Shown here in pieces: positions 1-64,000 of a DNA stretch of 64,000 nucleotides (the stretch's first letter is position 1; each line of letters begins with the position of its first letter). Source of the DNA: Anaerolineales bacterium (GTDB lineage Bacteria; Chloroflexota; Anaerolineae; Anaerolineales; Villigracilaceae); contig JAFGCG010000087.1 of assembly GCA_016932715.1 (NCBI GenBank), positions 1 to 64,000 on the forward strand, given 5' to 3'. The translations under genes were made by a program, and so were the position numbers. The notes beneath the pieces were generated by a model that ran no database searches, was not told the DNA's origin, and saw only the letters and a program-made list of their open reading frames with translations.

Positions 1-26
1 CAAGGTTTGATTTTACGGGCTTTTTT

Positions 27-90
27 CCTTCGTGACCTTTGTGTACTTTGTGGTGAGAAAGGGTTTCCCGTTAAAAACGGTAGAGCCCCT
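27..90. repeat. Dispersed intergenic repeat (CTTCGTG/CTTTGTG family plus CCGTTAAAAACGG unit)
   Basis: The stretch starts with the CTTCGTG..CTTTGTG..TTTGTGGTG pattern that recurs at about 25.5, 26.1, 36.7, 53.1, 54.3 and 56.2 kb. It continues into a unit containing CCGTTAAAAACGG, which is seen again at 53738-53762. It lies just upstream of the ABC ATPase start. The recurrence is seen directly; any role is unknown. Confidence 0.6.
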
Positions 91-112
91 TTTTGGCTTT
101 CAGGAGAACATC

Positions 113-1288
113 ATGGCCAGGATCAAACTTCACAATGTCAGCCTGACGTACGATGCCCCGCTGCATGAGCCGGTCCACAAGCTGTTCGCGACCCGGAAGG
201 AAAGCATTCAGGAAGACCTGCCTGTCGAAACGAAGGCGGGGATCACTGCGCTGGATCATGTGAATTTGACCGTTCCCCATGGACAGATCTTCGTTGTTGT
301 GGGTCCTTCAGGTTGTGGAAAGAGCACCCTGCTGCGGGTCATCGCGGGGATCGAAAAAAATTACACCGGGACGATCTCGTATGATGGGGAGGATATGCAG
401 AGTGTTCCTCCCGGAGATCGCTATATCGGCATGGTCTTCCAGAACTATGCACTTTATCCAAACTTTACCGGGGAAGGGAATTTATCCTTCTTCTTCCGGA
501 TGCACAAGATCGGTAACGAGGAAACCCGCGAGCGCATTCGCTACACGTCTGAGTTAATGGGGATCGGGTTCAAGGAGCTTTTACCGCGCCAGCCCGGGAC
601 ACTCTCCGGCGGCGAAAAGCAGCGCGTGGCGATCGCGCGCGCCATTGTCCGTGCGCCGCGCCTCTTCCTCTTCGATGAGCCGCTCTCCAACCTGGACGCA
701 AAGCTGCGCGCCCAGACGCGCTCTGAGATCAAACGTTTGCTCCACCGTTTTGCGATCACCAGCCTTTACGTCACTCACGACCAGGTGGAAGCCATTGCCC
801 TGGCGGACCAGATTGTGATCATGCACGAAGGGAAAATCGAACAGGTGGGCACCTACCAGAATTTGATGGAGCATCCTGTCAATCTGTTTGTCGCGGGTTT
901 TTTAGGGCTGCCGCCGATGAGCCTGTTTACGGGCGGCTTGATTTCCGGAAACAAGCTGGTTCTGGATGATTACCTGATTCCGCTGCCGAAACTGATCGCC
1001 TCTCTCGTTCAGGACGGGCAGGCGGTGACGCTGGGGCTGCGGCCGGAAGCGGTCAGCGTCTCAGCCGACTTGACTTCCACCAGCGGGATCCAGCTGCGGG
1101 GCGAAGTGGAAGCGTTTGAATCCGACTACGTTCATCACCTCCAGATCGTTCATCTCTGCACCGGCTCCTGGCGCTATGCAGGTCTTTGTCCCCTTGCGCT
1201 TAAACTTCGGGTCGGGCAGCTGGTTAAAGCACACATCGATTCCGACCATTTGTATTTCTTTGAGACGAAGTCTGGCTTGCGTCTATAA
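113..1288 (+). CDS. ABC transporter ATP-binding protein, MalK/UgpC-like
   Basis: This is the cytoplasmic ATPase of a carbohydrate-type ABC importer, about 391 residues. The nucleotide-binding domain shows Walker A GPSGCGKST (about 64-72), the Q-loop VFQNYALYP, the signature LSGGEKQR (about 164-171), Walker B LFLFDEP and the switch YVTHDQ. A C-terminal TOBE-like region (GLRPEAVSV) is typical of MalK proteins, which bind regulators or sense sugar there. I chose the ATG at 113 because AGGAG sits six bases upstream; the frame is open further upstream only through repeat sequence. Residues about 14-45 form an extra segment between the first strand and the A-loop that most MalK proteins lack. No permease or binding protein adjoins it, so it may be a shared ATPase serving several transporters (inference). 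Confidence 0.88.
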   Translation: MARIKLHNVSLTYDAPLHEPVHKLFATRKESIQEDLPVETKAGITALDHVNLTVPHGQIFVVVGPSGCGKSTLLRVIAGIEKNYTGTISYDGEDMQSVPPGDRYIGMVFQNYALYPNFTGEGNLSFFFRMHKIGNEETRERIRYTSELMGIGFKELLPRQPGTLSGGEKQRVAIARAIVRAPRLFLFDEPLSNLDAKLRAQTRSEIKRLLHRFAITSLYVTHDQVEAIALADQIVIMHEGKIEQVGTYQNLMEHPVNLFVAGFLGLPPMSLFTGGLISGNKLVLDDYLIPLPKLIASLVQDGQAVTLGLRPEAVSVSADLTSTSGIQLRGEVEAFESDYVHHLQIVHLCTGSWRYAGLCPLALKLRVGQLVKAHIDSDHLYFFETKSGLRL

Positions 1289-2026
1289 GCCTTGCGCTGC
1301 TTTCCACCGGGTGATCAGCATTTTCACCCTCACACGAACCTGAGCTTCCGCGCCGCCCAGCGCCCAGGCTGAGCGCGTCGCTCGTTTGGTTTCCTCGTCC
1401 ATGTCGATGAAATCATTCCATTCCTCAGCGATCCATTCTTCCATTTCGCTGGGCGTATCCCAGGTGTAGTAGTACGGAAAGAATTCTTCCCGGTCACGGA
1501 GGAACCACCCATTTCCTGAAGCCTGTATAACGGCGCGATTTGCCGCTTCGTCATCTGCCAGCGGGTTCGGAAGATCCAACACTCTGCCTGTTTCGTGGAC
1601 CTCCTGCGCGCTGATCACTTCGATCGGCCAGCGGTCCGAAACGGGGCGCAGGTCGATCAGGATGCCATTAGGCGCAAGCACTCTGCGGATTTCGCGCAAG
1701 GCATGGACCATGCCCTTGTGTTCAATTCATCAGAGCGACCACGCCAGGATGGCAATATCGAATGTCTCTTTCGCAGATGGCAAGTGCTGTGAATTGGCGC
1801 ACGCGAAATGCACTTTGTTTTGCTGGTCGGAGGGTCTATCAACAGCTGCGACGCGCAGGGCATCCCGGTCGGGATCGACGCCAATGGTCGTCTGCGTGCT
1901 TTTAGCATACTGCCATGTCAGGCGTCCCTCGCCGCAGCCGATTTCCAGCACGCGTTTGCCTGTGAAGTCTGCGAACCCATGCAGATACTTTGTTTCGTTG
2001 CGTTCAGTGTCTTTTTGGAGGGTCAT
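1283..2026 (-). CDS. Class I SAM-dependent methyltransferase with tandem in-frame TGA codons (candidate Sec-Sec protein)
   Basis: A single reading frame of 248 codons runs from ATG at 2026 to TAA at 1283, interrupted only by two adjacent TGA codons at 1732-1727 (residues 99 and 100). The N-terminal part has methyltransferase motif I VLEIGCGEG (26-34) and motif II IGVDPD. The part after the TGAs continues in the same frame with the usual ALREIRRVLAPNGILIDLRP strand and helix. The TGAs directly follow FDIAILAWSL, the motif IV region beside the substrate pocket. A hairpin of eight base pairs with loop GUC begins 10 bases after the second TGA, so its loop lies in the bacterial SECIS window. Read with selenocysteine, the product is 247 residues. 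It lies 39 bases downstream of the anion transporter, probably in one operon. The substrate is unknown. The alternatives are a decayed gene or two sequencing errors, both less likely because the frame is otherwise intact. Confidence 0.75.
1698..1732 (-). promoter_or_regulatory. Candidate bacterial SECIS element for the methyltransferase TGA-TGA
   Basis: On the minus strand the TGA-TGA (1732-1727) is followed by a stem with 5' arm 1716-1709 and 3' arm 1705-1698. All eight positions pair, including one G-U. The three-base loop is G-U-C (1708-1706), so the unpaired apical G that SelB requires is present. The loop starts 18 bases after the second TGA and 21 after the first. The loop region GGUC resembles that of the E. 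coli fdhF element. It was folded by eye. Confidence 0.6.
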
Positions 2027-2065
2027 TGGAATGTTCCGCGCGTGAATAGTGATCGTCTTTCGATA

Positions 2066-3856
2066 TTATAAGGGCCAGAAGATAAGGATGAGAGGGATGG
2101 CGACAACAGCAATGATAATTTCCAGAAGCAATCCCATGCGCCAGTAATCTCCAAACTTATAACCGCCAGGTCCCATCACCAGGGTGTTCGACTGATGCCC
2201 AATGGGCGTCAGAAAGGCGCACGAGGCGCCAATAGTGATCGCCATGAGAAATGGATCAATGGATACATCCATCCCCTGCGCAATGCTGATCCCGATGGGT
2301 GCCATCAGAACAACCGCGGCAGCATTGTTCACCAGGTCGGAGAGGAACATGGTTGCCACGAGGATGATGACCAGGGTAACTGCGGCGGGGATCCGGTCGG
2401 AGATCTGCAGGATGGAGTTCGCGATCAGTCGTGCCCCGCCGGTTGTCTCCAGCGCGCTGCCCACCGGGATCATCGCGCCGAGCAGGATGATGATGGGCCA
2501 ATCCACTTTTTCATATGCCTCCTGGAGGGAGACGAGTTTGGTCATCACCATTAGCAGGACGGCCGCGACGACAGAGATCTGGACGGGAACGAAGCCCAGT
2601 GCCGCGGCGGCCAGGGCGGAGATAAAGATCAGGAGCGCCAGGACCATCTGGCGGGGTTGTCCAATGTGCAGATCGCGTCCCGCTAACGGCAGACATCCGA
2701 GAGTCTCGATCACCCTCTTCAGGGTCTCTGTATGGCTTTGCAGAAGCAGCACATCGCCGTTTTGAAAACGGATGCGGTCCAGGCGCCTTCTCAGAATCCT
2801 GCCCTGCCGCGAAATGGCAAGCAGGTTTACTCCATACTTTGCCCGCAGATCGAGGCTCCGGGCAGTGTTGCCTGTCATGAGCGAATCGGGCATGACCACT
2901 GCTTCCAATAAGGCAACCTCGTCCGATTCCAGATCCTCCCGGTGGATCTCCTCGCTCCCCACCAGTTCGAGCCCGGATATGCCAGCCAGTTTCTTGATGT
3001 TCTCCACGCCCGCGCTGACGATCAGGATGTCATCTGCCTGCAGTTTCGTGTGCGCCGAGGGTTCCATGCGCCGCTCGCTGCCGCGTACCAGCCCGATGAT
3101 CAGGATCTCCGCTTTTGAAAAGTCGTCCACTTCGCTCAATCGTTTTCCGTTCAACCTGGATTCTTTGGATAATCGTACCTCAGTGATGTAGTTCTCGATG
3201 TCGAACAGATCGTCAGATGAGTCTCTTGCGCGGCGCGAGGGGATCAGCCTCCAGCCGATCAGCACAATGAATAATAATCCTGCAACGGCGATGCCGCCAC
3301 CGACTGGCGTGAAATCGAACATGCCGAACGGTTCCGCGCCGGTCCCTTCCCGGAAAGACGCGGCGATGATGTTTGGCGGTGTCCCGATCAGCGTTGTCAT
3401 CCCGCCAAGTAATGATGCAAAGGCAAGGGGCATCAGCAGGGACGAAGCCGGGATTTGTTTCCTGCGCGCAAGTTGAAGCACCACAGGCAATAATAATGCC
3501 AGCGCCCCCACATTGTTCATAAACGCGGATAACACTGCGACGAGCCCGGTCAGGGCAGCCAGCTGGATCGTGATCCCGCCCTTCAAACGCGACAGCCGTT
3601 CCCCGATCATGTCAACGACGCCTGAGTTTTGCAGACCTCGGCTTAGCACAAGCACCGCAGCGACGGTCACCACCGCCGAGTTGCTAAAGCCTGTGAAAGC
3701 GTGTTCCACCGGGATAAGCCCTGTCAGCGTCACGATCAGCAGAGCGATCAGCGCGACCAAATCATAGCGCCAGCGGCCCGTGATGAATAATATCAGGGTC
3801 AATAACAGCGTTCCAAAGATGATCCATTGCTCGGTGGTTATTATGTGCATTATCAC
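2066..3856 (-). CDS. DASS/SLC13-family sodium:anion symporter with two TrkA-C domains
   Basis: This is a polytopic inner-membrane transporter of about 596 residues from the divalent anion/sodium symporter (ArsB/NhaD) superfamily. These proteins move sulfate, dicarboxylates or similar anions. The two membrane halves each carry the family hairpin motifs: MNNVGALALLLP and IGTPPN in the first, and NNAAAVVLMAP and PIGHQSNTLV in the second. Between them, about residues 210-400, lie two cytosolic RCK_C (TrkA-C) domains that probably bind a regulatory ligand. The start is GTG at 3856, overlapping the dehydrogenase stop by four bases (GTGA). ATG at 3850 is the alternative. The substrate cannot be told from sequence. 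Confidence 0.87.
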   Translation of the reverse strand: MIMHIITTEQWIIFGTLLLTLILFITGRWRYDLVALIALLIVTLTGLIPVEHAFTGFSNSAVVTVAAVLVLSRGLQNSGVVDMIGERLSRLKGGITIQLAALTGLVAVLSAFMNNVGALALLLPVVLQLARRKQIPASSLLMPLAFASLLGGMTTLIGTPPNIIAASFREGTGAEPFGMFDFTPVGGGIAVAGLLFIVLIGWRLIPSRRARDSSDDLFDIENYITEVRLSKESRLNGKRLSEVDDFSKAEILIIGLVRGSERRMEPSAHTKLQADDILIVSAGVENIKKLAGISGLELVGSEEIHREDLESDEVALLEAVVMPDSLMTGNTARSLDLRAKYGVNLLAISRQGRILRRRLDRIRFQNGDVLLLQSHTETLKRVIETLGCLPLAGRDLHIGQPRQMVLALLIFISALAAAALGFVPVQISVVAAVLLMVMTKLVSLQEAYEKVDWPIIILLGAMIPVGSALETTGGARLIANSILQISDRIPAAVTLVIILVATMFLSDLVNNAAAVVLMAPIGISIAQGMDVSIDPFLMAITIGASCAFLTPIGHQSNTLVMGPGGYKFGDYWRMGLLLEIIIAVVAIPLILIFWPL

Positions 3857-4908
3857 TGCCCCGAAATATGCAATACCTTTGCTCCGTGAATTTTTCCCTG
3901 TTTCAATTCGAGCAATGCCTGGTTGGCATCCTGCAAATCATATTCCTGAACCTCAGGTCTAATGTTTGCCGCCGCGGCCAGTTCCAGAAATTCATGCACA
4001 TCCGCGCGGGTCACATTTGCCACGGACTTGATCTCCTTTTCCATCCATAGCTGCGAGGCGTAATCCAGTTTCAACAGGACTTCCTTGTCCGTTTCCTCTT
4101 TGCGGATGGCATTGATGACAAGCCGGCCGCCCGGCTTGAGACGTTTCAGCGCTTCCAGGTCCGGACTCCAGACGGGCGTGGTGTCGATGAGCGCGTCCAA
4201 CTCCTCGGGCGGGACTCCGTCGATCACGCCAGCCCAGGCGGCTCCCAGCGACGAGGCGAATTCGCGCTCCTGCGGGTTTCTGCTGAACACAAAGATCTTT
4301 GAAGCAGGATATTTATATTTTGCGGTTTTCAACACGATGTGATTCGATCCGCCGAAGCCCATCAGCCCGAGGGATTGCCCATCGTGCAGGTTGGTTAATT
4401 TCAAGGCGCGATAACCGACGGCTCCTGCGCACAGAAGTGGCGCGGCTTCCGAATCAGAGATCGCATCAGGGATGGGATGGACGAAGTCCGCGCGGACTGT
4501 CATGTACTCCGCATAGCCCCCGTTGAGGTCGCGCCCGGTTGCTTTGAAGCCGGGGCAAAGATTCTCCTGCCCCGACAGACAATACTGGCAGCCCCCGCAC
4601 GCGGAGGCGATCCATGCCACACCGACGCGCTGACCCATTTGGAGTCCAGCGGCTTGCCGCTGAGTTCCCGGCGGCAAGCCGCCTGACTCCATAATCGTTC
4701 CCACCACCTGGTGCCCCAGAATGACCGGCAAGCGCGGCGGGGGAGTGCGCCCTTCGATTTCGTCCAGCTCCGTGTGGCAGACTCCGCACCTCGTCACGCG
4801 CAGCAGGACCTCGCCCGGAAGGAGAATCGGCTCGGGGTGTTGAACCAGCCGGAGGGGCGCGTGATCCGGCTTTACCTCCCCAAGGGCTTCAAGAATCATC
4901 GCTTTCAT
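3853..4908 (-). CDS. Zinc-dependent alcohol dehydrogenase family protein
   Basis: This is a medium-chain dehydrogenase of 351 residues. The catalytic zinc site is shown by CGVCHTELD and GHQVVGTI. The structural zinc site is shown by CGGCQYCLSGQENLC. The nucleotide-binding region contains GLMGFGGSNH in place of the textbook GxGxxG, so the coenzyme preference is uncertain. It probably oxidises or reduces an alcohol/aldehyde pair with NAD(P). Residues about 73-89 (SGGLPPGTQRQAAGLQ) are encoded by a GC-rich inverted repeat at 4641-4690 and replace the short loop normally found between GHE/GHQ and the GDRVG motif. The gene is translationally coupled to the anion transporter downstream. Confidence 0.88.
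   Translation of the reverse strand: MKAMILEALGEVKPDHAPLRLVQHPEPILLPGEVLLRVTRCGVCHTELDEIEGRTPPPRLPVILGHQVVGTIMESGGLPPGTQRQAAGLQMGQRVGVAWIASACGGCQYCLSGQENLCPGFKATGRDLNGGYAEYMTVRADFVHPIPDAISDSEAAPLLCAGAVGYRALKLTNLHDGQSLGLMGFGGSNHIVLKTAKYKYPASKIFVFSRNPQEREFASSLGAAWAGVIDGVPPEELDALIDTTPVWSPDLEALKRLKPGGRLVINAIRKEETDKEVLLKLDYASQLWMEKEIKSVANVTRADVHEFLELAAAANIRPEVQEYDLQDANQALLELKQGKIHGAKVLHISGQ
4641..4690. repeat. GC-rich inverted repeat inside the alcohol dehydrogenase gene
   Basis: GGAGTC at the left end and GACTCC at the right end bracket two arms built on GCGGCTTGCCGC and GGCGGCAAGCCGCC. The element keeps the reading frame and encodes an extra loop. The repeat is seen directly; insertion is inferred from the alcohol dehydrogenase family pattern. 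Confidence 0.6.
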
Positions 4909-4937
4909 AAACGTAATTCACCTCAACAATATTTTTT

Positions 4938-5042
4938 CGTCATTGCGAGCGAAGCGAAGCAATCTCATTTACTGTTTCAAAAGTATTTCGTGTGAGATTG
5001 CTTCGCTACTCGGCGTTTGAGCCTCGGGGCTCGCAATGACGG
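4938..5042. repeat. Intergenic inverted repeat, CATTGCGAGCGAAGCGAAGC family
   Basis: The left arm (about 4938-4967) begins with CGTCATTGCGAGC and ends with GCAATCTCA. The right arm (about 4993-5042) starts with TGAGATTGCTTCGC and ends with CTCGCAATGACGG. Together they form an imperfect palindrome of about 105 bases between the ICMT-like gene and the dehydrogenase. A related copy occupies 12715-12845. Repeats of this family are widespread in bacteria and are mobile only with help from elsewhere (inference). Confidence 0.7.
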
Positions 5043-5068
5043 ATATCGCAGGCGTTTTGTGACACGTT

Positions 5069-5620
5069 TTAGAAAATATACGGAACGAACATCCTGGTCG
5101 TTTTCCTATATTCCTGATACTGAGGACCGAAAAAGCGGGTGCATTCCGCCTCGTCGGCTCTGGCAGTGGCGACCAGGAAGAGGGTCGCCGCGATTGCCAG
5201 AGCCGATCCAAGCAACGAAGGAGACTTGAAGAAGATGCCCCACGCCAGAAGAAACAGCGAGCTGTACAGTGGATGGCGGATGTAATGATAGATGCCACTC
5301 GTCACCAGTGTCGTGGTCTTCTCGAACGCTATCAGGGATGGTTCGCCTTCTCTGTGCTCTGTGGGTTTTCCGCGCGTGCGCAGGGACTGAACTCCGAACA
5401 CGAGCGGCACGATACAAAGGACGAGCAACACCCATGAGATGATCTGATACCATGCAAATGGCTTGTAGAACCAGACGCTCATGTTGATGGCAAATAGTGC
5501 CAGGATGACTTCCCAGGCGAAGAAGCGGTAGAAACCGTGTGAGCCGGGCTGGCGCAGAGATTTCCACGAGATCGCGCTGATGATCAGCGAACCTACGATG
5601 AAGATGATCCACTGGTACAT
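5069..5620 (-). CDS. Isoprenylcysteine carboxyl methyltransferase (ICMT/PEMT)-like membrane protein
   Basis: The 183-residue protein has four to five hydrophobic segments and the C-terminal PEMT/ICMT signature. That signature is GIYHYIRHPLYSS followed by a hydrophobic hairpin and then ADEAECTRFFGPQYQEYRKTTRMFVPYI. In this family the RHPxY segment and the late Glu/Arg pair hold S-adenosylmethionine. Members methylate lipid or small hydrophobic substrates at the membrane. The substrate here is unknown. The start ATG at 5620 gives a first transmembrane helix at once. It lies 29 bases downstream of the DUF5680 gene. Confidence 0.8.
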   Translation of the reverse strand: MYQWIIFIVGSLIISAISWKSLRQPGSHGFYRFFAWEVILALFAINMSVWFYKPFAWYQIISWVLLVLCIVPLVFGVQSLRTRGKPTEHREGEPSLIAFEKTTTLVTSGIYHYIRHPLYSSLFLLAWGIFFKSPSLLGSALAIAATLFLVATARADEAECTRFFGPQYQEYRKTTRMFVPYIF

Positions 5621-5649
5621 TGAAAGCTTGCTCCTTTTTTCCTTTTGGT

Positions 5650-6114
5650 TCAGTCTTTGATCAGCCCGCCGTGATAGACCAGTTCGTAGGCCACCTCCTG
5701 CCCGCGGCGGATGAACTCGCGCCCGTGAAAAGAGTCTGCTTTACCTTCGCTGGTATCCACATAGGTCAGGTCATTTTCCGTGTGCTCGAAGCCTCCCAGG
5801 AAACGATCTTCCCGATACATGCGGGAGAGACTGGCTTTGATCATTTGGCCAGCCTGTGCGGCAGTGAGCAGGTCAGTTCGCAGGATGCGGCCGTAATAGT
5901 TCATTGCCCAGACAGGTTTCCCGGCAAAATAAACTACTTCTTCTCCGATGAAGTCCGTTCCTCCGAAATAGCTATCGAGGTAAGTCCACTCACCATCCGC
6001 GCAGCGCAGGTCATGAGAACCCGGGCGGCAGGAAGTGGTATGTTCGCCGTTGCCAACATAGGTCGCGGCTTTGGCGTGGACGATGAATGCCTCGAGTGCG
6101 GGAACATTCAGCAT
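5650..6114 (-). CDS. DUF5680 domain-containing protein
   Basis: This is a small soluble protein of 154 residues that matches the DUF5680 pattern. It has an N-terminal FIVHAKAATYVGNG segment and then RPGSHDLRCADGEWTYLDSYFGGTDFIGEEVVYFAGKPVWAMNYYG split over two strands, followed by RILRTDLL. The Trp/Tyr/Gly-rich sheet residues are typical. The function of the family is not established; it is often found alone or fused to helix-turn-helix domains. It sits between upp and the ICMT-like gene on the same strand with short gaps (30 and 29 bases), so co-transcription is likely. Confidence 0.75.
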   Translation of the reverse strand: MLNVPALEAFIVHAKAATYVGNGEHTTSCRPGSHDLRCADGEWTYLDSYFGGTDFIGEEVVYFAGKPVWAMNYYGRILRTDLLTAAQAGQMIKASLSRMYREDRFLGGFEHTENDLTYVDTSEGKADSFHGREFIRRGQEVAYELVYHGGLIKD

Positions 6115-6144
6115 TGTTTACTCCTGAAAAGCTGATTGCTATTA

Positions 6145-6771
6145 TTACCCTGTCCCAAACTGACGGTCGCCGGCATCGCCCAGGCCCGGCACAATGTAAG
6201 CGCGTTCGTTGAGATGATCGTCGATCGCCGCGAGATAGAGGGGAATGTCGGGATGCGCCTGCTGCATCGCGGCAACGCCTTCGGGCGCGCCGATCAGACC
6301 CACGAACTTGATTTTCTTCACACCCCAGCGCTTGAGCACGTCCGCGGTGGCGGTGGCGGAGCCGCCTGTGGCAAGCATGGGATCGAGGATCAAACACACA
6401 GAGACGGTCGGTTCGAGTGGCAGCTTGTTGTAATATTCCACGGGCCGCAGGGTATGCTCGTCGCGGTACAGACCGATATGCCAGACCTCCGCACTCGGCA
6501 TCAAGCCCCAGATTCCCTCGACCATGCCAAGGCCCGCGCGCAGGATGGGCACCAGGCCGATCTTTTCCTGCAATTCCGTGCCCGTCATTTTCGCCAGAGG
6601 TGTTTCGATTTCGCGCGGTGTGACAGCCAGGTCGGCGGTCGCTTCATAGGCAAGCAGCGCCGCGATCTCGCGCACCAGTTCCCGGAATTTCTTGGGTTCT
6701 GTTCTTTTGTCTCTCAGGCGGGAAAGTTTGTGGGCAACGAGCGGATGTGTGGATGCGTAGACGTTTGACAT
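6145..6771 (-). CDS. upp: Uracil phosphoribosyltransferase
   Basis: The enzyme converts uracil and PRPP to UMP in pyrimidine salvage. The 208-residue product has the usual length. The PRPP loop is [15 protein letters not shown] (about 128-142). The uracil-binding C-terminus carries the [12 protein letters not shown] motif. [12 protein letters not shown] (about 75-86) is the flexible-loop region. ATG at 6771 is preceded by GGAGG at an ideal distance; the frame extends 56 codons further upstream but without family similarity. A phosphorylase for pyrimidine nucleosides lies at 20959-22254, so both salvage steps are encoded in the window. Confidence 0.95.
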
Positions 6772-6879
6772 GATTGCCTCCGACGAATAGGTTACTTTAT
6801 TATAGCCTTGATGGTGCCTTTTGACCCGTGACTTCAGCCCTCCTTTTGCGTACATTAAGAAGAGAACAAGGAGCTCGGG

Positions 6880-7770
6880 ATGAAACTTGAAGGCTTGCAT
6901 ATCCTGCTGACCTATCAATGTACGTGCGAGTGCGATCATTGTTTTGTGTGGGGAAGTCCACGGCAGTCGGGAACGCTTACGCTCGAACAGATCGAACAGA
7001 TCCTCCAGCAGGCAAAAGAGGCGGGGGTCACATCCATTTACTTCGAGGGCGGTGAGCCGTTTTTGTATTACCCGATTTTGGTGCAGGCCGTTCGCAAGGC
7101 AGCCGGCCTGGGTTTCTCGGTCGGGATTGTGACCAACGCGTATTGGGCAAATTCCGTGTCAGACGCGGAGGAGTGGCTGCGCCCGTTCGTGGGGCGGCTG
7201 GCCGATCTTTCGGTGAGCAGCGACTTGTTTCATTGCACGGAGGCTGTGGGGGAGTGCCCGCAAAACGCGCTGGTCGCTGCCAAGTGGCTGAACATTCCCA
7301 CCGGCATGCTCAGTGTCGCGCAGCCGGAGGTCGAGGCGCCGCAATCCCATGGTCAGATCGAAAATGAGAGCGCGGTCATGTATCGCGGGCGGGCGGCGGT
7401 GAACCTCTCGGGGCGCGTGACCGGCCAGCCCTGGGAAAGCCTCGATTCCTGTCCGCACGAAGACCTGCGCGCGCCGGGTCGCATCCATCTCGATCCGCTG
7501 GGCAACCTGCATATCTGTCAGGGGATTGCGATCGGGAATGTGTTCGCGAAACCCCTGAAGCAGATCTGTGAGGAATACGATCCGGACGCTCATCCAATTT
7601 GCGGGCCGCTGCTGGAGGGGGGACCGGCCGCGCTGGTGGCGGAATACAACCTCCCCCACGAATCTTCCTACGCCGACGCCTGTCACCTGTGCTACGCCGC
7701 GCGGACAGCGCTGCGGCCGCGCTTTCCGGAATGCCTCAATCCCGATCAAATGTATGGGGTGATGGAATAA
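6880..7770 (+). CDS. Radical SAM domain protein
   Basis: The 296-residue protein begins with a radical SAM core whose CxxxCxxC motif (C16, C20, C23 in [15 protein letters not shown]) binds the [4Fe-4S] cluster and S-adenosylmethionine. GGEPFLY (about 56-62) is the SAM amino-group motif. Later cysteines ([21 protein letters not shown]) could hold an auxiliary SPASM-like cluster. The substrate is not recognisable. It is divergent from upp, with GGAGC upstream of the ATG at 6880. The neighbouring genes give no pathway clue. Confidence 0.82.
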
Positions 7771-7846
7771 GAACGAATTGGTCTGGCGCCTTATCGATGA
7801 GACCGAGGGCGGATAAGGGGAAGGTAGAATGAATTCCTACAGCACG

Positions 7847-8536
7847 CTATTGAATTGGTTGCGCCCGCGGTGGTTTTTGCACGCCAGACGGGTTTGTGAG
7901 CGGACTGATAGCGTTCCTTGCTCCCTGAATGAAAAGGTCCTGGAATAAGTGGGTCATTTCTTTGGGAGTGTGGCGCATCCCCTCCTCCAGCCACCAGTCC
8001 ACACTGCTGAGAAGCGCTCCACTGAAAAAGGCTGCAAAGAACTCGATCGGCACTTTGAAAAGAAACGGGATTGGGTCCGTTTTCGCCTTCGCTTCCACGA
8101 ACTGAGTGATCGCCCCGGTGCTGATTTTCCGGATGCGTTCGATGATCCGACTGGACCGTTCGCTCTTTAACAGGATGTAGTAAAGCTCTGCATTTTCATG
8201 GATGTGTTCAAAGACAATGAGCAGGGGAGGAGCCGATCTTTTTTCCGTGGAAGCGGCGGCGTCTTTCTCGGATTCCAACCAGGCTGAAAACGGGATTTCC
8301 GATAGAGCCTGCACCTTTTCGTTTGCCATTTCACTGAACTCTTCCAACAGCAGGTCTTCCTTATCCTTGTAGTGCAGGTAAAAGGTGGCGCGACCCACAT
8401 TTGCCCGCTCTGTGATCTCCTCAATGGAGATGGCATCGTAGCCTTTTTCCTTGATGAGTTCGAGCAGGGCTGTGCGCAGGGACTGGCGCGTACGCTGGAT
8501 GCGTCGATCCGTTTTGTTTTTTATGGGGTGGGTCAT
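7847..8536 (-). CDS. TetR family transcriptional regulator
   Basis: This is a 229-residue repressor-type protein. The N-terminal helix-turn-helix covers about residues 12-60, with ELIKEKGYDAISIEEITERANVGRATFYLHYKDKEDLL. The longer C-terminal domain is for ligand binding and dimerisation. It is transcribed divergently from the MacB-like export cassette. An imperfect palindrome (8587-8620) overlaps the cassette promoter between them, so it probably represses both the cassette and itself until an inducer binds (inference). The C-terminal 25 residues are Pro/Arg-rich and unlike the family. Confidence 0.9.
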   Translation of the reverse strand: MTHPIKNKTDRRIQRTRQSLRTALLELIKEKGYDAISIEEITERANVGRATFYLHYKDKEDLLLEEFSEMANEKVQALSEIPFSAWLESEKDAAASTEKRSAPPLLIVFEHIHENAELYYILLKSERSSRIIERIRKISTGAITQFVEAKAKTDPIPFLFKVPIEFFAAFFSGALLSSVDWWLEEGMRHTPKEMTHLFQDLFIQGARNAISPLTNPSGVQKPPRAQPIQ

Positions 8537-8561
8537 AGATTAGACCTTTCTCAGATGTGCG

Positions 8562-8589
8562 TTGACACTCTTCCATTACCAATTATAAT
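8562..8589 (+). promoter_or_regulatory. Sigma-70 type promoter for the ABC export cassette
   Basis: A consensus -35 TTGACA (8562-8567), a 16-base spacer and a consensus -10 TATAAT (8584-8589) point towards the ABC operon. Transcription would start near 8596, inside the left arm of the candidate operator. This gives a leader of about 80 bases before the GTG at 8676. Confidence 0.7.
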
Positions 8590-8620
8590 GGACAATATAC
8601 AATAATGTACATAGTCTATT
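8587..8620. promoter_or_regulatory. Candidate TetR-type operator palindrome
   Basis: The left half AATGGACAATATACA (8587-8601) and the reverse complement of the right half (8606-8620, AATAGACTATGTACA) agree at 12 of 15 positions around a four-base centre. It overlaps the -10 box and start of the plus-strand promoter and lies 51 bases from the regulator's start codon. Both features fit repressor binding. Confidence 0.55.
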
Positions 8621-8675
8621 ATCAATTGCTGTTCCATTGTATCTTATTGCAAAAGAAAGGAGATTGAAGGAACTC

Positions 8676-9431
8676 GTGTCAGCTGCTCGTTTATCCCTCC
8701 ACAACTCGTCCAATGGATCGACCCTGGTTGAGTTGTTGAATGTTGTTAAAGTATATTCTACAGCCGCAGGTGAGTTCACCGCGCTTGACGGCATCAGCCT
8801 GCAGGCAGGCCGCGGCGAGTTCGTCGGCATCATTGGCAAGTCGGGCGCGGGGAAATCCACCTTGCTCAACATGATCACTGGCGTGGATCGTCTCACGTCC
8901 GGGGAAGTCCTCGTCAATGCAAATGGTTCACCGGTTTCGATCCACAAAATGAGCGAAGACAGCATCGCGCTCTGGCGCGGGAAAACACTCGGGGTCGTGT
9001 ACCAATCGTTCCAGCTTTTGCCCATGCTGACGATCGTCGAAAATATCACGCTGCCGATGGATCTGTGCGGCCGGTTCAACCCGAAGCAATCGCGCCAGCG
9101 CGCCCTCGAACTGCTGCGGCTGGTCGAGATCGAGGCGCATGCCGATAAACTTCCCTCGCAAATTTCCGGGGGACAGCAGCAGCGCGTCGCCATCGCGCGG
9201 GCGCTGGCGAACGATCCGCCCATCCTAGTGGCGGATGAGCCGACTGGCAGCCTCGATTCGGTCACGGCGGAGCATATTTTTGAAGTCTTCGAACATCTTG
9301 TCGGCGATCTCGGCAAGACGATCATCATGGTGACTCATGACCAGACGCTTGCCCCGCGCTTCACGCGCACGCTGAGGATCGCGGATGGGGAGCTGCTGCA
9401 GCCAGAAAGCGAGACGGAGACAATCGAATGA
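8676..9431 (+). CDS. ABC transporter ATP-binding protein (MacB/LolD-like), first of pair
   Basis: This is the ATPase of an FtsX-type (type VII) ABC system, about 251 residues. Walker A is GKSGAGKST (54-62), the signature is ISGGQQQRVAIARAL, Walker B is ILVADEPTGSLDS and the H-loop is MVTHDQ. I chose the GTG at 8676, preceded by AAGG; TTG-type starts further upstream (8637) add 13 residues without family support. The gene ends with TGA overlapping the next ATG by four bases, so the two ATPases are probably made in equal amounts. Its partner permease is encoded at 10200-12632. Confidence 0.88.
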   Translation: MSAARLSLHNSSNGSTLVELLNVVKVYSTAAGEFTALDGISLQAGRGEFVGIIGKSGAGKSTLLNMITGVDRLTSGEVLVNANGSPVSIHKMSEDSIALWRGKTLGVVYQSFQLLPMLTIVENITLPMDLCGRFNPKQSRQRALELLRLVEIEAHADKLPSQISGGQQQRVAIARALANDPPILVADEPTGSLDSVTAEHIFEVFEHLVGDLGKTIIMVTHDQTLAPRFTRTLRIADGELLQPESETETIE

Positions 9432-10180
9432 GTACGACTCACGCTCGGCTGAGAGTTGATCTCAGTCAACAGGCGATGTCTACACCGGACGCGATGATCG
9501 ATATGCATGGCGTCGTTAAAACGTTCAGAAGCTCAGCGGGTGAATTTACTGCCCTCAAAGGCGTTGACCTGACGATCGAGCGCGGCCAATTCGTTTCGAT
9601 CGTGGGCAAGTCCGGCAGCGGCAAGTCCACCCTGCTGAATATGATCACGGGCATCGATCACCCCACCCAGGGCCGGGTCGTCATCGGCGGCACGGATATT
9701 TATACCGGCGTGACGGAGAGTCAGCGCTCGCGGTGGCGCGGCAGGAATCTGGGGATCGTCTTCCAGTTTTTCCAGTTATTGCCGATGCTGACCCTGCTCG
9801 AGAACGTGATGCTCTCGATGGACTTTGCCGAGATGTATGATTTCGACGAACGTCCCGAACGCGCTCTGGAAATGCTCAGGCTGGTTGGCTTGGAAAAATT
9901 CGCCAACAAACTGCCCGTGCTGGTCTCGACGGGACAACAGCAGCTGGCGGCGATCGCGCGTGCCATGGCTTGTGACCCGCCCTTACTGGTCGCGGATGAA
10001 CCGACAGGGAACCTGGATTCGAGATCGGCAAACACGATCGTCGATCTGTTCGAGGAATTATCACGCCGCGGCAAGACCGTTGTGATGGTCACGCATGACC
10101 CGTCGTTCACCTCGCGGACCACGCGCAATATCACGATTGCAGACGGTTTACTGGTTGCGGACGGTAATCATAAATCGTAA
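9428..10180 (+). CDS. ABC transporter ATP-binding protein (MacB/LolD-like), second of pair, altered signature
   Basis: This 250-residue paralogue of the preceding ATPase has Walker A GKSGSGKST (60-68), Walker B LLVADEPTGNLDS and the switch MVTHDP. Its signature loop reads VSTGQQQLAAIARAM. The first Gly of LSGGQ is replaced by Thr, and the Arg after the glutamines by Leu. In a heterodimer this would make one ATP site degenerate while the partner with ISGGQQQR keeps the other active (inference from asymmetric ABC exporters). The true start may be ATG 9428 (ATGA overlap) or the in-frame ATGs at 9476 and 9491, which remove a non-conserved leader. The 3' end runs into AAATCGTAAATC-type repeat sequence. 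Confidence 0.85.
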   Translation: MSTTHARLRVDLSQQAMSTPDAMIDMHGVVKTFRSSAGEFTALKGVDLTIERGQFVSIVGKSGSGKSTLLNMITGIDHPTQGRVVIGGTDIYTGVTESQRSRWRGRNLGIVFQFFQLLPMLTLLENVMLSMDFAEMYDFDERPERALEMLRLVGLEKFANKLPVLVSTGQQQLAAIARAMACDPPLLVADEPTGNLDSRSANTIVDLFEELSRRGKTVVMVTHDPSFTSRTTRNITIADGLLVADGNHKS

Positions 10181-10199
10181 ATCAGAAATCGAAAATCAT
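10165..10199. repeat. Short heptamer-type repeat (AATCGTA/AATCAGA)
   Basis: About five degenerate 7-8 base units of the form AATCRNA run from the last codons of the second ATPase up to the permease ATG. The same type of unit occurs inside queA at 18273-18307. It replaces an ordinary ribosome-binding site here, since no GGAGG precedes the ATG at 10200. Confidence 0.55.
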
Positions 10200-12632
10200 A
10201 TGAAGCCTCGCTGGCGAAAAGTCATTCACGATCTCCTGGACAACAAGGGGCGCACACTGCTGGTAGTTCTTTCCATTGCAGTGGGTGTATTTTCCATTGG
10301 GGTGATCGCGGGCGCCTATCAGATCATCGGGACCGATCTGCGGGCATCCTATTCAGCTGTCAAACCTGCCAATATCGAACTGCGTATGGCGAAGAATTTT
10401 GATGACGATCTGCTGGAAATGATCCGTAATCGGGATGGCGTTGCAGATGCCGAAGCGCGGCGCGCCTTCAACATCCGAGTGCGGACGCCCGGGACAGAGA
10501 AGTGGATCACGCTCGATATGTACGTATTCGATGACTTCGAGGAGAATTCCATTAATTTGCTGATCCCCATCGAAGGGCAGACGATCCCAGAGAAACGCGA
10601 AATTTTGCTGGAACAGGATGTACTTGACCATATTGACACGGGCGTGGGTCGGTCCCTTGAATTTCAACTGGCTGATGGTTCCACCAAGATTATGCCGGTT
10701 GTCGGCATCGTCCAGGATATTGGCGGGAGCGCGGGCGATTTTCTGGCTTCGCCAACCAGTTATGTCACCAAGGATACGTTGCCTTATCTGGGACAGCCTG
10801 AGCTTTTCAATCGTGCTGTGGTGACCGTTTCCGAGAGAGGCGATGACATTGCCCACATCCGAGACATGGGCGCCATGCTGAAGGATAAGGTCGAGAAGAA
10901 TGACAACCTGGTCGTTCGGATGCGCTTTGCGGAAACACATAAGCATCCGCTTGCGGATACGATCAAGGCGGTTTTGGGGATTCTGTTGGCGATTGGGGTT
11001 TTGGTCGTCTTTCTATCCAGTTCGTTGATCGCAAATACACTCAGCGCGCTGCTCAACCAGCATTTGCGTTACATCGGTGTCATCAAACTGGTCGGCGGGC
11101 AGCGACGCCAGGTGTTCCTGATGTATCTGACGCTGATCATGGCTTTTGGTGTCCTTGCGCTGCTGATCGCCGTTCCTCTAGGCGGGCAGGGCGCCTATGC
11201 CCTCGCCTCATTCGCAGCAGACAAGTTGCACTTTAATGTCCTGGGATATCGTATCGTGCCAGCGGCATTCATCATTCAGATCCTGGTCGGTTTGCTGGTC
11301 CCGTTGATCGCCGGGCTTGCGCCTGTCCGGAGCGGATCGCGCATCACGGTCCTGCATGCTCTCAGCGGAGGCATCGCCGATGAGGAGAAACAGGCGAAGG
11401 CGGGGAAGGAACGGCTTCCCTGGTTCGACTGGGTACAGGTCAAAGCGACACGTCTCCTTGCGAAGCGTGGGGTTCACATCCCGCGCCCGTTTGTCATTTC
11501 GCTGCGGAATACATTCCGGCGCAAGAGCCGCCTGATGCTGACCTTATTCACGCTCACGATGGGCGGCGCGATCTTTATTGCCGTGTTCAATGTACGTGTC
11601 ACTCTGCATGATTTCATGGGCGTGATCGAAAATTACTTCGTCGCCGATGTGACGGTTGACTTCGATAAACCATACCGTCTGGACAAAGTCCAGCAGGATG
11701 TGTTGAAGATGGATGGCGTCCAGCATGTGGAAGGCTGGCAGTTTGCGAGCGCTGAAATGCTGGATGATAACAAGCACATGATCCAGAATATCAGCCTGCT
11801 GGCTCCCCCCACCGATAGTCGGCTGGTCGATCCGATGATGGTGTCAGGTCGCTGGCTGCGCGTCGACGATGTCCGCAGTCTGGCGATCAGTGAAGGGGTG
11901 CTCAAGTATTATCCAAACCTGGAACCGGGTGACAGCCTGAACCTGAAGATCGACGGCAGGGAAGAAGTCTGGCAGGTGGTTGGGATCTTCAAATTTATGG
12001 ATCGTGAAGGTATTTTAGGATACGCACCTTTCGAATATATCGCGGAGATCAATGGTCTCGTCAATCGTTCCGCTTCGTACCGGGTGGTCACCGACAGGCA
12101 TGACCGACATTACCAGGATGCGAAAGCAGAAGAACTGGATAAATACTTACGTGACCGCGGATACCAGGTGCGCCTGGCGGAAGCGGGACGTGCCTCCCTG
12201 GATAAGGCATTGGAAAGCCTGGATATACTGGTCACGCTCCTGCTCATCATGGCGGTCCTGACCGCGATCGTCGGTTCGATGGGGCTGACGGGCACGATGG
12301 GCATGAACGTGCTGGAACGCACGCGTGAGATCGGAATCATGCGCGCCATTGGCGCCGACGACCGCGCTGTCATGCGGACGGTCATCGCCGAGGGTGTTTT
12401 CGTCGGCATGATCTCCTTTGGGTTGGCAATCATCCTTTCCATTCCATTCACCTACGTGCTTGCGAGCATTGTGAGTCAGGCAGTGTTCCAGTCGCCGATC
12501 CCGATTATTTTCACGTACATGGGTTATGCCATCTGGCTCGGAATGGTCCTGGCTTTATCTGCGCTGGCAAGTATTTTGCCCGCCCGCAATGCTGCCCGGC
12601 TGACCATCCGGGAGGTATTAGCGTACGAGTAG
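10200..12632 (+). CDS. FtsX-like permease, double-domain ABC export protein
   Basis: This membrane protein of 810 residues contains two copies of the MacB-type permease unit. An N-terminal helix (TLLVVLSIAVGVFSIGVIAGA) is followed by a periplasmic domain and three helices near residues 265-420. A second start helix (LMLTLFTLTMGGAIFIAVF), another extracytoplasmic domain and three C-terminal helices follow. The last part includes the FtsX motif NVLERTREIGIMRAIGA, which contacts the ATPases. The organisation resembles lipoprotein-release or macrolide/peptide exporters of Gram-positive and Chloroflexota bacteria. The cargo is unknown. It ends the TetR-controlled cassette and is followed by a hairpin at 12674-12704. 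Confidence 0.87.
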   Translation: MKPRWRKVIHDLLDNKGRTLLVVLSIAVGVFSIGVIAGAYQIIGTDLRASYSAVKPANIELRMAKNFDDDLLEMIRNRDGVADAEARRAFNIRVRTPGTEKWITLDMYVFDDFEENSINLLIPIEGQTIPEKREILLEQDVLDHIDTGVGRSLEFQLADGSTKIMPVVGIVQDIGGSAGDFLASPTSYVTKDTLPYLGQPELFNRAVVTVSERGDDIAHIRDMGAMLKDKVEKNDNLVVRMRFAETHKHPLADTIKAVLGILLAIGVLVVFLSSSLIANTLSALLNQHLRYIGVIKLVGGQRRQVFLMYLTLIMAFGVLALLIAVPLGGQGAYALASFAADKLHFNVLGYRIVPAAFIIQILVGLLVPLIAGLAPVRSGSRITVLHALSGGIADEEKQAKAGKERLPWFDWVQVKATRLLAKRGVHIPRPFVISLRNTFRRKSRLMLTLFTLTMGGAIFIAVFNVRVTLHDFMGVIENYFVADVTVDFDKPYRLDKVQQDVLKMDGVQHVEGWQFASAEMLDDNKHMIQNISLLAPPTDSRLVDPMMVSGRWLRVDDVRSLAISEGVLKYYPNLEPGDSLNLKIDGREEVWQVVGIFKFMDREGILGYAPFEYIAEINGLVNRSASYRVVTDRHDRHYQDAKAEELDKYLRDRGYQVRLAEAGRASLDKALESLDILVTLLLIMAVLTAIVGSMGLTGTMGMNVLERTREIGIMRAIGADDRAVMRTVIAEGVFVGMISFGLAIILSIPFTYVLASIVSQAVFQSPIPIIFTYMGYAIWLGMVLALSALASILPARNAARLTIREVLAYE

Positions 12633-12673
12633 TTTCTGTAACCAAATCGCCAGACTGCCAAAGTGTATAAAGT

Positions 12674-12704
12674 AGCAGGGATGACGAATGTTGTCATCCC
12701 TGCT
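12674..12704 (+). terminator. Hairpin after the ABC cassette, possible terminator
   Basis: A perfect 12-base stem (AGCAGGGATGAC with GTCATCCCTGCT) closes a seven-base loop. The T-run after it is weak (CGATTT). It is also the left edge of a repeat-rich stretch, so it may be part of that repeat and not a dedicated terminator. Confidence 0.45.
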
Positions 12705-12714
12705 CGATTTAAGG

Positions 12715-12845
12715 AGATTTCGCGCTGAGCGGAGCGATCCCAAAGGGAGCGCAGTCGAAGCGGCAATAACTGGTGCAATCTTCGATGAGTCGGAATTCCC
12801 CACTAGTCGGAGATTGCTTCGCGAAAAGCGCTCGCAACGACATTT
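12715..12845. repeat. Composite intergenic repeat (GGAGCGnnGTCGAAGC and GAGATTGCTTCGC families)
   Basis: The 233-base gap before ruvB holds GCTGAGCGGAGCG and GCAGTCGAAGC. These are related to the repeat inside the PHP gene at about 55.3 kb and the intergenic copy at about 36.66 kb. They are followed by GAGATTGCTTCGCG and GCTCGCAACGAC, the family seen at 4938-5042. I see no gene in this gap. Confidence 0.6.
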
Positions 12846-12865
12846 GACACAGTATAATAGAACAG

Positions 12866-13906
12866 ATGACCACTGACCAAAACAACTCGAGGCGAGCTCG
12901 CCCTTTGGATCCTGAATCGAAACCCGATGACCGCGTGGACAACGCGCTGCGACCGCAAAAACTGTCCGACCTGATCGGGCAGAACCAGGTCAAGGAGAAT
13001 CTTGGCATTTTGATCGCGGCCGCGCGCCAGCGCGGCGAAGCCCTGGATCATGTCTTGTTTTACGGTCCTCCCGGGTTGGGAAAGACCACTCTCGCGCACG
13101 TCGTTGCCAATGAAATGGGCGTCAACGTCAAGGTGACGGCCGGTCCCGCCATCGAGCGCGCCGGAGACCTGGCCGCCATCCTGACCAACCTGCGCGCCGG
13201 CGACGTGCTGTTCATTGACGAAGTCCATCGCCTGGGCCGCGCCGTGGAAGAGGTGCTGTATCCTGCCATGGAGGACTTTGCGCTGGACATCGTGATCGGC
13301 AAGGGACCCTCGGCGCGCTCCATCCGCCTGAAGCTGCCGCACTTTACCGTGGTCGGCGCGACGACGCGGCTGGCGCTGGTCACCGCGCCCTTGCGCGCCC
13401 GCTTCGGCGCGGTCTATCGCCTGGATTACTATGACCTGGAGGCAATGAAGGCAATTGTCCAGCGCGCGGCAGGCATGTTGAAGGTCGAAGTGGAACCCGG
13501 CGGCGTGGAAGAGATCGGTCGCCGCGCCCGCGGGACGCCGCGCGTGGCTTTGCGGCTCCTGCGCCGCGTGCGCGACTACGCTCAGGTCCGCGCGGACGGG
13601 AAGATCACCTCCAGGGTCGCCAAAGAAGCGCTCGACCTGCTGCAGGTCGATCCGCTGGGTCTCGATGACATCGACCGGCGCGTGCTCAAGACGATCATCC
13701 AGAAATACGGCGGCGGACCGGTCGGCTTGAACACGATCGCTGCCTCGATCAGCGAGGAGCAGGACACGATCATGGATGTGGTCGAGCCGTATCTGCTCCA
13801 GCTTGGCTTCCTGGATCGCACCGCGCAGGGCCGCATCGCCACCAAATCTGCATACGAGCATTTGAAGCTGGAATATCATGAGAATGGACAGCAAAGATTA
13901 TTGTAG
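12866..13906 (+). CDS. ruvB: Holliday junction branch migration helicase RuvB
   Basis: RuvB is the hexameric AAA+ motor that, with RuvA, drives branch migration of Holliday junctions. The 346-residue product has normal length. Walker A is GPPGLGKTT (67-75), Walker B is [10 protein letters not shown] (from about 114), sensor 1 is VGATTR, and the arginine finger region APLRARFG is intact. The C-terminal winged helix contains [23 protein letters not shown]. ruvA and ruvC are not nearby. The start region lies in ACTGACCA-type repeat sequence, so the exact N-terminus of the poorly conserved first 20 residues is less certain. Confidence 0.96.
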
Positions 13907-13917
13907 GGAGAATCTGT

Positions 13918-15660
13918 ATGAATCGTTCTGTTTTAGCGTTACGGCTATTTATCCTTTTATCGTTCATGTTCACCTCCTGTAATTTGCAGCCCTCTCAGAC
14001 TGAAACTTCACCAACACCTCTTACAAATTCGGTCTCGAGCACGCAGACCCCTGTAGCAGGAATGCCGACAAATGCTCCGCAAGAACAGGCGGAACATCGT
14101 ATTGGGATTCGCCAGGTAAATGGAACCGGGGAATTCTACGACAAACAGACGAACAAAAGGTTCATCCCGCGCGGCGTGAATTATGTCTTCGTCCCACAGG
14201 GAAGCGGTCATACGAACTTGACTTTGAAGGTTGGAGTGTATGACCCGCAGCGCACGCGCGCAGATTTCGCAACGCTTGCGAGTCTGGGATACAACACGGT
14301 ACGCGTCTTTCTCGATCAGTGCAGCCGCGGTCCAGGTTGTATTGGGGATAACGATAACGTCGGGCTGAACCCTGCGTATCTCGATAACATCGCGGATATG
14401 ATGTTTGCCGCGCGGGAGACGGGGATCTATATCCTCTTTACGTCGAACGATTTGCCGGACCAGGGCGGTTATGCGGAGGAAGCCAACACCGGTTCCGGCG
14501 CGACCTTTGCCGGGTACCGCAACTCCTACTATCTCCGCCCTCCTGCCGTTACCGCCACCCGCCGCTACTGGTGCGACCTGCTGACCGGACTCAGCGAACG
14601 TAACGCCGCATTCGATGCCGTGTTAGGCTGGCAGCTCCTCAACGAGCAGTGGATGTTCCGCGATCAACCGCCGCTTTCCCTGACCAGCGGTATTGTCGAA
14701 ACGACAACCGGCTCGTATGACATGAGCAGCCCGGACCAGAAGACGCAAATGGTCAGCGATGGCATTATCTATTACATCGCCCAGATGAAGGAAGAGATCC
14801 TGCTGTACGACCCGACCGCGCTGGTCACGATGGGTTTCTTTGTCCCGGAGATTGCCGCGCCCGACTGGTACGTGGAAACAGCTTCTCTGCTGCAAAAATC
14901 GGACCTTGATTTCTTCGATTTTCACGGCTATCCCGGCGGAGCCAGCCTCGAAGAACACGCGCGGCACTTCGGTATGCTTGACTATGATTCCAAGCCAATT
15001 GTGTTGGGAGAGTACGGCGCATTTCGCCATATTTATTCCGATATTGATTCTGCCGCGCGGGCATTGACGCAGTGGGTGGCTGAATCCTGTCAATATGGAT
15101 TTGATGGCTGGTTGTATTGGACCTATTACCCTGCCGACGCCAGTGTGAACGATCGCACCTGGGGTTTCGTGGACGAAGACAATTATTTGTTAGGTTTGTT
15201 CGCGCCGGTCAATCAACCTGACCCATGTGCAGTGGTCGAAATCCCCAACGATAATCTGGCATACGGCAAACCGGTCACAGCCTCGCGCAGCCTGCCGGCA
15301 GAACCACCTGAGAACGCGGTGGATGACAACTCGGGCACGCAGTGGGGAGCGGGCGAAGGTCCCGTTCAATGGATTGAAATTGATCTGCAGGGCAGTCATC
15401 GGATCACAGAGATTCGTTTGCTGGTAGCACAATATCCTGCCGGGAACACCACACATCGCCTGCAGGTCCGCGCTTCAGGCAGCGGCGCGTATCAAACCGT
15501 TCACGAGTTCAACGGCTCCACGAACGACAATGAGTGGCTGGTTTTCAAGCCTGCCATTCCGCTCCAAAATGTAAGCCAGATCCGGGTCCAGACGATTGCC
15601 AGTCCCTCCTGGGTCGCGTGGAAGGAGATTCAGGTCTATGGCGAAGCAATCACGCCATAG
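13918..15660 (+). CDS. Secreted lipoprotein: GH5-like glycoside hydrolase with F5/8 type C domain
   Basis: The 580-residue protein starts with a signal peptide ending in a lipobox-like FTSC, with Cys21 as the probable lipid anchor. A Thr/Pro-rich linker follows. Residues about 60-430 look like a clan-A (beta/alpha)8 glycosidase. The segment RFIPRGVNYVF is typical of GH5-type beginnings. GWQLLNEQW places a candidate acid/base at E243, and IVLGEYGAF a nucleophile at E365. Residues about 445-578 form a discoidin (F5/8 type C) carbohydrate-binding domain with NLAYGKPVTAS and VDDNSGTQW. It probably cleaves a mannan or glucan outside the cell. It starts 11 bases after ruvB with GGGAG upstream. The substrate is inferred only at family level. 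Confidence 0.82.
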   Translation: MNRSVLALRLFILLSFMFTSCNLQPSQTETSPTPLTNSVSSTQTPVAGMPTNAPQEQAEHRIGIRQVNGTGEFYDKQTNKRFIPRGVNYVFVPQGSGHTNLTLKVGVYDPQRTRADFATLASLGYNTVRVFLDQCSRGPGCIGDNDNVGLNPAYLDNIADMMFAARETGIYILFTSNDLPDQGGYAEEANTGSGATFAGYRNSYYLRPPAVTATRRYWCDLLTGLSERNAAFDAVLGWQLLNEQWMFRDQPPLSLTSGIVETTTGSYDMSSPDQKTQMVSDGIIYYIAQMKEEILLYDPTALVTMGFFVPEIAAPDWYVETASLLQKSDLDFFDFHGYPGGASLEEHARHFGMLDYDSKPIVLGEYGAFRHIYSDIDSAARALTQWVAESCQYGFDGWLYWTYYPADASVNDRTWGFVDEDNYLLGLFAPVNQPDPCAVVEIPNDNLAYGKPVTASRSLPAEPPENAVDDNSGTQWGAGEGPVQWIEIDLQGSHRITEIRLLVAQYPAGNTTHRLQVRASGSGAYQTVHEFNGSTNDNEWLVFKPAIPLQNVSQIRVQTIASPSWVAWKEIQVYGEAITP

Positions 15661-15676
15661 ACCTGGAAAAGTGAAA

Positions 15677-15904
15677 ATGGAAAATCTTGCTCGTTTTTTA
15701 GTGATCGGTGGAATTGTATTGATCCTAATTGGTGGGGGAGTGTATCTTGCTGCGAAGTTTGGGATTCCCCTTGGAAGATTGCCTGGCGACATTCGCATCG
15801 AAGGGAAGAATGGATCGTTTTATTTCCCGGTGGTGACGTCGATCGTTCTCTCAATTTTGTTAACAATCGTTTTGAATGTGATTATTCGCTTCTGGAGAAG
15901 ATGA
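15677..15904 (+). CDS. DUF2905 small membrane protein
   Basis: This 75-residue protein has two transmembrane helices separated by GRLPGDIRIEGKNGSFYFP, the conserved core of DUF2905. The function of the family is unknown. It is often found beside ruvB and queA in Chloroflexota and Firmicutes, matching the position here between ruvB and queA (recalled from family context, not checked). I chose the ATG at 15677; an open frame reaches back into the glycosidase gene but is not conserved. Confidence 0.85.
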   Translation: MENLARFLVIGGIVLILIGGGVYLAAKFGIPLGRLPGDIRIEGKNGSFYFPVVTSIVLSILLTIVLNVIIRFWRR

Positions 15905-15953
15905 TCCTGCGTTTTGATGTCTGTTCTGTTCAATTGGGATAAATAAAATCAGG

Positions 15954-17348
15954 CTACAACTCTATGCTCGTGTGCATGGGGGGATAATGAACCTGTCTCA
16001 TTTTATTTTCCTTGAACTTCTCCATCAGCGGCCGCGCCCCTTTTTCTTCCCCGTGGACGAGGAAGGCATACTCTGCATTTTTCTTCACGCGCAAGCCGTA
16101 TTCCAGGAGCAGGTCCTGCCCGGCGTGAGCGGATAGCCCGCCGACGGTCGCGATCTCGGCGCCCACTTTGTACGTGTCGCCAAAGATCCTGATGAACTTC
16201 TCACGGTCTGCGATCCGGCGTCCGAGCGTATCCGGCGCCTGCCAGGAGACGATCATGATCGTATTCTTCTTATTCTCGATCGCCCAGCGGATGTGATAGA
16301 CGACTCGGCCCGCCTCTGCCATGCCCGAAGCAGAGAGGATGATCATCGGGTCGGTACGCTCGTTCAGCGCCTTCGACTCTTCCAGGCTGTTGATGTAGGT
16401 CAGGTTTTTGAATTCCAGCGCCGGGTGACCGGAGTGGATAAGTTCCTTCATTTCATCGTCGTAACACTCACTGTGCCTGCGGAACACATTGGATGCATTT
16501 ACTGCCAGCGGACTATCCACATAGACAGGGACTTCGGGCAATCCGTTTTCAGCGTACATGCGGCTCAGGTTGTAGACCAGTTCCTGGGTACGCCCCACAG
16601 CAAAGGAGGGAACGATGACCTTCCCGCCGCGTTGCAGCGTCCGGCAGATGACCTCGCGCATTTCGATGTACGCCTCTTCCGGATCGCGGTGGGGCTTGTC
16701 GCCGTAGGTCGATTCCATCAGCAGGACGTCCACATCCTCGCCCGGTAAAACGGGATCGCGCAGGATCGGCAGGTTCCGCCGTCCAATGTCCCCTGAAAAC
16801 CAGAGGTTTTTCCTGTAGCCCCTTTCCTGCAGTTTGAGCGAAATCGAAGCCGAGCCGAGGATATGTCCGGCATCGTGAAAGGTTGCCGTCACGCCCTTTG
16901 CCGGTTCGAACGGGACGTCATAGTTGACCGGCTGCAGGAGCGGCTCGACTTCCCTGGCGTCTTCTTCCGTGTACAGGGGATCGACGGGCGGTTCGCCGCG
17001 CTTCATGTTGTGGTAGCTGGCGCTCTCCGCCTGCTTCTCCTGGATGTGGCCCGAATCGCGCACCATCACATCGGTCAGGTCGGCGGTGGCGGGCGTACAA
17101 TAGATCAGGCCTGCGAAGCCCTGCTTGATCAGGTTGGGCAGGTTGCCCGAATGGTCGATGTGCGCGTGGGAGAGAACTACCGCATCTATACTTTTGGGAT
17201 CGAAGGGAAAATTCCGGTTCTTTTCGATTGCTTCCTTGCGCCGCCCCTGATACAATCCGCAATCCAGCAGCACGCGTGAGCCGTTCAATTCAATCAGGTG
17301 CATCGAACCTGTCACGGTTTGCGCCGCCCCGAGAAAATTCAGCTTCAT
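15954..17348 (-). CDS. Metallo-beta-lactamase / beta-CASP family RNA hydrolase
   Basis: The 464-residue enzyme carries the MBL zinc motif SHAHIDHSG (H61, H63, D65, H66), a further metal His in HDAGHILGSA, and the beta-CASP motifs. ILSASGMAEAGRVVYH and the terminal VHGEEKG region match the CPSF-73/archaeal-like KH-free branch. Such proteins are endo- or 5'-exonucleases that process RNA. The start ATG at 17348 is preceded by GGAGG at good spacing; the frame extends 13 codons further upstream. It converges with the DUF2905 gene and diverges from queA. Confidence 0.9.
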   Translation of the reverse strand: MKLNFLGAAQTVTGSMHLIELNGSRVLLDCGLYQGRRKEAIEKNRNFPFDPKSIDAVVLSHAHIDHSGNLPNLIKQGFAGLIYCTPATADLTDVMVRDSGHIQEKQAESASYHNMKRGEPPVDPLYTEEDAREVEPLLQPVNYDVPFEPAKGVTATFHDAGHILGSASISLKLQERGYRKNLWFSGDIGRRNLPILRDPVLPGEDVDVLLMESTYGDKPHRDPEEAYIEMREVICRTLQRGGKVIVPSFAVGRTQELVYNLSRMYAENGLPEVPVYVDSPLAVNASNVFRRHSECYDDEMKELIHSGHPALEFKNLTYINSLEESKALNERTDPMIILSASGMAEAGRVVYHIRWAIENKKNTIMIVSWQAPDTLGRRIADREKFIRIFGDTYKVGAEIATVGGLSAHAGQDLLLEYGLRVKKNAEYAFLVHGEEKGARPLMEKFKENKMRQVHYPPMHTSIEL

Positions 17349-17497
17349 AGCTGCCTCCGCGAATCTGTTGTGCGTGCTCGTCTTCATTCTACCGCTTGTC
17401 TCATTGATAAGTAAACCTTTTAACTGTTTTGTAAGCTAAAATCTTAACTTCAAGTTTACTGAATTATGCGGTACTCTGTAATTCATTCGATATTCAA

Positions 17498-18526
17498 ATG
17501 CAAACATCCGACTTCGACTACGACCTTCCAGAATCGTACATCGCGCAAATGCCCATTGAGCCGCGCGATTCATCGCGCTTGCTGGTCCTGCACCGCGACA
17601 CGGGCGAATTGGAACATCGTATCTTCCGCGATGTCGGTGACTATCTGCGTGCGGGGGATTTTCTTGTGCTGAATCAAACGCGCGTCATCCCGGCGCGGAT
17701 CTATGCCCGCAAAGAAACGGGTGGGCGCGTGGAACTGCTGCTCCTGCGCCGCCGCGACGAGCGGACCTGGGAGGCGCTGGTGGGCGGGAAGGGTCTGCGT
17801 GTAGGCAAATTGGTGCGGATAGAGAATGGACCCGACGCAGAGATCGTTGAAATACTCGCTGGTTCGGAACGCCTCATCAAATTTTCGGAACCCATCGAAC
17901 CGTATTTTTCCAGCGTGGGGAATGTCCCGCTGCCGCCATATATTCACGAGAAGCTGAACGACCCGGAACGCTATCAGACGGTCTACGCGCGTGAGCCGGG
18001 TTCGGCTGCCGCGCCGACCGCCGGATTCCATTTCACGCCGCGCTTATTGGAGGAGTTACAGGCAAAGGGAGTAAAGATTACTTACGTCACGCTGCACGTC
18101 GGCTTGGATACCTTCGCGCCGGTGACGGAGGCGAATCCCGAAGAGCACGTCATCCATACCGAATGGTGCGAGCTGCCTCAGGAAACAGCGGATTTGATCA
18201 ACCAGACAAAGCGGGCGGGTGGGAGGGTTGTCGCGGTTGGTACAACCTCGGTGAGAACGTTGGAATCGGCGGCAATCGCAAATCGCAAATCGCAAATCGC
18301 AAATCGGCTCTCGCCTTTCGTTGGTCATACTTCCCTCTTCATCCTTCCCGGGTACCAGTTCAACATCGTCGATGCCATGATCACGAATTTCCACTTGCCG
18401 AGGTCGACACTGCTGATGCTGGTCAGTGCCTTCGCCGGGCGGGAAAAGATTCTGGAAACATACGAAATTGCCATCCAGGAAGGTTATCGCTTTTATTCAT
18501 TTGGGGATGCGATGCTCATTCTTTAG
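17498..18526 (+). CDS. queA: S-adenosylmethionine:tRNA ribosyltransferase-isomerase
   Basis: QueA moves the ribosyl part of S-adenosylmethionine onto preQ1 in tRNA to make epoxyqueuosine. The 342-residue protein shows DFDYDLPESYIAQ at the start, LVLNQTRVIPARI, EPGSAAAPTAGFHFT, and the C-terminal TNFHLPRSTLLMLVSAFAG. Between RTLESAA and SPFVGHTSLF the sequence is encoded by a run of AATCGCA heptamers (18273-18307). It gives IANRKSQIANR in a loop that is variable in the family, so the enzyme should remain active. No other queuosine genes are near. Confidence 0.95.
   Translation: MQTSDFDYDLPESYIAQMPIEPRDSSRLLVLHRDTGELEHRIFRDVGDYLRAGDFLVLNQTRVIPARIYARKETGGRVELLLLRRRDERTWEALVGGKGLRVGKLVRIENGPDAEIVEILAGSERLIKFSEPIEPYFSSVGNVPLPPYIHEKLNDPERYQTVYAREPGSAAAPTAGFHFTPRLLEELQAKGVKITYVTLHVGLDTFAPVTEANPEEHVIHTEWCELPQETADLINQTKRAGGRVVAVGTTSVRTLESAAIANRKSQIANRLSPFVGHTSLFILPGYQFNIVDAMITNFHLPRSTLLMLVSAFAGREKILETYEIAIQEGYRFYSFGDAMLIL
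18273..18307. repeat. In-frame heptamer array (AATCGCA)n inside queA
   Basis: Five near-perfect copies of the heptamer AATCGCA lie inside queA. Because the unit is seven bases long, successive copies are read in different frames and give the alternating peptide IANRKSQIANR. Similar units occur at 10165-10199. Confidence 0.75.
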
Positions 18527-18592
18527 TGTCAGGCATCAGGTGCGAGGTGTCAGGTACAATTACAAAGGACCTGATACCTGATATTGAAACAC
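18526..18592. repeat. Degenerate repeat between queA and the UDG gene
   Basis: GTCAGGCATCAGG, GTGTCAGGTAC and CTGATACCTGATA form a short run of degenerate 7-8 base units (TCAGGTR and its complement). It occupies the whole gap and replaces any recognisable ribosome-binding site for the next gene. Confidence 0.45.
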
Positions 18593-19333
18593 ATGACAGC
18601 TAAAAACCGTAAATCTCAACTTGATAAACTCAATCGGGAAATCATTTCCTGCCGCAAGTGCCCTCGTCTCGTTGCCTGGCGCGAGGAAGTGGCGCGCCTC
18701 AAGCGCAAGGCCTACCAGGATCAGGACTACTGGGGCAAACCGGTGCCGGGATTCGGCGACTCGAGTGCACGCGTGCTGGTTGTGGGACTTGCGCCCGGGG
18801 CACATGGTGCCAATCGGACAGGGCGCAATTTTACAGGCGACGCCTCGGGCAGGTTCTTGTATCCGGCGTTATACCGGCGCGGGTTCGCGAACCAGCCGAC
18901 GGCCGAGTCAAGGAACGATGGTCTCATGCTGAAAGATCTGTACATTGCCGCCTCAGCTCGCTGTGTCCCTCCCGACAATAAACCCACACCTGAGGAGTTA
19001 AATAATTGTCAGCCCTATCTCGAGCGTGACCTTGAAATCCTGAAGCCCAAAGTGATCATATGTTTGGGTAGGATTGCTTTTGAAAGAATTCTAAAGCTCT
19101 ATTCCATTCGCAATTCCGAGTTCAAGTTTGCACATGGCGCCCTCTACAGGCTGAACATGTCGCCACGGCGCCACGGCGACGCTGACCCCCTGAACACTGA
19201 TTTACTGGATACTGAACACTGGCTGCTGTGTTCCTATCATCCCAGCCAGCAAAACACATCGACAGGCAGGCTGACGGCAAAGATGTTCGATGAGATTTGG
19301 ACAAAGGCACAGAAGCTGGTTCAAGATGAGTAA
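18593..19333 (+). CDS. Uracil-DNA glycosylase family 5 (UDGb-like)
   Basis: The protein removes uracil and other deaminated bases from DNA. The 246 residues include CRKCPRL (C20, C23), two of the four cysteines expected to bind [4Fe-4S]; SARCVPP and NNCQPYL supply the others. The UDGb motif GLAPGAHGANRTGRNFTGD (about 65-83) and the late CSYHPSQQNTSTGRLT motif place it in family 5. Between the fifth strand and that late motif there is an extra peptide coded by repeat DNA (19161-19222). I prefer ATG 18593 over TTG 18584. It overlaps the peroxiredoxin start by eight bases. Confidence 0.92.
   Translation: MTAKNRKSQLDKLNREIISCRKCPRLVAWREEVARLKRKAYQDQDYWGKPVPGFGDSSARVLVVGLAPGAHGANRTGRNFTGDASGRFLYPALYRRGFANQPTAESRNDGLMLKDLYIAASARCVPPDNKPTPEELNNCQPYLERDLEILKPKVIICLGRIAFERILKLYSIRNSEFKFAHGALYRLNMSPRRHGDADPLNTDLLDTEHWLLCSYHPSQQNTSTGRLTAKMFDEIWTKAQKLVQDE
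19161..19222. repeat. Repeat units inside the UDG gene
   Basis: CGCCACGGCGCCACGGCGAC is followed by CTGAACACTGA..CTGGATACTGAACACTGG, the same degenerate ACTGANY unit found between genes at 19803-19850. The units are read in frame as an insertion before the conserved CSYHPS motif. Confidence 0.6.
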
Positions 19334-19805
19334 ATTAATTACGCCGGGGGAAGTTGCTCCTGACTTTGAACGGGAAGACCTTCAAGGCAATTCTGTTCGG
19401 CTATCTGATTTTCGCGGCAAGCCGGTCGTGCTTGCGTTTCTGCGCGGCTTTATGTGACCGTATTGCCGTGCGCAGTTGGCGCGCCTCCGGGATGGATATG
19501 AAGAGTTCCAGCATCGCGGCGCCGAAATTCTGGCTGTGGGTCCCGATTCGCTTTCGAGCTTTCAGGAGTACTGGACGAGGGAAAGAATCCCGTTCATCGG
19601 CTTGCCTGACCCGGACCATTCGGTGGCGAGAACCTACCGGCAGGAAGTGAATCTCTTTAAGTTGGGGCGCATGCCTTTGAATTGTGTCATCGATGCCGAT
19701 GGTTATGTCCGCTTTGCACATTATGGCAGGTCGATGTCTGATATCCCTTCCAATGAGGAATTCCTTCAGGTAATAGATGAACTCAACGCCGCGTCCAACG
19801 GATGA
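19326..19805 (+). CDS. Peroxiredoxin-like (AhpC/TSA) selenoprotein candidate, UPYC active site
   Basis: One frame from ATG 19326 to TGA 19803-19805 encodes a thioredoxin-fold peroxiredoxin-like protein of 159 residues. Its only interruption is TGA at 19455-19457 (residue 44). The context is LAFLRGFM-TGA-PYCRAQL. In relatives this position is the first Cys of a CxxC active site (RGFMCPYC; from memory of the family), so reading TGA as selenocysteine gives a UxxC redox centre with C47. Peroxiredoxin-like UxxC proteins are established bacterial selenoproteins. A hairpin with an apical-loop G follows at 19468-19484, and selB is in the same window. The protein would reduce peroxides or disulfides in the cytoplasm. 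It overlaps the UDG gene by eight bases, suggesting a DNA-repair and oxidative-stress pair. Confidence 0.85.
19455..19484 (+). promoter_or_regulatory. Candidate bacterial SECIS element of the peroxiredoxin-like gene
   Basis: After the TGA (19455-19457), GTGCGC (19468-19473) pairs fully with GCGCGC (19479-19484), including one U-G. It closes the loop AGTTG with G at the second position (19475). Sixteen bases separate the TGA from the apical loop. That fits the bacterial SECIS pattern of a short stem with an early loop G. It was folded by eye. Confidence 0.6.
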
Positions 19806-19850
19806 CTGACCACTGATTACTGATTACTGACTACTGCTTACTGGAAACTG
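19803..19850. repeat. Degenerate ACTGATT heptamer repeat
   Basis: About six units resembling ACTGATT or ACTGCTT fill the gap between the peroxiredoxin stop and the next ATG. No Shine-Dalgarno sequence is visible. The same units appear at the start of ruvB and inside the UDG gene. Confidence 0.65.
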
Positions 19851-19852
19851 AC

Positions 19853-20890
19853 ATGCCACTCGGACAAATTGCATTTCTTGGCTCTGGTGAGACTTCGCTC
19901 GCGGGAGGTCGTATTTTTGAAACGCTTGCCCGCAATATCAACGGACCTCTCCGCATTGCGCTGATGGAAACCCCGGCCGGCTTCGAATTGAATTCTGCGC
20001 AGGTTGTCGGGCGTGTCGGCGATTTCATGCAGACGCGCCTGCAAAACTACAAACCGATCGTGGACGTGATCCCGGCCCGCAAAAAGAATTCCGCTTACAG
20101 CCCCGATGACCTGGAGATCGTCAAGCCGCTGCTGTATGCCAATATGATCTTCATGGGTCCGGGCAGCCCCACGTATGCGATCCGGCATTTGAAAGATACG
20201 CTTGCCTGGGATATCGTCCGGGCGCGGCATCGCCTCGGCGCGACGCTTGTGTTTGCCTCCGCCGCGACGATTTCCGTCGGCGCCCATGCCCTGCCCGTTT
20301 ACGAGATCTACAAGGTTGGGCAGGACGTCCATGCCGTCGATGGATTGAATCTCTTTGCCGACTTCGGCCTGCATGTCTCTTTCATCCCCCACTGGAATAA
20401 TGCCGATGGCGGCGCCGACCTCGACACCAGCCGCTGTTTCATGGGGATGGAGCGCTTCGCCGAATGGTGTGACCTGCTCCCCGCGGAGAACCAGACGGTC
20501 GGGCTTGACGAACATACGGGTCTGATCATCGACCTTGAATCGGGTTTGTGCGAAGTGAGCGGAGTCAGCTCTATATCCCTGGTGCGGGAATGCGATCCGG
20601 AGATGTATCCCTCGGGCTCGAAGTTCCCGCTCAACGAGTTGGGCGAGTTTCGCATCTCTGATCCCGTTGAGAAAGATATTCCCGCATCGGTTTGGGAAAT
20701 GTGCCTGAATGCTCCGCCGCTCGAAGATGACCATCCTTCGGATGAAGTCATGGCGCTGGTGAGGCAGCGCGCGGCTGCGCGTGCCAATAAGAACTGGGCG
20801 GAATCGGATAGATTGCGCGACGAAATCGCGGCACTGGGCTGGATCGTGCAGGATTCAAAAGACGGATATAAGTTAGTGAAAGTTGAATAG
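19853..20890 (+). CDS. Cyanophycinase/peptidase S51-like protein with CysRS C-terminal tail domain
   Basis: This is a 345-residue protein in two parts. Residues 1-about 290 have the class I glutamine-amidotransferase-like fold of peptidase S51/cyanophycinase: IAFLGSGETS, IALMETPAG, FMGPGSPTYAIRHLKDT, then LVFASAATISVGAHALP. The usual nucleophile segment GTSAGA is replaced by FASAAT, so catalysis is uncertain. Residues about 299-345 (VRQRAAARANKNWAESDRLRD then LGWIVQDSKDGYKL) match the C-terminal tail of cysteinyl-tRNA synthetases, which contacts tRNA-Cys. The fusion suggests a role tied to tRNA or amino-acid conjugates, but that is inference. ATG 19853 directly follows repeat units. Confidence 0.78.
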   Translation: MPLGQIAFLGSGETSLAGGRIFETLARNINGPLRIALMETPAGFELNSAQVVGRVGDFMQTRLQNYKPIVDVIPARKKNSAYSPDDLEIVKPLLYANMIFMGPGSPTYAIRHLKDTLAWDIVRARHRLGATLVFASAATISVGAHALPVYEIYKVGQDVHAVDGLNLFADFGLHVSFIPHWNNADGGADLDTSRCFMGMERFAEWCDLLPAENQTVGLDEHTGLIIDLESGLCEVSGVSSISLVRECDPEMYPSGSKFPLNELGEFRISDPVEKDIPASVWEMCLNAPPLEDDHPSDEVMALVRQRAAARANKNWAESDRLRDEIAALGWIVQDSKDGYKLVKVE

Positions 20891-20958
20891 ACTACCCTGA
20901 CAGTGTTACATCCAAAGTGGGATAAAATAAACGCGCAGATTCTCATAAGGAGATTCCC

Positions 20959-22254
20959 ATGCGCGCTGTGGATATTATTAGCAAGAAACGCGATAAACAA
21001 GAGTTGTCTCTTGCCGAGATCGAGTTCTTTATCAAAAGTTTTATTTCGGGGGAAGTGGCTGATTATCAGGCTTCTGCACTTCTCATGGCAATCGTATTGA
21101 ATGGAATGACGCCGCGCGAGACCACCGACTTGACGCTCGCGATGGCAAATTCCGGTCACATGCTCGATCTCAGCGATGTGGTCGATCTGGCGGTCGACAA
21201 ACATTCCTCCGGCGGAGTGGGGGATAAGACAAGTTTGGCTGTGCTCCCAATCGTCGCAGCCTGCGGCTTGCCGGTCGGCAAGATGTCCGGGCGGGGACTG
21301 GGCTTCAGCGGCGGCACGCTCGACAAACTAGAATCCATTCCAGGTTATCGCTGCGATCTCACTACGGAAGAATTCAAACACCAGCTCAAAGAGAAGGGCA
21401 TCGTCCTGACGGGTCAATCCCTCGACCTCGCGCCCGCCGACGGAAAGCTGTACGCCCTGCGCGATGTGACCGGGACGGTTCAGTCCATCCCGTTGATCGC
21501 CTCCTCGATCATGTGCAAGAAATTAGCCGCGGGCGCGCAGGCGATCCTGCTCGATGTCAAGACGGGTCTCGGCGCGTTCATGGAGACCCTCGAGGAGGCG
21601 CGCCAGCTTGCGGATCGGATGGTGGACATTGGTCAATTGGCCGGTCGTAAGGTTGTGGCGCTGCTTTCTGACATGAACCAGCCGCTTGGAAACGCGGTCG
21701 GTAATTCACTGGAAGTCGTGGAAGCGATTGAAACGCTGCAGGATAATGGTCCCCAGGATTTCCTGGAACACTGCCTGCATGTCAGCGCACACATGCTGGT
21801 GCTGGGAAAGCGCGCCCAGGACTTGTCCGAGGCGCGTACAATGGCGGAAAAATCCATTGCGGACGGGTCCGCCTTCGAGAAATTCCGCGTCCTGGTCGAG
21901 GCGCAGGGAGGCGACATCTCCTACGTGGATGACCCCTCCAGGTTCCCGCGCGCGGAGTATGTCGAGGTGGTGAAGTCGCCGCGGGGCGGCTATCTGGCAC
22001 AGGTCCAGGCGCGGACCGTCGGAGAGGCGGCGGTCGTCCTGGGCGCGGGGCGCGCCCGTAAATCCGATCCCGTCGATCATGCCGTGGGCTTCCTCATCCA
22101 TCGCAAAGTGGGCGATCAGGTTGAAAAGGGGGGACCGCTGTTCACGATCCACGCCAACAGCAAAGAAACACTGGCAAGTGCCCGTGAGGCGGTCCTCTCC
22201 GCACATGTTTTCAGCGAAAATCCGGTGGAACGGCTTCCCCTGTTTTACGAGTAA
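20959..22254 (+). CDS. pdp: Pyrimidine-nucleoside / thymidine phosphorylase
   Basis: The enzyme splits thymidine, and usually uridine, with phosphate to base and (deoxy)ribose-1-phosphate. The 431-residue length is typical. VDKHSSGGVGDKTSL is the phosphate-binding signature, and KMSGRGLGFSGGTLDKLESIPG carries the conserved substrate-site residues. The C-terminal domain has LGAGRARKSDPVDHAVG. AAGGAG precedes the ATG. The symbol pdp (versus deoA) rests on overall resemblance to Firmicutes enzymes and is not certain. Together with upp it provides pyrimidine salvage. Confidence 0.93.
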   Translation: MRAVDIISKKRDKQELSLAEIEFFIKSFISGEVADYQASALLMAIVLNGMTPRETTDLTLAMANSGHMLDLSDVVDLAVDKHSSGGVGDKTSLAVLPIVAACGLPVGKMSGRGLGFSGGTLDKLESIPGYRCDLTTEEFKHQLKEKGIVLTGQSLDLAPADGKLYALRDVTGTVQSIPLIASSIMCKKLAAGAQAILLDVKTGLGAFMETLEEARQLADRMVDIGQLAGRKVVALLSDMNQPLGNAVGNSLEVVEAIETLQDNGPQDFLEHCLHVSAHMLVLGKRAQDLSEARTMAEKSIADGSAFEKFRVLVEAQGGDISYVDDPSRFPRAEYVEVVKSPRGGYLAQVQARTVGEAAVVLGAGRARKSDPVDHAVGFLIHRKVGDQVEKGGPLFTIHANSKETLASAREAVLSAHVFSENPVERLPLFYE

Positions 22255-22279
22255 ATTGCACGATATAGTACCCGTAGGC

Positions 22280-22308
22280 TTGCGTTAATTTTCAGAATGG
22301 GGCATACT
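22280..22308 (+). promoter_or_regulatory. Possible promoter for the large TPR protein
   Basis: TTGCGT (22280-22285) and CATACT (22303-22308) are separated by 17 bases, 23 bases ahead of the ATG at 22331. AGGAG follows at a usable distance. The match to consensus is partial. Confidence 0.35.
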
Positions 22309-22330
22309 TAATACAGGAGCAGACAACTTC

Positions 22331-25300
22331 ATGGCCAAAGTATCCCTGCGGGTCTATAACCAGGAAATCGAAGCAATGATCGACCGGGGTCAACTCGACG
22401 AAGCGGTTGCTCATTGCAGGCATATTCTCAAAACGTTTCCCAAACATCTCGAAACCTATCGTCTGCTTGGTAAAGCATACCTTGAGTACAAGCGCTATCC
22501 TGATGCGGTGGATATTTTTGCGCGCGTCCTTGTAGCTGCTCCCAGCGATTTTGTGGCGAATGTCGGTATGAGCATTATCCGCGATGAAGAGAATAAAGTG
22601 GATGAGGCGATCTGGCACATGGAACGCGCCTTCGAAACGCAGCCGTCGAATGCCGCGATCCAGAGTGAATTGCAGCGCCTCTACGGCCGCCGTGAAGGTG
22701 TGCAGCCTCCCCGCATCCGGATGACGCGCGGCGCCCTGGCGCAGATGTACGTGCAGGGAGAACTGTATCCGCAGGCGATCTCTGAGATCAAGGGCGTTCT
22801 GAAGGAAGACCCGGGCCGCACGGATATGCAGGTATTGCTGGCGCGCGCCTATTACAAGAGCGGACTAAAAAACGACGCGGCCGAGATCGCTTCTGCCGTG
22901 CTGCGCAGCAATCCTTATTGCCTGGATGCCAATCGCGTCCTCGTGGAAATCCTGAGCGTGGACCACCCGGAAAGTGTGCAGACGTACCGTCAGCGTGTTG
23001 TGGAGCTTGATCCCTACGCGGCACAGGTCACGAGCTCGGTATTTTTATCCGATGAAGTGCCCAATATGGCGGTCACTCTGGAGCGTTTGGATTGGAATGG
23101 CCAGCCTGTTGGCATGCAGACCGATTGGGAAGCGACGCAGGCGATTGCCCTGGAAAGCAGCCAGCGCCCGGATGAGCAGCCGGATTGGCTCAAAGGCACA
23201 AGTAGTGAAGCTCCGGTGCCGCCTCAGACGGCGCCTCTCGATCAGACTCCGCCCGGGCCTGTTCCCGCTTTCGATGCAGCCGCACCCTCTGCCGGGCCCG
23301 CAGACGAAATCCCTGACTTTCTGCGGGAGGCGGGATGGGGCCAATCCACCGGCGCGTTTGACGAAAGTAAATCAGTCTTTGCAGACGCGGAGCATGAACC
23401 GGCTGCGGCGGAACAGCCCATTGAACAGGGCGACCTGCCGGACTGGGTCAAAGCGATGGCTCCTCCACAGCCTGCGGAAACTCCCGCAGAGGAAGAGGAA
23501 CTGCCTGATTGGATCAACAAGATCGGTACAAGCGCCCTGCCGGTTCCCTCTCCCAGTGAATCAGCCGATCAACCGGCAGCCGCGGCGCAACCAGCAGAAG
23601 ATCAGCCTGACTGGCTAAAAGAGTTTGGCGTCTCCGAACAGCCCGCTTCCAGCGCCTCGGAAGAGCAGCCGGATTGGCTTAAATCATTTGCCAGTGAAAC
23701 AGAAGCAGCTCCTTCTGCCGCAGCGGGTGGAGAATCGGATTGGCTGAGTCAGTTGAGCAGCGAGCAGCCCGCAACCGCGGAATCTCCCAGTGATGAATCT
23801 AATTTTCGCAAGGAATTCGAAAACCAGCCCGCCGAAGATGCTGCGCCCTCCGCCGGCGAATTTGATTTCCTCAATGAATTGACGAAAGAGACGGAGCAGG
23901 CCACTCCTTCTGCCGGCCCTGCAGCTCCGGCAGTGGAATCTCTCGGGAAGAGCGGCGAGGAACAGGATGATTCGTTCGCGTGGCTTGAAAATCTTGCCGC
24001 GAAGCAGGGCGCAACCGAAGGTTTGCTGACCAAGCCGGAGGAGCGTTTACAGGAAGAACCTGATTGGATCAAGCAGGTCAAAGGTACAGACACGGGTCAA
24101 CCCGTGGGTGGACCTCCTGCTGCGCAGCCTGTTGGAAATCTCGAAGAACTTGGTAAAAGCGAACAGGAACGTGATGATTCCTTTACATGGCTGGAGGGCC
24201 TCGCTGCCAAACAGGGTGCAACCGAAGGTTTACTGACCCAAGCGGATGAACGCCTGGAGAAAGAACCGGAGTGGGTTCAGCAAGCCAAGAGTCTGAGTGA
24301 ACAACCCGGGGAAATAACACCTGAACAGGCTCCTGTGGAACAGCCACCTGTTGCCGAACCGGCGGCAAAGCTTGAGGAACTTGGTAAGACGGAACAGGAA
24401 CGTGACGATTCATTCGCATGGCTCGAAAACCTTGCTGCGAAACAAGGCGCGACCGAAGGTCTGCTGACCAAGCCGGAGGAACGCCTTGAAGAGGAACCGG
24501 AGTGGGTCAAACAAGCCAAGGAGATCGGCCCCGAACAGCCTCCCGCGCGGGAGGACACAGCGGCGTGGCTGCGCAGCCTCGATCAGGAAGAGGCTGCGGC
24601 GGAAGCCAAAGTTTCCTCCATCGAGGACACCGCAGCCTGGCTGAAGAGCCTGGATGAGCCCGAAGAGGCGGCTGCAGCGCCGCCCGCTGAGACCGCGCCA
24701 GCCGATGAGATGCCGACATGGATGCAAAATATCGAGGCGGAACAGGCGCCTCCGGCGGATGAAGCCATCCCTGGCGCTTTGCCCCAGGCGGTTGAAGAGG
24801 AACAGCCTGGCACCCAGGATGTTCCAAAAGCGGAAACAGGAGGTTTGCCAGGCTGGCTGCGCGACCTGGATAAGGAAGAGGCTCAAAAGGCTGCAACCAC
24901 CTCTGAGGAAGGTCTGCCAGTATGGCTGCGCGATGAAACCGGTGAAGTGGTGGCGGAGCCGACCAAAATCGAACCGACGCGCGCGGATGATTGGCAGCCC
25001 GTGGAAACCAGACAATCTGAGCCCGCACCGGGCGCTTCTGAGATGGTCACTCCACCTCCCCCGCCAGCGCCTGTCGAAGCTGCCGCGGAACCTCCGCAAG
25101 AGCCTGCTCCTCCTGCTAAAGAACCAGCGGTTCGCAGGGTGCCCGAACCGTCGACGTCTCTCGACCCGGTCCTTGCGCAGGCACGTAATGAATTGACGCG
25201 CAGCAACATCCCCGGCGCGCTGGAAAACTACAGCAAGCTTATCAGGAAGGCGCGCTTCCTCGAGGATGTCATTTATGACCTGCGTGAGGCGCTGTATCGT

Positions 25301-25411
25301 TATCCTGTGGAAGTGAGTATCTGGCAGTCGCTGGGCGATGCATATATGCGTGCCAACCGTTTGCAGGACGCTCTGGACTCCTATACAAAAGCAGAAGAAT
25401 TGCTCAGGTAA
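22331..25411 (+). CDS. Large TPR protein with repeated acidic Trp-Leu motifs
   Basis: This is a 1026-residue soluble protein. Residues 1-about 250 are tetratricopeptide repeats (AYLEYKRYPDAVDIFARVL, AYYKSGLKNDAAEIASAVL), and a further pair closes the C-terminus (ALENYSKLI, LGDAYMRANRLQDALDSY). Between them lie about 650 residues rich in Glu, Pro and Ala. This part has many short PDWLK, PDWIN, AWLRSL or AWLEN motifs and three near-identical 47-residue units at about 536-582, 605-651 and 682-728. Each unit reads ELGK-ERDDSFAWLE-NLAAKQGATEGLL in outline. The middle looks disordered, with regularly spaced hydrophobic W-L anchors, suggesting a scaffold that docks partners. It has no signal peptide. 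Its function is unknown. Confidence 0.8.
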   Translation: MAKVSLRVYNQEIEAMIDRGQLDEAVAHCRHILKTFPKHLETYRLLGKAYLEYKRYPDAVDIFARVLVAAPSDFVANVGMSIIRDEENKVDEAIWHMERAFETQPSNAAIQSELQRLYGRREGVQPPRIRMTRGALAQMYVQGELYPQAISEIKGVLKEDPGRTDMQVLLARAYYKSGLKNDAAEIASAVLRSNPYCLDANRVLVEILSVDHPESVQTYRQRVVELDPYAAQVTSSVFLSDEVPNMAVTLERLDWNGQPVGMQTDWEATQAIALESSQRPDEQPDWLKGTSSEAPVPPQTAPLDQTPPGPVPAFDAAAPSAGPADEIPDFLREAGWGQSTGAFDESKSVFADAEHEPAAAEQPIEQGDLPDWVKAMAPPQPAETPAEEEELPDWINKIGTSALPVPSPSESADQPAAAAQPAEDQPDWLKEFGVSEQPASSASEEQPDWLKSFASETEAAPSAAAGGESDWLSQLSSEQPATAESPSDESNFRKEFENQPAEDAAPSAGEFDFLNELTKETEQATPSAGPAAPAVESLGKSGEEQDDSFAWLENLAAKQGATEGLLTKPEERLQEEPDWIKQVKGTDTGQPVGGPPAAQPVGNLEELGKSEQERDDSFTWLEGLAAKQGATEGLLTQADERLEKEPEWVQQAKSLSEQPGEITPEQAPVEQPPVAEPAAKLEELGKTEQERDDSFAWLENLAAKQGATEGLLTKPEERLEEEPEWVKQAKEIGPEQPPAREDTAAWLRSLDQEEAAAEAKVSSIEDTAAWLKSLDEPEEAAAAPPAETAPADEMPTWMQNIEAEQAPPADEAIPGALPQAVEEEQPGTQDVPKAETGGLPGWLRDLDKEEAQKAATTSEEGLPVWLRDETGEVVAEPTKIEPTRADDWQPVETRQSEPAPGASEMVTPPPPPAPVEAAAEPPQEPAPPAKEPAVRRVPEPSTSLDPVLAQARNELTRSNIPGALENYSKLIRKARFLEDVIYDLREALYRYPVEVSIWQSLGDAYMRANRLQDALDSYTKAEELLR
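23936..24515 (+). repeat. Three coding repeats of 47 codons in the TPR protein
   Basis: Units start near 23936, 24143 and 24374, with spacings of 69 and 77 codons. They share SFAWLENLAAKQGATEGLL and a following E-rich PEWVKQ end. Nucleotide divergence between units is modest, indicating internal duplication. Confidence 0.75.
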
Positions 25412-25429
25412 CTCTTCTTAAACACAAAG

Positions 25430-25562
25430 GCTTGCATTGAGACACTTGCACCTGCGTGTGATTTGCCAAGCAAATCATGCAGGTGAGTCGAAATGACACA
25501 ACGGGCGCGAAGATAAAAGTCCAAAAGCTTTGTGAACTTCGTGCCCTTCGTGTTTAAAGATT
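25430..25562. repeat. Intergenic repeats between the TPR protein and ndk
   Basis: The gap contains CTTGCACCTGC and GCAGGTGAGTCG around the palindrome GATTTGCCAAGCAAATC. It then has CTTCGTGCCCTTCGTGTTTAAA of the family described at 27-90. No gene is visible. Confidence 0.55.
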
Positions 25563-25590
25563 TGTAAAACTGAAAATCCGGAGGAAATCT

Positions 25591-26043
25591 GTGGAAAGAT
25601 CGCTCGTCTTAGTGAAACCCGATGGCGTACAACGCGCCTTGATTGGAGAAGTGATTGCACGTCTCGAACGCCGCGGACTTCGTCTGGTTGCCGCGAAGTT
25701 CATCCAGGTCAGCAAGCAGCTGGCGGAAACGCATTATGCCATCCATAAAGGCAAAGCGTTTTATGAAGGATTGATTTCTTATATTACCTCTGCGCCTGTC
25801 ATGGCGATGGTCTGGGAAGGACCGAATGCGATCGCCGCGATCCGCCAGACGATGGGCTCGACCCGTCCGACCGAAGCCGCGCCGGGTTCGCTGCGACATG
25901 ACTTTGCCCTCGAAGTGGGGCGGAATCTCACCCATGCCTCGGATAGCGTGGAGAACGGTGCGAGTGAAGTCGCTTTATGGTTCAAACCCGAAGAACTCGT
26001 GAATTGGAATCGTGAAATAGATGAGTGGATTTTTGAAAAATAA
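25591..26043 (+). CDS. ndk: Nucleoside diphosphate kinase
   Basis: Ndk transfers the gamma-phosphate between nucleoside triphosphates and diphosphates through a phosphohistidine. The 150-residue protein begins MERSLVLVKPDGVQR. It has the active-site motif NLTHASDS, where His is the phosphorylated residue; the usual Gly after it is Ala. RQTMGSTRPTEAAPGSLRHDFA forms the nucleotide site. It starts with GTG at 25591, and GGAGG lies seven bases upstream. The C-terminal tail WFKPEELVNWNREIDEWIFE is typical. The following intergenic region contains repeats and a two-way terminator. Confidence 0.95.
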   Translation: MERSLVLVKPDGVQRALIGEVIARLERRGLRLVAAKFIQVSKQLAETHYAIHKGKAFYEGLISYITSAPVMAMVWEGPNAIAAIRQTMGSTRPTEAAPGSLRHDFALEVGRNLTHASDSVENGASEVALWFKPEELVNWNREIDEWIFEK

Positions 26044-26065
26044 TTGAAGTAACTCACCTTACGCA

Positions 26066-26172
26066 GTTTCACCACGAAGAGCACTGAGAACACAGAGAAA
26101 ACCCTTAAAAAATCTCCGTGGACTCCCCCGGCACCTGCACCCGGGGCAGGTGTGTGCTCTCTGTGGTGAAGG
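26066..26172. repeat. Inverted repeat pair of the CACCACGAAGAGCAC family
   Basis: TTTCACCACGAAGAGCACTG with ACACAGAG is mirrored about 80 bases on by GTGTGCTCTCTGTGGTGAA. Between them is the small palindrome CACCTGCACCCGGGGCAGGTG split around CCCGGGG. The arms could form a long stem. No coding potential is seen. Confidence 0.6.
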
Positions 26173-26223
26173 TGCTTTGTCTGCGTAACGTCAGTGAAGT
26201 AAGAAGAAAGAGGAAAGAAGTAG

Positions 26224-26257
26224 ACCATCCCGCAGACGCAAAAATCTGCGGGATGGT
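26224..26257. terminator. Bidirectional terminator between ndk and the convergent membrane-protein gene
   Basis: A perfect 13-base stem (ACCATCCCGCAGA paired with TCTGCGGGATGGT) closes an eight-base loop. It is flanked by short T/A-rich stretches, and it lies between converging genes. Confidence 0.7.
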
Positions 26258-26301
26258 TCATTTCCGCTTGCCTCGAGTTTTCTGAACCGCTGGTCGCAAA
26301 A

Positions 26302-26691
26302 TCAGCTGTTCCAAATTTTGAGGATGGTGCCCCACATACCCCAAAGCCCACCGAGCATCATCGCCAATCCCGTAAAGAAATAGACGAGGTTCCCCAGGTA
26401 AGGGACCGGGAAACTGAGGAAAAATATGATATATCCCTGCAGGGTCTCAGTCGCAATCCAGATCATCAGAGCAAGCCCGGCAAGCGCGGTACCCATGCCG
26501 ATGAGAGTGATCAGGGGGCTTTGTCGCATTGCAATTGCACCTGTGTTCTCCGCCTCCACCTGCTGGACAAACTTCTCCGCGGCGTTCCAATTGATCCCGC
26601 TTATTTCACAAAGCTTCTGAATAATGTCGTTGCGCTGGTGATGCTTGCCGAGCTCGCGGATCACAAAATCTGTTGCCTGCTGTTTGTTCAT
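26302..26691 (-). CDS. Small membrane protein of unknown function (two transmembrane helices)
   Basis: The 129-residue protein (from ATG 26691) starts with a charged helical region containing FVIRELGKHHQRNDIIQKLCE. That resembles a short helical DNA- or protein-binding bundle with a Trp (GINWNAAEKFVQQVE). It is followed by two hydrophobic helices (LITLIGMGTALAGLALMIWI and a Gly-rich LVYFFTGLAMMLGGLWGMWG). I do not recognise a named family. ATG 26691 has GGAG nearby; ATG 26703 would add four residues. It may be the last gene of the response regulator-thpR-rsfS group, 35 bases after rsfS. Confidence 0.65.
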   Translation of the reverse strand: MNKQQATDFVIRELGKHHQRNDIIQKLCEISGINWNAAEKFVQQVEAENTGAIAMRQSPLITLIGMGTALAGLALMIWIATETLQGYIIFFLSFPVPYLGNLVYFFTGLAMMLGGLWGMWGTILKIWNS

Positions 26692-26725
26692 TGTCGTCTC
26701 CATTGTTGGCGTATATCATTGGAGT

Positions 26726-27070
26726 TCACTGCACTCGTAGCAGTACTTTCCCGTCACTCCATAACTCTTCCAGGTCATAATACGTACGCTGGTCAGGTGA
26801 GAAGAGATGTACGACGACATCCCCGTAGTCGAGAACGAGCCAGCCTTCCTGTGACTGTCCTTCGACGCGGCCCTTTTTCCTGTAATCCTTCCTGGTGGAC
26901 TCGAGCACAGCCTTGGCGAGCGCGTCGAGCATGCGGTCGCTGGTGCCGTTGCAGATGACGAAATAATCAGTAAACGATGCAATGTCCTTGATGTCGAGAA
27001 GCAGGATGTCCTCGCCCTTTTTGTCCTCCAGGGCGGCGACGATTTTATGTGCAAGTTCGAGTGCGTTCAG
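26726..27070 (-). CDS. rsfS: Ribosomal silencing factor RsfS, apparent CTG start
   Basis: RsfS binds ribosomal protein L14 and blocks subunit joining when nutrients fall. The frame encodes the complete family pattern: ELAHKIVAALEDKKGEDILL, then LLDIKDIASFTDYFVICNGTS, then the C-terminal GWLVLDYGDVVVHLFSPDQRTYYDLEELW split over two strands. There is no ATG, GTG or TTG upstream of the conserved N-terminus before an in-frame TGA at 27076-27074. The only plausible start is CTG at 27070. It sits six bases after GAGG, within an eight-base match to the extended Shine-Dalgarno (GAGGTGAT). The product would be 114 residues, the normal size. The next ATG (26932) would lose the L14-contacting half. Confidence 0.85.
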   Translation of the reverse strand: MNALELAHKIVAALEDKKGEDILLLDIKDIASFTDYFVICNGTSDRMLDALAKAVLESTRKDYRKKGRVEGQSQEGWLVLDYGDVVVHLFSPDQRTYYDLEELWSDGKVLLRVQ

Positions 27071-27088
27071 ATATCACCTCATGAAAGC

Positions 27089-27670
27089 TTACGACTTTTT
27101 CAATGATGCCGAATGCAAGCGCGTATAAACGGAGCCGGTGGGCTGCAAGTCGCTTTTGTACAAGTGCAGCGAGTCTACTCTGGTTGTGCCGAGTGAGTCA
27201 ATCTTTGTCCCTTCCAGGGCGCGGCGAATGGTCTGCTGTTCGGTCGCCGTGATATTTTGTTTGACGCGTCCGATCGTCAGATGTGGCGAGAAGTCGCGTT
27301 CTTCCGATTCGTAGCCCAGCCGCCGGGAGGCGGCCTCGATCCCGCGGTGAAGTGCGCTCAGCACGGCCGGGGCCTGGATTCCGATATAGATGACGCGCGG
27401 CCGCTTCGGGCTGGGGAAAGAGCCGAGTCCGTTCAGCTGGAGCTCGAAGCAGTCGAAGAGGTCCGCTTCGGCGCGGATCATCTGGGTCAGCATATCCACG
27501 TTCGAGGGGGAAACATCTCCCAAAAACTTTAACGTCAAATGCATGTTTTCCATGGGGACCCAGCGAATCAGCGTGCTGAGTTCTTTCTGCAGCTCAGCTG
27601 TAGCGCTGCAAACGGCTTGCCGAATCGCAAGGGGAATTTCAACTGCAATGAAGGCGCGCAGAAGGTTCAT
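27089..27670 (-). CDS. thpR: RNA 2',3'-cyclic phosphodiesterase
   Basis: This is a member of the 2H phosphoesterase (LigT/ThpR) family that opens 2',3'-cyclic phosphates on RNA to 2'-phosphates. The 193-residue product has both HxTx motifs, HLTL at H44 and HLTI at H130, at the usual spacing, and begins with the family's MNLLRAFIAVEIP. It lies four bases after the response regulator stop and 18 bases before the rsfS start on the minus strand, so the three are probably one operon. Confidence 0.92.
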   Translation of the reverse strand: MNLLRAFIAVEIPLAIRQAVCSATAELQKELSTLIRWVPMENMHLTLKFLGDVSPSNVDMLTQMIRAEADLFDCFELQLNGLGSFPSPKRPRVIYIGIQAPAVLSALHRGIEAASRRLGYESEERDFSPHLTIGRVKQNITATEQQTIRRALEGTKIDSLGTTRVDSLHLYKSDLQPTGSVYTRLHSASLKKS

Positions 27671-27674
27671 CTGT

Positions 27675-28067
27675 TCAAATCGCTGGGGACGGACCCCCGA
27701 GTGCGTGTTCCACCGCTTCTTTCAACTCGAGGAAGCCAACGGGCTTGGTCAGGTAGGTGGAGGCGCCAGCCTCCATGCCGTTTTTGATATCGGCCGGCAT
27801 GCTCTTGGCAGTGACAACGATGACCGGGATATTGGCAAGCGTGGGGTCACGGCGCATTTGCCGCAGAATATCGAGACCGGAGACATCGGGCATCATGATA
27901 TCAAGCAGGATGATATCCGGTTTTTCGGCGTTCATCATAGCAATGGCGGGTATGCTGGAGGACGTTTTTAATACGCGGAAGCCGCTGACCCGCATCATTT
28001 CGGCGAACAGTTCAGCAGCATCAGCTTCGTCTTCGATGATCAAAACAGTTTTTTCGGGCGGTGCCAT
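27675..28067 (-). CDS. Single-domain response regulator (CheY-like)
   Basis: The 130-residue receiver domain has no output domain. The acidic pair is in IIEDEADA (E12, D13), the phosphorylated Asp is D56 in IILLDIMMPD, the switch Thr lies in VVTAKS and the conserved Lys in YLTKPVG. It would signal by protein contact after phosphorylation by an unlinked histidine kinase. I start at ATG 28067; the frame is open upstream but unrelated. It is the first gene of the thpR-rsfS group. Confidence 0.9.
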   Translation of the reverse strand: MAPPEKTVLIIEDEADAAELFAEMMRVSGFRVLKTSSSIPAIAMMNAEKPDIILLDIMMPDVSGLDILRQMRRDPTLANIPVIVVTAKSMPADIKNGMEAGASTYLTKPVGFLELKEAVEHALGGPSPAI

Positions 28068-28224
28068 ATGCGGTTTTTCTTTGGATAACAATAGCATAAG
28101 ATAAGGGAATTCGCAAGGGGACGCTGGTCTTTTGAAGTTATCGCGGTCTCGTGTAAGAATTCTTGTCCCTCCTCTATCTAGGAATAGGACCAATTGGAGG
28201 TGGATAAGCCTTCGTGGAGATTTT

Positions 28225-28734
28225 ATGAGTGAACTGATCGATTTTCGCGCAGAAAAAGATGGATTTTTTCGGGATCATCCGCAGAGTCCGTTAACGCCTG
28301 AACAGAAACGCAGCTTCGAAGGTTTGCAGTATTTCCCCGAGAATGAAGCGCTGCGACTCGAAGTGCAGGTCGAGAAACTGTTTGACCAGCCGCCCATTCA
28401 GATGCAGACCTCGACCGGAGGCGTGCAAACCTATGTGCGTCACTCCCGCTTCAAGTTCCAGGTGGAGGGCCAGGAAGCCGAGCTGACAATTTATCAAAAT
28501 GAGAATGGGTATTTCCTGCCGTTTGTCGATGCGCTTGCCGGAAAGGAAACCTACCCGGCCGGGCGCTACCTGGAGCCTGAGGAACTGTATGGCAATCGTT
28601 TCCTTGTGGATTTCAACCTGGCGTACAACCCCTACTGCGCCTACAACGAGATGTGGTCCTGCCCGATTACGCCTGCGGAGAACCGGTTGAGGGTCCCGAT
28701 CCGCGCCGGGGAAAAATCATTCGCGCATGAATAG
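28225..28734 (+). CDS. DUF1684 domain-containing protein
   Basis: The 169-residue soluble protein matches DUF1684. It has FRAEKDGFFRDHPQSPLTP at the start. The core has LTIYQNENGYFLPFVDALAGKETYPAGRYLEP divided into strands, then VDFNLAYNPYCAYNEMWSCPITPAENRLRVPIRAGEK. The conserved Asn-Pro-Cys-Ala-Tyr and CPxTPxEN segments suggest a ligand or metal site, but no activity has been assigned. GGAGA precedes the ATG at 28225. It converges with the sigma/anti-sigma pair. Confidence 0.85.
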   Translation: MSELIDFRAEKDGFFRDHPQSPLTPEQKRSFEGLQYFPENEALRLEVQVEKLFDQPPIQMQTSTGGVQTYVRHSRFKFQVEGQEAELTIYQNENGYFLPFVDALAGKETYPAGRYLEPEELYGNRFLVDFNLAYNPYCAYNEMWSCPITPAENRLRVPIRAGEKSFAHE

Positions 28735-28773
28735 CTGCCCAGCAAATCTATAAAAAAGACAGGCAGGCGCCCG

Positions 28774-29070
28774 TCATTTTTGATCCTTGCTTGTTTTCTC
28801 GAGGACGTCCAGAAGCGCCTCGTATTCTTCGCAGCAGTCCGGACAGAGATCCAGGTGTTCACGGACGAGCGGCATCAAATCCTCCGCATCCTTTTTGTCC
28901 ACTTCTCTTTCCACGTACTCGTCGATCTTTGTAAAGACCTCGTCGCAGGAGCACCCCTCTTCCTGTACGCTTTCGAGCACATGCAGGAAACCCAGGACCG
29001 CCTCGTTGGAAAGTTCTTCATGCGGATTGAAACTCTTCTTGATTTTTTGAATGATGGCTCGAATGTTCAT
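28774..29070 (-). CDS. Putative anti-sigma factor with zinc-finger-like motif
   Basis: This 98-residue soluble protein carries HLDLCPDCCEEYEALLDVLE near its C-terminus, the His-x3-Cys-x2-Cys pattern of zinc-binding anti-sigma domains. An additional CSC lies at mid-protein. It follows the ECF sigma gene by 34 bases on the same strand. There is no transmembrane helix, so it would act in the cytosol, perhaps as a redox- or zinc-sensitive inhibitor of that sigma factor (inference). Confidence 0.72.
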   Translation of the reverse strand: MNIRAIIQKIKKSFNPHEELSNEAVLGFLHVLESVQEEGCSCDEVFTKIDEYVEREVDKKDAEDLMPLVREHLDLCPDCCEEYEALLDVLEKTSKDQK

Positions 29071-29104
29071 AGTCGTTGTTTTGATGTTTGGCGTGTTGCT
29101 AATC

Positions 29105-29743
29105 TTACTTTTGCTCGAAAAGAGTCAGGACTTCGTAAGGTGAGATATCTTCCATGGAGAGCCGTCTTCTCAATCGCAGGCGGGCATCGTGCAGCAGTTT
29201 GTACAGGGCGTTGCGGTTGGTCTTGAGTTTGCGCGCCGCATCTTCCATGGGCATATCCTGAACGCCGAGCAGGAGGAGCGCCTGGCGCTGACGGTCGGTC
29301 AGCTCCTCCTCGATGATGCGGCTGACGCGTGCCAGCATGTCGGCGCGCTCGGCGGAGGTCTCGGGTCCGGCCTGGGGGTCAGCCAGCAAGCCGGGGGGCG
29401 GAGGAACGTCTTCGTTTTCCGTGAGCTCATCCAGGGACGAATCGCGCCAGCGTTTGCGGCGCAGTTCCGTGAGGGCAATCCGCACAGCGATCTTGTGAAC
29501 CCAGGTCGTGAACTGGCTGCGGCCCTCGAACGTGTTCAACTGGTCGAGGACGCGCAGGAGGGTTTCCTGTGTCACTTCCTCGACAAGGGAATTGAACTGG
29601 GGCTGGTCAGGAGAAAGCCAGCGCGAAAGCGCGTACGGTAACCCTTTGTGGATGACCTCCCGCAAATCTTCGAGTGCGGCTTCGCGCGCTGGACCCGGGG
29701 TTGCCAGGTCTGAGAGCCAGGCTTTGTTGGTTCGTGTGGGCAT
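29105..29743 (-). CDS. ECF-type RNA polymerase sigma factor
   Basis: The 212-residue protein has region 2 (EVTQETLLRVLDQLNTFEGRSQFTTWVHKIA, motif split over residues about 55-90). Region 4 has LTDRQRQALLLLGVQDMPMEDAARKLKTNRNALYKLLHDARLRLRR as helix-turn-helix. Between them is a Pro-rich linker. It directs polymerase to a specific regulon and is probably held by the anti-sigma factor downstream. A TATAAT-like box lies only 8-13 bases ahead of ATG 29743, so the transcript may be nearly leaderless. Confidence 0.9.
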   Translation of the reverse strand: MPTRTNKAWLSDLATPGPAREAALEDLREVIHKGLPYALSRWLSPDQPQFNSLVEEVTQETLLRVLDQLNTFEGRSQFTTWVHKIAVRIALTELRRKRWRDSSLDELTENEDVPPPPGLLADPQAGPETSAERADMLARVSRIIEEELTDRQRQALLLLGVQDMPMEDAARKLKTNRNALYKLLHDARLRLRRRLSMEDISPYEVLTLFEQK

Positions 29744-29781
29744 AGGATGAGATTATAAAACAGAAATGTCAAAATTAAGAC

Positions 29782-29805
29782 ATAACGAGCCATATGGCTC
29801 GTTAT
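29782..29805 (-). terminator. Hairpin following tRNA-Val
   Basis: A perfect ten-base stem (ATAACGAGCC with GGCTCGTTAT) closes the loop ATAT. On the minus strand it follows the tRNA by seven bases and is succeeded by a moderately T-rich stretch, so it probably ends the tRNA transcript. Confidence 0.55.
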
Positions 29806-29812
29806 TGTGTGT

Positions 29813-29886
<74 letters not shown>

Positions 29887-29898
29887 GGGGTGACGCAG

Positions 29899-29927
29899 AT
29901 TATAGTATAGGCATTCTGCTTTGACAA
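29899..29927 (-). promoter_or_regulatory. Promoter of tRNA-Val
   Basis: On the minus strand TTGTCA (29927-29922) and a perfect TATAAT (29904-29899) are 17 bases apart. The tRNA begins 12 bases after the -10 box. Confidence 0.75.
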
Positions 29928-29975
29928 GTAGTCCGCCGCTTGTATACTTGGATACCTGTGTACCTGTCTATGTGC

Positions 29976-31133
29976 TTAGGGCGGCGGCAAAACGTCCCAG
30001 GGATTGACCCAGGATGAGAGTGACCGAATCTCGAAGTGCAAGTGCGAGCCGCTGGAACGCCCGGTGTTGCCGAAGGCGCCGATCAGCTCACCCTGGCCCA
30101 CGCTCTGGCCACACCCGACGTTGATCCCGCTTAAGTGGGCATACAAGGACTGGAAGTTGTTGCCATGGTCGACCATGATCATATTTCCATAACCGTAATT
30201 GTTCCAGCCCGCATAAACCACCACGCCCGCGTCCGTTGCATACACAGCTTCGCCGGTGTTGCCAGCAATATCGATGCCGCGGTGTATGTTAGCGTTGTAG
30301 TCAAACCCAGATAGATAGTGTTTGTTGGCTGGCCAAACAAACGTGCCATAGCCGACCGCCCCACCGCTGACCGGATCACAGGCGCCGGGGCCCATCACCC
30401 GCGCCGCGGCTGGATTCTCGCGCGTCACGCCCAGTGGTGCATACCAGGTGGTTAGCTCGCGCTTACCGCCGGGAACAAAGAGCCAGGTTCCGTCTGGGAT
30501 ATTGGGATTGGCAAGATCAATCGTCGCTGGATCGATGTTGTTTGCCGGAGCATTGACGATGTCTTCAGGCTTTGCGCCAAAATATTCTGCGAAGGCGATC
30601 AAGCCGCCCTTATTTTCTTTGGTCCATTCCCAATAGATGCCATCGGAAGGAAGAATAATTAATTCCTGCCCGGGTGTCAGTGAATGTGGATCATCAAGCA
30701 AAACCGAGTAATTGCCCCATAGGACTGTTTCAGGTTTCAAACCAAATTTCTCAGCGATCCCGAACAGTGTATCGCCCTCGACCACTGTATATTTGACCAG
30801 GTCCTGCCGGGGACGCGAAGGGATGTTCGTGTGCACCTGCGCCAAACGCGGGATTCCGCCAAAGACTACGTCGCTTTGTGAGGCAAACCCTTCGACCTGC
30901 GGGACGGGAGCTGTGGGTCCTGTTGGCAGGGTGTTGGCAGCCTCTTCGACGGCTGGTGTTTGTGCATAGAACAACCTCAGCAGCCAGATCACCGTGACGA
31001 GCAGGATAACGGAAAGTAACGTGGTGCCCGCGCGCAGCATGGATTCCCCTAAACCGATACCGACTAACGTGTTTAAAAGACGGGGAAAAAAGCCAGGAGC
31101 TTCATCGTTCTTCTTTGAGGGGTTGTTGTCCAT
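29976..31133 (-). CDS. LysM and M23 (LytM-type) peptidoglycan endopeptidase
   Basis: The 385-residue protein has a cytoplasmic tail and one transmembrane helix (LLSVILLVTVIWLLRLFYA, about 38-56). One clear LysM domain follows (YTVVEGDTLFGIAEKFGLKPETVLWGN segment) and a weaker second one. The C-terminal M23 metallopeptidase domain begins with HRGIDIAG (His near residue 281), continues with VVYAGWNNYGYGN, LYAHLS and GNTGRSSG, and ends with HLHFEIR (His near 363). The zinc ligands are present. It cleaves peptide cross-links or, in a cell lacking classical peptidoglycan, plays a wall-like role; the substrate is inferred. Confidence 0.92.
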   Translation of the reverse strand: MDNNPSKKNDEAPGFFPRLLNTLVGIGLGESMLRAGTTLLSVILLVTVIWLLRLFYAQTPAVEEAANTLPTGPTAPVPQVEGFASQSDVVFGGIPRLAQVHTNIPSRPRQDLVKYTVVEGDTLFGIAEKFGLKPETVLWGNYSVLLDDPHSLTPGQELIILPSDGIYWEWTKENKGGLIAFAEYFGAKPEDIVNAPANNIDPATIDLANPNIPDGTWLFVPGGKRELTTWYAPLGVTRENPAAARVMGPGACDPVSGGAVGYGTFVWPANKHYLSGFDYNANIHRGIDIAGNTGEAVYATDAGVVVYAGWNNYGYGNMIMVDHGNNFQSLYAHLSGINVGCGQSVGQGELIGAFGNTGRSSGSHLHFEIRSLSSWVNPWDVLPPP

Positions 31134-31213
31134 TAATTTGGTTCTCCAAACAAAACATCATAACATGAGCAAAAATTAAGCGTCAACCCGCGCTGCGCGA
31201 CGTTAACCTGACA

Positions 31214-32476
31214 TTAAGCCTGCGCGCGGTGTACGAGCGGGTTGAGAAGATGCAAACTGCCAACCGTTACCAGCGAGATAATGCCGCCAACGAGCGCAGC
31301 AAGCGGCACGCCCCAGTTTTGAGCCAGCCAGCCGATGAGCAGACTCCCAAACGGGGCCACGCCCTGGAGTGCCCATAAAAAGACACTGAATACGCGGCCG
31401 CGCAGTCCGTTGGGAACGTTTACCTGGATCAGGGTATTCATTGCGACCAACTGCGTGACCGTGCCCCAGCCAATGAAGACCAGTAAAACCAGTGAAATGT
31501 GTAATGTGGGCACCGTTCCAAGCAGGATCAAGGGCAGGATGAGGGCAACCTGACCAAGCGAAAGCATGAAACCCTTATTGCGCGCTGAACTCAGATAGGC
31601 GGCCAGGAATGCTGCCGTCATTGCGCCAGCTCCCTGTGCGGCGTATAAGTAACTGGTACGGGTTGCTACGATGGCTTCGGTATCACTGGTCATTTTGAGC
31701 ACATCACGCGCCAGGGCGGGAATTTGTTGGGAAAGCGGGAATCCAAAGAATCCAACCAGGGCCGCCATCAAAATAATAGATGCGACCAATGTGTTCCTGC
31801 GGATATACGCCAACCCCTCGCGAAATTCCAGACCCAGGCTTTTCCCCGCGTCGACTTCACGCGGGACCTTATAACGCGTCTGTGCAATGAACAATCCCGC
31901 AATCACAAACAGGAAGCTGACCCCATTTGCCAGGAAGACACTGCCTTCCGTGCCTGTGGTAGTGAGCAGCCAGGAGGCTGTCAGCGGACCAATGACACGT
32001 CCCACGTTGAAGGCTGTTGTTTGCAGCGCGATCGCGCTGGGAAGGGCTTCACGCCCAGCCAGTTCGATCAACATGGCTTGCCGGGCTGTGATTTCCACCG
32101 CGCTGGCTGCTCCAAAGATCAGCGCCAGGACACCGATATGCCAGATTTGGACATGTCCTGTAAGTGTCAGGGCAGCCAGACCGAACGCCTGCAGCGACAT
32201 AATGGCTTGAAAGATGATCACCGTCCTGCGTTTATCCCAGCGTTCGACCAGGACGCCGGCCGGTAATGCCAGAAGCAGCGTCGGCAGGGTGGCTGCGAAA
32301 CCGATCAAGCCCAGGTCGAGCGGGCGGCCAGAGATGCGGTACGCCAGATACGGCTGGGCTGTGTTTTGCATCCAGGTGCCAATGACCGAGACAATTTGTC
32401 CGGTCAGAAAAAGAGTAAAGTCGCGTGAAGCCAGCGCGGGGAAGCGCTGGGCAATTGACAAGCGGATTCCTGGCAT
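31214..32476 (-). CDS. MFS transporter (EntS/MFS_3-type exporter)
   Basis: The 420-residue protein has 12 predicted transmembrane helices. The N-terminal motif FTLFLTGQIVSVIGTWMQNTAQPYL is typical of the enterobactin-exporter-like MFS_3 group. VERWDKRRT is the loop 2-3 motif A. The cargo cannot be told; relatives export siderophores, drugs or macrolides. It begins three bases after the SRAP gene on the same strand, so the two share a transcript. Confidence 0.88.
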   Translation of the reverse strand: MPGIRLSIAQRFPALASRDFTLFLTGQIVSVIGTWMQNTAQPYLAYRISGRPLDLGLIGFAATLPTLLLALPAGVLVERWDKRRTVIIFQAIMSLQAFGLAALTLTGHVQIWHIGVLALIFGAASAVEITARQAMLIELAGREALPSAIALQTTAFNVGRVIGPLTASWLLTTTGTEGSVFLANGVSFLFVIAGLFIAQTRYKVPREVDAGKSLGLEFREGLAYIRRNTLVASIILMAALVGFFGFPLSQQIPALARDVLKMTSDTEAIVATRTSYLYAAQGAGAMTAAFLAAYLSSARNKGFMLSLGQVALILPLILLGTVPTLHISLVLLVFIGWGTVTQLVAMNTLIQVNVPNGLRGRVFSVFLWALQGVAPFGSLLIGWLAQNWGVPLAALVGGIISLVTVGSLHLLNPLVHRAQA

Positions 32477-32479
32477 TGT

Positions 32480-33151
32480 TTATTTAGCGGGGAGGACCAG
32501 TTCCGGAGTGTCGTTCGCGGGCGTATTCACCAGTGTACTGACCGGATACGCGTTCATCATCTCGGCGGGGAAGGGCTTGATCAACGGTTTCAGCTGATCG
32601 GGAGTCTGAGGCGAGGGGTCCAGCCATTTGGCGTAATCGCGCGGGTGGAGGATCGCGGGCATGCGGTTGTGAATGATGGTCATGAGTTCGTTAGGTGTAG
32701 TGGTGATGATCGCGCATGATTTCACCTGTGCGCCATCGGGACTGTTCCATGAATCCCAAAGGCCCGCGAACGCGAAAGGTTTGCGATCCTTCATATGGAT
32801 AAAAAAAGGAGTCTTGGTTTTTCGGCCCGGGGCGCCTTTCCATTCATAGAAACCATCCGCAAGGATAAGACAGCGTTTGTATTTGAGACTGCCACGAAAA
32901 GCCGGTTTCTCTGCAAGCGTTTCACCGCGGGCGTTGATCAGCCGGTTGCCAATGCCTGGATCTTTTGCCCACATGGGAATCAGGCCCCAGACGAAAAAAT
33001 CGGCTGTATTCTGATCGTCATTTGGGATCACAAGAACGGGCTGCGTGGGCGCAATATTAAAGCGTGGGGCAAATTTTTCCGGAAAGGTATAAGCAGTAAA
33101 GATTTCCTGTGCTTCTGCAGGATCAATTGTCAGCGTAAATCGTCCACACAT
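32480..33151 (-). CDS. SRAP-domain protein (YedK/HMCES family)
   Basis: SRAP proteins cross-link covalently to abasic sites in single-stranded DNA through the N-terminal Cys2 and protect replication forks. The 223-residue protein starts MCGRFTL. It has PRFNIAPTQP, WGLIPMWAKD, NARGETLAEKPAF (catalytic Glu region), ADGFYEWK and HNRMPAIL (catalytic His). I start at ATG 33151, which places Cys2 correctly and is preceded by GGAGAG. The open frame upstream is a kinase remnant. Confidence 0.94.
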   Translation of the reverse strand: MCGRFTLTIDPAEAQEIFTAYTFPEKFAPRFNIAPTQPVLVIPNDDQNTADFFVWGLIPMWAKDPGIGNRLINARGETLAEKPAFRGSLKYKRCLILADGFYEWKGAPGRKTKTPFFIHMKDRKPFAFAGLWDSWNSPDGAQVKSCAIITTTPNELMTIIHNRMPAILHPRDYAKWLDPSPQTPDQLKPLIKPFPAEMMNAYPVSTLVNTPANDTPELVLPAK

Positions 33152-33171
33152 GTTCTCTCCTTGCTGTAATC

Positions 33172-33345
33172 TTACTCTCTTTGAGACATTTTGGGCAGTG
33201 TGAAGGTAAACGTTGCTCCCCTCCCAGCCCCGATCTACCCAAATGTGCCCGCCATAGACTGCGATGATCCTTTTGACGAGGGTCAAGCCAATCCTGTTGT
33301 CACAAACAGGAAGATCGTTTGTTGTTCCTGGTCTTCTTTTATTCC
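33172..33345 (-). pseudogene. Remnant of a sensor histidine kinase C-terminus
   Basis: Between selB and the SRAP gene the minus strand encodes IGLTLVKRIIAVYGGHIWVD, the G2 box and end of a HATPase_c domain. After a GGGG run the match continues one base out of frame as AGRGATFTFTLP and stops at TAA 33174-33172. Only about 60 residues of the kinase remain, with no upstream histidine box. The orphan response regulator at 27675-28067 need not be related. Confidence 0.65.
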
Positions 33346-33372
33346 ACTTTCGATACACAGACCGGACTGCGG

Positions 33373-35271
33373 TCATTTCTTTCTCAGTCTTCTGAAATCT
33401 CCATCCCGCATCGTGAACCCGATTGCATCGAGGTGCTCGAGCAGCGCCTGTGCATATTTGCGGCTGGTATCGAAAAGCGTACGCGTCTCCGCCAGCGTGA
33501 GGCTGCCTCTCTGCCGGATCTCTTTTTCGATCCTGTCCACCATTAAATCATAGTCGTGCCGGCGGAAAATGACATCCAACGAAACTGTAATTAACTCATT
33601 CAATTCGATCAGTGCATTCAGGAGTTCTGCTCCGACCTCGGCTTCACATTCCTTGACGCTGGGCGGACTAAATGGATTCTGTTCGAATTTTCGCATCAGT
33701 ACCCGGACCCTGGCCTGCTGGCTGCTGTCGAACGCGATCTCATGTTCGGGCTGCGCGAGCAGGGTGGAGTGATCCGTCAGCCGGTGATCCGCAAGCAGTC
33801 TTCTGATAACAGCATTGAATGCCTGCGGCGAGAGCTTGAGCCGGCTTTTGAGTTCTTCGCGCGGGATGCCGCGTCGCAGCGGATAATTTTGGTGATAAGC
33901 CTCGACGATTTGCAGGGTTTTGCCCTGCAATGCGTTCCAATGCGGCAGGGCGATCACCAGCAAATCGCTCCCGATGGCCGGCGCGTCTTCTTCAAGGGGC
34001 ATCAATGAACCCGCCTCCAGCAATTCCTTCAACGCGGTTTCAGCATTCTCTGCTTCCAGCCGTGAGCGGGCAACGATTTCCTTGACGCTGGCGATATGCA
34101 AAGCCAGGGCGGCTTCGAACAATACATCGGCAGGCGTGCCCTGGATCAGAGATTCAAGGGATTGCAGGATTTTCTTATCGAAGCGTTTGTGCCGGCCCTT
34201 GGGCTGGTGATCGACGATGACGCCGCCCCCCAGCGTTTCACTGGGCGAGGGGCGCCGCAGGATGTACCTGTCGCCGCGCACGGTCACAACGGGGTCGCGC
34301 AATTCGAGCTGGACCCAGCCTTCTTCGCCCGGGTTGAGTTCTTCCGCTCCGAGCAGGCGCAGGATCGCAATGGTCTCGCTCGCGCCGACGAAAAATTTCA
34401 CCTCGCTATTATGTTTGAGTGCCGATGAAACGTCCTTGAGCAAACGGAAGCGCGCATCGACTCTGCGCGTCGGTTGATATTGTTTTGGATGGATGACCAC
34501 TTCACCGCGCTGGATGGATTCTGTATCGACGCCTGAAATATTTATGGCAGTTCGCGAGCCCGGCACGGTTCTTTCCTCTTTCTTCTTATGTGTTTGCAGC
34601 CCGCGCACGCGGCCTCTCTGCCCGGACGGGACGATCTCCACTTCATCGCCGAGCGCCAGATGACCGTCGAGCAGCGTCCCGGTGACGATGGTGCCGAAGC
34701 CGCTCATGCTGAAGACGCGGTCGATCGGCAGGCGCGGGCGATTGAGATCGAGGCGGGCCGGTTTTTGCTGCAAAAGAGATTCGAGAGTAGAGAGCAGCGA
34801 ATCGAGACCGGTCCGGGTTTTGGCAGAGACGCGCACGATGGGCGCGTCTCTCATGACGGTTCCGCTCACAGCCGCGCGGATGTCCGTTTCAACGAGATCC
34901 AGCCAGGCGGGGTCGGGAGCGAGGTCGGTTTTCGTCAAAACGATGATCCCCGCGGGGATTTGTAATAGATCCAGGATGGCGAGGTGTTCCCGCGTTTGCG
35001 GCATGACGCCTTCATCGGCGGCAATGACCAGGAGCGCAGCATCGATGCCCCCGATGCCAGATAACATGTTCTCGATGAAGTCGCGATGACCGGGCACATC
35101 CACAATGCCGATCTCTTCCCCGTTTGGAAGAGTCAGCCACCCGAAGCCGAGTTCGATCGTCATCTCGCGCCTCTGTTCCTCCTTGAGACGGTCTGGATGC
35201 GTCCCTGTCAAGGCGGCGATCAACGTGGATTTTCCGTGGTCAACATGACCGGCTGTACCAATAACATGCAT
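33373..35271 (-). CDS. selB: Selenocysteine-specific translation elongation factor SelB
   Basis: SelB brings selenocysteyl-tRNA to UGA codons by binding a SECIS hairpin in the mRNA. The 632-residue protein has the G-domain motifs GHVDHGKST (8-16), DVPGH (58-62) and TKTD (113-116). It then has the elongation-factor beta-barrels (MSGFGTIVTGTLL) and a C-terminal set of winged helices ending with TLFDTSRKYAQALLEHLDAIGFTMRDGD, the SECIS-binding domain of bacterial SelB. The length is normal. selA, selD and tRNA-Sec are not in the window. Its presence supports reading the in-frame TGAs at 1732-1727 and 19455 as selenocysteine. Confidence 0.93.
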   Translation of the reverse strand: MHVIGTAGHVDHGKSTLIAALTGTHPDRLKEEQRREMTIELGFGWLTLPNGEEIGIVDVPGHRDFIENMLSGIGGIDAALLVIAADEGVMPQTREHLAILDLLQIPAGIIVLTKTDLAPDPAWLDLVETDIRAAVSGTVMRDAPIVRVSAKTRTGLDSLLSTLESLLQQKPARLDLNRPRLPIDRVFSMSGFGTIVTGTLLDGHLALGDEVEIVPSGQRGRVRGLQTHKKKEERTVPGSRTAINISGVDTESIQRGEVVIHPKQYQPTRRVDARFRLLKDVSSALKHNSEVKFFVGASETIAILRLLGAEELNPGEEGWVQLELRDPVVTVRGDRYILRRPSPSETLGGGVIVDHQPKGRHKRFDKKILQSLESLIQGTPADVLFEAALALHIASVKEIVARSRLEAENAETALKELLEAGSLMPLEEDAPAIGSDLLVIALPHWNALQGKTLQIVEAYHQNYPLRRGIPREELKSRLKLSPQAFNAVIRRLLADHRLTDHSTLLAQPEHEIAFDSSQQARVRVLMRKFEQNPFSPPSVKECEAEVGAELLNALIELNELITVSLDVIFRRHDYDLMVDRIEKEIRQRGSLTLAETRTLFDTSRKYAQALLEHLDAIGFTMRDGDFRRLRKK

Positions 35272-35358
35272 AAAACATCTTTCCTCTCCCCTCTTTCACT
35301 TTTCCTCTTTCATCTTTCCCGATCACGAAAGAAGAAAAGAAGAAAGAGGAAAGAACGA

Positions 35359-36561
35359 TTATCTTTTTACTTTCTTTGTGGCTTTGCCATGTCCCATGAT
35401 CCGCTCGTAGGCCGAGAGCCATTCATGTGCCACATTCATCAACTCCTGCAGTTGTTGTTCGCTGGCATCCGCGGTCTGGTGCAGCTGGTCCTGCAGCGTC
35501 TGAGCTGACTCACCCAGCGCTGTGAGGCGTTCCTCCAGCTTTTGCACAGAACGGCGGACATCTTTTGTCCCCTCATCCTGTGAAAGTGTATAACCGGTCC
35601 AGCGTTTTTGATCGTCGGCTTTGAAGGTCACCCATTCCTGCCGGAGGCGATCCTCGGAGAGACGCTGCATCTCAGTCACTTCGTTGATGCGACGTTCGAG
35701 TTTGGTGTTGAGTTCGTTGTATGTTTCCTGGGCGCGTTTGGCATTACGCAATATGTCTTCGAGCGCCTGAACCTGCGTATCAAACGTCTCGGTCTGCATC
35801 TTGATGGTGTCGAACTTTTCCTTCCATTCCTTGTACACACGCTCGCGGTCCAGGTGCGCGATGGATTGCTGATCGATAAAAGCATTCTGCGCGGTTTTTC
35901 TTTCAGTCTCTGAAAGCTGCAGTTCCTTGATGCGGTTATCCATGTTCTTCCAGCTGTCGGCGTTCAGGTCGGCTTTGGCTTTGGCTTCTTCAATACGCTT
36001 GCGCAAGGCGGCGATTTCGCCCTGCAGGTCTGCCACGCGCTTGGCTTCCTGTTTGCGGCTTTCGTCGAATGCATGCTGGACCAGGGTGGCTTCCTCGGCG
36101 GCGCGTTTGGCAGCCTCGATCGGCGGTTTGAGTTCCTTGATCTCCTGATGCAGGCGCGTCTCTTCGGTGAGGCGGGCTTTGACATCGCGTTTGAGCAGCG
36201 GCAGTTCGTTATCGAGGGTTTGCTTCAGCTCACTGAGTCCTTTGAGGACCGGCTTAAGGTCATCCTGGTGACGCTTGCTGACTTCCTTATCACGCTTTTC
36301 ATGCCGCTTCTCGATGTCATCGATTGCCTTGTTCATATCTTCGCGCTGTTTGGCAAAGATGGCATCGAACTGATTCAGACGCTCGGCAATGGTTGCAACG
36401 TCCGCCATTTGCTTGCCGAGCGGTTTGACCTGTTTGGCGACCGTTTCGATCTTCCCCTCCAGCGCGGTCATCCGTTCTTCGAGCGTAATGATGGATGATC
36501 TGGTTTTGCGATGTTCTTCGTCCAGCCATTCGAGGCGTTTGACCAGCTGTTCAAATTCCAT
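35359..36561 (-). CDS. Long coiled-coil protein of unknown function
   Basis: This is a 400-residue, highly charged protein that is almost entirely predicted alpha-helical coiled coil. It has heptads rich in Glu, Lys, Arg and Leu and few Gly or Pro. No membrane segment, signal or catalytic motif is visible. It resembles generic SMC/tropomyosin-like rods, so family assignment by similarity would be unreliable. ATG 36561 with GGAGG upstream is the start. The frame upstream passes through repeat DNA and gives the PERSRR peptide typical of that repeat. It lies 87 bases upstream of selB on the same strand. Confidence 0.7.
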   Translation of the reverse strand: MEFEQLVKRLEWLDEEHRKTRSSIITLEERMTALEGKIETVAKQVKPLGKQMADVATIAERLNQFDAIFAKQREDMNKAIDDIEKRHEKRDKEVSKRHQDDLKPVLKGLSELKQTLDNELPLLKRDVKARLTEETRLHQEIKELKPPIEAAKRAAEEATLVQHAFDESRKQEAKRVADLQGEIAALRKRIEEAKAKADLNADSWKNMDNRIKELQLSETERKTAQNAFIDQQSIAHLDRERVYKEWKEKFDTIKMQTETFDTQVQALEDILRNAKRAQETYNELNTKLERRINEVTEMQRLSEDRLRQEWVTFKADDQKRWTGYTLSQDEGTKDVRRSVQKLEERLTALGESAQTLQDQLHQTADASEQQLQELMNVAHEWLSAYERIMGHGKATKKVKR

Positions 36562-36636
36562 GACTTCCTCCGAGGGTGACACTTCGATGACGCCGAGGCG
36601 CCACTTGCGGTGCATTATACCGCTGTGCTGTTTTTT

Positions 36637-36752
36637 AACCACGAAGGGTGCCCTTCGACTACGCTCAGGGCAAGCTCCGGAACACAAAGGGGGAAGGTAT
36701 TTGTTTTCAACATTCCTTTGTGCCCTTCGTGTTCCTTGTGGTAAAAAGGGTT
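36637..36752. repeat. Inverted pair of the CCACGAAGGG repeat with an inserted CTTCGACTACGCTCAGGG unit
   Basis: TTAACCACGAAGGG and AACACAAAGGG are mirrored by CCTTTGTGCCCTTCGTG and CCTTGTGGTAA about 70 bases on. The left arm also contains CTTCGACTACGCTCAGGGC, the second repeat family found at 12.7 and 55.3 kb. The gap holds no gene. Confidence 0.7.
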
Positions 36753-36753
36753 T

Positions 36754-38151
36754 TTAACGACCCAAACGTTCGAACATCAGAGGCAGGTTGGCGAGCATAA
36801 ATTGTACGGATTGGGGGAATAGACCAAGAAGGAAGAGACCGATCATCCCCAGCCCAAGCATGAGCATCTGGGTCGGGCTTTCGCGCGGCTCCCAGCTTGT
36901 ATATTCCTCCGCAACGCTGATGACTGCCAGGGAGCGGAATGCGCTGACGAGCAGCCCAATAATTCCGATCATCATCCAGAGTGCGGAACCGATCGAAATG
37001 CGCGACAAGCCTTCCCATAAAGCCAGGCGGGCTGGAAAGCCAGCCAGCAGAGGAAACGCACCTGTGGAGAGTGTCGCTACAACCATCCCTGCGCCTGCCA
37101 GCGGTGTCAGGCGCAAAATTCCGCGCGCCGCGTCGAACCGCATCGTTTCCACATGTTCTCCGAGGATGGTCAACGAAAGTGACCAGACTGCCAAACCGAG
37201 GGCGCGCGCGGGAATCAATAGGAATAAAATGGGAATGCCGATTTTGAAATCGAGGCTGAGTGCCAGGAGGGAAAAACCGGTTTCGGCAATCGAACCATAA
37301 GCCATCACCCGCCCGAGGTGACGCTGGAACGCGGCAAATGCTCCCCCCGTAACGACCATGAGCAGGCCAATAGTTCGCAAGCCAACGATCAGTTGCGAAG
37401 AGGAGCGCAGCCATGAGTAACGATCCAGGAAGCCTGCACCGAAGATGAGCGTCATGGTCGGCAGGATCCACAGGAGAAACCCGACGAGGTATGGGGATGT
37501 CTCCTCGAGCAGTAAGGGGATCCAGCTATAGAGCGGGAAAATCGCCAGCAAAAACGCGAATCCCAGCCCCAGCATGGCAGCCGATTGCGCCGCCAGCGCC
37601 AGGTCGCCGGGACTGGCTTCCACGCCGGCCAGCAGCCAGCCGGCCAGCAAGATAAATGGCATGGCGAGTGTCTGGTAGATGAGAAAACGCAGGACGCCCC
37701 GGCCGGGCGGCTTCCGAATCGAGGTGAGCATGGGGATGGCTAGCAGGATTGCCGTTTCGATAAAGAGCGCGGCATATAAAAATGGTTCGACCGCGATGGA
37801 TGCCACCAGCAGCGCGATTACCATGAAACCGATCGGCACAATCTTTGGCGCTACTTTGGAGGCTTCCGCGCCGAAAAACCAGAGCGCCGCGGCGCCGTAG
37901 ATCAATGCCAGCAGATGTCCCTCGGTTGGCTGGATCAGGAGCACGCGCCCCAGGACGGTCAGCGACGAATCGATCTTCAACGAAAGGGGTCCCAGCTTCA
38001 TGGCGAGTTCGATGGGAACAAATTGGGCGATCAGTGCCAGCGCGACAGCGATGAAGCCGCCCAGCACGCTCAGCACCCGCTGATTCGTAATAAATAGCAG
38101 CAATATGCCAAGAAAGAGGGGGAAGATAATCCAGAGGGTCGGCGCGTTCAT
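36754..38151 (-). CDS. Complex I-like membrane protein (NuoN/MrpD-type proton-conducting subunit homologue)
   Basis: The 465-residue protein has about 13-14 transmembrane helices and the layout of antiporter-like subunits. A Glu occurs in the TM5-like segment LYAALFIETAILLA. FPLYSWIPLLLEETSPYLVGFLLW corresponds to the PFHxWxPDxxxxAP region. HLGRVMAYGSIAETGF corresponds to the RLLAYSSIAHxG region. Several positions that are Lys or His in classical subunits are Trp, Gly or Glu here. It forms a three-gene cluster with the next two genes (four-base overlap with 38148-38747) without any soluble Nuo subunit. Redox coupling is therefore unclear. Confidence 0.72.
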   Translation of the reverse strand: MNAPTLWIIFPLFLGILLLFITNQRVLSVLGGFIAVALALIAQFVPIELAMKLGPLSLKIDSSLTVLGRVLLIQPTEGHLLALIYGAAALWFFGAEASKVAPKIVPIGFMVIALLVASIAVEPFLYAALFIETAILLAIPMLTSIRKPPGRGVLRFLIYQTLAMPFILLAGWLLAGVEASPGDLALAAQSAAMLGLGFAFLLAIFPLYSWIPLLLEETSPYLVGFLLWILPTMTLIFGAGFLDRYSWLRSSSQLIVGLRTIGLLMVVTGGAFAAFQRHLGRVMAYGSIAETGFSLLALSLDFKIGIPILFLLIPARALGLAVWSLSLTILGEHVETMRFDAARGILRLTPLAGAGMVVATLSTGAFPLLAGFPARLALWEGLSRISIGSALWMMIGIIGLLVSAFRSLAVISVAEEYTSWEPRESPTQMLMLGLGMIGLFLLGLFPQSVQFMLANLPLMFERLGR

Positions 38152-38747
38152 ATCGATTCAGTCTCTTCTGAATTCGAGGCGATCAACAAGTAAGAGCCAA
38201 CCAAAGCCAGACCCAGGTTGATGACAGCCAGCAGGGCAGCCACCAGCACCGACCCTTCCACAGCCGAATACAGGATTTCAAATCCCGCCAGAACGGTCAT
38301 CAATCCAAGGGTCACCCGCAGGACCTGCGCTGTGATGCCCAGATGAAGCAGTCCCATTCCGATCAGAAGGAGGCTCGCAGCCGTGACGGCAAAACCTGCA
38401 TCCGCCATGATCGTATCCACGCCCGGTGTGACCACGATCACGATCAGCGCGACAATCCCGGCTGCGAACAAGCGGAAGGGGCGTCCGCGTGGCAGGCTGT
38501 CTTCCTCAGCCGACTCTGTAGGGGACAAGCCGGAGCGGGTCATGCCTAAAATGACGGCCGACATCCAGCCTGCCACTACCTTGACAGAAGCCATTCCCAA
38601 GGGCCAATGCTGGAGGACAAGCACGAACATTGCCAGATATTGGAGAGCAAGCAGGCTGATGCTCCAGCGCCAATCACGCGTGAGCAGCAGACCGATGGAG
38701 GTAATCAGGACCGCGCCAACCGCAATCCATGCAAAAGTGACTGCCAT
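38148..38747 (-). CDS. Six-helix membrane protein, partly NuoK/HyfE-like
   Basis: This is a 199-residue integral membrane protein with about six helices. The C-terminal half (GMGLLHLGITAQVLRVTLGLM then LAGFEILYSAVEGS) recalls NuoK/MrpC or HyfE, where a helix-borne Glu lies in a LxLExxxxxV context. The N-terminal half is unassigned. It lies between the two larger complex I-like proteins, overlapping the first by four bases and three bases after the other, so the three are probably made together. Confidence 0.6.
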   Translation of the reverse strand: MAVTFAWIAVGAVLITSIGLLLTRDWRWSISLLALQYLAMFVLVLQHWPLGMASVKVVAGWMSAVILGMTRSGLSPTESAEEDSLPRGRPFRLFAAGIVALIVIVVTPGVDTIMADAGFAVTAASLLLIGMGLLHLGITAQVLRVTLGLMTVLAGFEILYSAVEGSVLVAALLAVINLGLALVGSYLLIASNSEETESI

Positions 38748-38750
38748 GAA

Positions 38751-40322
38751 TCAGGGATTCCTTTGCGTGAAGAACGAAATAAAGAGAGCCAGGAACAACA
38801 GGGTCCACATGATCCCGCTTTCGCCTTCGAGCACATTCGAGATGCCGTCGCTCACCCGCCTGAGCTGGCGGTAGAGATTCCAGAGGGCCCGGTAGATCCA
38901 GTCAAGCCAGGAGGGGTTGGCTGGACGCACCCAGTGCGCCCGGACAGGGTTGAGGACACGTAAACGCGGGGTTAACGAGAGCAGGCCGAAGGTCAGGAGC
39001 GCAACGGGTACCTCCACGAAAAAGTTGCCGAGCTGCAGAGCCCCGCTCCACCCAAACAAGCCCAGCAGGATGGTCGTTCCCAACAAGAGGGAAATCCCAA
39101 TGGGATAAACATTCCTTGCCCAAATGGGTTGATCCTCATTGCTGACGCGTGTGATTGTGCGCTGGCTGTGACGGATGAAGCCTGCGAGGAGCATGGCTTG
39201 TGCCGAAATCCGGAGTGGCCAGACCAACCAGACCAGCCAGGAACTGGGTAATGTGCTGTTCCAGCCTGTTGCCGTGAGAGAGAAGGGTAAGGATGATACT
39301 CCCCATGCGCCGATGAACAGGGCGCGCAGGAGCCATTTGTTTGGCTCAGACGATAAAAACAAGGCGCCGCCTATCAACACGATGGCACACCCCCAGGCGG
39401 CGGCGCCAATTGGGTTGGCGCGCAACGCGGCTGCCACAGCAAGTGAACTCATGCCAATTAACCAGTACACTCTGCCGTTCAATTCATCGGGGGCGCGCAG
39501 CCACATCCAGCCTCCATAGATCGCAGCCAGCGAGGTCAGGATCAGCAAATAAGGGGTCAGCGGCGATGCCAGGCTGCTGAGTGGAATACGCGCCAGCAAA
39601 ATCAGGCTGGAAGCGGCCGAGATGAGTCGCAAGCCGGTTCCAAAGCCGCGCCGGAGCGTTGATTCAGTAGAGTAGGGAAGATGAAGCGGCAATACGCCAA
39701 CGCGCAAACCGGCTGCAACCACCAGATACAGTCCGACTTGCGGCGGCGCCTGTCGGAAATCCAGCATTTGACCGTTTGCCAGACTGACCATCCCCGCCCA
39801 CAGCAAAACCAGGATGCCCGCCGCCCGCGACGCAAAGGCAATGATCACGCGTTCGTTCAATTGGGGATCTTCCACAACGCGCATCTGCGCGATCAGTTCG
39901 GAAATGTCGAGGGCAGCCCAGATCAATACGAGCGTCAGCGGGTTGTCGGCGACCACAGCCAGAATCCCCAGGGCAGTGAGGATGAGCGTTCCGATCCAGT
40001 TGATGGGCCGGGGGAAATCGATCCGCACTACCGCGGTCAGGATGATCGCCAGGCACAGCGTCGCCAGGCTGACGGCAAACATCCAGGCAAGTTCGTCGCC
40101 AACGAATGTAGGGGATTGGGCAAAAAGCAAAGCGGGCTGCCAGGCTGGGAACTGCAGGGCAAGGGGCATTTGCAGCTGCCAGAAAAAAACGCTGATCCAT
40201 GCCAGGAACGCGCCGCCTGCGGCAACCAGCCAGTTGTACCGGAATCCCTGAGCTGCAAACTGCAGCACAAGCAGCACAAGCGCGGTAACAAACAAAATTG
40301 TAACTGTGACGAGAATAAGCAT
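38751..40322 (-). CDS. Complex I-like membrane protein (NuoL/NuoM-related), divergent
   Basis: The 523-residue protein has about 14 helices. Residues about 80-300 follow the antiporter-subunit order: VADNPLTLVLIWAALDISELIA (TM4-5), VGVLPLHLPYSTESTLRRGFGTG (the PFHxWLP region, with Leu-Pro for Trp-Leu-Pro), then ARIPLSS and a helix series. The C-terminus ends in an amphipathic stretch (WLDWIYRALWNLYRQLRRVSDG) and a final helix. The usual TM7 Lys is not evident. It is the first gene of the three-gene membrane cluster and diverges from the DUF3048 lipoprotein gene. Confidence 0.65.
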   Translation of the reverse strand: MLILVTVTILFVTALVLLVLQFAAQGFRYNWLVAAGGAFLAWISVFFWQLQMPLALQFPAWQPALLFAQSPTFVGDELAWMFAVSLATLCLAIILTAVVRIDFPRPINWIGTLILTALGILAVVADNPLTLVLIWAALDISELIAQMRVVEDPQLNERVIIAFASRAAGILVLLWAGMVSLANGQMLDFRQAPPQVGLYLVVAAGLRVGVLPLHLPYSTESTLRRGFGTGLRLISAASSLILLARIPLSSLASPLTPYLLILTSLAAIYGGWMWLRAPDELNGRVYWLIGMSSLAVAAALRANPIGAAAWGCAIVLIGGALFLSSEPNKWLLRALFIGAWGVSSLPFSLTATGWNSTLPSSWLVWLVWPLRISAQAMLLAGFIRHSQRTITRVSNEDQPIWARNVYPIGISLLLGTTILLGLFGWSGALQLGNFFVEVPVALLTFGLLSLTPRLRVLNPVRAHWVRPANPSWLDWIYRALWNLYRQLRRVSDGISNVLEGESGIMWTLLFLALFISFFTQRNP

Positions 40323-40343
40323 GCAACCGTAATTTTATCAGGT

Positions 40344-40371
40344 TTGCAGGTCACCCTGTTTATTGTAGAAT
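40344..40371 (+). promoter_or_regulatory. Possible promoter for the DUF3048 lipoprotein
   Basis: TTGCAG (40344-40349), 16 bases and TAGAAT (40366-40371) precede the ATG at 40379 by seven bases. The transcript would be leaderless, and no Shine-Dalgarno sequence is present. Confidence 0.45.
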
Positions 40372-40378
40372 TGAAGAT

Positions 40379-41638
40379 ATGCGCCCACATCGTCACCACA
40401 TATTTTTCGTATTCATCCTGTTGATTTCTGCATGCGCCGATCAATCGAATAACGTGGCAGCCGGCGGGATCCCCACCCCGACGCCGTTTCAGCCCCTGAC
40501 GGAAGACGTTTCCGACTCCCCATATGCGGAGGCGGCTCCGACGCCTCTTTATCTGCCCTCGGTCACTCCCCCGCCGCCCACTCCGCTGCCCATCGTCATC
40601 GTGCCCGAATTGCTTCCCGACTGGGTGGACGTCCCTGAGTTTACGCTTTCCGCGGAATTGAATCCGCTGACAGGTTTGCCGCCTTCCGATCCGGCCCTGC
40701 TGGATCGACGCCCCCTCGCCATCAAAGTGGCGAACTATCCACGTTACATCCGTCCGCAATCCGGGCTGACCCTGGCGGATAATATCTTCGAATATTACAT
40801 CGAAGCCGGGTTGACGCGTTTTATCGCCGTATTTTACGGAAATGACTCCGAGTGGGTGGGACCGGTCCGGTCGGGCCGTTATTTCGATGAGAATATCCAG
40901 CGCATGTACCATGCTTATCTGGTGTTCAAGTTTGCTGATCCGCGGGTCGAGGGTCATCTAAAAACGAGCGATATTGCCCCTTTTCTGGTCGTCCCCAGTT
41001 TGAGGAAATGTCCTCCATTTCACCTGATGGAGAAGCGAAAAATCGAAGTATATAACAACTCCTACTTCAATATGATCGAATGGAAGGACTGTGTGATTCA
41101 AGGGGGGCTGGAGAATCACCGCCAGGGTATCCGGCTTGGATTTTTCAATGAGGACGTGCCGATCTCTGATCTGCTTGGCACACAGATGTTTACCTACTAT
41201 TCAGTCGATTCGTATAACTACTGGCGTTACGACCCCGGAACAAACCAGTACCTCCGTTTTCAGGAAGTCAGTGATACCCGCAATCGCAAGCCGGAAAGTT
41301 ATGCTGCCCTGATAGACCAGGTGACCGGCAAAGCTGTGCACGCCTCCAATATCGTCTATCTGCTGGCTCATCATACATTCTCGAACACATTCGATGAAGA
41401 AGACGAGGTCTATCAAATCGACCTGACAGGTTCGGGGGAGGCGTACGTCTTTCGCGATGGCATAGGGATGCCCGCGCGCTGGATTCGAACCAATATCGAT
41501 CAACCGCTTTTGCTGACCAGGACGAACGGACTGCCGATTTATCTTCGTCCCGGAATCACCTTCTATGAAGTGCTGGGTGCAGCCTCCTACGTGGATCAGG
41601 ATGCGGGAGAATGGAACTTCCATCACGCGACGCCCTGA
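40379..41638 (+). CDS. DUF3048 lipoprotein (YerB-like)
   Basis: The 419-residue secreted protein has a lipobox LLISAC after a short signal peptide and a Thr/Pro-rich linker to about residue 85. The DUF3048 N- and C-terminal domains follow: NPLTGLPPSDPALLDRRPLAIKVANYP segment, SGLTLADNIFEYYIEAGLTRF, GPVRSGRYFD, and later LLTRTNGLPIYLRPGITFYEVL. The family is related to B. subtilis YerB and is of unknown function, with domain architecture suggesting cell-surface ligand binding. It precedes two genes on the same strand. Confidence 0.87.
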   Translation: MRPHRHHIFFVFILLISACADQSNNVAAGGIPTPTPFQPLTEDVSDSPYAEAAPTPLYLPSVTPPPPTPLPIVIVPELLPDWVDVPEFTLSAELNPLTGLPPSDPALLDRRPLAIKVANYPRYIRPQSGLTLADNIFEYYIEAGLTRFIAVFYGNDSEWVGPVRSGRYFDENIQRMYHAYLVFKFADPRVEGHLKTSDIAPFLVVPSLRKCPPFHLMEKRKIEVYNNSYFNMIEWKDCVIQGGLENHRQGIRLGFFNEDVPISDLLGTQMFTYYSVDSYNYWRYDPGTNQYLRFQEVSDTRNRKPESYAALIDQVTGKAVHASNIVYLLAHHTFSNTFDEEDEVYQIDLTGSGEAYVFRDGIGMPARWIRTNIDQPLLLTRTNGLPIYLRPGITFYEVLGAASYVDQDAGEWNFHHATP

Positions 41639-41691
41639 GATGAGACCAGCGAAGCAGTCCTAGTGATAAAATACCACCCAATGAGGCTCTC

Positions 41692-42216
41692 ATGACATTC
41701 GATCCCACATTTGTCAGCAATCTCATCCTCGTCCTGACCGGCTTTGGCGGCGCTTTCCTTGCAGCGCTGTGGATCTCCCTGGCGATCTGGACCTATCGCG
41801 ATATCCGGACGCGCGCGCGTGATCCACTGGTACAGACGCTCGCGACGCTGCTGGTTGCCGTGCTCAATCTGCCGGGCGTTTTGGTATACCTGATCCTGCG
41901 CCCGCCGCGCACGCTCGAAGAGGAGTATCAGCGGACGCTCGAAGAGGAAGCCCTGCTCCAGGCTCTGGAAGACCTGCCGCTTTGCCCGGGCTGTGAACGG
42001 CATATCAAGGATGACTGGCAGGTTTGCCCAAATTGCCATACCAAGCTCAAGAAAAACTGCGAGAACTGCAACAGGCTCATGGAACTGCCCTGGAATATCT
42101 GCCCGTACTGCGGGACACCTGCGACCGGTATGCGCCGCGATACCACGACGAGCATGGAGGATGCCCTGCGCGGCTTGAAGTTGAACGATGAGTCGGGAGA
42201 AGCAAAAGTCGAATGA
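41692..42216 (+). CDS. Membrane-anchored double zinc-ribbon protein
   Basis: The 174-residue protein has two N-terminal hydrophobic helices (about 8-30 and 48-68). A Glu-rich helix follows, and then two zinc ribbons: CPGCERH..CPNCHTK and CENCNRL..CPYCGTP. Four CxxC pairs bind two zinc ions. Such proteins often tether or regulate partners, but none is known here. It overlaps the next gene by four bases (ATGA), so the two are translationally coupled. Confidence 0.82.
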   Translation: MTFDPTFVSNLILVLTGFGGAFLAALWISLAIWTYRDIRTRARDPLVQTLATLLVAVLNLPGVLVYLILRPPRTLEEEYQRTLEEEALLQALEDLPLCPGCERHIKDDWQVCPNCHTKLKKNCENCNRLMELPWNICPYCGTPATGMRRDTTTSMEDALRGLKLNDESGEAKVE

Positions 42217-44240
42217 TCAACGCGGACAAATTGAAAAAGATTTCTGAAAAGCCCTGGTTTTATCCAGCGGCTTTGCTGTTAATCGGATTTGCTGCCTATG
42301 GATACGTGTTGACTTCCCTAGGCTATTACTGGGCCGATTGGGAAATCGTGATGTTTACTAAACTCAATCCCGCCCTGCAATTTCGCTTTTACGCCCACGA
42401 TCGTCCATTTCCCTGGACCTATCATTTGATCTATTTTCTCGTTGGTTCAAAACCGATTGGCTGGCATATCATTACCCTGCTTATTCGTTGGGCCGGGACC
42501 TTGTTTTTTGTTCATGCACTGATCCTGCTTTGGCCTCGCTATAAGAGTCACATGCTCTGGCTGGGCGTGCTGTTGCTGGTTTATCCGGGTTTTCTTCAGC
42601 AGTCACAATCTGCCACGAAGGCACGCCATATCATGACGTTTTTACTGTTTGCTCTCTCCGTCTATTTAATGGCGCTCGCGATTAAACGTCCGAAATGGGC
42701 ACGCCTGCTTTTCCCGCTTTCCTGGCTGGCGACCTTTGCACACCTTTTCACAACCGAATATTTTGCCGGGCTCGAATTGATGCGCCCGGTTTTGCTTTGG
42801 ATACTTATGGAGGGTGAGAACAAAAAGAATTCACATTTATTACGCCAGGTTGCCGTCACCGCTCTGCCTTATGTACTGATCACAATATTCTATTTCTGGT
42901 GTCGCTTTTTCTATTTTCCTGTTATTTTTCATACCACGAGCCGGATCAGTGACATGAATTCGGTGTTGAGCGGCTTTCAGGAGTCTTTCCCCGGGTCTGT
43001 ATTGTACTTTTTGAGCGGGGCGTTGTTCGACCTGGTTTATTTAACGCTGCAGGTCTGGGTCGATGCCATTATCAACTTTGAAGGTTTTAGTTTTCAAAAA
43101 AGAGTAGCCTGGTTTGTATTCGCTCTGGGTATTGTACTCACAGCTGCCTTTGCATTCTTTTATAACGTTAAGGAAGAAGAAGCAAAAGAAGCATCGGACC
43201 ATTCATCTCCAGCCTGGATGTTCATGGTTGGCTTTGGGTTATTCATTCTGGGCGCTCTTCCTATCTGGATAATCGGCAAACAGATCAGTGCAGGCGGCTG
43301 GAATGACCGTTTCGCGCTGGCTCCCATGCTTGGCGCCATTTTAATGGTTATGGCGCTCCTGCTTTGGTTTGTTCGCCCTGCCGGGCAAAAATTCATCCTT
43401 GGTTTCCTGCTGGTGTTCTCGATTGCCGCACAGGCCTGGGTCGTCAACAATTATCGTCAGGATTGGCGTACCCAGCTCGATTACTACTGGCAGCTTTATT
43501 GGCGTGCGCCTGCATTGCAGCCCGGCACGGCTCTTTTTACCTTTGAACAGCCCTCGCCTTCTATCACGCATTATTCGGACGCAGGCTTTGCGCTCAATAT
43601 TCTATATCATTATCAGACCGAAGATGGTTTCCTCCCCTACTGGCTCTTTTTGCGCAGGTTTCATTTTGAGTACCAACCAGATGATTCGTTTGTCTATGAC
43701 CTGCGCGGCCTGGTTTTTAAGGGGAATACCTCGAAGGGGATTGCGGTTATGCATCAGTCAGGAAGCGCTTGTCTGCGGGTGCTGGATCCGGTGTACGCGC
43801 ACGACCCTCGTTTTACCGAAGGGCAGGAGATCCTTATTCCCCTTTCCAACCTTTCTCGCATCATTCCCGACCCCGCAGCTCCGCCGCCCGACCCCGATAT
43901 TTTTGGCCCTGAGCCTGCTCATAATTGGTGTTACTTTTTCCAGAAAGCTGATCTGGCCCGCCAGGAAAAGGATTGGAATACGGTCATTGCCTTGCTTGAG
44001 CAGGTGCAGCAGGAGGGCTTTGCTCCCGGCTATGGCGCTGAATACATTCCGTTCATCGAAGCCTATGCTCAGACAGGTGATTGGCAGAAAGCCTACGATC
44101 TGACTCTCGCAGCTCGCGATGTGAACTCTGGTCTTAAGAAGATGTTATGCACCAATTGGTCGCGTTTGAGTGAGATTCCCTCGGCGGATCTGGAAGTGGT
44201 TGGACAGGTCAGGCAATCCCTTGACTGTCCGGATAATTGA
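42213..44240 (+). CDS. Large polytopic membrane protein, possibly GT-C glycosyltransferase-like
   Basis: The 675-residue protein has a first membrane helix followed by an outward loop with YYWADWEIV. About ten further helices follow to residue 420, then an extracytoplasmic C-terminal domain of about 250 residues that ends with TPR-like helices. The helix-loop with acidic residues after TM1 is reminiscent of GT-C lipid-linked sugar transferases, but the match is weak and no family is certain. It is coupled to the zinc-ribbon gene upstream. Confidence 0.6.
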   Translation: MINADKLKKISEKPWFYPAALLLIGFAAYGYVLTSLGYYWADWEIVMFTKLNPALQFRFYAHDRPFPWTYHLIYFLVGSKPIGWHIITLLIRWAGTLFFVHALILLWPRYKSHMLWLGVLLLVYPGFLQQSQSATKARHIMTFLLFALSVYLMALAIKRPKWARLLFPLSWLATFAHLFTTEYFAGLELMRPVLLWILMEGENKKNSHLLRQVAVTALPYVLITIFYFWCRFFYFPVIFHTTSRISDMNSVLSGFQESFPGSVLYFLSGALFDLVYLTLQVWVDAIINFEGFSFQKRVAWFVFALGIVLTAAFAFFYNVKEEEAKEASDHSSPAWMFMVGFGLFILGALPIWIIGKQISAGGWNDRFALAPMLGAILMVMALLLWFVRPAGQKFILGFLLVFSIAAQAWVVNNYRQDWRTQLDYYWQLYWRAPALQPGTALFTFEQPSPSITHYSDAGFALNILYHYQTEDGFLPYWLFLRRFHFEYQPDDSFVYDLRGLVFKGNTSKGIAVMHQSGSACLRVLDPVYAHDPRFTEGQEILIPLSNLSRIIPDPAAPPPDPDIFGPEPAHNWCYFFQKADLARQEKDWNTVIALLEQVQQEGFAPGYGAEYIPFIEAYAQTGDWQKAYDLTLAARDVNSGLKKMLCTNWSRLSEIPSADLEVVGQVRQSLDCPDN

Positions 44241-44296
44241 GTCATCGAAATCAAAAGTCTTGGATTCCAGGATCGCTCCAGTATAAATACTGCTCG

Positions 44297-45409
44297 ATGA
44301 AAATCGAATCGCTTACTCTCCATCACATTTCGATGCCGCTGGTGGCGCCGTTCGAGACTTCCTTCGGGCGCGAGACGGACCGCCAGTGCATTCTGATCAC
44401 ATTGCGAGCCGCGGGGTTAACGGGTTACGGCGAATGTGTCGCGACCCGCGATCCGGGCTATAACTACGAAACGACCGGCACAGCCTGGCATATCCTCAAG
44501 GAGTTTGTCGCGCCGCTGATCCTCGGCAAAGATGTCCCCGATGCCGCAGATTTCCAGAAGCGCGTGGCAGGGATTCGCGGTCATCATCTCGCCAAAGCGG
44601 GCGTGGAGATGGCGCTGTGGGACCTGCTGGGGAAACGCGACGGCAAATCGCTGAAGGAAATGTTTGGGGGCACGCGCGCAAAGGTCGAGGTGGGGGTCTC
44701 GATTGGGATCCAGGAATCCGCCGCGGCGCTGGTGCGGACCGTCGCATCGTATCTGAAAAAAGGTTATCGCCGCGTCAAGATCAAGATCAAGCCGGGCCGC
44801 GCAGTCGAGGAGACCTCCGCGGTCCGAGAGGCGTATCCGGACCTGCGCCTGCAAGTCGACGCGAACTCCGCCTATACCCTGGAGACGGCTGAGGCGCTCA
44901 AGCCGCTCGACGATCTGGATCTGCTGTTGATCGAACAGCCTCTCTACGAAGATGACATCTGGGATCATCGCAGGCTGCAGGCGGAGTTGAAAACGCCGAT
45001 CTGTCTGGATGAAAGCATCCTTTCGCCGCGCCACGCGCGCTACGCGCTGGAGATGGAAGCCTGCCAGATCATCAACATCAAGCCGGCGCGCGTCGCTGGG
45101 CTCAGCCAGGGGATTGCCATCCATGATTATTGCCATGCACGCCATGTGCCGGTCTGGTGCGGGGGCATGCTGGAGACGGGTGTGGGCCGCGCTTCGAACC
45201 TGGCGATCGCTTCCCTGCCCGGATTCATCCTGCCGGGAGATGTCTCCGCCTCCGACCGTTATTACCAGCGCGATATCACGAAGGAACGTTTTGTGCTGAA
45301 CGGCGACAGCACGATCGATGTGCCCACTGGTCCCGGTTTGGGAGTCACGATCGACGAAGAGGCGCTGAAGCAGTTTACACTCTCGGAAGCCACCCTCAAG
45401 GCTGAATAG
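44297..45409 (+). CDS. menC: Enolase-superfamily enzyme, o-succinylbenzoate synthase / N-acylamino acid racemase group
   Basis: The 370-residue protein has the muconate-lactonising subgroup pattern. KIKIKPG supplies the KxK general base, DANSAYT, IEQPL and DES provide the metal ligands, and KPARVAG carries the second catalytic Lys. Members of this group either dehydrate SHCHC to o-succinylbenzoate in menaquinone synthesis or racemise N-acyl amino acids. Without other men genes here the choice is open. ATG 44297 fits the family start (MKIESLTLHHISMPLVAPF). No clear ribosome-binding site is seen. Confidence 0.85.
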   Translation: MKIESLTLHHISMPLVAPFETSFGRETDRQCILITLRAAGLTGYGECVATRDPGYNYETTGTAWHILKEFVAPLILGKDVPDAADFQKRVAGIRGHHLAKAGVEMALWDLLGKRDGKSLKEMFGGTRAKVEVGVSIGIQESAAALVRTVASYLKKGYRRVKIKIKPGRAVEETSAVREAYPDLRLQVDANSAYTLETAEALKPLDDLDLLLIEQPLYEDDIWDHRRLQAELKTPICLDESILSPRHARYALEMEACQIINIKPARVAGLSQGIAIHDYCHARHVPVWCGGMLETGVGRASNLAIASLPGFILPGDVSASDRYYQRDITKERFVLNGDSTIDVPTGPGLGVTIDEEALKQFTLSEATLKAE

Positions 45410-45424
45410 TATAATCAAGGCGCT

Positions 45425-47134
45425 ATGCCTCAAAGAAAATCGGATCCGCCGCGAACTCGCGGAAATTCTTTAAAAACCAATTCGCGGCAGTTCGCGGCAG
45501 GAATGGTACTTGTGTTAATAGTCTCAGCCTGCCGCGCGCAAGTGACCTCCATCCCGCCGCAAATCGCCCAGGAATCTCTTCCCATAAATTTTTCTGTTCA
45601 GGTCCCTGCATCCACGCCTTCCCCAACTCGTGATTCGCAATCGGGGGACGGACAGATCCAATGGCTCTATGCGCTGGTCGCGCCGTTCCCAACTGTGACG
45701 GACGGTGTCTCGTATGACGAACTGCATCTTGCCTGGACGGAGGGCGCGGCTGCGGCTCCTGCCTCCTTCAGCGGGGTCCCGTTATTGATGGAGTCAGCCA
45801 CCCTGGCGGCGTTCACCGCGCTGTGGGACGAACCCGCACCGGGCGCGGTGCGCGTCCTGGCGGCAGACAGGCTGCTCGAGGAAGCCTGGTCCGACATGCC
45901 CTCCTGGGCGATCATCCCGTTCGAGAAGCTCGAGCCAAAATGGAAAGTATTGACCGTTGACGGGCAGTCACCGATCCGCAAGAACTTTGATCTCGCACAG
46001 TATCCTCTGGTCGCGAGTTTTAAGGTTGAATCTGCCAATCGCGGTCAACAGTCAGCGATCAGCGGTCAACCTTCCAACTACGATGCTTCGAAGCTCACCA
46101 CCGTCATCATGACCGGTGTGACGGCGCTCGTGCGCGCCACTGCACTGACCATGGAATTAAAGGGCACAACCTATCCCGGCGAAAGGATCCGTGAGGTGCT
46201 GCGTGAAGCGGACATTACGCACGTGAGCAACGAGATTCCGTTCTTCACAGGCTGCACGTATCCCAAGCCCGATCAGGCGGCGCTGGTCTTTTGCAGCGAC
46301 CCGAAATATATGGATCTGCTGACCGACGTTGGCGCCGATGTGATCGAATTGACCGGCAATCACTTTGCAGATCGCGGGGCTGCGGGAATGCTGGAAACCA
46401 TCGAGATCTACAATCAAAATGGGCTGCCCTATTTCGGCGGCGGCGTGGATTTGCAGGATTCGCTCGAGCCGGCGCTGTTCGAGGTCAATGGCAACAAGGT
46501 CGCGTTCATTGGCTGCAATAAACCGGACGTGGGGCGCTTCCCGACCGCGACGGATTATCAGCCCGGCGCCGCGCCGTGCGATTTCGACTATCTCCCACAA
46601 AAGATCGCTGAATTGAAAGCCCAGGGCTACGTGGTCATCTCCACCTTCCAATGGAATGAAAGCTACGACTCGCGCCCGGCTCCCCAGCAGATGGACGATT
46701 TCCGTCTCATGGCTGATTCCGGCGCCTCGATTGTCAGCGGCAGCCAGGCGCATTACGCCCAGATGATGGAGTTCTACAGCGGCGCATTCATTCACTATGG
46801 ACTGGGTAATCTATTCTTCGACCAAATGGGCGATCAGGACTGGATGCCAAAGGGGATTCGCCGTGAGTTTTTTGATCGCTATGTGATTTATGATGGCAAA
46901 TTAATCAGCGTCGAATTGATCACCGCGCTGCTGGAGGATTATTCACGCCCGCGCCTGATGACCGAGCAGGAACGCCTCGGCTTTTTACAGGAATACTTTT
47001 TCTACAGCGGCTGGATTCCCTTCCGCCCCACGCCGACTCCCACGATCACGCCAACGCTGACCCCGATGTCCATCCCGTCTCTTTCAGGGGCGTCGCGCTC
47101 GCTTCCAGCGAGGACCGCGACACCTGCGCCGTAA
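45425..47134 (+). CDS. CapA-family lipoprotein (PGA_cap metallophosphatase-like)
   Basis: The 569-residue protein has a lipobox LIVSAC and a secreted region of low conservation to about 200. The PGA_cap domain follows, with ITHVSNEIPFF, VIELTGNHFADRG, FIGCNKP, and the C-terminal QAHYAQMMEFYSGAFIHYGLGNLFFDQ divided at helix ends. These His/Asp/Asn residues match the calcineurin-like metal site of CapA. Relatives act in poly-gamma-glutamate capsule anchoring. Residues about 204-217 (NRGQQSAISGQPSN) are encoded by a repeat tract (46036-46071). Confidence 0.87.
   Translation: MPQRKSDPPRTRGNSLKTNSRQFAAGMVLVLIVSACRAQVTSIPPQIAQESLPINFSVQVPASTPSPTRDSQSGDGQIQWLYALVAPFPTVTDGVSYDELHLAWTEGAAAAPASFSGVPLLMESATLAAFTALWDEPAPGAVRVLAADRLLEEAWSDMPSWAIIPFEKLEPKWKVLTVDGQSPIRKNFDLAQYPLVASFKVESANRGQQSAISGQPSNYDASKLTTVIMTGVTALVRATALTMELKGTTYPGERIREVLREADITHVSNEIPFFTGCTYPKPDQAALVFCSDPKYMDLLTDVGADVIELTGNHFADRGAAGMLETIEIYNQNGLPYFGGGVDLQDSLEPALFEVNGNKVAFIGCNKPDVGRFPTATDYQPGAAPCDFDYLPQKIAELKAQGYVVISTFQWNESYDSRPAPQQMDDFRLMADSGASIVSGSQAHYAQMMEFYSGAFIHYGLGNLFFDQMGDQDWMPKGIRREFFDRYVIYDGKLISVELITALLEDYSRPRLMTEQERLGFLQEYFFYSGWIPFRPTPTPTITPTLTPMSIPSLSGASRSLPARTATPAP
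46036..46071. repeat. In-frame GGTCAAC/GATCAGC repeat in capA
   Basis: Degenerate units CAATCGCGGTCAACAGTCAG and CGATCAGCGGTCAACC sit in the weakly conserved region before the CapA domain. They are related to the CAGCGNTTAGC tract at 53660-53695. Confidence 0.5.
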
Positions 47135-47149
47135 CTTCAGAAAAGGAGC

Positions 47150-47791
47150 ATGCCTGTGACGATCTACGATATTTCCCTCACGATTTCGCCCGATCTTCCG
47201 ACCTGGCCCGGCGACCCGCGCCCGGAACTGGAACTCTATGAATCGATGGAGAAAGGCGCGCTTTACAATGTCACCCGGCTGAGGGCCGGCGTTCATCTCG
47301 GCACGCACGTGGACGCGCCGCGTCATTTCATCAGAGATGGCCGCACGGTCGAGCAGCTCCCTCTGGAGGTGTTGACCGGCCCCTGTTACGTGATACAGTT
47401 ACCGGATGGGGTCGAGGCGATCACGTCTGAAGTCCTGGATCGGACGGAAATCACCTCTGAGATGAAACGGGTCCTTTTTGGAACGCGCAATTCCCATCTC
47501 TGGGCAAGAGGTGAGCGTGAATTCCAGACAGATTTTGTCGCGGTTACGGAGGATGGCGCGGAGTGGCTGGTCGAACGCGGCGTCCAACTGGTGGGCCTGG
47601 ATTACCTTTCCATCGCGCCGTACAGCGAAACCATCCCAACCCATATCGTTTTGCTCAAGGCAGGGGTCGTGATTGTTGAGGGATTGAATTTATCCAATGT
47701 GATGCGCGGTTTTTACGATCTCTACTGTCTGCCGCTCAAAATCGCCGGCTGCGACGGTGCGCCTGCGCGGGCTATCCTTGTTCAGTCATGA
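47150..47791 (+). CDS. Cyclase family protein (kynurenine formamidase-like)
   Basis: The 213-residue protein matches the cyclase (DUF/PF04199) family. TWPGDPRPEL is near the start, and HLGTHVDAPRHF is the HxGTHxDxPxH metal motif. A later GLDYLSIAP and the distal ALLKxxV-type segment IVLLKAGVVIVEGLNLSNV also fit. In this family the motif binds Mn/Zn and hydrolyses formyl-kynurenine or similar amides. Other tryptophan-catabolism genes are not near, so the substrate is open. AAGGAG lies ahead of the ATG. Confidence 0.9.
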   Translation: MPVTIYDISLTISPDLPTWPGDPRPELELYESMEKGALYNVTRLRAGVHLGTHVDAPRHFIRDGRTVEQLPLEVLTGPCYVIQLPDGVEAITSEVLDRTEITSEMKRVLFGTRNSHLWARGEREFQTDFVAVTEDGAEWLVERGVQLVGLDYLSIAPYSETIPTHIVLLKAGVVIVEGLNLSNVMRGFYDLYCLPLKIAGCDGAPARAILVQS

Positions 47792-47824
47792 TGTTGAAAC
47801 GGAACCAGCTCTACACTGGAGGGT

Positions 47825-48568
47825 ATGATGTTTGAAGACATGCAACCGCAATTGGACGAACGTCCGGTGACACGAAGCCGCAAGTACTTTGGAATGACCA
47901 CCACACAGATCGCGATCCTGGCTGGCCTGGCAGGCGCGGCCTGTCTGTTGTTTGCAGTGGCAGGCTGGCTTGCCCTGCGGGGGGGCAGCCTCGCTCCCGC
48001 TCCTCAGGATACGCCTGTCCCGCAATCCACAGCCACACCGTTCGTGCTCCCAACATTAACTCCTACGGAAACGCCCACGCCTGTCCCGTATGAAATATTG
48101 ATCCCCGAGGGGTGGGTGCAATTCAAAACTGCGCTGGTTGAGATCTGGCTGCCAAAGGGCTTCAAACAGCAAAAGCCCAAACCGTCTGACGATTTGTCGG
48201 ATTCGCTGACGCTGGATTTGGAGGTGGTAGGCGCGGCTTCAGAGACATCGCTGTACCCGGTGATCGTTAAGGTTTCGTATGAGCCGCTCACCGTAGGCTC
48301 ACTGGATGCTTATGTGGAGAATCTGCCGATTCAACTATCATCGGAAATCCGTGTGGCCGGTAAAAGAAAGGTCACCATAAATTCAGTGGAGGCGGTCGTG
48401 ATTCTGCTTGAAATGCGACTCAGTGGTGATGAGGTCAATGACCAGGTTTATGTTTTTCTCGATGGAGGCACCGTTTGGTTTGTTCAGTATGTAGCTCAGA
48501 TCAATGAATTCTACGAGTTGCTTCCCATGTTCGAGCAGAGTATCAAGACATTTCGAACGGTGCGGTGA
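47825..48568 (+). CDS. Membrane-anchored protein of unknown function with Thr/Pro linker
   Basis: The 247-residue protein has a short cytoplasmic tail and one transmembrane helix (about 27-52, Ala/Leu/Gly-rich). A T/P-rich extracytoplasmic linker reaches to about 90, followed by a 150-residue globular domain that starts with YEILIPEGWVQF. This resembles the compact lipoprotein/PsbP-like domains common in Chloroflexota secreted proteins. I do not recognise a named family. Overlapping start codons MM at 47825 make the exact N-terminus ambiguous by one residue. Confidence 0.6.
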   Translation: MMFEDMQPQLDERPVTRSRKYFGMTTTQIAILAGLAGAACLLFAVAGWLALRGGSLAPAPQDTPVPQSTATPFVLPTLTPTETPTPVPYEILIPEGWVQFKTALVEIWLPKGFKQQKPKPSDDLSDSLTLDLEVVGAASETSLYPVIVKVSYEPLTVGSLDAYVENLPIQLSSEIRVAGKRKVTINSVEAVVILLEMRLSGDEVNDQVYVFLDGGTVWFVQYVAQINEFYELLPMFEQSIKTFRTVR

Positions 48569-48587
48569 TCCACTCGCGCGCAGATTT

Positions 48588-49145
48588 TCAATCAAAATAA
48601 ATATTCAAGTCTGAGCAATCGAAGCGGTTGCCGCAGTTGGGGCAGGTCACTTTGCAGTTCTTTTCCACCATTTCATGACCGCAGCGGTCGCAGAGGTATA
48701 CATGCTGTTTGCCGGTTTGAGTCTCGTCCCACTGGATGGGCTTGAGCAGCGACCGGTCGAATTCGGGGATCTTCTCCAGGCCGAGCCTTTTGACCTCGCG
48801 GATGACCGCTTCCGCGTCCCTGCGTAACTTGCCCACGTCGATTCCCCGGCAAATCTCGGGCCAGTCTTTCAGCCATTTCCGGCTGCGGTCATAGACTTTG
48901 ACCGCACCGTTATAGTTCCTGCGTGTGATGTGCAGATAGACCACTGCGATCTGCAAAATTCCCCGGTACAGATCGCGGACTTTCCCTTTTTCCTCCTTCC
49001 AGGCCTCTTCCAGCGCTTCATGCGCCTCAAAATAGTGACCCGCGTTGAACAAGCGGAGTCCTGCCGTGGCTTGCAGGTGAAGAGAGGCATGACATAAGCT
49101 ATCCAGCGAATCAGTCATAGAGAGGGTATCTATAATTATAGTCAC
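48588..49145 (-). CDS. DUF309 domain protein with C-terminal zinc ribbon
   Basis: The 185-residue protein has the DUF309 helical motif GLRLFNAGHYFEAHEALEEAWKEE (HxxxE..W pattern) and GILQIAVVYLH. The ribbon HVYLCDRCGHEM..CPNCGNRFDCSDL follows. DUF309 is of unknown function; the conserved His, Glu and Trp suggest a small-molecule or metal site. Possible starts are GTG 49145, lying in the AT-rich promoter, or ATG 49118. It diverges from the DUF4129 gene. Confidence 0.82.
   Translation of the reverse strand: MTIIIDTLSMTDSLDSLCHASLHLQATAGLRLFNAGHYFEAHEALEEAWKEEKGKVRDLYRGILQIAVVYLHITRRNYNGAVKVYDRSRKWLKDWPEICRGIDVGKLRRDAEAVIREVKRLGLEKIPEFDRSLLKPIQWDETQTGKQHVYLCDRCGHEMVEKNCKVTCPNCGNRFDCSDLNIYFD
49131..49140. 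promoter_or_regulatory. Palindromic -10 element of a divergent promoter
   Basis: TATAATTATA is self-complementary and can serve as a TATAAT-type -10 box on both strands between the DUF309 and DUF4129 genes. The -35 elements are not clear. Confidence 0.35.
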
Positions 49146-49169
49146 AATGGTAAAATTTGCTCTCTACCT

Positions 49170-50063
49170 ATGCGCTCGTTTTTTGAAAATAAACGCCTGG
49201 TCCTGCTGCTGGCTGCGCTCGCGCTCGGGGCTTTAACGGTACTCGCTGTCAGCTTGAACGATGTCCCATTCCGCGCGGCGCAGCATTTCGGTGTGGAAAA
49301 GACGGCGGAGAGACCCCTGCCGCCTGCGGACCCCATGCCCCAGATCCTGATGAATGTCCCTCTTTGGAAGCAGTTGCTCGCCGCCGGGCTGGTTGTCCTG
49401 CTGATGGTCCTGATCATCATGTTATTATCACCCAAATGGCGCAAGCGCCTGCTCTGGCTGCTTGTCAAGGGCTTGATCTGGGTGGCGGCAATTTACATTC
49501 TGTTGACAAACCCTATACTCTCTGGAGCACTCTCGCGCCTCCTTATGCCTCCTCAGCTGCAGGCAGACGAGCCCGCGGGCGAGGATGCGTTTACGCCAAT
49601 ACCCGTGTTCGAACCGCCCCAGGTCTCCTCTACACTTGCGTATGCGATCAGCTTCGCTTTTGCCTTGCTTCTGCTGGTGGTGCTCTGGTTCCTTTATCGC
49701 GGCTGGCAGAACTATGTGGCTCTGAACCAAAGAAAACCATTGGAGGAGATCGCCCGGATCGCGCGTTCCTCATTGAACGACCTTTCCTCCGGCAGGAATT
49801 CGAGCGATGTGATTATCAATTGTTACCTGCGGATGAGCGATGTTGTGTCGAGCAAACAGCAATTGCATCGCGAAATTGCCATGACCCCGCGCGAGTTTGC
49901 GCTGCGCCTGGAGCGGGCTGGTCTACCTGGTGAGGCGGTGAAGCGCCTGACAGGCTTGTTCGAAGGCGTTCGCTATGGTGACCGGAAATCGGCGCCCCAG
50001 GATGTGAATGAGGCGGTGAGCTGCCTCAAGACGATTCTGCATTACTGCGGGGAGCCGGTATGA
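49170..50063 (+). CDS. DUF4129 membrane protein (transglutaminase-operon type)
   Basis: The 297-residue protein has membrane helices at about 8-28, 67-87, 92-115 and 160-182. A cytosolic C-terminal DUF4129 domain follows, with NQRKPLEEIARIARSSLNDL, VIINCYLRMSDVVS and EFALRLERAGLPGEAVKRLTGLFEGVRYG. DUF4129 proteins sit in clusters with MoxR ATPases and DUF58 proteins, as here. The operon is 49170-53659 with an ATGA overlap to the next gene. Confidence 0.85.
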   Translation: MRSFFENKRLVLLLAALALGALTVLAVSLNDVPFRAAQHFGVEKTAERPLPPADPMPQILMNVPLWKQLLAAGLVVLLMVLIIMLLSPKWRKRLLWLLVKGLIWVAAIYILLTNPILSGALSRLLMPPQLQADEPAGEDAFTPIPVFEPPQVSSTLAYAISFAFALLLLVVLWFLYRGWQNYVALNQRKPLEEIARIARSSLNDLSSGRNSSDVIINCYLRMSDVVSSKQQLHREIAMTPREFALRLERAGLPGEAVKRLTGLFEGVRYGDRKSAPQDVNEAVSCLKTILHYCGEPV

Positions 50064-50668
50064 TCCTGCAAAAGCGACGCCGGCTCATTTTTGCCGCTGC
50101 ATTGCTGATTGCCGGAATATTGGCATTCCCTTTGCGTGAAACGATCTATGAAACGATTGTCGTCCCGGCTGCGTTCATCTTGTGGAGCCTTAGTCTGCTG
50201 TATCGTTCGCTTCCCCAGGAGCTTTGGTGGTGGATCGTTGTTTTCGTCGTGTTCGCGATGCTTGCATTTAGCCTGGCGCCGCGCTCTACCTTCCGTGGCA
50301 GGGCGGAGGCGAAGCGCAAACCTCGCCTGGGACAGGTGGAAGCCCTGGCGGTCTGGCTGCGAAAAGCGGAAGGCGGCATTTATTTCAAGTGGCTCATTGC
50401 GCATCGGCTTGGGCAGCTGGCGTATCAAATCCTGCTCCAGCGCGAGAGCGGGCGCCCGCGTTCGGTCTTTGCTCCCCTGCTCGGAACGGATTGGGAACCG
50501 ACCAGGGAATTGCAAAACTATCTCGAAACCGGCTTGCATGGATCGTTCGCAGATTTTCCGAACGTGAAACGCCTTTTTGGAACGCCGCAGCCGACTCCGC
50601 TCGATCTTGATGTCGCAGAAGCTGTCGAGTTTCTTGAGTCGCAAACAACCATGGACACCTGCACTTGA
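50060..50668 (+). CDS. Membrane protein of the MoxR/DUF58 cluster
   Basis: The 202-residue protein has two N-terminal helices (about 10-24 and 31-75, split by RETIYETIVVPA) and a long cytosolic region with EALAVWLRKAEGGIYFKWLIAHRLGQLAYQILL. The position between DUF4129 and MoxR genes and the small size suggest an accessory part of this cluster; no named domain is recognised. The 3' end runs into the ACCTGCACTTG repeat: the last residues MDTCT are repeat-encoded. Confidence 0.65.
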   Translation: MILQKRRRLIFAAALLIAGILAFPLRETIYETIVVPAAFILWSLSLLYRSLPQELWWWIVVFVVFAMLAFSLAPRSTFRGRAEAKRKPRLGQVEALAVWLRKAEGGIYFKWLIAHRLGQLAYQILLQRESGRPRSVFAPLLGTDWEPTRELQNYLETGLHGSFADFPNVKRLFGTPQPTPLDLDVAEAVEFLESQTTMDTCT

Positions 50669-50700
50669 AGCTGAACGCTTCACGTTCAGGTGCAAGTGTA
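50648..50700. repeat. Inverted repeat ACACCTGCACTTG at the 3' end of the membrane-protein gene
   Basis: ACACCTGCACTTGAAG..GAACG is mirrored by CGTTCAGGTGCAAGTGT with a central TTCA. It includes the last codons and stop of the preceding gene. The same unit (CTTGCACCTGC) occurs at about 25448. It may also end transcription between this gene and moxR. Confidence 0.55.
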
Positions 50701-50772
50701 AACGCAGATGAACACAGATTTTTTGATAAATATCCCTTTTATCTGTGGTTAAAGAAATCATTGGAGTAAATC

Positions 50773-51726
50773 GTGACTGACATTTCTCAAGTTTCATCGC
50801 TGAGCAGGCAAGTCATCGCCGAGGTGGAGCGCGCGGTCGTTGGCAAACGCCTCCTGCTCGAAATGATGATGGCATCCGTCCTGGCGGGCGGACACCTTCT
50901 GCTGGAGGATTTCCCTGGTTTAGGGAAAACACTCGTGGCGCGCAGTTTTGCGAAGGTCCTCGGGCTGGAATTCAAACGGATCCAGTTCACGCCCGACCTG
51001 CTGCCGGGAGATATCACCGGCGGGTACATCTTCAACCGCACCAAAAACCAGTTCGAACTTCGTAAAGGTCCGATCTTTGCGAACATTGTCCTGGCGGATG
51101 AGATTAACCGCGCTTCCCCGAAAACGCAGTCTGCGCTGCTGGAAGCCATGCAGGAGGGCCAGGTGACTATCGAAGGCGAAACACTGCCTTTGCCTGTGCC
51201 TTTCCTAGTGCTTGCCACACAGAACCCGATCGAATACGAAGGGACCTTCCCGCTGCCTGAAGCCCAGCTCGACCGTTTCATGTTGAAGCTGGCGGTCGGT
51301 TACCCGAGCATGGAAGAGGAGAAATTGATCCTGCGCCGCCGCCGTGAACGCAAACAGGATGAAGTGATCCTGCGCGAAGTGACCCAGGCACAACAAGTGC
51401 TGGAAATGCGGGATGCCGTCGAGACGGTCCATGTGAACGCCGACCTCGAGAACTATATCGCCGCGCTGGTCCATGCCACACGCGTGGACCGTCGCGTGGC
51501 GGTTGGAGCGAGTCCGCGCGGGTCGCTGGCGTTCCTCAAGATCGCGCGCGCCAACGCCGCGCTCGAAAACCGTGATTTCATTACGCCCGATGACATCAAG
51601 CGCTATGCCGTCCCTGTGCTCAGCCATCGCGTGATCCTGCAGCCTGAATATTGGATGTCGCGTCAGGTCACGGATGATGTGATTCGTGACACGCTGGATA
51701 GGACGCCGGTGCCGGTGGTGAAGTAG
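50773..51726 (+). CDS. moxR: MoxR family AAA+ ATPase
   Basis: This is a 317-residue MoxR chaperone-like ATPase. Walker A is LLLEDFPGLGKTLVAR, Walker B is NIVLADEINRASPKTQSALLEAMQE, sensor 1 lies in VLATQNPIEYEGTFPLPEAQLDRF, and the lid has GASPRGSLAFLKIARANAAL. MoxR proteins mature metalloenzymes or membrane complexes with von Willebrand/DUF58 partners, as encoded downstream. The GTG start at 50773 follows TGGAG. Confidence 0.93.
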   Translation: MTDISQVSSLSRQVIAEVERAVVGKRLLLEMMMASVLAGGHLLLEDFPGLGKTLVARSFAKVLGLEFKRIQFTPDLLPGDITGGYIFNRTKNQFELRKGPIFANIVLADEINRASPKTQSALLEAMQEGQVTIEGETLPLPVPFLVLATQNPIEYEGTFPLPEAQLDRFMLKLAVGYPSMEEEKLILRRRRERKQDEVILREVTQAQQVLEMRDAVETVHVNADLENYIAALVHATRVDRRVAVGASPRGSLAFLKIARANAALENRDFITPDDIKRYAVPVLSHRVILQPEYWMSRQVTDDVIRDTLDRTPVPVVK

Positions 51727-51750
51727 CCAGATCGTCGAATAGTCGCCTGG

Positions 51751-53064
51751 TTGGATAGTCTCTTGTCGCGTTCACTTCTCCTCAGCCTCCTTACGTACGG
51801 ACTTCTCTTTGCCGGTATTGCCACTGTGCATGGAGAGTTCCTCGCGCTGGCTTTGCCGCTTGTCACGTATTTGTTGCTGGGATATTTGCAGGCGCCCGAA
51901 AAGATCCGGCTCGAAGCCGCACGCCAGTTGAGCGCCGAGCGTGCCTCGCCGAATTCGAATGTGGATGTGACGTTGACCGTTACCAATCGCGGTTCGAACC
52001 TGGAAGAAGTCCTGCTCGAAGACATTTTGCCATCCGGATTGACCATCCGTTCCGATCCTGCGCCTCCGCTCAGGACCAGCCGGCACCTGGTGAGGCTTGC
52101 GAAGGGGGAGTCCTACACCTTTGCCTATACCGTTTCAGGTCCGCGCGGCGGGTATGTGTTCGAGGCGCTCGAGGCGCAGGTCAACGATCATTTAGCGGTC
52201 CGCCGCTCCAGGGTCCGCGTGGAAGCGCAGGGACGTTTGTTCATCCTGCCGCCCGTGACGCGCCTCCGTCATATTGCGATCCGGCCGCGCCGGACGCGGG
52301 TCTATGCCGGGATGATCCCCGCGCGGGCTGGCGGCACAGGGACGGAATTCTTCGGCGTGCGCGAGTATCAGCCGGGCGATTCGCCTCATTCCATCAACTG
52401 GCGCGCCAGCGCGCACTACACCGATACATTGTACGCAAATGAATACCAGCAGGAACGCGTGGCGGACGTGGGGATCGTGCTCGATGGCCGCCTGCGGACC
52501 AACGAATTTGCACGCGGTCATTCGTTGTTCGAATATTCGGTGCAAGCCGCAGCTTCGATTGCGGACGCACTGTTGAGTCAGGGAAACCGTGTTGGGCTTT
52601 TACTGTATGCTTCCTATCTCGGCTGGACGCTGCCCGGTTATGGCAAGATCCAGCGTGAACGGATTTTGCATGCGCTTGCCAACGCGCAGACAGGCGACAG
52701 CGAGGTGTTTTCTGATCTCGAACATATCCCGACACGTCTGTTCCCGCCTGAGTCGCAGATCGTTTTTGTCTCGCCATTGACCGATGATGACTTGAAACCA
52801 TTGATCCAGCTGCGCGCCCAGGGATATGATGTCCTGGTGGTCAGCCCGAACCCGGTCAAGTTCGAGCTGTCGTATTTGCCTTCGTCGAACCCTGGCATAG
52901 ACCTGGCGGGCCGCGTGATCCACATGGAACGCCTCCTGCTGCTGCAGCGACTCCAACGCGCCAATATCCATGTGCTGGACTGGGATGTGAGGGAACCTTT
53001 CGATGTGCTGGTGAAAAGAAAGTTGGGCCGCTCACCCGTCTGGCTGCGCGCGATTGGGAGATGA
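51751..53064 (+). CDS. DUF58 domain protein
   Basis: The protein of about 433-437 residues starts with two membrane helices and an Ig-like segment (VDVTLTVTNRGSNLEEVLLED in outline). It contains the DUF58 motif EFFGVREYQPGDSPHSINWRASAHY, followed by a vWA-like domain without an evident MIDAS. It pairs with the MoxR ATPase. No ATG lies at the N-terminus; TTG 51751 or TTG 51763 is the likely start, both within a GTCGAATAGTC-type repeat, so the first residues are uncertain. Confidence 0.87.
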   Translation: MDSLLSRSLLLSLLTYGLLFAGIATVHGEFLALALPLVTYLLLGYLQAPEKIRLEAARQLSAERASPNSNVDVTLTVTNRGSNLEEVLLEDILPSGLTIRSDPAPPLRTSRHLVRLAKGESYTFAYTVSGPRGGYVFEALEAQVNDHLAVRRSRVRVEAQGRLFILPPVTRLRHIAIRPRRTRVYAGMIPARAGGTGTEFFGVREYQPGDSPHSINWRASAHYTDTLYANEYQQERVADVGIVLDGRLRTNEFARGHSLFEYSVQAAASIADALLSQGNRVGLLLYASYLGWTLPGYGKIQRERILHALANAQTGDSEVFSDLEHIPTRLFPPESQIVFVSPLTDDDLKPLIQLRAQGYDVLVVSPNPVKFELSYLPSSNPGIDLAGRVIHMERLLLLQRLQRANIHVLDWDVREPFDVLVKRKLGRSPVWLRAIGR

Positions 53065-53069
53065 ATTTT

Positions 53070-53156
53070 TTAACCACGAAGGAGCACAAAGGATCACCAA
53101 GGGAAAAGCCTTAAGGTATAAAACTTTGTGTATTTCGTGATCTTTGTGGTAAAAAA
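53070..53156. repeat. Inverted pair of the CCACGAAGGAGCACAAAGG repeat
   Basis: TTTTAACCACGAAGGAGCAC and CAAAGGATCACCAAGG are mirrored by CTTTGTGTATTTCGTGATC and TTTGTGGTAAAA. The pair could fold into a long imperfect stem in the gap between the DUF58 gene and the next membrane protein. Confidence 0.7.
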
Positions 53157-53167
53157 ACTGGAACGAT

Positions 53168-53659
53168 ATGACAATCATTGCACTGATATTGAGCATTCTT
53201 TTGGGAACCGCCTCGCTTGCCACGGGGTATTTGCAGGCCGGAGCAATCGATTATCCGCGCTGGTTTTTGCTTTTGGCAGGGCTCTGGCTTATCGCGCATT
53301 TTCGGAAGTGGTATTGGTTCTCTTCTGCTGCTTTGCTCATGATGATCCTGGCTGCGGCTTATGGCGTGTGGCATGGATTCTCCACGGTCTGGATGTTACT
53401 TGGCGTGGTGGGCGGCTTGCTCGGCTGGGACCTGTCCGATTTTGCGCGCCGGTTGAGCTATGCCGCACCGCTGGACGACACGCGCAGCATGGAACGCCTT
53501 CATCTGGGGCGCGTAGCCATTGTCGCCGCGCTGGGACTCGGGTTGGCGCTGCTCAGTGTTTTTATCCGCTTTCAACGGTTGGCGTTCGAAGTCGCAGTGG
53601 GACTGGTCCTGCTGGCGGCCCTGGGGTTGACGCGTTTGGTCATCGGGTTGAGGAAGTAG
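53168..53659 (+). CDS. Small polytopic membrane protein
   Basis: The 163-residue protein has about five helices. It is Leu, Ala and Trp-rich with few polar residues (MTIIALILSILLGTASLA at the start, WDLSDFARRL in the middle). It is at the end of the MoxR/DUF58 region but separated by a repeat. No named family is recognised. Confidence 0.6.
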   Translation: MTIIALILSILLGTASLATGYLQAGAIDYPRWFLLLAGLWLIAHFRKWYWFSSAALLMMILAAAYGVWHGFSTVWMLLGVVGGLLGWDLSDFARRLSYAAPLDDTRSMERLHLGRVAIVAALGLGLALLSVFIRFQRLAFEVAVGLVLLAALGLTRLVIGLRK

Positions 53660-53769
53660 TAGCTGTCAGCGTTTAGCTATGAGCTGTTAGCGACTAGCCG
53701 CTTTTAGGCTTTACCATTTTTAACAGGAGGTCTTGAGACTTCCCGTTAAAAACGGTAAAGCCATAATTT
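53660..53769. repeat. CAGCGNTTAGC tract and GGCTTTACC..GGTAAAGCC inverted repeat
   Basis: AGCTGTCAGCGTTTAGC, GAGCTGTTAGC and GACTAGCCGC are degenerate 7-8 base units. They are followed by GGCTTTACCATTTTTAAC (from 53707) mirrored by GTTAAAAACGGTAAAGCC (to 53762). The last arm is the same element as at 64-88. The gap holds no gene. Confidence 0.7.
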
Positions 53770-54312
53770 CTAAAGCCTCGCCAGCCACTCTTCTGTTTCT
53801 TTTGGATGCCTAAATCGAATCAACTTCAGGTGCTGATGCTCAGGCTGGGATAACAGTATTGGGAATTCGCGCTTTCTCCTCCAGTAGGTTTTGAACAACC
53901 AGTGATACAAAGAATCAGTTGACCAAAGCTTGAAATGGATCCAAATCGGCTCATAGTTCGTGCCCCAGAGCAGTTCCTGAGACCACCAGCGGGTGAAGCT
54001 GCGGTGCGTCAGCTGCCACAAAACCCTCCAGATCGAGTAATCCAGCCAGATAACGGCTTCCGCTTTGGGCCAGATGAGATCGCGCACCACGTGATAATTC
54101 CCGGCAACGATCCATTTTTCAGCCTGCGTGGCTTTTTCGACGCGGGCGCGGAACACCTCCAGAGGAGCAGCCTGCCAGTTCGGTTCCCAGTTGAGAGCAT
54201 CGAGTTCGATGTAATTCAGGCCAAAGTGCCCGGCAAGCTTTTCTGCCAGCGTGGATTTGCCTGAACTCGTCACGCCGACGACAACCACGCGTTTGTAGGG
54301 GAATGAGGACAT
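53770..54312 (-). CDS. P-loop kinase-like protein (AAA/adenylate kinase-type)
   Basis: The 180-residue protein starts VVVVGVTSSGKSTLAEKLAG (Walker A, GVTSSGKST), with LNYIELDALNWEPNW just after. It resembles the topology-modulation/AAA_18 group of small P-loop kinases. VIWLDYSIWRVLWQLTHRS and a Trp-rich lid follow. The substrate is unknown. I start at ATG 54312; ATG 54336 would put eight residues before the usual start. Confidence 0.8.
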   Translation of the reverse strand: MSSFPYKRVVVVGVTSSGKSTLAEKLAGHFGLNYIELDALNWEPNWQAAPLEVFRARVEKATQAEKWIVAGNYHVVRDLIWPKAEAVIWLDYSIWRVLWQLTHRSFTRWWSQELLWGTNYEPIWIHFKLWSTDSLYHWLFKTYWRRKREFPILLSQPEHQHLKLIRFRHPKETEEWLARL

Positions 54313-54323
54313 AAGGATTTTTG

Positions 54324-54397
54324 AACCGCGAAGCACGCGAAGAGTGCCAAGAAACTTTTTAAAGCCTTCGTGAGCTTCGCGTTCTTCGCGGTTAATG
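54324..54397. repeat. Inverted pair of the ACCGCGAAGCACGCGAAG repeat
   Basis: TGAACCGCGAAGCACGCGAAG is mirrored by CTTCGCGTTCTTCGCGGTTAA about 35 bases later, between converging-strand neighbours. This is a GC-richer version of the CCACGAAGG family. Confidence 0.65.
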
Positions 54398-54408
54398 CCT
54401 CTCGGAAT

Positions 54409-55515
54409 CTATCTTACATAAATCGGGTTGCTGAAGATCCAGCCGCGTTTGGCACCGAGATAGTTTTTCCATACCTCCACGCGATAAACGCCCGGTTCGG
54501 TCGCGCTGTAGGCACAGGCTTGGGAGCTTTTCCAGATCGCAATTATTTTTCCATCTTTGATTAGGCGGATCTCAGCGGGCTTGGGCAGGTGTGCCTGCAG
54601 GGTCACGCCGCCCTTGGCAGAAATCGCCTCGCCCATGATCACAGATTGTTCGAGCCCTCTTGCCTTGAAGGTGAAGCCGCGCGTGGAGCCCGGCAGGTCG
54701 TACCCCACGAAGCAGCGCCCGGCTGCCAGGGCTTCGTAAATCATTTTTTTGTCGGCGGGCACATCACCGCTCAGTGATTCAGGGATGAAAACGTGCGTAT
54801 TCACGGTGCGGAAGTGGAAGTCATAGGGGAAAATCACGCGATGCAGCGGGCCCATGCTCATGTTGAGCGCGTGTGCATCCGAGCCGCCAATGGCAACGAC
54901 GCGCTCTCCACTTGCGAGCAGGTCGTCCCAGCGCTGCAGGGTTTCAGGCATGGGGTGATGAGCGATGAAGTGCGGAAAGAACGCGTAGAACAAGGCATGC
55001 AGCTTTGTGTGCAGGACGGTCTTGAGTTCGCTCAACCCGTTCCAAAGCTCGAGGCCGGTGAAGCCATGTACATCCCAGGCTTCCCAGGAAATGCTCGTTT
55101 CATTGAAAATCGGAGATGCCACATCATCGGGGTGAGCAGGGAAGCAGAGCCCGCCCGCCTCGTTGACCCCGTTGATGAGCGTTTGCGGGTCATCTGCCAG
55201 CCCGGACAAATCCCGATTGGTGTTGAACACCAGCAGGTGATTCTTTTGCGGATCCAGGTCCTGGTCGTGGATTTCCTCTCCGACCAGGAGCAGGACGCGG
55301 CTTGTCCTGAGCCGTTGCGCTGAGCCTGTCGAAGCGGAAGTCGAAGGGGCGCCGACGCGGTAGTATCCTTCCACACCCTGCACCAGGATGTTATGGTCCG
55401 TCACAATGACAGCCTCCAGACCCGTTTTGATCGCTGCCTGGGCTATATCTTTGTGAGTGCCCGTCCCGTCTGAATAGACGGTGTGCATGTGCAAATTCAC
55501 GACAATTTCGTGCAT
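54409..55515 (-). CDS. PHP-domain phosphoesterase-like protein
   Basis: The 368-residue protein starts with the PHP motif NLHMHTVYSDGTG (HxH at residues 8-10) and has AVIVTDHN, LLVGEEIHDQD, CFPAHPDD and IGGSDAHAL. These residues bind a di- or trinuclear metal centre and suggest a phosphodiester or phosphate-ester hydrolase. The C-terminal 80 residues are a beta-rich domain (VTLQAHLPKPAEIRLIKDG). The segment STSASTGSAQRLRTS (about residue 57-71) is coded by a repeat at 55301-55347. Confidence 0.85.
   Translation of the reverse strand: MHEIVVNLHMHTVYSDGTGTHKDIAQAAIKTGLEAVIVTDHNILVQGVEGYYRVGAPSTSASTGSAQRLRTSRVLLLVGEEIHDQDLDPQKNHLLVFNTNRDLSGLADDPQTLINGVNEAGGLCFPAHPDDVASPIFNETSISWEAWDVHGFTGLELWNGLSELKTVLHTKLHALFYAFFPHFIAHHPMPETLQRWDDLLASGERVVAIGGSDAHALNMSMGPLHRVIFPYDFHFRTVNTHVFIPESLSGDVPADKKMIYEALAAGRCFVGYDLPGSTRGFTFKARGLEQSVIMGEAISAKGGVTLQAHLPKPAEIRLIKDGKIIAIWKSSQACAYSATEPGVYRVEVWKNYLGAKRGWIFSNPIYVR
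55301..55347. repeat. In-frame CTTGTCCTGAGC/GTCGAAGCGG repeat in the PHP gene
   Basis: CTTGTCCTGAGCCGTTGCGC, CTGAGCCTGTCGAAGCGG and AGTCGAAGG are read in frame by the PHP gene between its first two metal motifs. The same family lies in intergenic DNA at 36655-36680 and 12722-12760. Confidence 0.65.
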
Positions 55516-55594
55516 GAGACCTCAATTTCAGAAGGATGTGTCCGGAGAACTCTGCTTGTCTGGAAAAAGCTTCGCAGGGCGAGAAACCCTCAAG

Positions 55595-55624
55595 TTGACG
55601 GTTCTTCTGCCTAGCAGGTATAAT
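55595..55624 (+). promoter_or_regulatory. Promoter of secG
   Basis: TTGACG (55595-55600) and a perfect TATAAT (55619-55624) are 18 bases apart, with AAGGAGG (55640-55646) ten bases before the ATG at 55657. Confidence 0.7.
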
Positions 55625-55656
55625 GTTTCCGCTTAATACAAGGAGGCACGTCCTAA

Positions 55657-55878
55657 ATGATTACCTATCTAAATATCGCGCTGATTATAATCTCGGTCCT
55701 GCTCATCGTAAGCGTTATCCTGCAAAGTAAAGGTGCAGGCCTGGGCGGGCTGACGGGCGCCGACACAGGCAGTATCTTCACTGCCCGCCGCGGCGTCGAG
55801 CGCACATTGTTCTGGGTCACGATTGTTCTAAGCGTTATTTTCTTTGTCCTGGTCATAACGCTTCTGCTCGTCGCGTAG
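55657..55878 (+). CDS. secG: Preprotein translocase subunit SecG
   Basis: SecG is the small auxiliary subunit of the SecYEG channel. The 73-residue protein has two transmembrane helices separated by the conserved VILQSKGAGLGGLTGADTGSIFTARRGVERTL segment, containing the QxxKGxGLG..FG/GADTGSIF motif of bacterial SecG. Length and layout fit. It has its own promoter. Confidence 0.93.
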   Translation: MITYLNIALIIISVLLIVSVILQSKGAGLGGLTGADTGSIFTARRGVERTLFWVTIVLSVIFFVLVITLLLVA

Positions 55879-56221
55879 CTCCATGGAGCTCTTCGAAAAG
55901 GCCGTTTGATCCGCGCGGCTCGCTTGCGTCCGCGAGGATGGGAAACGTGCCTTTTGTTTTTGTGCAGTTCGGTTTTAAACACAAAGGACACAATGGGCAC
56001 TAAGGCTCTATGATCTCCGCTCCAAAGAGGGTTTTCCAACTTATACCGCCTGATGTCGGACGCATTGGAAAGGCTGTTCCGGGTGCTGCATTTAGAGTTC
56101 ATATGAAAGACGGCATTAAACGAATTGTTGTTTGAAATGTCTCGCTATCAAAGATCCTTGAAAGTTGAGCCTTAAAACCTTTGAGTCCTTCGTGCCCTTT
56201 GTGTTTAATTGCTCATCATAG
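55879..56221. other. Gene-free gap between secG and the peptide-binding protein
   Basis: The 343-base stretch contains the paired repeat ACACAAAGGACACAATGGGC (55979-55998) and CCTTCGTGCCCTTTGTG (56188-56205), inverted with respect to each other. An ATG-initiated frame of 41 codons (56010-56135) lies between the arms, without a ribosome-binding site or recognisable family. I therefore do not call it as a gene. Confidence 0.6.
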
Positions 56222-57937
56222 ATGCGCAGAAATTTTCTTATTATGAAACAATTACGCTGGCAGATACTGGTTGTTGTTGTCACGCTGGGGATCGTGGCTG
56301 TGCTGTTATTCAGCCAGCAGTCGCCTGTCGCCACCGGTCCGTTCCTGCCACAGCCCGAACAGGGAGGTATCTACACCGAGGGCCTGGTCGGCTCGCTGGG
56401 ACGGCTCAGCCCACTGTTGGATTGGAATAACGCCGCCGATCGTGCAGTCAACCGATTGCTCTTCAGCGGGCTGATCCGCTTTGATGAGCACGGCTTGCCC
56501 CAGGCTGATCTTGCAAAAGGCTGGGGCGTTTCGGAAGACGGCACACTGTACAACTTTACGATTCGGGAGAACGCGGTCTGGCATGATGGCACGCCGGTGA
56601 CCAGTGACGATGTGCTCTTCACCATCGACAGGATGAAGAGCGCCGGTTCCTTGTATCCGCAGGATGTCAAGGACTTGTGGGGCAAGATCGAAGTCACAAA
56701 GCTCAACGACAAAAATCTAAAGTTCACTCTGCCTGAACCGTACGTTCCTTTCATCGATTATTTGGGATTTGGTCTCCTGCCGAGACACCTGCTCGAGTCA
56801 GTGCCGCCCGATCAGCTGCAAGCCGCGGATTTTAATATCAACCCGGTTGGCACCGGTCCTTATAAATTCGATCACCTGATCGTGGACGGCGGCCAGATCA
56901 CAGGGGTGGTTTTGACCGTCTCCAACACCTACTATGGACGCCCTCCATTCATCGAGCAGGCCGTGTTCCGTTATTACCCGACCTCTGCGGCCGCATACGA
57001 TGCCTATCAGCAGGGTGATGTCCTCTCGGTGAGTCAGATCACGTCTGATGTGCTGGAAAGCGCGCTGGAGGAGCCAAATCTCTCCCTCTATACCAGCCGC
57101 CTGCCACAAATGACCTTTGTGCTGTTCAATTTGAACAATCCGGAGGTGGCTTTTTTTCAGAATGAAAAAGTGCGCCGCGCCCTCATGCTGGCGACCAACC
57201 GCCCGTATATCATCAACACGCTGCTGAAGGGCCAGGCGGTGCTGACCGACGGTCCCATCCTGCCGGGGTCGTGGGCATATTACGATGGCACCGAGCATTT
57301 CGAGTACAACCCCGAGGAATCGGTCAGCCTGCTGAAGGGGGAAGGCTATGTCATTCCTGCGGAGGGCGGGGATGCCCGCGCCAAAGAAGGCGCTTTGCTT
57401 GCCTTCACGCTGCTGCATCCCGATGACCCGGTCCACACAAAGATCGCAGAGATGATCAGGGAAGAATGGGCCGGGATTGGCGTGCGCGTGGATTTGCAGG
57501 CTGTGCCCTATGATAAGCTCGCCACGGATTTTCTCGCCTCGCGCGGCTACCAGGCTGCTCTCGTTGACCTGAACCTTTCGCGCACCCCGGACCCCGATCC
57601 GTATCCCTTCTGGCACCAGGCGGAAGCCACCGGTGGACAGAACTACTCGCAATGGGATAGCCGCACCGCCAGCGAGTATCTCGAACAGGCGCGCGTCACC
57701 ACCGATTACACCTTGCGTGCGCGGCTCTATCGCAACTTCCAGGTGGTCTTTGCCAGGGAGCTGCCGGCGCTGCCCTTGTTTGCTCCGGTCTACTCCTATG
57801 GGGTCGACTCGCAAGTACAAGGGGTGCAGGTCGCGGCGCTGTACGATCCGAGCGATCGTCTGGCGACGTTTGGCAATTGGTATCTGCTCACACGCCGCGC
57901 CCTCGGGCAGACCGAAGTCCCCACCACTGCGCCCTAG
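56222..57937 (+). CDS. ABC transporter substrate-binding protein, family 5 (peptide/nickel type)
   Basis: The 571-residue protein has an N-terminal membrane anchor (QILVVVVTLGIVAVLLFS) and the SBP_bac_5 domain: GTLYNFTIRENAVWHDGTPVTSDDV, NPVGTGPYKF, TFVLFNLNNPEVAFFQNEKVRRALM and PDPYPFWHQAEATGGQNYSQW segments. Such proteins capture oligopeptides or similar solutes for an ABC permease, which is not encoded beside it. ATG 56222 or ATG 56243 is the start. The dipeptidase follows by 28 bases, making a plausible peptide-use pair. Confidence 0.9.
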   Translation: MRRNFLIMKQLRWQILVVVVTLGIVAVLLFSQQSPVATGPFLPQPEQGGIYTEGLVGSLGRLSPLLDWNNAADRAVNRLLFSGLIRFDEHGLPQADLAKGWGVSEDGTLYNFTIRENAVWHDGTPVTSDDVLFTIDRMKSAGSLYPQDVKDLWGKIEVTKLNDKNLKFTLPEPYVPFIDYLGFGLLPRHLLESVPPDQLQAADFNINPVGTGPYKFDHLIVDGGQITGVVLTVSNTYYGRPPFIEQAVFRYYPTSAAAYDAYQQGDVLSVSQITSDVLESALEEPNLSLYTSRLPQMTFVLFNLNNPEVAFFQNEKVRRALMLATNRPYIINTLLKGQAVLTDGPILPGSWAYYDGTEHFEYNPEESVSLLKGEGYVIPAEGGDARAKEGALLAFTLLHPDDPVHTKIAEMIREEWAGIGVRVDLQAVPYDKLATDFLASRGYQAALVDLNLSRTPDPDPYPFWHQAEATGGQNYSQWDSRTASEYLEQARVTTDYTLRARLYRNFQVVFARELPALPLFAPVYSYGVDSQVQGVQVAALYDPSDRLATFGNWYLLTRRALGQTEVPTTAP

Positions 57938-57965
57938 CTAAAACGTTCATCCGAAAAGAGGAATT

Positions 57966-59354
57966 ATGAGCGAACTTCAAAAAGCACTCGATTATGCAAA
58001 TCAAAACCGTGAACGATTTTTGAATGACCTGATCGAAGTGCTGAAAATTCCGTCCATCTCCACGGACCCGCAGTTCAACGATGAAGTCCTGCGCACCGCT
58101 GAGTGGATGGCAAATTATCTGAAACGACTTGGCATGGAAAACATCGAAATCATGCCCACGGTCAAAGTCATGTCCAAAGAGGGCGGGCATCCTGTCGTCT
58201 ATGCCGATTACCTCAAAAAGCCTGGCGCACCGACGGTTCTGGTCTACGGTCATTATGATGTCCAGCCTCCTGATCCGGAGGATTTGTGGGAAACAGGTCC
58301 GTTCGAACCTGAGGTGCGCGACGACCTGTTGTTTGGGCGCGGCGCCTCCGACATGAAGGGCCAGGCGCTGGCAACTTTCCATGCCATCGAATCTCTGATG
58401 AAGAATGGCGGGCTGCCGGTCAATTTGAAGTTCCTTTTGGAAGGCGAGGAGGAGATTGGCTCCAAGCATTTGGAGCCTTTCCTCCAGAAACATGCCGATA
58501 AATTCAAAGCAGATGTTTCGCTCAATCCTGATGCCGGCATGATGGGCATTGATATGCCGACCATCACCTATGGCTTGCGCGGACTTTCCTATTTCGAGAT
58601 CAATATCTGGGGTCCCAAAGCGGACCTGCACTCCGGTTTATATGGCGGCGCGGTCCATAATCCCGCCCAGGTCCTGGCAGAGCTGGTCGCCAAAATGCAC
58701 GATGAAAAGGGCCGCGTGACCCTGCCTGGCTTTTATGATCCTGTGCGCACGCTCAGCCCGCAGGAACGCGCCGACTTTGCCCGTCTGCCAAACGATGACG
58801 CAAGTTATTTGAAGGAGACAGGCGTCCCGGCTTTGTGGGGCGAAGAGGGCTACACCTCCGCCGAACGAACCGGCGCGCGTCCGACCCTCGAAGTGAACGG
58901 ATTGTTCTCCGGCTGGACGGGCCCCGGCTCGAAGACCGTCCTGCCGGCGAAAGCCATGGCGAAGATCTCCTGCCGCCTCGTTCCGGACCAGATCCCGGCG
59001 GAGGTGAAAAAACAAATGGAACGCTTCATGGCGGAGAACGCGCCCAAGACGGTCAAGTGGGAAGTTCTCGACCTGACAAGCAGTCCAACCGCCATCGCGG
59101 ACTTGAACAACCCGGGCGTCAAAGCCATGCACGATGCCATGCAGGCGGTTTGGGGCATGCGCCCGTTTTACCGGCGGGAGGGTGGTTCCATCGGCGCGGT
59201 GGCGATGCTGCAACAGATCTGCGGCGTGGAGTCTGTGCTGGTAGGTATGGGATTGCCAACGGACAACGTCCATTCACCGAATGAACATCTGCATTTGCCG
59301 ACGTGGTACAAGGGCATTGACGCCTTCATTCACTTCTTTTGCAACCTGGGATAG
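57966..59354 (+). CDS. M20 family dipeptidase
   Basis: The 462-residue enzyme has the di-zinc site motifs of peptidase M20: YGHYDVQPPDP, GRGASDMKGQ, EGEEEIGS, and a later SPNEHLHLPT. The dimerisation domain has HSGLYGGAVHNP. It is related to carnosinase/CNDP-type dipeptidases. AAGAGGAAT precedes the ATG. It follows the peptide-binding protein. Confidence 0.94.
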   Translation: MSELQKALDYANQNRERFLNDLIEVLKIPSISTDPQFNDEVLRTAEWMANYLKRLGMENIEIMPTVKVMSKEGGHPVVYADYLKKPGAPTVLVYGHYDVQPPDPEDLWETGPFEPEVRDDLLFGRGASDMKGQALATFHAIESLMKNGGLPVNLKFLLEGEEEIGSKHLEPFLQKHADKFKADVSLNPDAGMMGIDMPTITYGLRGLSYFEINIWGPKADLHSGLYGGAVHNPAQVLAELVAKMHDEKGRVTLPGFYDPVRTLSPQERADFARLPNDDASYLKETGVPALWGEEGYTSAERTGARPTLEVNGLFSGWTGPGSKTVLPAKAMAKISCRLVPDQIPAEVKKQMERFMAENAPKTVKWEVLDLTSSPTAIADLNNPGVKAMHDAMQAVWGMRPFYRREGGSIGAVAMLQQICGVESVLVGMGLPTDNVHSPNEHLHLPTWYKGIDAFIHFFCNLG

Positions 59355-59435
59355 TTCGGAAAGCCTTGCGAAGGCTCAATTGAGTTCATCCATTGTCCCT
59401 CAGGGGAGGGACATGTTTATAGGATAAATAAACTT

Positions 59436-60317
59436 ATGGAAGATAAAATTATTACGTACGGCGGACAGGCAGTGATCGAAGGCGTGATGATGCGCGGGCA
59501 AAAGGCGTTTGCGATCGCTATGCGTGCTCCCGACGGAAACATTGTTGTTCACAAGGAAGATCTCGCGGCAGTATACCGCTCGCGGATCACGAAGATACCA
59601 TTCCTGCGCGGCGTCATTTTGCTCTGGGACGCGCTTGGACTAGGTATGCGCGCCCTGACGCTTTCTGCCAATACCCAGACAGGTGAGGATGAAAAGCTGG
59701 AAGGTCCCGCGCTCTATCTGACCCTTGGTCTCTCTCTCTCGATCGGTATCGGGTTGTTTTTCCTCCTGCCAGCCGGGGCGGGCGGCCTGGCTGAGAAATA
59801 TCTGGGCTGGAATGCCTGGCTGGCAAATCTGCTCGAAGGCATTGTCCGTTTGATCCTGATAGTTGGCTATATTTGGGCAATCGGATTCATGCCCGATGTC
59901 AAGCGTCTTTTCAGTTATCACGGCGCGGAGCACAAGACCATCAATGCCTATGAAGCGGGCGCGGAACTGACTCCCGAATCGGTGGCGAAGTTCTCCCTGG
60001 AGCATCCGCGCTGCGGCACGGCATTCCTCCTGACACTGGTATTGATCTCGATCGTGGCTTTCACGGCCCTGGGACCGCTCTCCATGTTTTGGCGGCTTGC
60101 CAGCCGCGTGCTGTTGATCCCTGTCCTGGCGGGGATCGCGGTGGAATATATCCGCTGGACCGCCAATCATCTGGATTCGCCGCTCGTGCGCTTCCTCATC
60201 AAGCCGAATCTTGCTCTGCAAGCCCTGACCACGCGCGAACCCGACGCGTCCATGCTGGAGGTCGCCATCCAATCCTTCAAGACCATGCGCCAGGCAGAAC
60301 AGGAACTTGTAGTTTAG
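59436..60317 (+). CDS. DUF1385 membrane protein (YqhQ-like)
   Basis: The 293-residue protein matches DUF1385. GGQAVIEGVMMRG is at the N-terminus. KIPFLRGVILLWDALGLG is followed by four helices. SYHGAEHKTINAYEAGAELT, HPRCGTAF and the end motif QALTTREPD also match. The conserved His/Cys residues suggest metal binding in a membrane setting. The family has no firm function. It has a terminator after it. Confidence 0.9.
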   Translation: MEDKIITYGGQAVIEGVMMRGQKAFAIAMRAPDGNIVVHKEDLAAVYRSRITKIPFLRGVILLWDALGLGMRALTLSANTQTGEDEKLEGPALYLTLGLSLSIGIGLFFLLPAGAGGLAEKYLGWNAWLANLLEGIVRLILIVGYIWAIGFMPDVKRLFSYHGAEHKTINAYEAGAELTPESVAKFSLEHPRCGTAFLLTLVLISIVAFTALGPLSMFWRLASRVLLIPVLAGIAVEYIRWTANHLDSPLVRFLIKPNLALQALTTREPDASMLEVAIQSFKTMRQAEQELVV

Positions 60318-60345
60318 AAATCTTAACCCGTTTGGAATATGCATA

Positions 60346-60376
60346 AATAAGGGCAGATATCGCCCTTATTTTTTAT
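60346..60376 (+). terminator. Intrinsic terminator after the DUF1385 gene
   Basis: AATAAGGGC (60346-60354) pairs with GCCCTTATT (60362-60370) around a seven-base loop and is followed by TTTTTATT. Confidence 0.8.
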
Positions 60377-60414
60377 TAATTTCTGTGTAGGAAATTCAAG
60401 ATAGAATTTCTTGC

Positions 60415-61296
60415 ATGAAAACCAGGAAATTGAAGAGAAGCATTGTAAGCATACTTGTCCTGATGAGTTTATGTGTCGGGGGATACCTGCTCTATGACCG
60501 AGGCCGGCCTGCACCCCTCCCCATGAAACAGAAACTTTATGAGGGGATCATCTACCGGCGCGTGGTCCGGATCTTGCCGCGTCCGATGATTGCGCATGTC
60601 TTGGCAATTGACACAAAACAAAAAGGGATTGAATTCCTGGTCACACCGCCGGATTCGGAGGGAGAGAAACCGCTGAACGCGCGGACGACATCTCAGTTCC
60701 TCGCGGAGTTCGACCTGCAGATCGCGGTCAACGGCGATAGGTTCCTGCCCTGGTGGTCGCGCGGTCCCACCGACTATTATCCGCACGTCGGCGATCCTGT
60801 TGCTCCTGTGGGGTTTACCGCCTCGAACGGCAAAGTGTATTGGATCGGCGATATCGAGGAGGTCGGCATCGAACCGACTCTTTATATCAGCCGCAGAAAT
60901 GTCCTGGGCTTCAACAACCAGCCAAACCGGGTGCATAACGCGATTTCCGGCGACCGCATGATCGTGATCAAAGGGCAGGTCGCACCGGACTTGAACGATA
61001 AGGGACTCGAACCGCGCACGGCCATCGGGATCAACCGCAATGGACGTTATCTTTATATCGTCGTTGTGGATGGCCGCCAGCCCTTTTACAGTGAAGGCGC
61101 AACCTTTACCGACCTGGCGGAACTGCTGATCGATCAGGGCGCGCACATGGGGATGAGTCTCGACGGGGGCGGTTCCTCGACGATGGTCATCGAAGGAAAA
61201 GATGGTAAGCCGGAAATCCTGAATTCACCGATTGACATTTACATTCCGGGCAGGGAAAGACCGGTAGGGAATCATCTGGGGATTTATGTAAAGTAA
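60415..61296 (+). CDS. Phosphodiester glycosidase (NAGPA) family protein
   Basis: The 293-residue protein has one N-terminal membrane helix (SIVSILVLMSLCVGGYLLY). It has the phosphodiester-glycosidase core motifs IAVNGDRF, RTAIGINRNGRYLYIVVVDGRQ in outline, and the C-terminal GMSLDGGGSSTMVIEG. NAGPA-like enzymes cleave GlcNAc from phosphodiester bonds; bacterial copies act on envelope polymers. The extracytoplasmic location fits this. Confidence 0.9.
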   Translation: MKTRKLKRSIVSILVLMSLCVGGYLLYDRGRPAPLPMKQKLYEGIIYRRVVRILPRPMIAHVLAIDTKQKGIEFLVTPPDSEGEKPLNARTTSQFLAEFDLQIAVNGDRFLPWWSRGPTDYYPHVGDPVAPVGFTASNGKVYWIGDIEEVGIEPTLYISRRNVLGFNNQPNRVHNAISGDRMIVIKGQVAPDLNDKGLEPRTAIGINRNGRYLYIVVVDGRQPFYSEGATFTDLAELLIDQGAHMGMSLDGGGSSTMVIEGKDGKPEILNSPIDIYIPGRERPVGNHLGIYVK

Positions 61297-61323
61297 GGCA
61301 GGATGCCATCCTGCCCCACGCAA

Positions 61324-62181
61324 CTAGAACGCGATCTCGCCGATCTGTTCGAAGTCCACGTCGAACAATTCTTCCGCGTCCATCTCCGCCTCGGCCTGGT
61401 CGATGTCCCCGGCGCGGACGCCGCGTTCGCAGTAGGACCTGTAGGTGCAGAAAGCGCACTTTTGACGGTCCTCCGTCAGCGGGTAGGAAGAAGCGGATGC
61501 CACTTCCTCCGAGAGCTTGACCAGCAGATCCCAGTCCCGCTTGAATTGGGCGGTTGTGTAAGGGAAGCAGGCGGGTTCGTCGGGAAACTCTGCAAACCAG
61601 TAGATCATTTCGATCTGTTCCGGTTCGAAAGGCTTGCCGTTGTTCAGGTGCGCGCCAGCCTGGACCAACAAAGCGCGATAGACACGCGTTTGCATGCGCG
61701 CGGCAAGCCATTCATTGCGCGGTCGCTTGCGATAGGTCTTCCAATCGTAGATGATGGCTTTTCCGTCCCGGAGGGCGATCAGATCGTACTTCGCCAGCAG
61801 GCGGTACCTGCCAAGCGGAGCGGAGAGGGTCGCCTCGGGATATAAACCTAACAGGTTTTTACCCCCTTCACTTTGTTCCGGGGGTGCTTCGCGAAAACCT
61901 GTTAGGTTTTTTTGAAAATTCTCCCACCACCTTTGCAAATTCGGCGTGTTCGCGAATTTAGCGATCTGCTCCGCCGGGATCCCGATCAGATGCTGCTGGA
62001 CAAGCCGGTGGAAGTATTCGCCTTCCTGCTGGTGTTTCTCGTTCTCCAAAGCCGGTTCCGTTTCCACGGCAGGGTAAGAGAGACGATCCAGATAACGAAG
62101 TTTGAATCGCTGGGCGCAATCGACGTAATCCTGAAGCGAGGACTGCGAGAGGGTGGTCAATTGGAAGGGTTGTGTCTCCAT
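61324..62181 (-). CDS. PD-(D/E)XK nuclease family protein (RecB/Cas4-like)
   Basis: The 285-residue protein has the helix LSQSSLQDYVDCAQRFKLRYLDRL at the N-terminus, with Cys19. YDLIALRDGKAIIYDWKTYRK carries the PD-(D/E)XK catalytic D..DWK motif. The C-terminal CAFCTYRSYC forms, with Cys19 or similar, an iron-sulfur cluster as in Cas4/AddB. It is a probable 5'-3' exonuclease or repair nuclease. No cas genes are near. Residues about 92-111 are coded by an inserted repeat (61844-61913). Confidence 0.85.
   Translation of the reverse strand: METQPFQLTTLSQSSLQDYVDCAQRFKLRYLDRLSYPAVETEPALENEKHQQEGEYFHRLVQQHLIGIPAEQIAKFANTPNLQRWWENFQKNLTGFREAPPEQSEGGKNLLGLYPEATLSAPLGRYRLLAKYDLIALRDGKAIIYDWKTYRKRPRNEWLAARMQTRVYRALLVQAGAHLNNGKPFEPEQIEMIYWFAEFPDEPACFPYTTAQFKRDWDLLVKLSEEVASASSYPLTEDRQKCAFCTYRSYCERGVRAGDIDQAEAEMDAEELFDVDFEQIGEIAF
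61844..61913. repeat. Inverted repeat AAACCTAACAGGTTT..AAACCTGTTAGGTTT inside the nuclease gene
   Basis: Two palindromic units, AAACCTAACAGGTTTT (61844-61859) and AAAACCTGTTAGGTTT (61894-61909), face each other. Between them is ACCCCCTTCACTTTGTTCCGGGGGT, split as CCCCCTTCA and CCGGGGG. The element stays in frame and encodes KNLTGFREAPPEQSEGGKN. Several such units are known from related genomes (from memory). Confidence 0.75.
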
Positions 62182-62275
62182 CCTGTGACTGAATTATAGC
62201 ATTGTGTGAAAGAGCCACTGTTGAAATGAGTTCGGTTATACTTCGGGAGTTAACTCATTTTGAGGAGATGGATGT

Positions 62276-63103
62276 ATGGATTGGATCAGTCAACCCGAAA
62301 CCTGGATTGCGTTTCTCACGCTTGTAGTGCTCGAACTTGTTCTGGGTGTGGACAATGTAATTTTTATTTCGATCCTGGCGAGTAAACTGCCGCAAAACCA
62401 GCAGCAGCGGGCGCGGACCACAGGTATCATGCTGGCTGTGGTCACCCGCGTCTTGCTCCTGCTGTCCCTTTCGTGGATCATTGGACTGGAAGAACCACTT
62501 TTTTCCCTAATTGGTTTTGAAATTTCGGGTCGCGACCTGGTATTGATCGCAGGCGGGCTCTTCCTGCTTTGGAAAAGCGTGCATGAGATACACCAGAAAC
62601 TGGAGGGTGAGGAAGGCCGCGTCGCGGCAAAGGTTACAGCAGCGTTTTGGAGCGTGATCGTTCAGATCATGCTGCTGGATATTGTTTTCTCTCTTGATTC
62701 GGTAATCACTGCGGTTGGTATGGCGAATCGGATCGAGATCATGATCGCGGCAGTTGTGATCGCCGCCGTTGTGATGGTCTTTACTTCGGGACCCCTTGGG
62801 AGTTTCGTCGAGCGGCACCCAACGATCAAGATGCTGGCGTTGAGCTTCCTGTTGTTGATCGGTTTTACGCTGATCGTCGAAGGGCTGCACCAGCACATCC
62901 CGAAGGGCTACATTTACTTCGCCATGGGCTTTTCTGTCTTTGTCGAGATGCTCAACCTGCGCGTGCGTGGGACCGCGCGCGCACCGGTCAATTTGCGTGG
63001 ACCCTATGCACAGGCGATAGCGGGCGGGGTGGCAGCGGAAGTTGTGAATGTGCCAGCGAAAGCCCCGGAGAAGAGAAAAACGGGCAGGAAAAAGAAGAAA
63101 TAA
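62276..63103 (+). CDS. TerC family integral membrane protein
   Basis: The 275-residue protein has about eight helices. It has the two TerC motifs with paired acidic residues, ELVLGVDNVIFISILAS and IMLLDIVFSLDSVITAVGM, which form a metal site. TerC members export manganese or other metals and load exoenzymes. A Lys/Arg-rich C-terminal tail lies in the cytosol. GAGG and GGAG precede the ATG. It converges with pyrG, separated by a strong two-way terminator. Confidence 0.9.
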   Translation: MDWISQPETWIAFLTLVVLELVLGVDNVIFISILASKLPQNQQQRARTTGIMLAVVTRVLLLLSLSWIIGLEEPLFSLIGFEISGRDLVLIAGGLFLLWKSVHEIHQKLEGEEGRVAAKVTAAFWSVIVQIMLLDIVFSLDSVITAVGMANRIEIMIAAVVIAAVVMVFTSGPLGSFVERHPTIKMLALSFLLLIGFTLIVEGLHQHIPKGYIYFAMGFSVFVEMLNLRVRGTARAPVNLRGPYAQAIAGGVAAEVVNVPAKAPEKRKTGRKKKK

Positions 63104-63108
63104 TGTCG

Positions 63109-63149
63109 AACAAAATGAGGTGGATTTCCGTAGTCCACCTCATTTTGTT
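63109..63149. terminator. Bidirectional terminator between TerC and pyrG
   Basis: A perfect 16-base stem (63109-63124 with 63134-63149, AACAAAATGAGGTGGA and its complement) closes a nine-base loop. It has U-rich tails in both directions and ends with the pyrG stop codon on the minus strand. Confidence 0.85.
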
Positions 63150-64000
63150 TATTTCTTCCCGCTCTTTTCCTTCGCTGCTTTAATAAACCCCGAGAATAGC
63201 GGATGCGGCCTCATCGGCCGGGACAAAAACTCCGGATGGAACTGGCTGCCGACCATAAAGGGATGGTCTTCCAGTTCCGCAATTTCCACCAGCCTGCCGT
63301 CGGGCGACATGCCCGGAAAATTCATTCCGGCTTTCTCGAATTCCTGTTTGTAGGCATTGTTAAATTCGAAGCGGTGACGATGACGCTCGTCCACCTGATC
63401 CGTGCCGTTGCCATACGCCAGGGCAGCCTTCGATCCTTTTTGGAGCTTGCAGGGATAGAGCCCGAGGCGCATGGTCCCGCCCATGTCGGTGATCGAGCGT
63501 TGATCGAGCATCAAATCAATGATGGGGTATTCCGTGCTGCGATCGAACTCCGATGAATTCGCGTCCTCATGATTGAGGACCCCGCGCGCGAAGTCGATGC
63601 ACATCACCTGCATCCCCAAACACAGGCCGAGATAAGGGACTTTCCGCTCGCGCGCATAACGTGCCGCCATGACTTTGCCTTCGATGCCGCGTGAACCAAA
63701 ACCGCCGGGAACAAGAATACCATCCGAATTCCGGATGATATCCCAGCCTTTGTCCTTTTCCAGGTCGGCGGAATGGACCCAGCCGATCTCCATTTCCACA
63801 TCATTGGCAAGCGCGGCGTGCTTGAGCGCCTCGCGCACCGACATGTAGGCATCCTGCAGTTCGACATATTTTCCCACCAGTGCCACTTTCAGGGTGGGCT
63901 TTGGTTTTCGTACCCGTTCCACAAGTTTCTCCCAGGGTTTCATGTCGGGTTTGCTTGTGGCTTTCATGTTCAGCTTCTCGACCAGATAATCTCCGACGCC
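63149..64000 (-). CDS. pyrG: CTP synthase, C-terminal part (runs off the window edge)
   Basis: CTP synthase makes CTP from UTP, ATP and glutamine. The 284 codons visible cover the linker and glutamine amidotransferase domain. GILVPGGFGSRGIEG, the nucleophile region LGLCLGMQVMCIDFARG (Cys in GLCLGMQ), QRSITDMGGTMRLGLYP (the regulatory L11-like loop) and the final HPEF catalytic pair are all intact. The N-terminal synthetase domain lies beyond base 64000. The frame enters the window open. Confidence 0.96.
   Translation of the reverse strand, partial: GVGDYLVEKLNMKATSKPDMKPWEKLVERVRKPKPTLKVALVGKYVELQDAYMSVREALKHAALANDVEMEIGWVHSADLEKDKGWDIIRNSDGILVPGGFGSRGIEGKVMAARYARERKVPYLGLCLGMQVMCIDFARGVLNHEDANSSEFDRSTEYPIIDLMLDQRSITDMGGTMRLGLYPCKLQKGSKAALAYGNGTDQVDERHRHRFEFNNAYKQEFEKAGMNFPGMSPDGRLVEIAELEDHPFMVGSQFHPEFLSRPMRPHPLFSGFIKAAKEKSGKK

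What the first reader, a model, noticed from the sequence alone, without database searches (positions are those of the whole stretch)
1283..2026. A methyltransferase with two adjacent UGA codons in a conserved position, followed by a SECIS-like hairpin
The sequence shows one open frame of 248 codons with only two stops, TGA-TGA at 1732-1727, in the motif IV region after FDIAILAWSL. The frame before and after them is the same and encodes a normal class I methyltransferase. Eighteen bases after the second TGA is the loop of an eight-pair stem with apical GUC. selB is in the window. A diselenide-capable Sec-Sec pair beside a SAM pocket would be very rare. Adjacent Cys-Cys in relatives would support it.
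Basis: partly seen in the sequence, partly recalled or inferred. Interest (0 to 1): 0.9.

Follow-up and report, generated by a model that had tools for sequence, protein, structure and literature searches.

The report
Methyltransferase with two neighbouring selenocysteines
A bacterial methyltransferase gene carries two stop codons side by side that are very probably both read as the rare amino acid selenocysteine, and the pair is kept in relatives from several bacterial phyla, which makes it an apparently undescribed selenium protein family.

Summary
The frame 1283-2026(-) is a 247-residue class I methyltransferase with TGA-TGA at codons 99-100. Relatives occur in Chloroflexota and in records titled Acidobacteria and ANGP1. 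Among 148 distinct segments pooled from 175 loci, the pair is Sec-Sec in 117, Sec-Cys in 25 and Cys-Sec in 6; none is Cys-Cys. The hairpin that follows fits the published bacterial SECIS model for both UGAs (loop 21 and 18 nt downstream). It is kept by covariation: the Gly/Ser codon's first base pairs with the Ala wobble base in 146 of 148, plus one G-U and one mismatch. Other Ala codons in the same genes show no such link. selA, selB, selD and tRNA-Sec are in the genome. The structure model is confident (pLDDT 95.9), and the pair aligns with His140-His141 of RebM. None of the 25 NCBIfam models shown reaches its cut-off. A 2026 review table of prokaryotic selenoproteins lists no UU motif. The precedent found is an algal protein disulfide isomerase, PDI_e. 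Sec insertion is inferred, not measured. The substrate is unknown; a soft metal(loid) or chalcogen acceptor is my guess.

The parts
1283..2026 (-). Class I SAM-dependent methyltransferase gene, 247 residues with both TGA read as Sec, ATG start, TAG stop
   Evidence: homologues; model pLDDT 95.9, pTM 0.91
1730..1732 (-). First in-frame TGA (Sec99)
   Evidence: TGA or Cys codon in all 148 distinct segments
1727..1729 (-). Second in-frame TGA (Sec100)
   Evidence: TGA or Cys codon in all 148 distinct segments
1698..1716 (-). bSECIS-type hairpin, stem 1716-1709/1705-1698, apical loop GUC 1708-1706
   Evidence: covariation; published bSECIS model
33373..35271 (-). selB, Sec-specific elongation factor (machinery that would read the hairpin)
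   Evidence: TIGR00475 match at 33382-35265, 342 bits over cut-off 242.25; ORF

Best explanation
The gene encodes a SAM-dependent class I methyltransferase of a new selenoprotein family. Both adjacent UGA codons are decoded as selenocysteine, served by one short bacterial SECIS hairpin just downstream. SelB with Sec-tRNA bound at that hairpin decodes the first UGA and, after one translocation, must load again to decode the second. The Sec-Sec (or Sec-Cys, Cys-Sec) pair sits between strand 4 and the next helix, at the position of the active-site His-His of RebM-type methyltransferases. There it most likely acts as two soft ligands or nucleophiles beside the SAM methyl group. Shown by comparison: the conserved U/C pair, the covarying hairpin and the Sec machinery. 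Predicted: the fold. Inferred: actual double Sec insertion, the active-site role, and a soft substrate such as a metalloid, metal or chalcogen compound (about 0.3 for the substrate class).
For: (1) Pair strictly Sec/Cys: 48 of 48 class loci (40 UU, 7 UC, 1 CU). A DNA pattern that allowed Sec or Cys at both codons gave 79 relatives among the 80 loci held: 65 UU, 10 UC, 4 CU, 0 CC. Pooled, 148 distinct segments: 117/25/6/0; the 94 with a locus found by protein or profile search alone: 75/17/2/0. On a tree of 144 rows the state changes 19 times, never to CC. (2) Hairpin: 147 of 148 have MFE <= -7.5 kcal/mol and a GU-starting loop occurs in 147 of 148. Gly/Ser first base against Ala wobble: GC 102, AU 44, GU 1, AC 1. 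Ala wobble T at the site is 1 of 102 when the first base is G and 43 of 44 when it is A; T/(T+C) elsewhere in the same genes is 0.23 and 0.20. Seven independent pairs on supported branches: 6.5 same way, 0 opposite. Shuffle and slide controls. Distant members replace both arms (L206, L208). (3) One hairpin position suits either codon: UC genes use only the 21-nt spacing, CU genes only the 18-nt one, with five contiguous pairs in 25 of 25 and 5 of 6. (4) selA, selB, selD, tRNA-Sec in the genome. (5) The protein stays conserved past the stops (0.70 identity after against 0.66 before, window against L117). (6) Fold and site.
Against: No protein or selenium measurement exists here. Re-loading SelB for the next codon from one hairpin has no bacterial precedent that I found. 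L203 (CU) has an outer A-C mismatch, MFE -3.4, and fails the model. selB was not found at E <= 1e-40 in 3 of 46 family-bearing genomes (G057, G109, G186; 91, 73, 64% complete), and selA was missing in 4 of 11 genomes behind outlying loci. The DNA-pattern set fixes part of the hairpin by design. The nearest non-family methyltransferases L002 and L213 align with gaps at the pair, so the match to RebM His-His is an alignment inference; the catalytic role of those residues is recalled. No neighbour gene points to a substrate.
Confidence: 0.9

Rival explanations
1. Only one of the two UGAs is decoded as Sec; at the other the ribosome mostly terminates or inserts another residue, so the working protein is a single-Sec enzyme or the pair is a selenium-dependent on/off switch yielding a 98-residue fragment.
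For: One short hairpin for two codons. UC and CU genes show that one Sec is enough for a maintained gene (31 of 148).
Against: UU is the commonest state (117 of 148) and is found from Chloroflexota to Acidobacteria- and ANGP1-titled genomes. If one UGA were useless it should decay to Cys or another codon; only Cys is seen. Both spacings fit the SECIS model.
Confidence: 0.08
2. The TGAs are not Sec codons: pseudogene, assembly error, or another reading of TGA in this lineage.
For: An in-frame stop pair in one draft genome looks like damage at first sight.
Against: The same pair recurs in 117 distinct segments, protein conservation continues past the stops, and the covarying hairpin fits SECIS. 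4 of 18 window ORFs checked end in TGA, selB and the ADH-domain gene among them, so TGA is also an ordinary stop.
Confidence: 0.02
3. The Sec-Sec pair is mainly a redox element (vicinal diselenide or selenosulfide) that switches or stabilises the methyltransferase rather than contacting the substrate.
For: Sec/Cys exchange in either position keeps a dichalcogenide possible in UU, UC and CU alike. Most described prokaryotic selenoproteins are thought redox-related (PMC13188914, section 7).
Against: The pair sits where RebM has His140-His141, facing the SAM pocket in known folds (role recalled). No partner cysteine or reductase is fixed among neighbours.
Confidence: 0.3

Closest known systems
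Algal selenoprotein PDI_e (GUGUU motif), PMC7539508
   Same: Two consecutive Sec residues; its authors call it the first such selenoprotein (passages).
   Different: Eukaryotic protein disulfide isomerase with eukaryotic SECIS; here a bacterial methyltransferase with one local bacterial SECIS.
MduS, NCBIfam NF045649 (methyltransferase-domain selenoprotein with two Sec)
   Same: Methyltransferase domain, two Sec per protein (review table).
   Different: Sec motif CxxU, 338-position model; window scores 29 bits against cut-off 380 over the shared methyltransferase core.
Selenocysteine-containing arsenite methyltransferase (ArsM) families
   Same: Sec-containing class I methyltransferases; soft metalloid substrate.
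   Different: Motif UxxG; window scores 27.8 of 575 (NF041536) and 25.7 of 510 (NF041537), no ArsM model near cut-off among those shown.
RebM, AtmM and TleD methyltransferases (PDB 3bus, 6uv6, 5gm1)
   Same: Class I fold; SLHH or SLCH aligned with SLUU; Foldseek 5gm1 E 1.3e-14, Z 21.2.
   Different: Natural-product O-methyltransferases (TleD also cyclises, recalled); no Sec.
CpaM, NF043040, corrinoid protein-associated methyltransferase
   Same: Best NCBIfam match by score; 55 of 61 members match at E <= 1e-10.
   Different: 55.9 bits against cut-off 180 for the window protein.

Membership tests
Bacterial selenoproteins (general) | In-frame UGA aligned with Cys in homologues | tested here: met
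   UC 25 and CU 6 against UU 117 of 148 distinct segments. No wholly Cys homologue was found.
Bacterial selenoproteins (general) | bSECIS: 3-9 nt loop with G in its first two positions, 4-16 bp stem, 16-37 nt spacing, MFE <= -7.5 kcal/mol (model quoted in PMC13188914 section 5) | tested here: met
   Model text; 3-nt GUC loop, spacing 18 and 21 nt; MFE met in 147 of 148 distinct segments, not in L203.
Bacterial selenoproteins (general) | selA, selB, selC, selD in the genome | tested here: met
   selB 342 bits, tRNA-Sec 70.4 bits over 47, selA 536.8 bits, selD 357.9 bits with an in-frame TGA.
Bacterial selenoproteins (general) | Selenium measured in the protein | not testable with these tools
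   Needs 75Se labelling or mass spectrometry.
Class I SAM methyltransferase (Pfam Methyltransf_25 / Methyltransf_11) | Profile score over the gathering cut-off | tested here: met
   65.6 bits against 27 and 63.2 against 21.2.
Class I SAM methyltransferase (Pfam Methyltransf_25 / Methyltransf_11) | Rossmann-like methyltransferase fold | tested here: met
   Model pLDDT 95.9; many methyltransferases with Z 17-22.
MduS (NF045649) | Curated score cut-off 380 bits | tested here: not met
   29 bits.
ArsM-type selenoproteins (NF041536, NF041537) | Curated score cut-offs 575 and 510 bits | tested here: not met
   27.8 and 25.7 bits.
CpaM (NF043040) | Curated score cut-off 180 bits | tested here: not met
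   55.9 bits for the window protein. Scores of other members against the cut-off were not shown.

The most novel reading that the evidence does not exclude
A single bacterial SECIS hairpin drives two successive SelB-dependent Sec insertions at adjacent codons, giving the first bacterial Sec-Sec pair. That pair works as a vicinal selenolate or diselenide centre at the methyl-transfer site of a methyltransferase, possibly methylating a soft element or compound, and Cys-Cys cannot replace it.
Probability: 0.45. Interest if true: 0.92.

Novelty: new variant of a known kind. Interest (0 to 1): 0.82.

Why it matters
Local bacterial SECIS elements are usually thought of as serving one UGA. A family in which one hairpin must serve two adjacent codons makes the question of how SelB reloads directly testable, with natural single-UGA controls (UC and CU genes). 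The conserved Sec-Sec pair at a methyltransferase active site, with no Cys-Cys member found, asks for chemistry that thiols do not give. Frame-based gene callers that stop at UGA would split or truncate these genes, so the family is probably missed in annotation; that is inference, as no annotation of these records was looked at.

Tried and rejected
Pseudogene or assembly error: rejected because the pair recurs in 117 distinct segments. MduS or ArsM selenoproteins: rejected by score. The first-look stage scored only 6 candidates per genome in most, so a weak Cys-Cys relative could be missed. The one phylum hit without TGA (G631:C113, L213, 76 bits) is a methyltransferase without the CC pair.

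Function from neighbours: in 79 named loci no gene family occurred near more than 15 (uracil phosphoribosyltransferase; DUF1801-like by eye), and Pfam names of 16 neighbours from 15 loci gave no common theme. Plasmid collection: no match. The search for related loci with the single protein: none. A window-only fold of the hairpin is unremarkable.

Rows dropped: A1 used 38 of the 47 other class loci plus the window; A2 used 44 of those 47 plus the window (left out L027 and L031, which carry a 9-base insertion after the hairpin, and L040, same segment as L034); A3 used 60 of 79 named loci plus the window; the tree used 144 of 148. One phylum place (G578:C18) was not fetched. Structure libraries: a family not listed is not excluded.

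Full report
What is there. The minus-strand frame 1283-2026 codes for 247 residues with TGA TGA at codons 99-100 and a TAG end. Pfam Methyltransf_25 and Methyltransf_11 match across the stops above their cut-offs. The genome holds one close copy.

Conservation of the pair. In the class, 46 of 396 genomes have a homologue at E <= 1e-15, at 48 places. All 48 were fetched and aligned: 40 UU, 7 UC, 1 CU. In the phylum, 47 of 400 genomes (overlapping the class set) gave 53 places at E <= 1e-20. Of these, 52 have at least one in-frame TGA; the exception is another methyltransferase that lacks the CC pair. Of the 80 loci held, 79 are relatives (65 UU, 10 UC, 4 CU) and one is a chance match (L085). 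Most record titles say Chloroflexi, Chloroflexota, Anaerolineae or Anaerolineales. Others say Sulfopaludibacter, Terriglobia, Blastocatellia, ANGP1, Armatimonadetes, Proteobacteria and Actinomycetota; some of these draft bins may be mixed. Profile searches around two of them found 4 of 199 genomes (Terriglobia-titled centre) and 13 of 43 (ANGP1-titled centre), every hit with TGA. Pooled, 175 loci give 148 distinct 66-nt segments: 117 UU, 25 UC, 6 CU, 0 CC. The 94 of these that have a locus from protein or profile searches give 75, 17, 2 and 0. On a tree of 144 rows the state changed 19 times.

The hairpin. The loop is 21 nt after the first and 18 nt after the second TGA. The published bSECIS model asks for 16-37 nt, a 3-9 nt loop with an early G, 4-16 bp and MFE <= -7.5 (PMC13188914 section 5, read). 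147 of 148 distinct segments meet the energy limit and 147 of 148 have a loop beginning GU; L203 fails on energy at -3.4. On 45 aligned rows, seven pairs are formed in 98.7% of cells against 94.6% in shuffles (0 of 500 as high) and at most 59.7% in slid versions. The telling pair joins the first base of the Gly/Ser codon to the wobble base of the Ala codon: GC 102, AU 44, GU 1, AC 1. Wobble T occurs in 1 of 102 when the first base is G and 43 of 44 when it is A, while at other Ala codons of the same genes T/(T+C) is 0.23 and 0.20. Seven independent contrasts on supported branches go 6.5 the same way, none the other way (median p 0.016). Distant members change both arms together (L206, L208). 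The DNA-pattern loci fix part of the hairpin by design; in the 94 segments with a locus from protein or profile searches, 93 have five contiguous pairs.

Machinery. selB in the window, tRNA-Sec, selA and selD elsewhere in the genome. selD itself has an in-frame TGA; a frame of its locus reads ACAGUASKL, which I take as its UxxK site. In the class 314 of 396 genomes have selB over the cut-off. Counting the table by eye, 43 of the 46 family-bearing genomes have a match, the weakest at 4.8e-88; G057, G109 and G186 (91, 73 and 64% complete) have none. selA is over cut-off in 7 of 11 genomes behind outlying loci. Two of those seven (behind L066 and L094) seem to be the G109 and G057 organisms, as the local sequences agree.

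Protein. The model has mean pLDDT 95.9 and pTM 0.91 from 61 sequences; residues 99-100 lie between strand 89-95 and helix 103-116. Foldseek's best match is TleD 5gm1 (E 1.3e-14, TM about 0.5), and VIA-align's 1xxl (Z 21.8, rmsd 5.7, 204 aligned). In the profile alignments SLUU falls on SLHH of RebM, residues 140-141 counted by hand, on SLHH of AtmM and on SLCH of TleD. That the RebM histidines take part in catalysis is recalled. Non-family methyltransferases L002 and L213 align with gaps here.

Neighbours. Upstream in the window are a CitMHS/SLC13-type permease (2066-3856), an ADH-domain gene and a uracil phosphoribosyltransferase. In 79 named loci no partner is general, and Pfam names of 16 diverse neighbours share no theme. 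The gene looks like a stand-alone enzyme.

How it works. Shown by comparison: UGA/Cys exchange, covarying hairpin, machinery. Inferred: SelB loads twice from one hairpin. The UC and CU genes are natural single-UGA cases with the hairpin in the same place (25 of 25 and 5 of 6 with five contiguous pairs), so each spacing seems to work alone. Guess: the pair is a soft ligand or nucleophile beside SAM, perhaps for a metalloid, metal or chalcogen substrate; a redox role is nearly as likely.

Novelty. PMC13188914 (sections 5 and 7 parts 1-2 read, passages elsewhere) states 119 families or subfamilies; its table as printed has no UU motif. MduS (CxxU, two Sec) is the nearest by name and does not match by score. 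None of the 25 NCBIfam models shown for the window protein reaches its cut-off. PMC9312934 and PMC12013277 were searched for passages only. Paper searches listed no bacterial Sec-Sec protein that I recognised; I saw listings. Haft and Tolstoy 2025 is not held, and its families were seen only through the review and NCBIfam. PMC7539508 (passages) reports consecutive Sec in algal PDI_e, so Sec-Sec itself is not new to biology.

Noticed in passing
L063 (G000:C76:45703-46638): selD of this genome has an in-frame TGA; a frame of the locus reads ACAGUASKL, which looks like the UxxK Sec site.
   Followed up: partly
L008 and L035 (G148:C16); L021 and L039 (G377): Two genomes carry two copies: G148 has two UC genes about 5 kb apart, G377 one UU and one CU gene on different contigs.
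   Followed up: no
L142 and L090: The Solirubrobacterales-titled bin L142 holds a gene whose printed stretch is identical to that of an Anaerolineales record, so that bin is probably mixed.
   Followed up: no
L203: A Cys-Sec member whose hairpin has an outer A-C mismatch and MFE -3.4; perhaps a weakened or shifted SECIS.
   Followed up: partly
L071, L107, L120, L039, L065, L203: Cys-Sec (CU) members; five of these six have Met after the pair (L203 has Ile), whereas UC members vary there.
   Followed up: no
window 2066-3856(-): CitMHS/SLC13-type permease with TrkA_C domains ends 40 nt upstream of the methyltransferase start; this pairing was not seen in the neighbour clusters.
   Followed up: partly
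L131:1224-3260:-: Radical SAM protein with a LAGLIDADG-like domain match (possible intein) next to the methyltransferase in an Armatimonadetes-titled record.
   Followed up: no
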